Shown: piece by piece, positions 1 to 27,029 of the stretch
Layout: each line of letters begins with the position of its first letter
How positions within the stretch are numbered: the first letter of the stretch is position 1
DNA from: a virus
IMG/VR virus record: IMGVR_UViG_3300007072_000035
Coordinates: 1 to 27,029 of that record
Reading direction: 5' to 3' (one strand)
DNA length: 27,029 nucleotides
Translations under genes and position numbers: made by a program
The notes under the pieces: generated by a model
What the model was told of the DNA's origin: nothing
Database searches by the model: none
Seen by the model: the letters and a program-made list of their open reading frames with translations, nothing else

Positions 1-14
1 AAGGAAAACCAAAG

Positions 15-119
15 ATGAGGGCGGATTTGATTCGATGGGCACTTTGGAATGCTCTCGTGATCCTCGGGATGCTGCTGGTGATCGGGGTATGTCTTCTGTC
101 CGGTATGGCGGCGCACTGA
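15..119 (+). CDS. Tiny single-pass membrane protein (34 aa)
   Basis: This short ORF starts at an ATG preceded by AAGG at the window edge. It encodes a charged N-terminus (MRADLIRW) and then a hydrophobic helix of about 20 residues rich in Leu, Val and Gly, ending in MAAH. It overlaps the next small ORF in another frame. The family is not recognised and the function is unknown. Tiny membrane proteins are common in phage early regions. The call rests on the membrane-helix pattern and on the dense + strand packing; a chance ORF cannot be excluded. Confidence 0.45.
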   Translation: MRADLIRWALWNALVILGMLLVIGVCLLSGMAAH

Positions 120-226
120 TAGCGAAGACATTGGAGCTCTTGGGGCTGGCGCTATTCGGGCTGATGATATTACCCGTGCTGCTGACAGTGATCGTTATGC
201 AGATTCTGTTCGGGGAGATCGACTGA
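89..226 (+). CDS. Small membrane protein (45 aa)
   Basis: The reading frame ends at a TGA that overlaps the ATG of the next gene, which suggests translational coupling. From the ATG at 89 the product begins MSSVRYGG and carries one long hydrophobic helix (about residues 15-38). An in-frame ATG at 35 would add 18 residues that are polar and lie inside the previous ORF, so the later start is preferred, although no strong Shine-Dalgarno is visible. No family is recognised. It may act in the membrane together with the preceding 34-aa protein, but nothing in the sequence shows a function. Confidence 0.5.
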   Translation: MSSVRYGGALIAKTLELLGLALFGLMILPVLLTVIVMQILFGEID

Positions 227-987
227 TGATGATCGAGAATCCCATCCGGATCGTACGTGAACTGAAAGGCGCGCCGATCAGCATCGTCTTGGTGCTGGGC
301 TTTGCTGGCCAGCGCGTTACCCAGAAATGGCTGGAGCGAGCCACCGGCTACACCGACAAGCCGGTAAGCCAGGCCCTGGCATATCTGCAGGAGATTGGGT
401 TGGTTGATCATACCCAGGCGGGCTGGCAGTTGACGGCTGCGGCACGCCAGTTGCCGCTGGGGTTGGCGCTGGACGAGGGCGATGGGGAGACAGAGGCGGC
501 TGCAAGTATCCGTGATGAATGCGGCAGCCTGGATGAATGCGGCGGGCAAGGAGACGTGAGTCGGAATATTTCCGACTCGGTTATTATTATTACTACCTCC
601 GAATCAATAATTACGGAGGGAGGAAGTAATAATAATAATAACGAACCGCCAGGTCGGAATTTTTCCGACTCTGACATTTCTCCTCCGGAATTAATCGAGC
701 AGAATCTGGCGGCATTGGGCGCGGCGCGTGTGATTGGGGGGAAGCGCCAGACATTGGCGCGCCTGAAACATGTCACGCCCGCATACGTGCGGGCATGGGA
801 AGCGCAGTTGAAGATGGAACTGGGGGAGCGATACAAACCAGGGATCCTGATCAACACGATTGAGGACGGCGCTCCGGCGCCGCCGGTGCGCGAGAACGGA
901 CACGTGCTTACCTGCGGATGCGATGAGTGCCGCAGGCTAGCCTATCGCTCCTGGGTGATGGATGAGGAAGACGACGAGGGGGAGTGA
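226..987 (+). CDS. Winged-helix DNA-binding protein, putative replication initiator or replisome organiser
   Basis: The N-terminal 75 residues fit a winged helix-turn-helix: hydrophobic helix (ISIVLVLGFAG), recognition-type helix (KWLERATGYTDKPVSQALAYLQ) and a wing ending in GWQLTAAARQL. A low-complexity acidic and Asn-rich linker follows (about residues 85-145, with a run of five Asn). The C-terminal part has a helical segment (LARLKHVTPAYVRAWEAQLK) and a Cys cluster CGCDEC. This order resembles phage DnaD/replisome-organiser-like proteins, in which the linker and C-terminus load helicase; that assignment is inference. The ATG overlaps the preceding stop. The linker DNA carries striking palindromes (558-671), as in phages whose origin lies inside the initiator gene. 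It could instead be a transcription regulator. Confidence 0.6.
   Translation: MMIENPIRIVRELKGAPISIVLVLGFAGQRVTQKWLERATGYTDKPVSQALAYLQEIGLVDHTQAGWQLTAAARQLPLGLALDEGDGETEAAASIRDECGSLDECGGQGDVSRNISDSVIIITTSESIITEGGSNNNNNEPPGRNFSDSDISPPELIEQNLAALGAARVIGGKRQTLARLKHVTPAYVRAWEAQLKMELGERYKPGILINTIEDGAPAPPVRENGHVLTCGCDECRRLAYRSWVMDEEDDEGE
558..671 (+). repeat. Nested palindrome and AT-rich cluster inside the winged-helix gene; candidate origin
   Basis: Two short palindromes with the same core flank a larger inverted repeat. The left one has 9-bp arms GAGTCGGAA and TTCCGACTC around TAT (558-578). The right one has 7-bp arms GTCGGAA and TTCCGAC around TTT (653-669). Between them, 580-601 and 614-642 form an imperfect inverted repeat: GTTATTATTATTACT pairs with the TAATAA-rich right arm, and CCTCCG pairs with CGGAGG, around an AT-rich loop (602-613). 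The cluster is much richer in A+T than its surroundings and encodes a low-complexity linker. Confidence 0.7.
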
Positions 988-993
988 GGCGCG

Positions 994-1011
994 ATGTTTG
1001 CGCGCAAACAT
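994..1011 (+). promoter_or_regulatory. parS-like 16-bp palindrome upstream of the parB-like gene
   Basis: A perfect palindrome, TGTTTGCGCGCAAACA at 995-1010, is extended by one A/T pair on each side. It lies in the 56-bp gap before the parB-like gene, about 33 bp upstream of its ATG. Exact copies recur at 11531 and 20190. The outer TGTTT and AAACA match the bacterial parS consensus, while the central six bases differ. All three copies share a downstream GCGGTTT. Its position suggests autoregulation by the neighbouring protein. Confidence 0.7.
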
Positions 1012-1043
1012 ATGCGGTTTGAGTGATCTAAAGGAGAAAAGGC

Positions 1044-2918
1044 ATGATCTATCAGATTCCGTTGGAGATTATTATAGGTAACCCGTGGCAGACGCGGGAT
1101 GAGCCAGGTGGCGATTACGTGAAGAATCTGGCGGAGGACATCCGCATGAACGGGCTTCTGCAGCCACCGATGGGCAGGCTGGTGGACGCGGGCGGCAAGT
1201 CGGTGACAGGCGAGCACTTCGCGGCGATGCAGGTTTCGGATAGCTCCTGGGATCACCTGGGCGTCAACGGCTTCCGGGTGCAGCTCGCCTTTGGTCATAA
1301 CCGGCTGGCGGCGTATCAGTATCTAGAAGCGCAATACGACGATCCCCGATGGCAACGGATGCCGGTTGAAATTCGTTTTCTGGATGACCGGCAGATGGCA
1401 GCCTTTGCTTGGAGCGAAAATGAACAGCGCAAGGATCTATCTCCGATCGAGCGCGCCCGGGCAATCAAGAAGCGCATGGACGGCTTCGGCTGGACGCAGG
1501 AACAGGCTGGCAAAGAGCTGGGATTGAGCCGCAGCACGATCGCCAACATCCTGCGCCTGCTGAACCTTCCGGAGGAGATCGGCGCAGAAGTGGATTCAGG
1601 AGTTTTGAGCGAACGCCAGGCGCAGGCGCTGGTGCCGCTCTATGAGGTTCCTGAAGAGGTGCGGCAGACGGCGGAAAAAGTCAACTGGTCTTATATCAAA
1701 CCGAGCGATATCGTCAAAGCGGCAAAGGAGGGAGAGTCCAGCGACCAGATCCGCCTGCGGGTGAAAGCGCTGGTGGAAAACTGCACGGTGCTGCTGAATG
1801 GGGTGCCGTTTCCGATGGATTATGAGTTCGAAACCGAATCCCAAAATGGAGCGGCGATCAAGTCGGCGCGGTGCGAGGGCTGTACGCATCAGATCAGAAA
1901 AGATAAATCGGTCTTCTGCACGGTAAAGGCATGTTTCGAGACCAAGCAGGAAATATGGGGCAAGATGCGACTTGCCAGAGTCAGCGAGGAGATGGGCATC
2001 CCGGCAATCAGCGAGGGGGAGAAACTGACAGAATACTACTTTGAAGGCGATGAGAAGATCCGCCAGGCGATCATCGAGACAACGTGCGAGCATAAACGCC
2101 TGCGGCAGTCGATATGGGGGATCAAAGTAGCCGATGGGATATCACTGGTGTGCTGTCATCCATCAGTGGAGTGCGAGTGCCTGCAACGTATCCAGAAGGA
2201 GATGAAGGAAAACGATCCGGAGGAGAAGGCGCAGCGCGAGCTGAAAGCAAAGTTACAGAAACTATATGATGAGGCGGGGCGGCGGATCGGACAGGCGCTG
2301 GCAGAGGATCACGCGCCGGCGTGGCTGGCGGTGCTGCGACGGATTAGCAAAAATCCGGTCAATGAGAACTGGTCGGCGGAGTTGATCAGGGAGAAGGTCG
2401 GGCGCGAGCTGGTCAAGCCGCAGTTCGTACCCTACGCCGATCTGGAGACGGCGCAGAACGGCGTGGCTGCGGTCCTGAAAGCGATGGGGCTGGAGTCGCC
2501 GGATGAGACCTCGGCGGCGGAGGAAGCGGCGAAGAAGTTCGAACGAATTTGCAAGTGGATAAACAAGCTGAGCGATGATCCGCCGACCGCGGAGGCGCTG
2601 CGAGGGAACATCGCTAACCTACAAAAGATACGCTCCCTCTTGGAGGGCGATCTCGAAGGCGCGGTGGATGACGCGCTCGAGGTCTTGAACGCCGTGCTGG
2701 ACGTGATCCAAGAACCAGACTGGCGGGCGGCAGATTTTCACTGGGTACGGGAAATCTTAGAGCGAGATGCGGGCGCCGGGGATTTCCAGGACTTTATTGC
2801 AGCGGCGCCGGCGGGAGCGGTGCGTTACGTGCTGGCGCTGTTGAAACAGGATGAATACGAGTATGAGACAGGCTTATTGGATGCGGTTTTAGCAGAAGTG
2901 AGCGAGGTGGAAAGATGA
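1044..2918 (+). CDS. ParB-like DNA-binding, putative CTP-binding protein
   Basis: The N-terminus has the ParB/Spo0J/Noc arrangement: NPWQTR (residues 13-18), LAEDIRMNGLLQP (29-41), GHNRLA (84-89, equivalent to the GERR box) and ENEQRKDLSPIERA (125-138, equivalent to ENxQRxxL). A helix-turn-helix follows (about 150-171, GWTQEQAGKELGLSRSTIANILR). In ParB these boxes bind CTP and the HTH reads parS. A roughly 30-residue insertion precedes the GHNR box. A Cys4 module (CEGC at 277-280, C292, C297) and a long helical C-terminus follow. At 624 residues it is about twice the length of chromosomal ParB. No ParA gene is visible, so partition in the usual sense is uncertain. A strong AAGGAG precedes the ATG, and a parS-like palindrome lies just upstream. 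Possible roles are genome organisation, transcription control or prophage-plasmid maintenance. Confidence 0.8.
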   Translation: MIYQIPLEIIIGNPWQTRDEPGGDYVKNLAEDIRMNGLLQPPMGRLVDAGGKSVTGEHFAAMQVSDSSWDHLGVNGFRVQLAFGHNRLAAYQYLEAQYDDPRWQRMPVEIRFLDDRQMAAFAWSENEQRKDLSPIERARAIKKRMDGFGWTQEQAGKELGLSRSTIANILRLLNLPEEIGAEVDSGVLSERQAQALVPLYEVPEEVRQTAEKVNWSYIKPSDIVKAAKEGESSDQIRLRVKALVENCTVLLNGVPFPMDYEFETESQNGAAIKSARCEGCTHQIRKDKSVFCTVKACFETKQEIWGKMRLARVSEEMGIPAISEGEKLTEYYFEGDEKIRQAIIETTCEHKRLRQSIWGIKVADGISLVCCHPSVECECLQRIQKEMKENDPEEKAQRELKAKLQKLYDEAGRRIGQALAEDHAPAWLAVLRRISKNPVNENWSAELIREKVGRELVKPQFVPYADLETAQNGVAAVLKAMGLESPDETSAAEEAAKKFERICKWINKLSDDPPTAEALRGNIANLQKIRSLLEGDLEGAVDDALEVLNAVLDVIQEPDWRAADFHWVREILERDAGAGDFQDFIAAAPAGAVRYVLALLKQDEYEYETGLLDAVLAEVSEVER

Positions 2919-3412
2919 AAAAACAAGGTACAATTTTGATTGTTCTGATATTGCTGGCGATGCGGGTAGGAGGCGCACTTGGCGCGCCGGCGTGCGGATC
3001 GGATTGCCCGCCCACGAGCACGGTGGAAGCGCCGACGAAGACAATCGAACCACCTACAAAAACGTTTAAACCACCTACCTCGACGGCTGAACCCCTAACC
3101 TCGACGCCGGTCATTCCGACAGCCAGCATGACGCCGACCCTCCCCTCGGAGCAGGAAACGCCGACGCCGACCGATATGGAACATCCCAGCGAGACGCCAG
3201 AGATCGCCGATCCGACGCCGACGATTACATCTGATCCAACAGTAACGCCGGAAAATCCGGGGCATCCCAGAAGGACGCCGACGGCAGTCGAGACGCTGCC
3301 GGTGACAGGCGGCGGCGATTTGGGTAAGTTGGGGCTGATGATGGCAGTGATGGCGGCGCTGCTAGGAGTGATTTTCCTTGTCAGGATGGTGCGACATGCC
3401 TTTACCGATTGA
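2915..3412 (+). CDS. Secreted Thr/Pro-rich stalk protein with LPXTG-type sorting signal
   Basis: The ATG overlaps the stop of the parB-like gene (ATGA). Residues 1-24 are a typical signal peptide (MKKQ, hydrophobic core, ALGAPA). Residues 31-65 are five 7-residue units of the form xPPT(S/K)Tx, followed by a long Thr/Pro linker with PTPT motifs. The C-terminus reads LPVTGGG (128-134), then a hydrophobic helix and RMVRH, which is the layout of a sortase substrate: LPXTG, membrane span, positive tail. It is therefore probably anchored to the host wall or membrane with an extended stalk. TPT-rich linkers with LPVTG ends are familiar in Chloroflexota surface proteins. No binding or catalytic domain is seen. 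A role in surface change or superinfection exclusion is a guess. Confidence 0.75.
   Translation: MKKQGTILIVLILLAMRVGGALGAPACGSDCPPTSTVEAPTKTIEPPTKTFKPPTSTAEPLTSTPVIPTASMTPTLPSEQETPTPTDMEHPSETPEIADPTPTITSDPTVTPENPGHPRRTPTAVETLPVTGGGDLGKLGLMMAVMAALLGVIFLVRMVRHAFTD
3005..3109 (+). repeat. Five 21-bp tandem repeats encoding a Thr/Pro heptapeptide
   Basis: The DNA encodes CPPTSTV, EAPTKTI, EPPTKTF, KPPTSTA and EPLTSTP in a row. These are degenerate 7-residue units in the stalk of the LPXTG-type protein. The codons differ between units, so selection at the protein level is more likely than recent expansion. Confidence 0.7.
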
Positions 3413-3542
3413 CAAAGTGCTATGTCTGGTTGGATTGGGGTTGATGCTTGGGATTTCGCTCACCATCACGCTGGGCTGGTGCAGGCTTACACGGCGGAGG
3501 AGTTTCTCGCCGCCTGGCGATGAGTGGCGAGTGGAGCCTTGA
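3396..3542 (+). CDS. Small membrane protein (48 aa)
   Basis: The ORF overlaps the end of the LPXTG-type gene by 17 bp and has AGGATGG before its ATG. It encodes MPLPIDK, a hydrophobic helix of about 21 residues (VLCLVGLGLMLGISLTITLGW), and then a basic stretch RLTRRR, which predicts a cytoplasmic tail after an N-out/C-in span. It ends just before the late promoter region. No family is recognised. It may be the last gene of the early block; the coupling to the surface protein suggests a shared role in the envelope. Confidence 0.55.
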   Translation: MPLPIDKVLCLVGLGLMLGISLTITLGWCRLTRRRSFSPPGDEWRVEP

Positions 3543-3552
3543 ATCGGCTGTG

Positions 3553-3572
3553 CCGATAAGAAGGGTTATAGA
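3553..3572 (+). promoter_or_regulatory. Degenerate copy of the CCGATAA-N6-TTATCGG palindrome
   Basis: The sequence is CCGATAA, six bases, then TTATAGA. The left half is perfect and the right half departs at two positions from the consensus seen at six other sites. It lies 20 bp upstream of the -35 box at 3593, a location like that of the perfect copy at 11565 relative to its own promoter. Confidence 0.4.
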
Positions 3573-3592
3573 GCGAGCCATGCGGTCTATGG

Positions 3593-3621
3593 TTGCAAAG
3601 AACGGTAAGTTATGCTATGAT
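3593..3621 (+). promoter_or_regulatory. Sigma-70-type late promoter (extended -10)
   Basis: TTGCAA at 3593-3598 and TATGAT at 3616-3621 are separated by 17 bp, and TGC directly before the -10 gives an extended -10 element. Transcription would start near 3628, only about ten bases before the terminator stem at 3637. The downstream genes are lysis and packaging genes, so it is read as the main late promoter. Confidence 0.65.
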
Positions 3622-3636
3622 AAAGGCGCGGGCCGA

Positions 3637-3673
3637 GCAGACTTGGGTTGTCCCTGAGTCTGCTTGTTTTTTT
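3637..3673 (+). terminator. Intrinsic terminator directly after the late promoter
   Basis: The arms GCAGACT (3637-3643) and AGTCTGC (3657-3663), with an inner GGG-TTGT-CCC, are followed by TTGTTTTTTT. It could end early transcription coming from the left, or stop the late promoter's own transcript after about 45 nt unless antitermination occurs. Confidence 0.8.
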
Positions 3674-3690
3674 AACGGCCTGTCGTCCGT

Positions 3691-3746
3691 GCGGGACGAT
3701 CACAACCAGGGAGCGGGCAGGCCCAAGACTCCCGCTCCCGTCCCGC
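3691..3746 (+). promoter_or_regulatory. Stable nested hairpin in the leader of the holin-like gene
   Basis: GCGGGAC (3691-3697) pairs with GTCCCGC (3740-3746), and inside it GGGAGCGGG (3709-3717) pairs with CCCGCTCCC (3731-3739). It lies between the terminator and the ribosome binding site of the gene at 3780. No T-run follows, so it is not a simple terminator. It could control translation or protect the mRNA. Confidence 0.55.
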
Positions 3747-3779
3747 ATACAACCTCGACTTGGGACAGGAGGTTTGACG

Positions 3780-4157
3780 ATGAACGAGTTCACACCTGAG
3801 GTACTGAGCGCGATTGCGGGGGCGATCCTTTCATTGCTATTCAGTTACATCCCCAAACTCAACACCTGGTTCGCCAAACAGTTGGAAGAGACCAAGAAGC
3901 TGCTGATGCTGGCACTGCTGGCGGTTGTCGCAGGTGGCATCTTCGGTCTGAGCTGCACACCGTACGGGGAGATGCTGAAGATCCCGCTGACATGCGACAA
4001 GGCGGGGGCATTCGAGATGATCAAGATTCTGGTCTTTGCCATCATGGGCAACCAGGGCGTTTATAGCCTGACGGTGCAGACCGGCGCAGTAAAAGCAGCC
4101 AAAGCGCAAGCCAAAGCGGCAGCCTGGGCAGCTTCGATCAAATCACCGGCTGACTGA
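3780..4157 (+). CDS. Holin-like membrane protein
   Basis: The ATG at 3780 follows a clear GGAGG (GACAGGAGGTTTGACG). The 125-residue product has a hydrophobic N-terminal helix (about 9-26, LSAIAGAILSLLFSYIP), an amphipathic charged stretch (NTWFAKQLEETKK), and a second helix (about 41-59, LLMLALLAVVAGGIFGLS). A weaker hydrophobic segment (IKILVFAIMGNQGVYSL) and an Ala/Lys-rich tail follow. Size, two to three membrane spans and position at the head of the late operon, before another small membrane gene and close to an endolysin, fit a holin that permeabilises the inner membrane. There is no sequence signature unique to a holin family that I can name, so this is a context call. Confidence 0.6.
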   Translation: MNEFTPEVLSAIAGAILSLLFSYIPKLNTWFAKQLEETKKLLMLALLAVVAGGIFGLSCTPYGEMLKIPLTCDKAGAFEMIKILVFAIMGNQGVYSLTVQTGAVKAAKAQAKAAAWAASIKSPAD

Positions 4158-4183
4158 TGAATTGGCGACGATCTGGAATTGAA

Positions 4184-4205
4184 GAGGCGCGGATTTCCGC
4201 GTCTC
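4184..4205 (+). other. Intergenic hairpin without T-run
   Basis: GAGGCGCGGA (4184-4193) pairs with TCCGCGTCTC (4196-4205), with one G-T pair and a minimal loop, in the 85-bp gap between the holin-like and XhlA-like genes. No U-tract follows. It may be an mRNA processing or stability element. Confidence 0.45.
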
Positions 4206-4242
4206 CGCAACGGCTTTCAAATAAGAGAGGGGAGCGAAAACC

Positions 4243-4587
4243 ATGACATCATCGGCTCAGCCCAGCATGGGGGTCATCATCGAAAGGATATCCAATATCC
4301 AGGCTGATCTGTCAGAGATCAAGGCGTTGCTCACCTCTCATATCGAAGCGCAAACTAAGTTTGAACAGGACACTATCTCTGGACGCCTGCTGAATAATGA
4401 GAAGATGACGGCGATGCAAACGATGGTTGGCGATCATGAGAGGCGTTTGATGAAGTTGGAAGACATCATCCGCCGCCTGGCAGTTACGGATGCGGTCCTG
4501 CGCTGGGTGGCTATGATCCTGATGGGCAGCGTGATCACGTTGATTTGGGGCATACTGACCGATCAGGTCTTGCTGAGTTTTCCATGA
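4243..4587 (+). CDS. XhlA-like coiled-coil protein with C-terminal membrane anchor
   Basis: The first 85 residues form predicted coiled coil (ISNIQADLSEIKALL, then HERRLMKLEDIIRRL). A C-terminal membrane helix follows (about 90-108, WVAMILMGSVITLIWGIL). This is the layout of phage XhlA/haemolysin-type lysis accessory proteins of about 100 residues, which work with a holin and endolysin. GAGAGGGGAG lies a few bases before the ATG. It sits right after the holin-like gene and its stop overlaps the TerS start (ATGA). The lysis role is inferred from architecture and neighbours. Confidence 0.65.
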   Translation: MTSSAQPSMGVIIERISNIQADLSEIKALLTSHIEAQTKFEQDTISGRLLNNEKMTAMQTMVGDHERRLMKLEDIIRRLAVTDAVLRWVAMILMGSVITLIWGILTDQVLLSFP

Positions 4588-5312
4588 CGGCTGATAAGCT
4601 GGATTATCGGAACATGATTACAGAGGGAGATCAAGTTGACGATATCGCCAGCCAGGAAGCAGCCCAGTCGCTGGACATCATAGAGCACCTGGAGCGGTTC
4701 GAAAAGCAGGAGGAGAATGAAGATGGCGCATTCCCGGCGTCGATTTTAACACCGGGACAGGTGGAAAGCCGCCACGCGTACGCCCGGCTGACGGCGATCA
4801 ATCGCGAGTATCCGGGCAAAATCCCGTGGTGGGAGGCATATGAGTTACTGCGCGAGGCAGGCTGGACCTGGCGCAAGGCATGTTTCATCGCCTGGAGCGT
4901 GCTACCGCTGAACAAACGCTGGCCGCGTACGATCGAGGAACTGGCGACGGGAGTGCTGGGTTTGCACTCTGCCAGGGCGATCCGCATGTGGCGGCAGAAA
5001 GACCCGAAAATAGACCTGGCAATCGAAAAAATGCGCATGATGACGCTGGGCGACCGCCTGGCGGACGTGCTCGACGCCTGGGTGACGGTCGCCAGCACTC
5101 CTGACCCGGCGGCGCACCGCGACCGCATAACCTATCTTGAGTGGTCTGGCATCTACAAACCCAGGTCGGCGCTGGAGGTGATGGGAGAGGGCGGCGGACC
5201 GGTGCGCACGAAGAAAGAAAGCGAGTTCGAGGATCTGAGCGATGACGATCTCGAGCGACTCATCAGCAATCTCAAGGCAGCAACTGGAATCGCTGGCATC
5301 GGCGCTGCTTGA
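4584..5312 (+). CDS. Terminase small subunit
   Basis: The gene lies directly before the terminase large subunit and overlaps its start. The 242-residue product has an acidic N-terminus, a helical DNA-binding-like core (WWEAYELLREAGWTWRKACFIAWSVLP, then a second HTH-like part around RTIEELATGVLGLHSARAIRMWRQKDP), and the acidic C-terminal end LSDDDLERLI that is frequent in small terminases. TerS recognises the packaging site and regulates TerL. The ATG at 4584 overlaps the previous stop. A later in-frame ATG at 4614 would place the palindrome 4591-4610 outside the coding region, as at most other copies, so the start is uncertain. Confidence 0.7.
   Translation: MTADKLDYRNMITEGDQVDDIASQEAAQSLDIIEHLERFEKQEENEDGAFPASILTPGQVESRHAYARLTAINREYPGKIPWWEAYELLREAGWTWRKACFIAWSVLPLNKRWPRTIEELATGVLGLHSARAIRMWRQKDPKIDLAIEKMRMMTLGDRLADVLDAWVTVASTPDPAAHRDRITYLEWSGIYKPRSALEVMGEGGGPVRTKKESEFEDLSDDDLERLISNLKAATGIAGIGAA
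4591..4610 (+). promoter_or_regulatory. CCGATAA-N6-TTATCGG palindrome, copy near the TerS start
   Basis: CTGATAA, GCTGGA, TTATCGG. There is one change from the consensus (C to T at position 2, which keeps a G-U pair if folded as RNA). It overlaps the first codons of TerS, or sits just before them if translation begins at 4614. Confidence 0.65.
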
Positions 5313-7029
5313 AATCGCGCGCCGGAGCCAGGCGCTGACATCCGGGGCGGGCGAGGATCTGTTGACCTGGACGATCCTGCGGCGCGGGATGTTGAAGCCG
5401 GGCGTCGGGTTCGATCTGCCGCGCCATCTCTACCTGCGCGATATCTATCGCTGTCGGGCGAACGAATTGGTAATTTACAAAGCGTCGCAGATGGGCGCCA
5501 GCGAGTACGCCATCTCCTACTCCCTGCACGCCGCCGACGTGCGTAAGGCGACGGTGCTGTACGTCTTCCCTACAGACACGCATGTGAGCGACTTCTCGGC
5601 AGCCAGGATCGGGCCGGCAATCGAAGCCAGCCCCTACCTGGGCAGTATTGTGGTCGAGGGCGGGGTACGCGGCGGGGATAAGCGCGGGGCGGATCGGGTG
5701 ACGCTGAAGCGCATCGGAGACCGTTTCCTGTACCTGCGCGGGGCGCAGGTGGACAAGGATGGACGGGCGCCGCAACTTAAGAGTATCGACGCGGATGTGC
5801 TGGTGCTGGATGAGGTGGACGAGATGGATCCAAGGGCGCCTGCGATTGCGCTCAAACGCCTGGGACACTCGCAAATCGCCGAAGTGCGCTGGATCTCCAC
5901 GCCAAGTTACCCCGATTTCGGCATCCATGCCGCCTGGAAGGAGAGCGATCAGCGCGAGTGGCATGTGCGTTGCGATGCCTGCGGCGAGCGCCAGCCGCTG
6001 ACAATCGATCTGGTGGTGAAAGAGTGGGATGACGTAGGCCGGCCCAAACGCTGGAACGGGATGGAGGGAGTTGTCCCGCCGGGGGACGGCGGGATTGGCA
6101 GCGCCCCCGGGCAGGTGTATGCATCCTGCCGTCGCTGCGACAAACCACTCGACAGGCTGGGGAGTGGAGAGTGGGTAGCGACGTATCCCGAACGCAGTGA
6201 GCGGGCCGGCTTTCACGTGACGAAACTATTTTCGGCGGCTGTGGATCTAGGCGAGATCATCCAAAACTTACAGACGACCGATGAAACCCGGCGCAAGGAG
6301 GCATACAACCAGGATCTCGGCGAGCCGTACCTGCCGCGCGGCGGCAAACTGGGCGAGGCGGAGCTGGACGCCTGCCGGCGGGAGTATGCGATGGGCGTGG
6401 TGAAGGACGAGCATACCGTGTTGGGCGCGGATGTGGGCAAGTTGATCCACGTTGTCGTGCGAGGCTCAGTACAGCCGGAGACCGGCGAGCGACCGTTGCG
6501 CTATGCGGGCGAGGTGGAGAGTTTCGAGGCGCTGGGCAGGCTGATCCAGCAGTACCACGTGGGGAGGGCGGTTATCGACGCCCTGCCGGAGACCAGGAAG
6601 GCGCGCGAGCTGCAAGCCGATTTCCCAAAGGGCAAAGTCTGGCTTGCCTACTACGTCCAGCAGAAGACAGGCACGAAGCGCGAGAGCGAGGCTGCCTGGG
6701 ATGATCGGGAGGGGGTTGTCAATGTTGATCGGACGCGCACGCTCGACATGACCTTTGCGCGCTTCTATGATCAGGTCAACACGCTGCCGGCGGATATCCG
6801 CGGTGTGCGCGAGTACTATGCCCATTTACAAGCGCCAGTGCGGGTGCTGGAGGAGGGGACAGGTGGGCAGAAGGTGGCAGTGTACGTTGCGGCGCAGCCG
6901 GATCACTACAGCCACGCCGAGAACTACTGCACGGTTGCCAGCCTGGCTGAGGGGACGCCTGGGGCGGCGATTGCGGAGGCGGAGACGGGGCAGTATCACA
7001 GCGGGCGCAGGAAGAGCGCCTGGCAGTGA
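5242..7029 (+). CDS. Terminase large subunit, GpA-like
   Basis: The ATPase part has a Walker A-type loop YKASQMGASE (79-88), Walker B with catalytic acidic residues VLVLDEVDEMD (186-196) and a coupling motif WISTPSYPDF (217-226). Two CxxC pairs (CDAC at 244-247 and CRRC at 296-299) form a zinc-finger-like insertion typical of lambda GpA-type terminases. The C-terminal nuclease starts near GADVGK (395-400), with Asp396 as a likely metal ligand. At 595 residues it fits the family. It powers DNA entry into the prohead and cuts concatemers. The start overlaps TerS by 71 bp, and GAGG lies upstream of the ATG. It is followed by a palindrome copy and the endolysin gene. Confidence 0.9.
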   Translation: MTISSDSSAISRQQLESLASALLEIARRSQALTSGAGEDLLTWTILRRGMLKPGVGFDLPRHLYLRDIYRCRANELVIYKASQMGASEYAISYSLHAADVRKATVLYVFPTDTHVSDFSAARIGPAIEASPYLGSIVVEGGVRGGDKRGADRVTLKRIGDRFLYLRGAQVDKDGRAPQLKSIDADVLVLDEVDEMDPRAPAIALKRLGHSQIAEVRWISTPSYPDFGIHAAWKESDQREWHVRCDACGERQPLTIDLVVKEWDDVGRPKRWNGMEGVVPPGDGGIGSAPGQVYASCRRCDKPLDRLGSGEWVATYPERSERAGFHVTKLFSAAVDLGEIIQNLQTTDETRRKEAYNQDLGEPYLPRGGKLGEAELDACRREYAMGVVKDEHTVLGADVGKLIHVVVRGSVQPETGERPLRYAGEVESFEALGRLIQQYHVGRAVIDALPETRKARELQADFPKGKVWLAYYVQQKTGTKRESEAAWDDREGVVNVDRTRTLDMTFARFYDQVNTLPADIRGVREYYAHLQAPVRVLEEGTGGQKVAVYVAAQPDHYSHAENYCTVASLAEGTPGAAIAEAETGQYHSGRRKSAWQ

Positions 7030-7036
7030 TGAGCGT

Positions 7037-7056
7037 CCGATAAGACAACTTATCGG
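7037..7056 (+). promoter_or_regulatory. CCGATAA-N6-TTATCGG palindrome, copy before the endolysin gene
   Basis: CCGATAAG-ACAA-CTTATCGG is a perfect palindrome with 8-bp arms. It begins seven bases after the TerL stop and ends 27 bases before the endolysin ATG. Confidence 0.8.
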
Positions 7057-7083
7057 CATAGAGGAAAGCCGAGGAGAGAGGCG

Positions 7084-8025
7084 ATGCCAAGTGGGATCGA
7101 TGTACCCAAACGTGAAACGGATTTTCTGTATCCGAAGCCGACGACGGCGCAACGGCTGACGGCGTTTCTGGCTGCCGTAGTTGCCTATCAGGAAGGAATA
7201 GACGAGAGCAGGTATCAGTACTCCGCAACCAGGCGGGTGAATCATGCCGCGGCGTTTCACGGAGGCGTCGCCTTCACGGTGATCCGCGTCTCCAACTGTC
7301 TGAATGCCGATACGTACTTCGAGCAGGCATGGACGGACGCGATGAGTGCGGGTATGCCGATCATGCTCTACGCCAACGTGCAGGGCTACCGGAGTGGGCG
7401 GGAACAGGCGGAGTTTGCCATGCGCACCGCCGAGCCGTTTATCAAAGCCTGCAGGACGAAGGTAGTGATCTGGGGCGATTTTGAGGCGGACGGGCTGACG
7501 ATGTCGGTAGCCAACCGGCAGAAGCTGGCGCTGGAGTTCCTGAACAGCATCCATGCCGCCGGCTATGAGACCGGCATCTACTCCAATCTGAAGTACTGGA
7601 TTGAGATGTATGGAAACCTGAAGCCGCCGGCATGGGCATGGTTATGGGGGGCGCACTGGACCTCGGCGGCGAGCGGTAAGTTCCCATCTTCATGGGATCT
7701 GTCGAGGCTGGCGATCTGGCAGTATGGGATCTGGGACAAGCATGCCTGGGCGAAGAGTGTGCCGGGCAACCAACCGGATATCGATAAGGATCGCTGGATG
7801 TGGCAGGGTGGGGATGTGGTAACGTTCCTGCAAAAGGTGCAGGAGCCGCAACCGCTGCCGCTGGAGGCGCGGGTGAAGGCGCTGGAAGAAATCATCGGCT
7901 GGCATACGTCTGACATCTCCGATCTGCAAAAGATGTTGGATGGGGTGCGGGAAGAGCTGTTCGATGCAAACAACCGGCTGATGGCGCTGGAAGCGCGGGT
8001 AGTGGAGGTGAAAAAAGATGGCTGA
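7084..8025 (+). CDS. GH25 lysozyme (endolysin) with C-terminal coiled coil
   Basis: GIDESRYQ (38-45) matches the first GH25 motif, WGDFEADG (130-137) holds the catalytic D-x-E pair, IWQYG (211-215) and PDIDKDRW (231-238) match the later barrel motifs. GH25 enzymes cut the MurNAc-GlcNAc bond of peptidoglycan. After the barrel, residues about 250-313 are a predicted coiled coil (LEARVKALEEIIGW, then LMALEARVVEVKK), which may oligomerise the enzyme in place of a wall-binding repeat. No signal peptide is visible, so release through a holin is expected. GAGGAGAG precedes the ATG, and the end overlaps the portal gene by 8 bp. Its place between terminase and portal is unusual for an endolysin; a virion-associated role is possible. 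Confidence 0.85.
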   Translation: MPSGIDVPKRETDFLYPKPTTAQRLTAFLAAVVAYQEGIDESRYQYSATRRVNHAAAFHGGVAFTVIRVSNCLNADTYFEQAWTDAMSAGMPIMLYANVQGYRSGREQAEFAMRTAEPFIKACRTKVVIWGDFEADGLTMSVANRQKLALEFLNSIHAAGYETGIYSNLKYWIEMYGNLKPPAWAWLWGAHWTSAASGKFPSSWDLSRLAIWQYGIWDKHAWAKSVPGNQPDIDKDRWMWQGGDVVTFLQKVQEPQPLPLEARVKALEEIIGWHTSDISDLQKMLDGVREELFDANNRLMALEARVVEVKKDG

Positions 8026-9784
8026 TCGAGGGATGACGTTACGTGAACGACTGGTGCGGCTGCTGGGGGGCGTGCCGGAGCGAGATGTGAGGGTGATCCA
8101 GCGCAGGGCATATGAAGCCGGGATGGAGGACGGCAATGATGAGCCGCCCTACACGTCCGGCGGGATGGTGATCACGCGCGGCTATGTGGAGACGGGCAGC
8201 AAGCGGCGTGATCTATCGGCGATCAGCCAGGAGAAGGCGATCGAGGCGAGTTACCGCCTGTGGCAGACCAACCCACTCGCCAAGGCGCTGATCGAGATTT
8301 ATGTGGATTACATCCTCGGCGATGGGGTACGTGTTGTGGCGGAACATCCAGACGTGCAGACGGCGCTGGACACGTTCTGGTTCGACCCGGTGAACGCCCT
8401 GGGCGATCCAGCCGGCGGGATCGGCGAGGGGCTGGAGGAGATCGCGCGTGAAATCTGGCTATTCGGCGAGCTGATCCCGTTGCTCTTCGAGCGCAGTGGT
8501 GAGGATAAAGGCATGGTGGCAGACGGGCTGGTTCGCTTCGCACTGGTGGATCCGTCGAGCATTTATGCCGTGATCACTGACCCGAAGAACGTACGCGATG
8601 AGATCGCGCTGAGGTTGAAGTCAGAGACGGGCGGAGGTGACGGACCGGTATATAAGATCGTGAGGGAAAACCCCGAGAGCGGATTGCTGGAGGGAGCGAC
8701 AAACTTCACCGCCTACCGACAAATTGTCAACGGCAGTACCAGGCAGCGCATCAGCGAGGCAGAGTTGAGGACGATCAGACGGCGCGTTTCGGGGGCTGAG
8801 TGGATCGTGGCAGGCGGCGGGGATGGACGTTTGCAGCTCAGGGAGGCGGAGAACCCGCTGGTCGAGGCGGAGGTAAAAGGGTCGTGCTTTTACTTCCGGG
8901 TGAACAAGATTTCGACCGGCGTGCGCGGGCGCCCGGAGTTGTTGGCGATGATCGACTGGCTGGACCGCTTCGATCAGGTATTCTTCGATGGCGCGGAACA
9001 CGCGGCGCTGCTGAACATGTTTTCGTGGGATCTGAAGATCGAGGGCGGATCGGAAACCAGCCCCGACCCTGAGACCAATTTACGATTGCAGGCGCAGAAG
9101 GTTGCCAAGCTTAAACCGGGCAGCGCCTACGCCCATAACGAGCGGGTCGAGCTGACCGCCAAGAACCCGGACCTGAAGACATCTGACCTGGAGACGCTGA
9201 TCCGTCAGTTGCGGGTGTTCATCGCCGGCGGGGCGCGGGTGCCGGAGCACTGGATCGCCGAGGGAGGTTATACCAACCGGGCGACATCGGCAGAGATGGG
9301 TAAGCCGACGTATCGCATGTTGAGACGCAAGCAGGGCGTGGTGAAGCGCATCCTGACCATGTTATGCCGCTACCAGATCGATGTGCTGGTTGGGCTGGGG
9401 TTGCTATCACGGGAAGTGCCGGTGCTGGGCGAAAATGGTCTGCCGACGGGCAAGACGATCCCGGCGCGGTTGGCATTCCGGGTGGTGATGCCGGACATCT
9501 CGGAGGAAGATACCAATCAGGCGGCGCGCACGCTGGCATCTGTGGCGCAGGCGCTATTGCCGCTGGTGGCGGGTCAGATCATCCCCAAGAAGCCGGCGCT
9601 GGAGGTGCTGGCTGCAGTGCTTGAGCTGCTGGATGTGGAGCTGGATGTGCAGGCGAGCCTGGAAGAGGAGGGCGGGCTGCCGCGGGTCGATCAGACCGTG
9701 CTTGAACTTTTGAAACGGCTGGAGAAGCCAGAGCCATCGCAGGCTGAACCCACGGCGGAGGAAGCCAGGGAGAACGAGGGATAG
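8018..9784 (+). CDS. Portal protein
   Basis: The 588-residue product follows terminase and precedes a MuF-like gene, the standard place for the portal. Family-like features are the early helical AISQEKAIEASYRLWQTNPLAKALIEIYVDYILGDG region, the VDPSSIYAVITDP strand region, and the central region ending in ARVPEHWIAEGGYTNRATSAEMG, which resembles the segment found in many portals before the long wing helix. The tail is acidic. The portal ring is the DNA channel at the prohead vertex and docks the terminase. The start overlaps the endolysin end. Confidence 0.85.
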   Translation: MADRGMTLRERLVRLLGGVPERDVRVIQRRAYEAGMEDGNDEPPYTSGGMVITRGYVETGSKRRDLSAISQEKAIEASYRLWQTNPLAKALIEIYVDYILGDGVRVVAEHPDVQTALDTFWFDPVNALGDPAGGIGEGLEEIAREIWLFGELIPLLFERSGEDKGMVADGLVRFALVDPSSIYAVITDPKNVRDEIALRLKSETGGGDGPVYKIVRENPESGLLEGATNFTAYRQIVNGSTRQRISEAELRTIRRRVSGAEWIVAGGGDGRLQLREAENPLVEAEVKGSCFYFRVNKISTGVRGRPELLAMIDWLDRFDQVFFDGAEHAALLNMFSWDLKIEGGSETSPDPETNLRLQAQKVAKLKPGSAYAHNERVELTAKNPDLKTSDLETLIRQLRVFIAGGARVPEHWIAEGGYTNRATSAEMGKPTYRMLRRKQGVVKRILTMLCRYQIDVLVGLGLLSREVPVLGENGLPTGKTIPARLAFRVVMPDISEEDTNQAARTLASVAQALLPLVAGQIIPKKPALEVLAAVLELLDVELDVQASLEEEGGLPRVDQTVLELLKRLEKPEPSQAEPTAEEARENEG

Positions 9785-9786
9785 CG

Positions 9787-10680
9787 ATGCCCAGGAAGGA
9801 TTTGCGGGCGGCGCTGAAGAAGCTGTTGAAGTCGGCCGAACTGACCTGGGACGAGACAAAGGCGATCCTGGAGGCGCTGGCTGGACTTCACAACGACCTG
9901 AAGAAACTGCTGACCGGAAGCGGACTGTACAGCAAAAGCGAGATCCGTCAGTTGCTTGCCACGGTGGACGCGTTGACGGCAGACGCGGCGCGCAGAATGA
10001 TAGCAGCCAACCAGGCGGCGCAGTTGCGCGCCTGGCAGCGCGGCGTGGCGGGGCTGAACGAGATCATCGGCGCGATGGAATTGACCTGGTCGCCCGGGCT
10101 GACCGGGCTGGAAAGCGCGCTGATCCAGCAGTTCCTGACGGTGAACCGCATTGTAGGCATCACCGAGGAGATGCGGACGGCGGTACTGGCGCAGGTGATC
10201 AACGGGGTGATGATGGAAATGACGCCCTGGGAGGTGATGGCTAGCATCACTAACGTATTGGGCATCCGTGACATGCGCGGCTTCCGTGAGATTGGCACGA
10301 CCGGAATCTCGGCGAAGGCGGAGCGGATCATGAGGACTGAGCTGCTGACTATTCAGAACTCGGCATCGTGGATCAAACTGAACGACGCCAAGACGCGTTT
10401 CCCTGATCTGAAGAAGGTGTGGTTCGCTACCGGCGACGACCGCACGCGCGACGTCCATCTAGCGGCTCACGGGCAGGTGGTGGACGTTGACGAGCCGTTC
10501 ATCGTGGGAGGGGAGGAAGCCAGGTTTCCGGGCGATCCGCTGCTCTCGCCGGGGAACAGGATCAACTGCCGCTGCCGTGTGATTCCGTATCGGGAGGAGT
10601 GGGGCGAGGTGGACGATCTCTACGGTCCTTTGAACCAGAGTATCGAAGAGGAGCTGGCGCGGCGTGAAGAATCGGATTAG
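9787..10680 (+). CDS. Phage head morphogenesis protein, Mu gpF-like
   Basis: The C-terminal third has the MuF/gp7-type pattern: RTELLTIQNSASW (about 182-194), then ATGDDRTRDVHLAAHGQVVDV, an FPGDPLLSPGNRINCRCRV segment with the closing NCRC. These proteins bind inside the head near the portal and are needed for assembly; some carry toxin domains, and none is visible here. The N-terminal half is helical. The start follows the portal stop by two bases with GAGGGA upstream. The end overlaps a small zinc-ribbon gene. Confidence 0.85.
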   Translation: MPRKDLRAALKKLLKSAELTWDETKAILEALAGLHNDLKKLLTGSGLYSKSEIRQLLATVDALTADAARRMIAANQAAQLRAWQRGVAGLNEIIGAMELTWSPGLTGLESALIQQFLTVNRIVGITEEMRTAVLAQVINGVMMEMTPWEVMASITNVLGIRDMRGFREIGTTGISAKAERIMRTELLTIQNSASWIKLNDAKTRFPDLKKVWFATGDDRTRDVHLAAHGQVVDVDEPFIVGGEEARFPGDPLLSPGNRINCRCRVIPYREEWGEVDDLYGPLNQSIEEELARREESD

Positions 10681-10885
10681 CGGGAAAGGATATGCATCGA
10701 GCAGGGGGATTGGCTTCGTGGATGACGCACAGCAGGATATGGCGTGGATCCGAGCGCGCTCACCGTTTATTTGCTCGCTGTGCAGCTATCCGTTGATGGT
10801 TACATGGCAGTACTGCCCGCACTGTGGAGGTATTTTGAATTGGAAGACGATAGCCAGGATGGATTCGCCGCCCGACAAGAGTTAG
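10664..10885 (+). CDS. Small zinc-ribbon protein (73 aa)
   Basis: The GTG start overlaps the MuF-like gene and has GAGGAG upstream. The product holds two CxxC knuckles, CSLC (residues 38-41) and CPHCGG (51-56), which form a short zinc ribbon; the rest is basic and polar. The function is unknown. It is the first of three adjacent small genes with Cys pairs, all linked by overlaps. Such proteins in phages can bind nucleic acid or host RNA polymerase, but nothing here proves it. Confidence 0.6.
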   Translation: MKNRISGKGYASSRGIGFVDDAQQDMAWIRARSPFICSLCSYPLMVTWQYCPHCGGILNWKTIARMDSPPDKS

Positions 10886-11100
10886 CCTGGCACTGGGATT
10901 GCCCCTGCTGGCCAAGATCGCGGCTGGTATCGGAGTTCGTGGCGCAGGAGCTGACGTTATATCGCTGTGTTTACTGCGGATACGAGACCACCAACGCGCT
11001 GCTGGCGACGATCCACCGCGAGCGGGGACACAAAGGCAGGCAGGCGGCGATGACGATCTATCCGTCGGCGATTGGTGTGGAGCCAAAGGGAGAGGGTTGA
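10840..11100 (+). CDS. Small Cys-rich zinc-finger-like protein (86 aa)
   Basis: The reading frame contains CPC and, later, CVYCGYET with a downstream HRERGH, so a CxC-CxxC zinc site with possible His ligands is likely. I chose a TTG at 10840 because GGAGG stands 9 bases before it. ATG at 10804 and GTG at 10744 in the same frame would add residues encoded inside the previous gene that look unlike protein. The stop overlaps the ATG of the next gene (TGATG). The function is unknown; it is probably related in kind to its neighbours. Confidence 0.55.
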   Translation: MEDDSQDGFAARQELAWHWDCPCWPRSRLVSEFVAQELTLYRCVYCGYETTNALLATIHRERGHKGRQAAMTIYPSAIGVEPKGEG

Positions 11101-11297
11101 TGGAGACAGCGCAGGAGAAAGAGTGCAAGAATTCGCCATATGGGGTGCACTGCTGGTGGACGTACACGTGGAGCAACCTAAGCGCAGGCGGCGAACTGAA
11201 GATAGAAAACCGCTGTCTGTATTGCGGGGCGCTGCGGAAAGATAGTGAGCGGGCGATCGAGGGCGAGAAAGAGGACGGCGAGCAGGCGGCGAGATGA
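11100..11297 (+). CDS. Small zinc-ribbon-like protein (65 aa)
   Basis: The ATG overlaps the previous stop. The protein has Cys and His at KECKNSPYGVHCWW and a CLYCGA knuckle, so a four-ligand zinc site is plausible, with an aromatic strand WWTYTWSNLS between. The C-terminus is charged and helical. A longer frame opening at 10899 exists, but it lies inside the previous gene. No function is recognised. The stop overlaps the next start (ATGA). Confidence 0.6.
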   Translation: METAQEKECKNSPYGVHCWWTYTWSNLSAGGELKIENRCLYCGALRKDSERAIEGEKEDGEQAAR

Positions 11298-11530
11298 GTG
11301 TTGTGGTGCAACCGGAACGGATCGGGAGACGACGGCGGGGGGAGGCGCTGCGGGATGTGACCTATGAGGAGTCGCTGCTGTTACTGCGCCTGCGCTCGCT
11401 GCCTGCCGGGGCGCACATGGTACACGTGGTGAAGGGGAAGCGCGGGCGGGACGGGCTGTTGACGTTCCGGCTGTGCGAGTGGGCGCCGGTGGTAGAGCAT
11501 GAAGATTTGCAGGAGGGGGAAAGATCGTAG
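11294..11530 (+). CDS. Small basic protein of unknown function (78 aa)
   Basis: The ATG overlaps the preceding stop (ATGA). The product is basic at the N-terminus (RIGRRRRGEALR), then has a Leu-rich helix (ESLLLLRLRSLP) and a beta-like segment (AHMVHVVKGKRG). It has no Cys pair, unlike its three upstream neighbours. The TAG stop abuts the parS-like palindrome at 11531. The family is not recognised. Confidence 0.6.
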   Translation: MSVVVQPERIGRRRRGEALRDVTYEESLLLLRLRSLPAGAHMVHVVKGKRGRDGLLTFRLCEWAPVVEHEDLQEGERS

Positions 11531-11546
11531 TGTTTGCGCGCAAACA
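11531..11546 (+). promoter_or_regulatory. parS-like palindrome, second copy
   Basis: This is an exact copy of the 16-bp TGTTTGCGCGCAAACA. It begins at the base after a stop codon and is followed by CATCGGCGGTTT. Its centre lies exactly 36 bp from the centre of the CCGATAA-type palindrome at 11565, the same spacing as at 20190. Confidence 0.7.
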
Positions 11547-11564
11547 TCGGCGGTTTCCAGACTG

Positions 11565-11584
11565 CCGATAATTGGCATTATCGG
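11565..11584 (+). promoter_or_regulatory. CCGATAA-N6-TTATCGG palindrome, copy before the second promoter
   Basis: CCGATAAT-TGGC-ATTATCGG is a perfect palindrome with 8-bp arms. It ends 12 bp before the -35 box at 11597, so its centre is near -57, a position often used by activators; roadblock or repression is equally possible. Confidence 0.8.
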
Positions 11585-11596
11585 TACAAACTTTGG

Positions 11597-11625
11597 TTGA
11601 CTTGTAAGAAAATCTGTGCTATTAT
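11597..11625 (+). promoter_or_regulatory. Strong sigma-70-type promoter (extended -10)
   Basis: TTGACT (11597-11602) and TATTAT (11620-11625) are separated by exactly 17 bp, with TGC before the -10. It drives a leader of about 145 nt that ends in a terminator before the capsid polyprotein gene. Confidence 0.75.
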
Positions 11626-11631
11626 CCGGTT

Positions 11632-11778
11632 GACAACGGGGGCTGAAAGGCTCCCAATCAAGGGGGGCGCATCTCCGCTTTGAAAGCAAAGCGGAAAAGA
11701 GCGCCGGTTTATACGGAACGCTGTGACCAGCCCATCAGGGCGCACACGACCGACAGGTCCTGTGCGCCTTTTTGTTTT
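11632..11778 (+). ncRNA. Structured leader RNA between promoter and capsid gene
   Basis: This 274-bp gene-free interval (11531-11804) holds the palindromes and promoter above and then this leader. From the predicted start it folds as a small hairpin (GGGGC with GCTCC around 11640-11654), a long stem (GGCGC 11666-11670 with GCGCC 11701-11705, enclosing CCGCTTTG with CAAAGCGG) and the terminator at 11739. It may be a free small RNA or an antitermination or attenuation leader for the capsid gene 27 bp further on. No known riboswitch class is recognised. Confidence 0.5.
11739..11778 (+). terminator. Intrinsic terminator upstream of the capsid polyprotein gene
   Basis: GGCGCACA (11739-11746) pairs with TGTGCGCC (11761-11768), with an inner GACC-GACA-GGTC, and is followed by TTTTTGTTTT. 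It lies after the promoter at 11597 and only 27 bp before the ATG at 11805. Confidence 0.85.
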
Positions 11779-11804
11779 GGCGGGCAGGGTTATGGGAGGT
11801 GCTT

Positions 11805-14666
11805 ATGAACCATCGTGGAATCAGGCTTCGGGAAGCCGAGGAGCTTTCGCCGGAGAAGAAGGCGCAGAAGGAACGGGAACGGAAGTACGGGATCGGGATC
11901 AAACCCGGCGGGCACGTGACCAAGCCGGCAGAGTATGCCGATGTGCCCGAGGACATGTTTGCCGATCCGGTGAACTTCCGCTACCCGCTATCCCCCCCCT
12001 CGCGGGCGATCAACGCCATCACGCGCTACAACGACACCAGCAACAGGGTCGCCGGTGGCTATACCGATGCGGAATGGGCGCGGATTGGACAGCGCATCGC
12101 CAAAGCGGTGCAGGGCAAGGTGCTGCGCGATGGGAAGGTGGTGGATAAAGAGCAGGAGGCGACCATCGCACGTCGGGGATTCGAGGCGATGAATGGCTCG
12201 CTGGACGACTACATCAGCAAGATCCGCGACGCCTTCGACAGCCAGTTCGCCAGGCTGCCGAACGGCGAGTACAAAGGCGGCTGCTGGGTGACCGACACCT
12301 ATGAGGATCACATCATCGCCAGGTTCAATGATGAGTACTACCAGATCCCCTACACGATCGAGGATGGAAACGTTATCTTCGCCGGGCGGGCGGAGTGGAC
12401 GAAGGTGAAGCGTGAGACGCGCTATGTTCCGGTGACCGAAAGCGTGCGCCTGGTGGCGGCGAAGAAAGCCAGGGGAGACGAGCCGGAGGGCCGCGAGTGG
12501 GAGGTGGTGATCATCGGTCCAGAGACGGATTCTGACCTGGTGATCGATGGCGAGATCGCCTACATCCGCTCGAAGAACGGGCGACTATATAAGGTGTCTG
12601 CCCTAGAGGAGAGCGTCCCGTTGTGGGAAGGGGTGAAGGTTTATGACAATCACTTGACCGATGCTGAGCTGGAATCCAGGCAAGGGATGAGGTCTGTAGT
12701 GCATGAATGGGTGGGAGTGATCGTCTCCCCTGCCTGGGATTCTGCCAGGAAGGCGGTAACCGGCGTGCTGAAGGTCGTGGATGACAACCTGCGCATGAAG
12801 TTGCTCAATGCGGCTTCGGCGGGGGTGTTGGACAAGATCGGGCTGAGCATCGACGCGCTGGGCGAGGGAAAGGAAACCGTTGTGGCGGGCAGTCCTACCA
12901 GTGTCGTTGAACGAATCAGCCAGGCGTTGAGTGTGGATGTGGTAGCCGATCCCGCGGCAGGCGGGCGGCTTGCCAGGATGATCGCGGGGCTAGCCCCTCT
13001 GGGCAACCCGCAGAGACAACAAACAATGGAGGTAGAGATGGACCCAGAAGAACTGAAGAAACTCATAGCGGAAGCCGTCTCTGCGGCGCTGGGCGGTATC
13101 GAGGATAAGATCAAGACCATCGAGAGCCGCCTGCCTGGAGAGGCGGAAGAAGAACCGGAACCGGAGAAGGTCCCGGAGACGGTGCAGAAGCAGCTCGAGG
13201 CGCAGCAGAAGAAGCTGGCGGAGCTCGAGGAGCGCGCCCGCATCAGCGAATGTGCCCATATCCTGGGTGTCAAATTGGCGGAATCCGGTTTGCCGGAGAG
13301 CTACCGTGAACTGATCGCCAGGCAGTTCCGGGGCAGGATTTTCAAGGTCGAGGAACTCGATACGGCGATCAGGGAGCATCGCGAGGCGCTGACCAAAATC
13401 AGCGAGAGCGGCAAGATCATTCTGCCCGATGGCGGGCGGATCAACATCTCGCCGCTGACCGAGTGGGATCGTTACGAGCTGGCATTCCTGCGCCTGGTAG
13501 CCGGGGCGACGCGCTTCAACGAGCTGGCGACGCCGGACAACGCGCGCTATCACGGTTTCACCGCCTTGCAGCGCTTCATCGAAGCCGGACGCCCGGCGCT
13601 GCCGTCGGTGCGGCGACTCTCGGAATGGTACTACCAGTTCACCGAGGACTATGACGGGCTGGGTGTGATGCGCAACCGGCGCTTCCTCGAGGCGCAGGGC
13701 AACACCACCAACCTTGCAAGCATCGTCAAGAACACGGTCAACCTGCTGCTGGCCGCGGATTACTCAGTGCGCGAGCAGTGGTGGGCGCCGATCGTGCGTC
13801 AGGAGGACGTTGACACGCTCGACCAGGCGACTCTGGTGCGGGTGTACGGTCTTTCCAATCTGTCAGTGATCTCCGAGGGCGCAGCTTACGAAGAGGCAGC
13901 CTGGGCAGATGAGGAAGAGACTGCCAGCTACGCCAAGCGCGGTCAGTATGTGGCGATCACGCTGGAGACCTTCCTGCTGGACAAGCTCAACAGAATCCGC
14001 ACTTTGCCAACGCGCCTGAGCAATGCCTGGTACAACACGGTCTCGGCGCTGGTCAGCAGCGTGTTCACGGTCAACAGCGCGACCGGTCCGGTGCTTGGTG
14101 ATGGAGGGGCACTGTTCAACAGCACGGCGGTAACCACGGCGGGCGGGCATGCCAACCTGGGCACCTCGGCGCTCACCTACGCCACCTTCGTTGCGGCACG
14201 AACGGCGATGATGAAGCAGACCGATCAGCCTCTCGGCGGCGGGCGGGCGCTGGCGATGGCAAACAAGCCGAAATACTTGCTGGTGCCTGTCGATTTGCTG
14301 GCGACTGCCGAGCAGATCCGCAACTCAGAGCTCGTCCCGAGCCAGAGCGCAGCCACCAGCGGCATGGAGTTGCAGACGATCAACTCGGTGCGCGGGCAGT
14401 TCGAAATCGTGGTGGTGCCAGACTGGACCGATACCAACAACTGGGCAGCAGTGGCAGACCCGGAGGTGATGCCGGCGATCTGGCTGATCTGGTTGCGTGG
14501 ACGACGTACACCGGAAATCTTTTCCGCAGAGGACGAGCGCGCCGGGGCGATGTTCACCAATGACGAGCTGCGCTTCAAGGTGCGCCAGTTTGGTTTCCGC
14601 TTCAGCTCGACCTACGACTGCGCGCCGGTGAGTGACTTCCGACCGCTGTATAAGGCGAACGTCTGA
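11805..14666 (+). CDS. Prohead protease, scaffold and major capsid fusion protein
   Basis: The ATG at 11805 has GGGAGGT just upstream; a TTG at 11772 lies inside the terminator and is rejected. In the 953-residue product, residues 160-200 resemble a small phage domain often fused to proteases (YYQIPYTIEDGNVIF). Residues 270-355 fit a prohead protease, with His283 in VYDNH and Ser348 in GLSIDA as candidate catalytic residues. Residues 412-490 are acidic coiled coil (scaffold-like). Residues 490-953 are a major capsid protein of the Mu gpT-like kind (ALAMANKPKYLLVPVDLLATAEQI, TNDELRFKVRQFGF). The protease would cut the scaffold and mature the shell. An internal Shine-Dalgarno and ATG at 13038 could make scaffold-capsid alone. 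These roles are usually split over two or three genes. Confidence 0.8.
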   Translation: MNHRGIRLREAEELSPEKKAQKERERKYGIGIKPGGHVTKPAEYADVPEDMFADPVNFRYPLSPPSRAINAITRYNDTSNRVAGGYTDAEWARIGQRIAKAVQGKVLRDGKVVDKEQEATIARRGFEAMNGSLDDYISKIRDAFDSQFARLPNGEYKGGCWVTDTYEDHIIARFNDEYYQIPYTIEDGNVIFAGRAEWTKVKRETRYVPVTESVRLVAAKKARGDEPEGREWEVVIIGPETDSDLVIDGEIAYIRSKNGRLYKVSALEESVPLWEGVKVYDNHLTDAELESRQGMRSVVHEWVGVIVSPAWDSARKAVTGVLKVVDDNLRMKLLNAASAGVLDKIGLSIDALGEGKETVVAGSPTSVVERISQALSVDVVADPAAGGRLARMIAGLAPLGNPQRQQTMEVEMDPEELKKLIAEAVSAALGGIEDKIKTIESRLPGEAEEEPEPEKVPETVQKQLEAQQKKLAELEERARISECAHILGVKLAESGLPESYRELIARQFRGRIFKVEELDTAIREHREALTKISESGKIILPDGGRINISPLTEWDRYELAFLRLVAGATRFNELATPDNARYHGFTALQRFIEAGRPALPSVRRLSEWYYQFTEDYDGLGVMRNRRFLEAQGNTTNLASIVKNTVNLLLAADYSVREQWWAPIVRQEDVDTLDQATLVRVYGLSNLSVISEGAAYEEAAWADEEETASYAKRGQYVAITLETFLLDKLNRIRTLPTRLSNAWYNTVSALVSSVFTVNSATGPVLGDGGALFNSTAVTTAGGHANLGTSALTYATFVAARTAMMKQTDQPLGGGRALAMANKPKYLLVPVDLLATAEQIRNSELVPSQSAATSGMELQTINSVRGQFEIVVVPDWTDTNNWAAVADPEVMPAIWLIWLRGRRTPEIFSAEDERAGAMFTNDELRFKVRQFGFRFSSTYDCAPVSDFRPLYKANV
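13028..13040 (+). promoter_or_regulatory. Internal ribosome binding site and in-frame ATG (scaffold-capsid start)
   Basis: GGAGG at 13028-13032 stands five bases before an in-frame ATG at 13038, exactly where the protease region ends and the acidic scaffold-like coiled coil begins (MDPEELKKL). Initiation here would give a 542-residue scaffold-capsid product. A second ATG at 13026 overlaps the Shine-Dalgarno. Confidence 0.6.
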
Positions 14667-14669
14667 TAA

Positions 14670-14690
14670 GGGGCGGGCATGCCCCGCCCC
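14670..14690 (+). terminator. GC-rich hairpin after the capsid gene, probable weak terminator
   Basis: GGGGCGGG (14670-14677) and CCCGCCCC (14683-14690) form a perfect 8-bp stem with loop CATGC, three bases after the capsid stop. The U-tract is poor (TCTATAACCTTTTCT), so it may lower rather than stop readthrough and thereby favour capsid over downstream products, or protect the mRNA 3' end. Two small hairpins (14720-14732 and 14738-14749) follow before the next gene. Confidence 0.6.
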
Positions 14691-14777
14691 TCTATAACCT
14701 TTTCTGGAGCGGAGAGCAACCGATTCGATCGGCGAGCTACCGTGCGGTAAAGGTCAATCAAGAAGGAGTAGAGAACG

Positions 14778-15293
14778 ATGGGCTACGTAAACGATACTAC
14801 GATGAGTCAGTGGTTTTCCCCGAGCGCGTGCCACTATGTCACCGGAACCTGGTCTGATGCAGCCGGCAATGTTGCTAATACGATCGTCAAGGCGAAGGCG
14901 GCAGCCGATAACACCGGCGTGATCACGATTCCGATCGCGCTGCCCTCCAACAGCGCTGCCTATAAGGGCTGCTGCCTGAAGAGCGTGGATGTGTACTGGG
15001 AGGTTACCACGGCGGATATGGATGCGGTGACGGCTGCGATTTACAAAGTGACGTTGCCGGCTAATGGGGCAGCAATCGGGACAGTGGAATCGTTGTCCTT
15101 CAGCTATGACTCGGGGCACGATACGGCGGGTGAACGGCTGACGGCTGACCAGCACACCATGACGCTGACGCTGACCACCCCGGAATGGTTGGATAACGAC
15201 GAGGTAATCCAGGTGAAGATCACGGCTGACGCGGCTGCTACCTCTGTCTTTCACTTCATCGGGGCGCGGGCCAATTTTGAACTGAGGATCTGA
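14778..15293 (+). CDS. Beta-rich virion-type protein (171 aa), unknown
   Basis: AGAAGGAGTAGAGAACG before the ATG gives a strong Shine-Dalgarno. The protein is Thr, Ala and Asp rich, with alternating strands (VDVYWEVTTADMDAVTAAIYKV, HTMTLTLTTPEWLDNDEVIQVKITAD) and no helix-rich core. Being directly downstream of the capsid gene, and beta in character, it may be a head decoration or cement protein. This is inferred from position only; no family signature is recognised. Its TGA overlaps the next ATG. Confidence 0.6.
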   Translation: MGYVNDTTMSQWFSPSACHYVTGTWSDAAGNVANTIVKAKAAADNTGVITIPIALPSNSAAYKGCCLKSVDVYWEVTTADMDAVTAAIYKVTLPANGAAIGTVESLSFSYDSGHDTAGERLTADQHTMTLTLTTPEWLDNDEVIQVKITADAAATSVFHFIGARANFELRI

Positions 15294-15526
15294 TGGCCAT
15301 GTCGTTGATCGATGCAGCGCTGGAGCAACTAAAGCCGGAGCCAGGTTATCAACTGGTAAAGGCGTATACCCAGACGCAGGGCGATGAGGAGTTTGTTGTC
15401 CTGCTGCTGGATTACGGGATACACGGTTGTAAGAAGTATCGGGTAAAGATCAAGCCTGTGGCGCCCTCCCCCGTAAGGGAGGAGACAGTCAGGGAAGTCA
15501 AAACGACGGTGAAACGGCGGCGTTAG
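15293..15526 (+). CDS. Small protein of unknown function (77 aa)
   Basis: The start overlaps the preceding stop (TGATG); a second ATG two codons later is possible. The N-terminal half is a helix and a short sheet (SLIDAALEQLKPEPGYQLVKAYTQTQGDEEFVVLLLDYGIHGCKKYRVKI in outline), while the tail is Lys/Arg rich (TTVKRRR), so nucleic acid contact is possible. No family is recognised. It is the last gene before the structured terminator element at 15556. Confidence 0.6.
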   Translation: MAMSLIDAALEQLKPEPGYQLVKAYTQTQGDEEFVVLLLDYGIHGCKKYRVKIKPVAPSPVREETVREVKTTVKRRR

Positions 15527-15555
15527 GCGCGGTTTCCCGTCGGCAAGATCGAGAT

Positions 15556-15667
15556 GGGGCAGGCAACTGAACATGGGATATCCTGTCCGGGATTTCCTCT
15601 CCGTATAGCGGTCTCCTTTACCCGGCATCCTGTGTTCTCCGTTAGATATGCCTGCCCCAATTTTTTT
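15556..15667 (+). terminator. Structured element with long-range closing stem and T-run
   Basis: GGGGCAGGCA (15556-15565) and TGCCTGCCCC (15649-15658) form a perfect 10-bp closing stem around 83 nt, followed by AA and seven T. Inside are further pairings: CCGGG (15587-15591) with CCCGG (15621-15625), enclosing CCG-TATAG-CGG, and a GGATATCC palindrome. The loop is far larger than in a normal terminator, so a folded RNA domain that ends in a terminator is likely. It fills most of the 154-bp gap before the gene at 15681. No promoter was seen directly upstream. Confidence 0.6.
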
Positions 15668-15680
15668 AGTGAGGTGAGAA

Positions 15681-15950
15681 ATGGCGAGATCGGGACGAAA
15701 AACCGTTACTACCGCCGGCACGGCGGTCATGTTGGGGGATCAGGAAGTGGTAGGGCCGCTGATGGTGAAGGCGCTGACGACAAACACAAATCTGGTTTAT
15801 GTGGGCGAGAGCGGCGGCGGGGTGAGCAGCACGACCGGCATGCCGCTTTCGGCAGGGGACGTGATCGTGTTCAACTTCGTGGGCAACCTCGCCGACATCT
15901 GGGTTGATAGCGCGGTGAATGGCGAGGGTGTGGCGTGGTTGATTCTCTAG
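15681..15950 (+). CDS. Small phage structural protein (89 aa)
   Basis: GAGGTGAGAA precedes the ATG. The protein opens MARSGRKTVTTAGTAVML and continues with alternating strands and glycine turns (TNTNLVYVGESGGGVSS, GDVIVFNFVGNLADIWVD, GVAWLIL). Short beta proteins with this 'TVTTAGTAV ... NTNxVYVG ... VNGEGV' look are common in siphovirus structural modules, near the capsid and connector genes, and probably decorate the head or tail. The exact role is unproven. Confidence 0.6.
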   Translation: MARSGRKTVTTAGTAVMLGDQEVVGPLMVKALTTNTNLVYVGESGGGVSSTTGMPLSAGDVIVFNFVGNLADIWVDSAVNGEGVAWLIL

Positions 15951-15962
15951 GCGAGCGCGCTG

Positions 15963-15982
15963 CCGATAAGGGAGATTATCGG
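15963..15982 (+). promoter_or_regulatory. CCGATAA-N6-TTATCGG palindrome, copy before the connector gene
   Basis: CCGATAA-GGGAGA-TTATCGG has perfect 7-bp arms. It lies between the small structural gene and the connector gene at 16017. It is followed by TACA and then TTGACT, like the copy at 11565, but no convincing -10 follows here. Confidence 0.8.
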
Positions 15983-16016
15983 TACAGGTTTGACTGACGG
16001 CATGGAGGCGGAGTAG

Positions 16017-17246
16017 ATGGCGAGCTGGACGAGGTTATCTGCTTTCAACCAGAGACTGGACAGCCTGCTACAGGGCATTCGCACAGAGGACCTGTTGACT
16101 GCCGACCGCGATCTGGCAATCCGCCAGGCGGTGCAGGAGTATTCGCAGGCACTGCCCCGGCGTGAGACGCTGGAGTTCGCCGGCGACGGTGGCAGTTACT
16201 ATCTACTGTATGGCAAGGTGGAGGATGTGGACGAGGGTGATCGTGATGCATCTATAGACCTGACCAGCAGCGGGGCGGATTCGAAATTGGGTATCCTGTT
16301 CACGCTGGATTACAGGATGGAAATCCACCAGGTCAACGTATGGTTGAGTCGGGTGGGTGCGACGGTGGCGGGCGAGGTGCAGGTGACGATCTACTCCACA
16401 AACTCCAACCTGCCGGTCAACCCGATCGTCACCTCGGAGGCGGTGGACATCGACGGGATCGAGGGCGCGCCGCGGGGGATCTTCAACCGGGTGCGCTTCC
16501 CATTCGCAGCCGATCAGATCATCGATCTGCCGGCAGGCACATATGCGGCGGTGCTCGAATCGAGCGGCTATACCTACGCCAGCGGCACAAACGAGGTCAA
16601 CCTGGGAGTGGACCAGAGCAATGTGACGAACACAGTGGTGACCTACAACGGGACGACGTGGTCGGCATACGGCACAGCCTCCGCTGGCATCCTGGAAGTG
16701 GTGGCGGCGATCCCGGGGTGGCGGGAAAAAGCCGGGGCGCTGGTGAGCGTGGAATACCCGGCGGCTGAGATTGCCAATGACGAACATCCCAACATTCTGG
16801 ATGAGGAGGATTTTTACCTGTTCGAGGCGGCGGATGGCGCCTGGTTGTATCTATCGGGAGCCACGCCGGCGGCGACAGAGAAAGTGCGGCTGACCTACTC
16901 GCGACCCTACACCTGGCTGGAAGCGAGCGATCCGCTGATCGATACGCCGGAATCGCACTTCGACGCCCTGTGCTTTCTGGCGGCAAGCTATGCCTGCTCG
17001 ATGCTGGCTGTGCGCTACGGGCAGAAGCGAGAGAGCACGATCAACGCCGATTCGGTGGAGCGCCGGACGCAGGCGGATGTTTATCGCTCATTGGCAGCCG
17101 ATTTCCGCAAGCGATATCTGGCGCTGGCAGGGTTGGATCATGGGATGGATGGGAAGGCTGCCAAACCTGGGTCGACGCTGACAGAAATCGATTATGCCTA
17201 CGAGATCGGCAGCGATTTCCTCTTCCATACGAGGAGCAGGCGGTGA
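16017..17246 (+). CDS. Head-tail connector or adaptor with inserted beta-sandwich domain
   Basis: Residues 1-64 (helical: RLDSLLQGIRTEDLLTADRDLAIRQAVQEYS in outline) and about 245-380 (FDALCFLAASYACSMLAVRYGQ, then a long helix) resemble a head-tail connector or adaptor split in two. Between them, about residues 80-235 look like a beta-sandwich of the choice-of-anchor R type: GEVQVTIYSTNSNLP, LPAGTYAAVLESSG, TTWSAYGTASAGILEVV. Such domains usually occur in exported bacterial proteins and phage tail proteins. The insertion would project from the neck. GGAGGCGGAGTAG precedes the ATG. The stop overlaps the next GTG start. Confidence 0.6.
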   Translation: MASWTRLSAFNQRLDSLLQGIRTEDLLTADRDLAIRQAVQEYSQALPRRETLEFAGDGGSYYLLYGKVEDVDEGDRDASIDLTSSGADSKLGILFTLDYRMEIHQVNVWLSRVGATVAGEVQVTIYSTNSNLPVNPIVTSEAVDIDGIEGAPRGIFNRVRFPFAADQIIDLPAGTYAAVLESSGYTYASGTNEVNLGVDQSNVTNTVVTYNGTTWSAYGTASAGILEVVAAIPGWREKAGALVSVEYPAAEIANDEHPNILDEEDFYLFEAADGAWLYLSGATPAATEKVRLTYSRPYTWLEASDPLIDTPESHFDALCFLAASYACSMLAVRYGQKRESTINADSVERRTQADVYRSLAADFRKRYLALAGLDHGMDGKAAKPGSTLTEIDYAYEIGSDFLFHTRSRR

Positions 17247-17770
17247 TCACGTTTGACATTGACGTAAGCGAGCTATTACGGCTGGCGGCGGCTATCCCCG
17301 TGCTGGCGGATGCGCTGGACGAGGAGGGCAATCTAGCGATGGAGGAGAGCGGCATGCTGCTGACCGGTATGGTAGCAGCGCGCACGCCGGTCAACTATGG
17401 GCTGCTGCGCAGTTCGATCTCCTGGCCACATGGCTTCGAAAAGCAGGGCAGCCTGCTGGACACACTACGCGGCATTGTGGGAGCGAGCAACATCCAGGGA
17501 ACAGGGGTCAGCACTTCGACCTATGTCTGGTACGTGGAAGAGGGCACCAGACCGCACTGGGCGCCGGCTGCACCGCTAAAGCTATGGGCGATCAGGAAGT
17601 TCGGCGATGAGCGCATCGGGTACGCCGTGCAACGGGCGATCGCGGCTCGAGGCACCAAAGGCGCGCACATGTTTCAGCGGGCGTGGGATGAAGGTGGGAA
17701 GGCGGGCGTGGAGAGAATCTGGGGGCAGGTTGTGGTAAAGGCGGTAGCCAGGTTCGAGAAAGCGGCGTAA
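17243..17770 (+). CDS. HK97 gp10-like tail completion or head-tail joining protein
   Basis: The GTG at 17243 overlaps the previous TGA. In the 175-residue product, NLAMEESGMLLTGMVAARTPVNYGLLRSSI followed by STYVWYVEEGTRPHWAP is the characteristic gp10/neck-protein pattern: helix, 'aRTPvdtGrLrsSi', 'Yv.yvE.GT..hw.p'. These proteins close the neck or cap the tail. Its place between connector and tail-tube genes agrees. A longer open frame from 16970 lies inside the connector gene and is not used. Confidence 0.8.
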   Translation: MITFDIDVSELLRLAAAIPVLADALDEEGNLAMEESGMLLTGMVAARTPVNYGLLRSSISWPHGFEKQGSLLDTLRGIVGASNIQGTGVSTSTYVWYVEEGTRPHWAPAAPLKLWAIRKFGDERIGYAVQRAIAARGTKGAHMFQRAWDEGGKAGVERIWGQVVVKAVARFEKAA

Positions 17771-17790
17771 TTCCGCGCTCTGGAGGACGC

Positions 17791-18270
17791 ATGGCATACG
17801 GCGAAACGACTATACGGGCGAGAATAAAGGCAGTGTTGGAGGGGGTGACGAATATTGGGAAGGTCTACGATTATGAACGGTGGACAGATGACTGGGATAG
17901 TCTGATTGAGACGTTCAAGACAACGATAAACGGACGAGAACAAATCCGCGGCTGGGTGATCACGTTACAGCGGATGACGCCGGAGATCATCGGCTTCCAG
18001 GGCGGGGGTGTAAGCGGCACGTTGCTGGCGACATACACCTACCTGGTGCGCGGCTTCCTGGGCGTGGACGATGCCAACGAGACAGAGAAAACGATGACGG
18101 CGCTGGCGCTGGCGGCTGCCTGGGCGCTGGAGAACGACGCCACGTTGCGCAGCGAGGTGTTGGAGAAGGAAGAGCCGGTAGTAAGTGAATTGTTGCAGGA
18201 TTACCGCATGTTCGGCGGGGTTCTGTGCCATTATGTCGAGATGAAGGTCCAGCCCCAGGAAGTAGTTTAG
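17791..18270 (+). CDS. Putative tail terminator or tail completion protein
   Basis: Directly before the tail-tube genes, with TGGAGGACGC upstream of the ATG. The 159-residue product has a helical N-terminus (TTIRARIKAVLEGV), a strand (GWVITLQRMTPEIIGF), YTYLVRGFLGVDDANETEKTM, an Ala-rich helix and an MFGGVLCHYVEMKV end strand. Length, the alpha-beta pattern and gene order fit a tail terminator that stops tube polymerisation at the neck. Sequence identity to a named family is not clear to me. Confidence 0.55.
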   Translation: MAYGETTIRARIKAVLEGVTNIGKVYDYERWTDDWDSLIETFKTTINGREQIRGWVITLQRMTPEIIGFQGGGVSGTLLATYTYLVRGFLGVDDANETEKTMTALALAAAWALENDATLRSEVLEKEEPVVSELLQDYRMFGGVLCHYVEMKVQPQEVV

Positions 18271-18279
18271 GAGGCAGTT

Positions 18280-19008
18280 ATGGCGAAGGTTGCAGGACGG
18301 TTTTGCGAAGTTCATTTTGCCGGTTACGACCTGACCGGCAGGTCGAACCAGTGGGAGTTCAACACCGAGTACATCTCGGACGATGCGACTGCCTTCCTGG
18401 ATGGAGTGGTCAACTCAATTCCAGACCTGCCGACGTGCGAGGTGAACCTGACGGCATTCCTGGATCCGGCGACGAACCAGAGCCATGCGGCGTTGAATAC
18501 GCCAGGCGGCTATACCGACAAGGCGCTGACAATTCTGATCGGCAACAACGCCGCGCCGACCATCGGCGACCCGGCGCTGGCGCTGCTGTGCAAGCAATTT
18601 AGTTACAGTACGCCGTTACAGACGCGTTCTGCGGTGATCGCCAACGCTAACTTCAAGAGTGTTAACTACATGCCAGATGTGAATGCAGTGGTGCTGGCGA
18701 ATACGACAATCACCAACACGACTATATTCAGCACGGTGGACGGCGGAGCGGCGACAACCGCCGGCGGAGCGGCTTACTTGCAGGTACTGACGCCGACAAC
18801 CAGCGATTCCTACTCGGTAGTTGTGCAGGACAGCGCCGATGGTTCGTCTTGGACGACAATTGTCACATTTTCAGCCAACGGGCAGACACGCACAGGCGAG
18901 CGCCAGTCGATCAGCGGCACAATCCGGCGCTATCTGAGGGTGGTGGCGACACGGACAGGCGTCGCAGGCAACAGCTTCAAACTGGCGGTGGTGCTGGCGA
19001 GGCATTAG
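18280..19008 (+). CDS. Tail tube protein with C-terminal extension (first paralogue)
   Basis: It opens MAKVAGRF and shares a body plan with the next gene (MAKLAGRF): a strand, a 'FLDGVVNSIPDLPTCEVNLTAFLDPATN' region matching 'FSDGSVNSAPGMPNLPIRITGKFNPAAT', and 'ILIGNNAAPTIGDP' matching 'VQVGQNAAPTTGDP'. Both look like siphovirus tube subunits. This copy has an extra C-terminal beta domain (about residues 150-242) with SYSVVVQDSADGSSWTTIV, similar in style to Ig-like decorations of tube proteins. A GGAGG precedes the ATG. Confidence 0.7.
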   Translation: MAKVAGRFCEVHFAGYDLTGRSNQWEFNTEYISDDATAFLDGVVNSIPDLPTCEVNLTAFLDPATNQSHAALNTPGGYTDKALTILIGNNAAPTIGDPALALLCKQFSYSTPLQTRSAVIANANFKSVNYMPDVNAVVLANTTITNTTIFSTVDGGAATTAGGAAYLQVLTPTTSDSYSVVVQDSADGSSWTTIVTFSANGQTRTGERQSISGTIRRYLRVVATRTGVAGNSFKLAVVLARH

Positions 19009-19040
19009 CGATTACAAAATCCTAGAGATGGAGGTTTGAA

Positions 19041-19481
19041 ATGGCAAAGTTAGCAGGAAGGTTCATCAAGGTTTACATCGACGACAGCGGCGGAACGGCG
19101 CGGGACGTATCTTCGGATGTGGACAGCGTGGAGATCCCCGACGAGTACGGCAGCCTGGACATGACCGGCTTCTCGGATGGGTCGGTCAACAGCGCGCCGG
19201 GGATGCCCAACCTGCCGATCCGCATCACGGGCAAGTTCAACCCGGCGGCGACCACAGGGCTGTACACGGTGCTGAAAGGCATCCTGGGCAGCTACACGTC
19301 AAAGACGGTGACGGTGCAGGTGGGGCAGAACGCCGCCCCGACCACCGGCGACCCGGAATTCGAGGGCGAGTTCTGGTTGCAGGCGATGCCGATCAGCGCC
19401 ACGCCGACCGGCAACGTGACCATCAGCGCCAGCTTTGAGGTGATGGGTTCGACCGCGCCGGCATGGGGCACGGTGAGCTAG
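19041..19481 (+). CDS. Tail tube protein (second, shorter paralogue)
   Basis: This 146-residue beta protein is a clear paralogue of the preceding gene without the C-terminal extension, so it is probably the plain tube subunit. ATGGAGGTTTGAA lies before the ATG. Siphovirus tubes stack hexamers of this fold around the tape measure. Two paralogues suggest a tube of mixed composition or a specialised end ring. Confidence 0.7.
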   Translation: MAKLAGRFIKVYIDDSGGTARDVSSDVDSVEIPDEYGSLDMTGFSDGSVNSAPGMPNLPIRITGKFNPAATTGLYTVLKGILGSYTSKTVTVQVGQNAAPTTGDPEFEGEFWLQAMPISATPTGNVTISASFEVMGSTAPAWGTVS

Positions 19482-19548
19482 GCGTAACGTTTGCGCGTTG
19501 CTGCCTGAGCTCGACGAGGCTGCTATCGACGCGGTGAAAGGAGAAAAG

Positions 19549-19863
19549 ATGGCTGAAGTGGCGGTGATCACGCTGGAGGTGCCCGGGAAAACCGGGCAGT
19601 ATGTCGATTTCAAGGCGGAGGGATGGAAGTACAAGCATCTGCGTCTGTGGGAGGAGGCGACCGGCGCGGGCGAGACGGCGGAGATCATCAGCGAGCGTAT
19701 CGCCAACTGGCGTTTGCTGGATGACGAGACCGGAACTGAGATTCCATTCATCCCGGGGAAATACGCGCTGGACGAGCTGCCCAGGGAGACGGCGACCTGG
19801 CTGGTTGGCGTTGCTTACCTGCGGGCGTATCGCCAAGCGGGGACGCCGCACCCAAACGCATAA
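19549..19863 (+). CDS. Tail assembly chaperone, short form (G-like)
   Basis: AAAGGAGAAAAG stands right before the ATG at 19549; a TTG at 19498 in frame is rejected. The 104-residue protein begins with strands (EVAVITLEVPGKTG) and continues with helices (YALDELPRETATWLVGVAYLRAYRQ). Between tube and tape measure genes, it matches the place of lambda G. Near its stop stands the slippery heptamer CCCAAAC, so part of the ribosomes should make the longer form. It would bind the tape measure during tail assembly. Confidence 0.7.
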   Translation: MAEVAVITLEVPGKTGQYVDFKAEGWKYKHLRLWEEATGAGETAEIISERIANWRLLDDETGTEIPFIPGKYALDELPRETATWLVGVAYLRAYRQAGTPHPNA

Positions 19864-20189
19864 TCGCGGCGGCGGAGGCGGGCAGGAGATCGGTAACTTC
19901 TGGCAGCTCCGCCAGCCGCGAGCATGATGACGAAGGACAACCAATCTCACTTTCATCGGACCTGGAACGGGCGCTGCTCTGTGAACGCCTGAACTGGCGG
20001 GTGTTGCCGCACGAGCTGGACGAGGTCGAGGTGGCGAAGCTATCGAAGCCGTTGAGCGAGTTATATGTGTATCGCACATTCCAGGCTTATGCGCGTGACA
20101 TCAAGAGCTTGGATGCATCGCAGGCTGAGCTGGTGGCATGGGTAGAGGCGATGAGGGAGCTGTTCTCGGAGGAGGGCGGTGGGAAGTAG
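19549..20189 (+). CDS. Tail assembly chaperone, -1 frameshift fusion (GT-like)
   Basis: A -1 shift at CCCAAAC (19851-19857) enters a frame that is open from before the slip site to the TAG at 20187-20189. After the slip, reading continues with CGC ATA ATC at 19857. The fusion is about 213 residues: the 103-residue G-like part and a 110-residue extension (EHDDEGQ, LERALLCERLNWRVLPHELDE, LYVYRTFQAYARDIK, ending SEEGGGK). A separate GTG start at 20001 with a 62-residue product is possible, but it has no Shine-Dalgarno. In lambda, the T part binds the tube subunit and G binds the tape measure. Confidence 0.75.
19851..19857 (+). promoter_or_regulatory. -1 ribosomal frameshift slippery heptamer
   Basis: C CCA AAC in the zero frame can re-pair as CCC AAA after a -1 slip. 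This is the canonical X XXY YYZ form, two codons before the zero-frame TAA. Confidence 0.85.
19865..19920 (+). promoter_or_regulatory. Frameshift-stimulating stem-loop
   Basis: CGCGGCGGCGGAG (19865-19877) pairs with CTCCGCC and GCCGCG (19907-19920) with one bulged A, giving a 13-bp GC-rich stem with a 29-nt loop. It starts seven bases after the slippery heptamer, which is the classic spacing. Confidence 0.8.
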
Positions 20190-20205
20190 TGTTTGCGCGC
20201 AAACA
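20190..20205 (+). promoter_or_regulatory. parS-like palindrome, third copy
   Basis: TGTTTGCGCGCAAACA is an exact copy, again starting at the base after a TAG stop. The 26 bases from its start are identical to the copy at 11531, and it lies 36 bp centre to centre from the palindrome at 20224. Confidence 0.7.
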
Positions 20206-20223
20206 TCGGCGGTTTTCGAGCTG

Positions 20224-20243
20224 CCGATAACGGATATTATCGG
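20224..20243 (+). promoter_or_regulatory. CCGATAA-N6-TTATCGG palindrome, copy before the tape measure gene
   Basis: CCGATAA-CGGATA-TTATCGG has perfect 7-bp arms and ends 12 bases before the tape measure ATG, so it would overlap ribosome access if folded in mRNA. Confidence 0.8.
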
Positions 20244-20255
20244 AAGAGAGAAACG

Positions 20256-21884
20256 ATGAGTATCAGCGAGAACATTATCCTGACGGCGAAGAACGAGACC
20301 AAGAAGGCGCTGAACGAGGCAGAGAGGGATATTCGCAAGACAGCCGGGGCAATGGATAAAGACCTCGCCAAAGGGGCGGATACGGCGTCGAGGCGCATAG
20401 GCGAGCTGGGTAGGGGATTGAATGCCACAGTGCAACAGTTGACCGGCTTCAACCTGGCGCAGATCGGGGTGGCGGGCGGGCTGGCGATGGTGGCAAAGGG
20501 CATCGGGGACAGCATCCAGTTCACGGCGCGCTACGCCGAGCAGGTGCGCGAGCTGAGTGCGGCGACGGGCATGGGGGCGGAGGAGACGAGCAAGATGATC
20601 CAGCTCTTCGACGACGCCAATGTGAGCCAGGGATTGTTGACGCAAGCGGCGCGGCAACTGGTGCGCAATGGATTGCAGCCAAGCATCGATACGATCGCCA
20701 TGCTGGCGGATCAGTATAATGCGTTGACGGACCCGGTGGAGCGCTCGAAACTGCTGCTGGATAACTTCGGGCGGGCAGGGCTGGAGATGGGCAAGCTTTT
20801 GGAGATGGGCAGCGAGAAGATCCGCGACGCTGGGGAGAGCGCCGAGCGCATGGGTCAGGTCCTGGACGAAGAGGCAATTGCCGCAGCGGAGGAATACCGG
20901 TTGGCGCTGGACGAGCTGAGCGACGCGGCGGAGGGCGTCAAGATCAAGATCGGGATGGGTTTGATACCGGTGCTGGCAGATATGGTGACCTATATCAACA
21001 ACGGCATCGGCTCGATGCAGGAACGGATCGATAAGGTGCATTTGCTCGATGAGGCGCTGGCGATGGGGGTGATCAGCCAGCAGGAGTACAACGAGATGGT
21101 GATCACCACCAGCCGGGGGATGAAGTTACTGGTAGATACAAATATCGAGTTGGAGGGCATCGAAGCGGCGATGCGCGATGACCGTCAGGAATCGATCGAG
21201 TTGTTGAGAGCACAGAAACTGGCGCAGGAGGAATTAAGCGGTGCTACTGAAGGCGCGACGAATGTGTACAGACAGGCAATCGCAGCCTTACAGGAGCACA
21301 CTCTCACCGAGGCGCAACGACTGAGCATCGAGACGCAGATCAAGTTACTGAGTGGAGAGTTGACCAAGGAGGATTTGCGCCGCAGTCAGATGGTACAGTT
21401 GCTCTCCAATCAGTATGCCCAGGGTAATCTGACCATGCAACAGTATCTCGATGCGTTGCAGTCGCTTGGCGCCGGGTTGGAAGCAGATGCCGCTAAGGCG
21501 CTGGAGCTGGCTCGGAATATCGAAAAGATAAAAAGCAAAACCGTTACCGTAACTGTCAATTACAAAAACACGTATGCAACAGAGGGCGGCATCCGTCCTG
21601 GCGCCGGCAGAGCTGCTGGCGGTCCGGTTACGGCAAAACTGGCTTACCTGGTTGGCGAAAAAGGACCTGAGCTGTTCGTTCCACAAACTTCTGGAATGAT
21701 CGTGCCTAGTAACGAGATTGCAGCAAGCAGGACGCCGATTGCCGCCGGAGCAGTATATATCGGCAATTTAAATATTTTTGCCGGCGAAGGGATGGACGAG
21801 TTCGACCTGGCGGATGCGGTGGTGACCAGACTGGCTGAGCAACAGCGGGCTGCCGAAAAGGCAGGAGTGGATTTCGCCGGATGA
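20256..21884 (+). CDS. Tail tape measure protein
   Basis: The ATG at 20256 (MSISENIILTAKNETKKAL) follows GAAGAGAGAAACG. Residues 1-60 are charged helix. Residues 75-110 are a hydrophobic segment (FNLAQIGVAGGLAMVAKGI). Next comes a TP901-type tape-measure core (FTARYAEQVRELSAATGMGAEETSKMIQLF, VERSKLLLDNFGRAGLEMGKLL). A long coiled-coil section follows, and the C-terminus has the typical AYLVGEKGPELFVPQTSGMIVPSNE. At 542 residues it is short, so the tail is probably about 80 nm by the usual 1.5 angstrom per residue. It scaffolds the tube length and probably crosses the membrane during DNA entry. Confidence 0.85.
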   Translation: MSISENIILTAKNETKKALNEAERDIRKTAGAMDKDLAKGADTASRRIGELGRGLNATVQQLTGFNLAQIGVAGGLAMVAKGIGDSIQFTARYAEQVRELSAATGMGAEETSKMIQLFDDANVSQGLLTQAARQLVRNGLQPSIDTIAMLADQYNALTDPVERSKLLLDNFGRAGLEMGKLLEMGSEKIRDAGESAERMGQVLDEEAIAAAEEYRLALDELSDAAEGVKIKIGMGLIPVLADMVTYINNGIGSMQERIDKVHLLDEALAMGVISQQEYNEMVITTSRGMKLLVDTNIELEGIEAAMRDDRQESIELLRAQKLAQEELSGATEGATNVYRQAIAALQEHTLTEAQRLSIETQIKLLSGELTKEDLRRSQMVQLLSNQYAQGNLTMQQYLDALQSLGAGLEADAAKALELARNIEKIKSKTVTVTVNYKNTYATEGGIRPGAGRAAGGPVTAKLAYLVGEKGPELFVPQTSGMIVPSNEIAASRTPIAAGAVYIGNLNIFAGEGMDEFDLADAVVTRLAEQQRAAEKAGVDFAG

Positions 21885-21940
21885 AGCTGCCTGCCCTGCC
21901 TTTCCCCGCGAGGGACGGGGATGGGGGAGGATGGTAAACG

Positions 21941-27029: not shown

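Follow-up and report, generated by a model that had tools for sequence, protein, structure and literature searches.

We propose that positions 558-671 of the window, by which we mean the whole 27,029-nucleotide stretch of viral DNA analysed here, form a phage replication origin that lies within its own initiator gene, in frame with the part coding for the disordered linker. The outer palindromes would serve as initiator sites and the centre between them would open in a DnaA-trio-like manner. We regard this reading as likely, with a probability of about 0.82; the function is inferred and is not backed by functional data. Terminase, capsid and GH25 genes are present in the window, a 27-kb phage record, and the features needed for the argument are these:

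226..987, plus strand: initiator-like gene of 253 aa, with an N-terminal winged HTH, a disordered linker with the putative origin element and a C-terminal helical domain
241..447, plus strand: winged-helix DNA-binding domain with recognition helix GYTDKPVSQAL (basis: alignments, structural model and helix/palindrome correlation)
558..578, no strand: left palindrome GAGTCGGAATATTTCCGACTC, 9-bp arms and 3-bp centre; putative dimeric initiator site (no binding data)
580..642, no strand: central inverted repeat, arms 580-600 / 622-642; putative unwinding or cruciform element
581..595, minus strand: left trinucleotide tract TTATTATTATTACTA, DnaA-trio-like (basis: class enrichment and the consensus of PMC8287927 and PMC10797057)
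624..641, plus strand: right trinucleotide tract AAGTAATAATAATAATAA, on the top strand six trio-like units in a row that face the left tract
653..671, no strand: right palindrome GTCGGAATTTTTCCGAC(TC); putative initiator site (no binding data)
685..867, plus strand: C-terminal helical domain (basis: structural model, full alignment and viral fold matches); partner-binding role inferred

The element and the protein encoded around it

The anatomy of the element is shown. The left palindrome reads GAGTCGGAA-TAT-TTCCGACTC (558-578) and the right GTCGGAA-TTT-TTCCGAC(TC) (653-669(671)), and the two copies share GTCGGAA-N3-TTCCGAC. The pattern TCGGAANNNTTCCGA occurs at two sites in the whole window, with no further site even at one mismatch, where 0.05 would be expected; none of 100 shuffles reaches two. 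Between the palindromes, the arms of the central inverted repeat enclose an AT-rich loop of 18 nt (601-618). The left tract, followed on the bottom strand 3'->5' away from the left palindrome, consists of five consecutive (G/A)A(T/A) units. The outer palindromes are mutually complementary, and one nested hairpin is possible over the whole 114 nt. Compared with shuffles, the fold of 558-671 is exceptionally stable as RNA (z=-7.8) and as DNA (z=-8.2), with 0/200 shuffles equally stable in either case.

The best central stem scores 17, against 9.0 +/- 1.4 when the linker is shuffled among synonymous codons, and none of 100 such shuffles reaches 17. Because synonymous shuffles never attain the observed stem, the structure in the window is not explained by coding. 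The original prediction, made from sequence alone, had described two related GTCGGAA palindromes flanking a larger inverted repeat in a coding linker, a middle of AT-rich TAATAA tracts, and a symmetry that coding need could not account for. The first claim held on sequence, uniqueness and shuffles and the last on the synonymous-codon shuffles; the second held in refined form, the middle being tandem trinucleotides (TTATTATTATTACTA and AAGTAATAATAATAATAA) around an AT-rich loop.

An AlphaFold2 model of the 226-987 protein, built on a 22-row alignment, gives a winged HTH and a helical C-terminal domain, both with pLDDT >90. Linker residues 78-148 have pLDDT <50 and are disordered, and the 558-671 element falls here. 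The window protein matches MarR_2 weakly in Pfam; a PDB fold search returned generic winged helices only, and a PHROG search gave it no match. Viral fold matches of the C-terminal domain are to phage replication initiator or replisome-organiser proteins (E 0.002-0.05, below conventional significance). Relatives of the gene have weak PHROG matches to phage replication initiation, including phrog_391 'replication initiation O-like' and DnaD-like helicase loaders (best E=0.001-0.012). Neither the window protein nor its family relatives matched the Phage_rep_O (PF04492) or RepA_N (PF06970) profile. From sequence and fold similarity we infer that the 226-987 protein resembles a replication initiator, although direct family matches of the window protein itself are weak.

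A DNA design conserved across a gene family

Similarity searches with the window protein among phages, plasmids and viral contigs found nothing. The family was first reached solely by a palindrome-pattern scan of viral contigs, and only afterwards by profile searches. The palindrome-bearing genes share an N-terminal domain, NPIR.VRELKGAPLS...GYTDKPVSQAL..., and after profile searching the family comprised 34 genes: that of the window and 33 relatives, in phage contigs and mostly Anaerolineae-type Chloroflexi genomes. The profile matched 12 of 396 genomes of the class of an Anaerolineaceae MAG, and one match lay in a Zixibacteria MAG, possibly in a misbinned phage contig. A phylum-wide draw of 400 genomes recovered the known member alone, which argues for a rare, mobile gene. 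Several members have integrase, ParA or ParB genes close by and therefore look like temperate or plasmid-like phages; such neighbours are compatible with a replicon or prophage module. Two close relatives of the window gene (L087:3435 and L104:5453) have the N-terminal domain and putative origin in common and a different C-terminal region, which suggests domain swapping at the origin linker.

What the family conserves is a DNA design rather than the encoded amino acids. CGGAA-N1-5-TTCCG palindromes number 45 in 27.8 kb of family genes and two in 347 kb of other DNA, and the 45 are split 27/11/7 over the three reading frames. Five genes (L087, L093, L099, L104 and L112) each carry palindromes in two frames, and one palindrome is translated variously as SRNNSD, VGKIPT or SENFR. 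Under synonymous shuffling of 28 genes, 11.7 palindromes with arms >=7 bp are expected and 71 were observed, about a sixfold excess; inverted-repeat strength against synonymous shuffles gives a combined z=23.6 over 34 genes. These family statistics overstate independence, because they rest on related genes, about a third of them located via the palindrome. Frames, palindrome sequences and arms all vary among members. The original prediction would have been refuted by relatives that keep the linker protein and lose the palindromes; the opposite was found, the DNA being kept while the protein changes. In one relative (L112:745-1788, minus strand) a 51-bp palindrome with 25-bp arms and a 1-bp centre, containing two nested CGGAA palindromes, lies within the initiator gene.

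Recognition helix and palindrome type co-vary, and this too is shown. All 24 members with a '[D/E]K' recognition helix ([ST][DE]K start, e.g. GYTDK, GRSEK) have CGGAA palindromes, compared with 0/10 for other helices; the 24/24 combines 22/22 with the truncated rows L121 and L122, in which the helix has GYSDK. When members found through the palindrome are left out, the association stands at 12/12 versus 0/10, and among representatives below 50% identity it has p=0.00025, a value that treats the truncated L121 row as an exception. Several members without such a helix have repeated palindromes of their own: GACTCGCAAAAATTGCGAGTC twice in L098, CGAGGGATGAAAATCATCCCTCG three times in L111 and GAATCATG-N5-CATGATTC twice in L101. 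It is mainly this co-variation that leads us to think that the encoded winged helix binds the palindromes; the inference is indirect, and there are no binding data.

Trinucleotide tracts and DnaA boxes

The DnaA-trio, 3'-(G/A)A(T/A)-5', makes up with DnaA boxes a basal unwinding system (PMC8287927, PMC6669920, PMC10797057). The composition of the family's tracts is shown: they are mostly TAG/CTA, TAA/TTA or AAG/CTT, which are DnaA-trio classes. Among trinucleotide runs >=10 nt, 29/36 in the family belong to the ACT, AAT or AAG class versus 32/186 elsewhere (p=3e-13, with a 39-fold higher density). Out of 144 degenerate triplet patterns compared, that of the trio comes top, occurring in 18/30 linkers versus 2.7% of background. 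Its lead over overlapping patterns is narrow, so the ranking alone does not single out DnaA-trios. The window meets the mark of at least three consecutive DnaA-trios with a middle A, having five and six consecutive units. In B. subtilis the trios have a set orientation, reading from its DnaA boxes, and the window strands read likewise from each palindrome. The window tracts face inward, as do those of about half of the members, while the rest face outward; orientation to the palindromes is not fixed. In two members, L087 and L104, the inverted repeat persists but is built from less regular tracts; L099 has ATC/GAT arms, and no trio tract was seen in L112 and L115. L099:2929-4062, which carries six CCGGAA palindromes together with ATCATCATC/GATGATGATG arms, is an exception to the DnaA-trio classes.

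No DnaA box was found in the window gene. The presence of DnaA boxes and DnaA_N domains in relatives is shown. Exact boxes number four in L097, with two on the outer side of each palindrome, and three in L101. In L174, a distant member (profile E=3e-8), a single ORF contains in order a palindrome, TTATCCACA-CTACTACTACTACT, an AT-rich stretch, two boxes and a palindrome. Across viral contigs a DnaA box is followed by CTACTACTACTA within 30 bp at 19 loci, versus four for the reversed tract; these four consist of three identical loci and the opposite side of L174. A DnaA_N domain is fused above the Pfam cut-off in L103, L114, L143, L145 and L151, and weakly in L091, L096 and L098. Host oriC regions near dnaA (L158-L164) have DnaA boxes in several cases and no clear trio tract of at least five units, a result that is neutral, speaking neither for nor against the trio reading.

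Similar arrangements were observed outside the family. DnaA boxes adjoin (CTA)n tracts inside unrelated phage initiator genes (L165:2666-3754, L166 and L182:5813-6739), which Pfam assigns to Phage_rep_O/DnaB_2 (the O-like gene of L165) and Lin1244_N/DnaB_2 (the Lin1244-like gene of L182). Eight further viral contigs (L167, L169, L170, L171, L173, L177, L179 and L183) have clusters of DnaA boxes followed by CTACTACTACTA, like chromosomal basal unwinding systems. It is possible that origins inside initiator genes, with box and trio together, are common among phages.

Mechanism, competing readings and precedents

We propose a model where the winged-helix domain, presumably as a dimer, would bind the two GTCGGAA-N3-TTCCGAC palindromes, a step resting on sequence co-variation. 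The DNA between them would then open, and host DnaA, alone or in a complex with the initiator, would be led by the inverted trio-consensus tracts onto both strands from opposite sides, as we infer by analogy and from the DnaA boxes and DnaA_N domains of relatives. With DnaA on both single strands, two helicases could load, and the C-terminal domain may recruit partners. The linker peptide is probably a mere spacer, as in plasmid pSK41 Rep.

The original prediction had placed an origin inside the initiator gene, where the initiator could bind the outer palindromes and the middle could melt or form a cruciform. This is supported because relatives keep the palindromes at the DNA level through changing frames, because palindrome sequence co-varies with the recognition helix, because relatives have exact DnaA boxes beside the same core as well as fused DnaA N-terminal domains, and because weak family and fold matches point to phage replication initiators; the function itself remains inferred and is not shown. 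The expectation of a GC-skew signal failed: neither in the window nor in ten relatives' contigs, including a 33.7-kb contig with a terminal repeat, does the skew switch at the element, and it mainly tracks gene strand. This absence, in a skew that is uninformative on where replication starts, counts against the origin reading, as do the lack of a DnaA box in the window gene, the variable tract orientation, and the irregular or absent tracts of some relatives.

Two rivals, both unlikely, concern the tracts and leave the origin reading intact. According to the first, primase would start at the CTA/TTA tracts, on either strand, and these would not be DnaA-trios. The trinucleotides 5'-CTA and 5'-TTA are preferred starts of several Firmicute primases (PMC5204125), both arm orientations place CTA/TTA arrays on both strands, and pSK41 Rep, a parallel case, binds primase (PMC5703833). 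However, the CTT/AAG tracts of L077, L121 and L122 are not such start sites, the DnaA boxes and DnaA_N domains indicate DnaA, and the box-to-tract orientation is biased 19 to 4. According to the second, the element is an origin or autoregulatory site whose centre works chiefly through an extruded cruciform or a single-strand hairpin, with the identity of the arm bases of little weight. Arm complementarity persists whichever way the tracts are oriented and also where other repeats make up the arms (L099, L104), and the fold is very stable. Yet the arms lie almost wholly within three of ten possible trinucleotide classes, which a hairpin alone would not need, and in some members (L115, L151, L102) the arms are no more than weak.

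The remaining rivals fare worse. It is very unlikely that the palindromes are a centromere bound by the neighbouring ParB (1044-2918). A ParB-like gene does lie directly downstream, and ParB genes occur near some relatives, but a separate parS-like palindrome, TGTTTGCGCGCAAACA, is present in the window at 11531, at 20190 and, just ahead of the ParB gene, at 995; palindrome type goes with the wHTH recognition helix; and ORF lists, the only evidence on this point, show no ParB-like ORF next to L105, L106 or L100. We give similarly little credence to a transcriptional or RNA element within the gene, whether operator, attenuator or terminator. The left palindrome with its T-rich tail scores as terminator-like and the RNA fold is strong, but a mid-gene site of this kind would truncate the protein, relatives have DnaA boxes, and a single terminator-like site compares with 0.6 expected by chance; an Rfam search gave no match for the element. 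An in-frame mobile palindromic repeat like the Rickettsia palindromic elements would suit a palindromic in-frame insert in a disordered linker, but is made very unlikely by the lack of a copy elsewhere in the window and by restriction to this gene family at a matching position with family-specific sequences.

The preferred reading, an origin within its initiator gene, is a workable arrangement because lambda, SPP1 oriL (PMC6316719) and pSK41 Rep (PMC5703833) have it, and origins of this kind are already known from these systems. Repeated dyad sites inside the coding region of a gene for a DNA-binding protein are likewise present in 226-987. Lambda O and ori-lambda combine an origin in the initiator gene, an N-terminal wHTH, dyad-symmetric sites and an AT-rich neighbour. 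Lambda differs in having four tandem iterons on one side, whereas the window has a pair of sites flanking the core, trinucleotide tracts and no PF04492 match. SPP1 oriL, in gene 38, also places the initiator's sites within its own gene beside an AT-rich element, but with direct-repeat sites, an unrelated initiator sequence and no trio tracts described (PMC6316719). In pSK41 Rep (RepA_N), the wHTH N-terminal domain recognises boxes located where its own gene encodes the central linker, the linker peptide is dispensable and a separate C-terminal domain recruits replisome partners (PMC5703833); the window differs in lacking a RepA_N (PF06970) match and in its palindromes and inverted trinucleotide core. 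The bacterial basal unwinding system (PMC6669920, PMC8287927) shares consecutive (G/A)A(T/A) trinucleotides next to initiator sites and, in some relatives, tandem DnaA boxes. It differs from the window, where the tracts form an inverted pair, in coding sequence, flanked by phage palindromes and not by DnaA boxes. In the literature searched, outside which most subscription papers fell, this initiator family was not described, inverted DnaA-trio-like tracts were not reported, and no paper placed DnaA-trios in a phage origin.

It is tempting to go further, and here we could argue either side: the element may be a symmetric bidirectional opening device within the initiator frame, with helix and palindrome co-evolving in one gene, and DnaA-trios may be general in phage origins, not confined to chromosomes. 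On this bolder reading the protein code would be bent around a DNA signal, one palindrome being translated in all three frames. If the tracts are DnaA-trios, phages share the bacterial chromosome-opening code, in a mirrored version that works from two sides and bears on two-helicase loading. For phages of a host group in which laboratory phages are scarce, the family further provides predicted origins as well as initiator/site pairs. It is also a natural test of initiator/origin co-evolution, in which site and protein lie within the same few hundred bases and change jointly. A searchable signature of phage origins is offered by a low-complexity linker that lies between palindromes and codes for VDN together with SSSS/TTTT/NNNN runs.

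Three other features of the window deserve mention. TGTTTGCGCGCAAACA is an intergenic 16-bp palindrome with exact copies at 995-1010, 11531-11546 and 20190-20205 and a degenerate copy at 26206-26221; because its flanks agree with the parS ends TGTTT/AAACA, the copies may be ParB sites, the first of them lying just upstream of the ParB-like gene 1044-2918. The ORF at 2915-3412 encodes Thr/Pro-rich repeats and ends in LPVTGGGDLGK and a hydrophobic tail, like a surface-anchored protein, here in a phage. A GH25 muramidase-like gene (7084-8025) sits between the terminase and the next long ORF (8018-9784), an unusual position for a lysin.

Follow-up and report, generated by a model that had tools for sequence, protein, structure and literature searches.

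A candidate transcription attenuator in front of the capsid operon of a likely Chloroflexota phage

Why would a phage place a promoter, a structured leader and an intrinsic terminator directly in front of the gene for its capsid? The question is raised by a locus in the window examined here, which is the whole 27,029-nt stretch of viral DNA (positions 1 to 27,029 of IMG/VR record IMGVR_UViG_3300007072_000035). A first-pass annotation had described a near-consensus promoter with a TGC-extended -10 element, a leader of about 145 nt with three stem-loops, a strong terminator just before the capsid fusion gene, a CCGATAA-type site upstream and a region near position 3593 built on the same plan. 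All of these features were recovered (Table 1). Two functions had been offered for them, namely a small regulatory RNA and an attenuator that gates capsid production.

Table 1. Coordinates of predicted features of the capsid leader, the second module and the associated palindromes in the window.
Feature	Position	Strand	Basis or detail
Palindrome TGTTTGCGCGCAAACA, possible operator	11531..11546		16 bp; 50 bp upstream of -35
Palindrome CCGATAA-N6-TTATCGG, possible operator just 5' of promoter	11565..11584		perfect, 20 bp
Sigma70-type promoter TTGACT-N17-TATTAT, extended -10 (TGC)	11597..11625	+	consensus match; 20/36 capsid loci with promoter at same place
Structured leader, predicted terminated RNA of ~145 nt	about 11632..11776	+	folding z = -6.0; both ends predicted
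Leader stem-loop 1	11638..11655	+	folding
Leader stem-loop 2	11666..11705	+	folding
Candidate antiterminator hairpin, exclusive with terminator	11714..11752	+	minimum-energy fold of RNA ending before terminator 3' arm
Intrinsic terminator	11737..11778	+	hairpin 11737-11770 and U-rich tract TTTTTGTTTT at 11769-11778
Ribosome binding site GGGAGG	11794..11799	+	sequence
Fusion gene for head protease and major capsid protein, putatively gated	11805..14666	+	PHROG 29592, 133, 4523; Pfam Phage_capsid_4
Imperfect palindrome copy upstream of second module	3553..3572		2 mismatches versus CCGATAA-N6-TTATCGG
Second module, same plan, before holin-like gene (3780-4157)	3593..3666	+	promoter 3593-3621, terminator 3634-3666

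Taken alone, the consensus match of the capsid promoter is not beyond chance, since seven promoter-like sites were found in the window where 6.4 are expected, and the case for a regulatory module therefore depends on comparison with relatives. The leader (11632-11778) is predicted to fold with -70.9 kcal/mol, a stability reached by none of 200 shuffled sequences, and it shows no credible nucleotide similarity to known phages. Between the promoter and the capsid ribosome binding site lies the intrinsic terminator, whose U tract ends 26 nt upstream of the capsid ATG and 15 nt upstream of the ribosome binding site, leaving no room for a promoter on its 3' side. Every capsid transcript, whichever promoter it starts from, must consequently cross the terminator. 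The terminator is thus a gate, and we infer that passage through it is regulated. A simple terminator scan of the window did not include this terminator in its list. Attenuation by a leader peptide was considered and rejected, the sole leader open reading frame noted being one that starts with TTG at 11630, at the predicted transcription start, and that has no ribosome binding site.

Relatives of the capsid gene were taken from IMG/VR and from Chloroflexota MAGs, and their occurrence in the latter makes Chloroflexota the likely host. Most of these relatives have a promoter, a leader and a terminator upstream of the capsid gene, despite differing leader sequences. When 402 kb were scanned without bias on both strands for modules (a promoter matching at least 10/12 positions with a terminator within about 260 nt), nearly all modules lay directly 5' of a capsid gene. 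Of 36 loci, 27 have a strong terminator directly 5' of the capsid gene, versus 17 of 210 control genes from these loci (p = 4e-17), and the combination of terminator and sigma70 promoter (at least 10/12) is found at 20 of 36 versus 1 of 210 (p = 1e-18), comparisons in which capsid starts were set after inspection, control starts were set mechanically and some loci are related. The gate is nonetheless dispensable, as nine of the 36 loci are without a terminator. On the capsid tree, the distribution of the module takes five changes, versus 10.1 for shuffled labels, which is compatible with one gain followed by a few losses. The window falls into a supported set with L156, L054, L002, L044 and L051, all of which have the module, and more distant Chloroflexota prophages with the same capsid fold are mostly without it. 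Searches for closer relatives with head-morphogenesis and capsid N-terminus queries returned none.

Leader sequences turn over fast among these phages and leader lengths vary, whereas their placement ahead of the gene stays the same. This pattern bears on the possibility that the locus is a small-RNA gene, in which the 145-nt terminated RNA would act in trans and capsid would be made by leaky readthrough. Having its own promoter and terminator together with a strong fold would suit such a gene, and a small RNA may exist as the terminated product. As the main function, however, this option of the first-pass annotation is weakened both by a leader that is not conserved in sequence while its position relative to the gene is kept and by a conserved element, described below, that a single phage may repeat in front of several different genes, and we consider it very unlikely. 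The stem sequences of the terminators are likewise unrelated between phages, only the plan being kept, as might be expected if the terminator were constitutive, partial and unregulated, and served only to adjust how much capsid mRNA is made or to insulate the operon. Yet a promoter in front of a terminator of -20 to -40 kcal/mol would be wasteful without relief, and nothing would explain why a conserved element sits at the terminator base. An unregulated terminator thus appears to us an improbable account.

The element in question has the form CGUGAAAC-N3/4-GANACACGG and overlaps the terminator base in many leaders. In close relatives it reads CGTGAAAC-N3/4-GANACACGG, hereafter the CGUG...CACG element, and is held in a fixed register to the terminator base. 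A scan of IMG/VR for this form returned 25 stretches, the majority lying where a promoter, leader and terminator precede phage genes; genes found 3' of the element include those for scaffold, tape measure, terminase, head protease/capsid and a holin-like protein homologous to the one encoded in the window. Two copies per phage are present in L069, L081 and L062/L070 (one contig), and tandem copies occur in L052, L054 and L156. With two stem positions freed in the IMG/VR scan, a terminator followed 12 of 13 U-A matches, some of these 12 being copies of one phage, and none of 15 others. This finding shows that the element is tied to terminators and that its CGUG/CACG stem is kept as a sequence and does not covary, the sole compensatory change having been seen in L017.

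A model of the element, R1, scores high only at promoter-leader-terminator sites. The R1 pattern (CGUGAAAC-N-GANACACGG at the terminator base) has no match in the window, which is assigned to the element group by position and phylogeny only. Conservation of structure in relatives, which the first-pass annotation had named as the test of its proposal, is therefore found in part: the architecture is kept and close relatives carry the element, but the leader sequence is not conserved and the exact element is absent from the window.

Toward their 5' ends, many leaders start with a YYGAAYA motif that is followed by hairpin 1, whose stems (cut by eye) vary between phages, stay complementary and enclose an ACCAUA-like loop. 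The automatic leader alignments A3 and A4 were of too low a quality for covariation scoring. In one phage (L184 and L237), related 5' motifs precede both the holin-like and the capsid genes, and homologues of the window's holin-like gene in L060 and L184 are also preceded by related modules. Among 350 Chloroflexota genomes, the element model matched in 10; only in G001, which contains the L054 prophage, and G163 (L113) is the element followed by a terminator and by phage-like genes, and the matches in the other genomes are weak. Rfam 15, searched at gathering and at permissive thresholds, gave no credible family for the element or for the window leader, where the matches of low E-value (ctRNA_p42d, 26 of 50 bits; Atu_C9, 20 of 40 bits) both cover the terminator hairpin. 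A literature search of open-licence papers found none that describes the RNA element.

Several other leader features were observed. L025, L026, L028, L030, L032 and L237 have another class of capsid leader, in which the terminator base carries conserved AAG(U/A)CCCU and UCUAGGGC instead of CGUG/CACG. The capsid leader of L013 contains a single copy of the CRISPR-repeat-like sequence GAATCCCGATTGAGGGATTGAAAC at about 4970-5010, and that of L020 seems to lie directly 3' of the end of a tRNA-like sequence (about 1380-1420). A sub-threshold tmRNA match (40.6 bits; gathering 47) is located on the minus strand of L094 at 1697-1784, near the capsid start of the L054 prophage; ARAGORN reported nothing at this site.

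In place of the canonical element, the window leader can form a hairpin, CGGAACGCUGUGACCAGCCC-AUCA-GGGCGCACACGACCG, that occupies the 5' arm of the terminator. It appears without any folding constraint when the RNA is folded only up to the point before the terminator 3' arm, and its predicted stability is -13.3 kcal/mol versus -24.6 kcal/mol for the terminator. Across 39 leaders, upstream sequences pair with the 5' arms of terminators more than in shuffled sequences (p = 0.004) and more than at other terminator-like sites (p = 0.0026), p values that are optimistic because the leaders are related; for the window leader alone the pairing is not significant (p = 0.37). Statistical support for antiterminator pairing is thus modest. 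L156, the closest capsid relative, has a canonical element and, 3' of it, a second copy that contains an inner CCC/GGG hairpin; the second terminator of L156 begins AGGGC..ACACG like that of the window. The resemblance of the window leader to this second copy is suggestive, although a local alignment of the two was not significant (38 of 500 shuffles were as good).

The reading that we favor, with a probability of roughly 0.6, is that the region is a transcription attenuator of the terminator/antiterminator type that gates the capsid operon. By default, a short terminated RNA would be produced. An earlier-forming hairpin, represented by the candidate antiterminator in the window and by CGUG...CACG in close relatives, would overlap the 5' arm of the terminator and would be stabilized late in infection, probably by an RNA-binding factor of the phage or the host. 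The stabilized hairpin would then block formation of the terminator, and capsid expression would be released. The attenuator proposed in the first-pass annotation is accordingly well supported where architecture is concerned, in that the terminator is obligatory, is kept in the capsid clade and has a competing fold available, while the pairing statistics lend it less.

A comparable arrangement is known from the RAT-type antiterminators of the BglG/LicT/SacY family, in which a short hairpin overlaps the 5' arm of an intrinsic terminator. The present locus shares that overlap and differs from it in sequence, in that no RNA-binding protein of the BglG/LicT/SacY type was recognized, and in that phage structural genes are controlled.

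Nearest in plan are the targets of Q, AlpA and GafZ and the put RNAs, a likeness established here for plan alone. For lambda Q, Pseudomonas aeruginosa AlpA and Caulobacter GafZ, an intrinsic terminator follows the promoter immediately 5' of late, lysis or particle genes, which require readthrough, and the binding site of the protein lies between -35 and -10 (PMC7969949, PMC11150451). The put RNA of HK022 is a promoter-proximal phage leader with two hairpins whose processive action reaches distant terminators and does not depend on an adjacent one (PMC9378689). Processive antitermination of either kind is the alternative to be weighed here: RNA polymerase would be modified either by the folded leader or by a factor that loads at the promoter, and the leader terminator would be only the first of several barriers passed. 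The order of promoter and terminator before late genes, with expression by way of readthrough, is that of Q, AlpA and GafZ targets; many element-bearing leaders have two promoter-proximal stem-loops, as put does, those of the window differing in make-up; and the palindromes upstream of the promoter may also be counted for a processive mechanism. These palindromes, however, lie upstream of -35, and no conserved site is evident between -35 and -10 when the spacers of the two window promoters are compared by eye. No homologue of Q, AlpA or GafZ was recognized among the proteins of the window, itself a fragment, with PHROGs and Pfam. Unlike in these systems, moreover, the conserved RNA element abuts the terminator, overlapping it in a fixed register that a processive system does not need, which favors a local antiterminator over a processive one. 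We therefore judge processive antitermination to be unlikely.

The palindromes suggest a second layer of control, at the level of DNA. CCGATAA-N6-TTATCGG occurs in the window seven times (at 3553, 4591, 7037, 11565, 15963, 20224 and 26175; four copies perfect) where 0.76 copies are expected, and none of 100 shuffles reached seven. Along the late region, the copies fall in intergenic stretches or on gene boundaries and could be operators, perhaps stoperator-like, or ParB sites. A different palindrome, TGTTTGCGCGCAAACA, is found three times, at 995 before a ParB-like gene, at 11531 before the capsid promoter and at 20190 before the tape-measure gene, and at the latter two positions it and a CCGATAA palindrome lie together in about 45 bp of nearly identical sequence. 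The capsid promoter of L052 is preceded by the same site as TGTTTGCGCGCAAACA, TGTTTGCATGCAAACA, and that of L002 by the related CCGCTAA-N6-TTAGCGG. Within the capsid subclade of the window, six of seven members have a palindrome with arms of at least 8 bp no more than 120 bp upstream of the promoter, compared with 6% of random stretches for arms of at least 7 bp. In L154 and L155, from the phage of L156, CGCCAAC-N2/3-GTTGGCG is dispersed and one copy lies 50 bp upstream of the capsid promoter; this operator sequence differs from that of the window and occupies the same place. The ParB-like protein of the window (624 aa, HTH_ParB domain, 1044-2918) is possibly a partition protein of a phage-plasmid or a regulatory protein. 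Operators 5' of the promoter may thus add control of initiation to the attenuator, perhaps through the ParB-like protein or a repressor.

A broader proposal, which we put forward tentatively and at somewhat less than even odds, is that the conserved element is a dedicated antitermination signal through which Chloroflexota phages turn on their capsid, terminase, holin-like and tail operons jointly, the factor that reads it being encoded by the phage or supplied by the host, and that the window has a diverged version. The same joint proposal holds that the element consists of CGUGAAAC-N3/4-GANACACGG, frequently joined by YYGAAYA on its 5' side and by the ACCAUA-like-loop hairpin, and is previously undescribed. 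A terminator that is overridden before capsid, terminase and tail genes would make a simple late switch in phages beyond the well-studied enteric and Gram-positive models, where the timing of late genes has been little explored. The conserved element would also offer a handle on the factor acting in trans and on the annotation of late operons in metagenomic phages.
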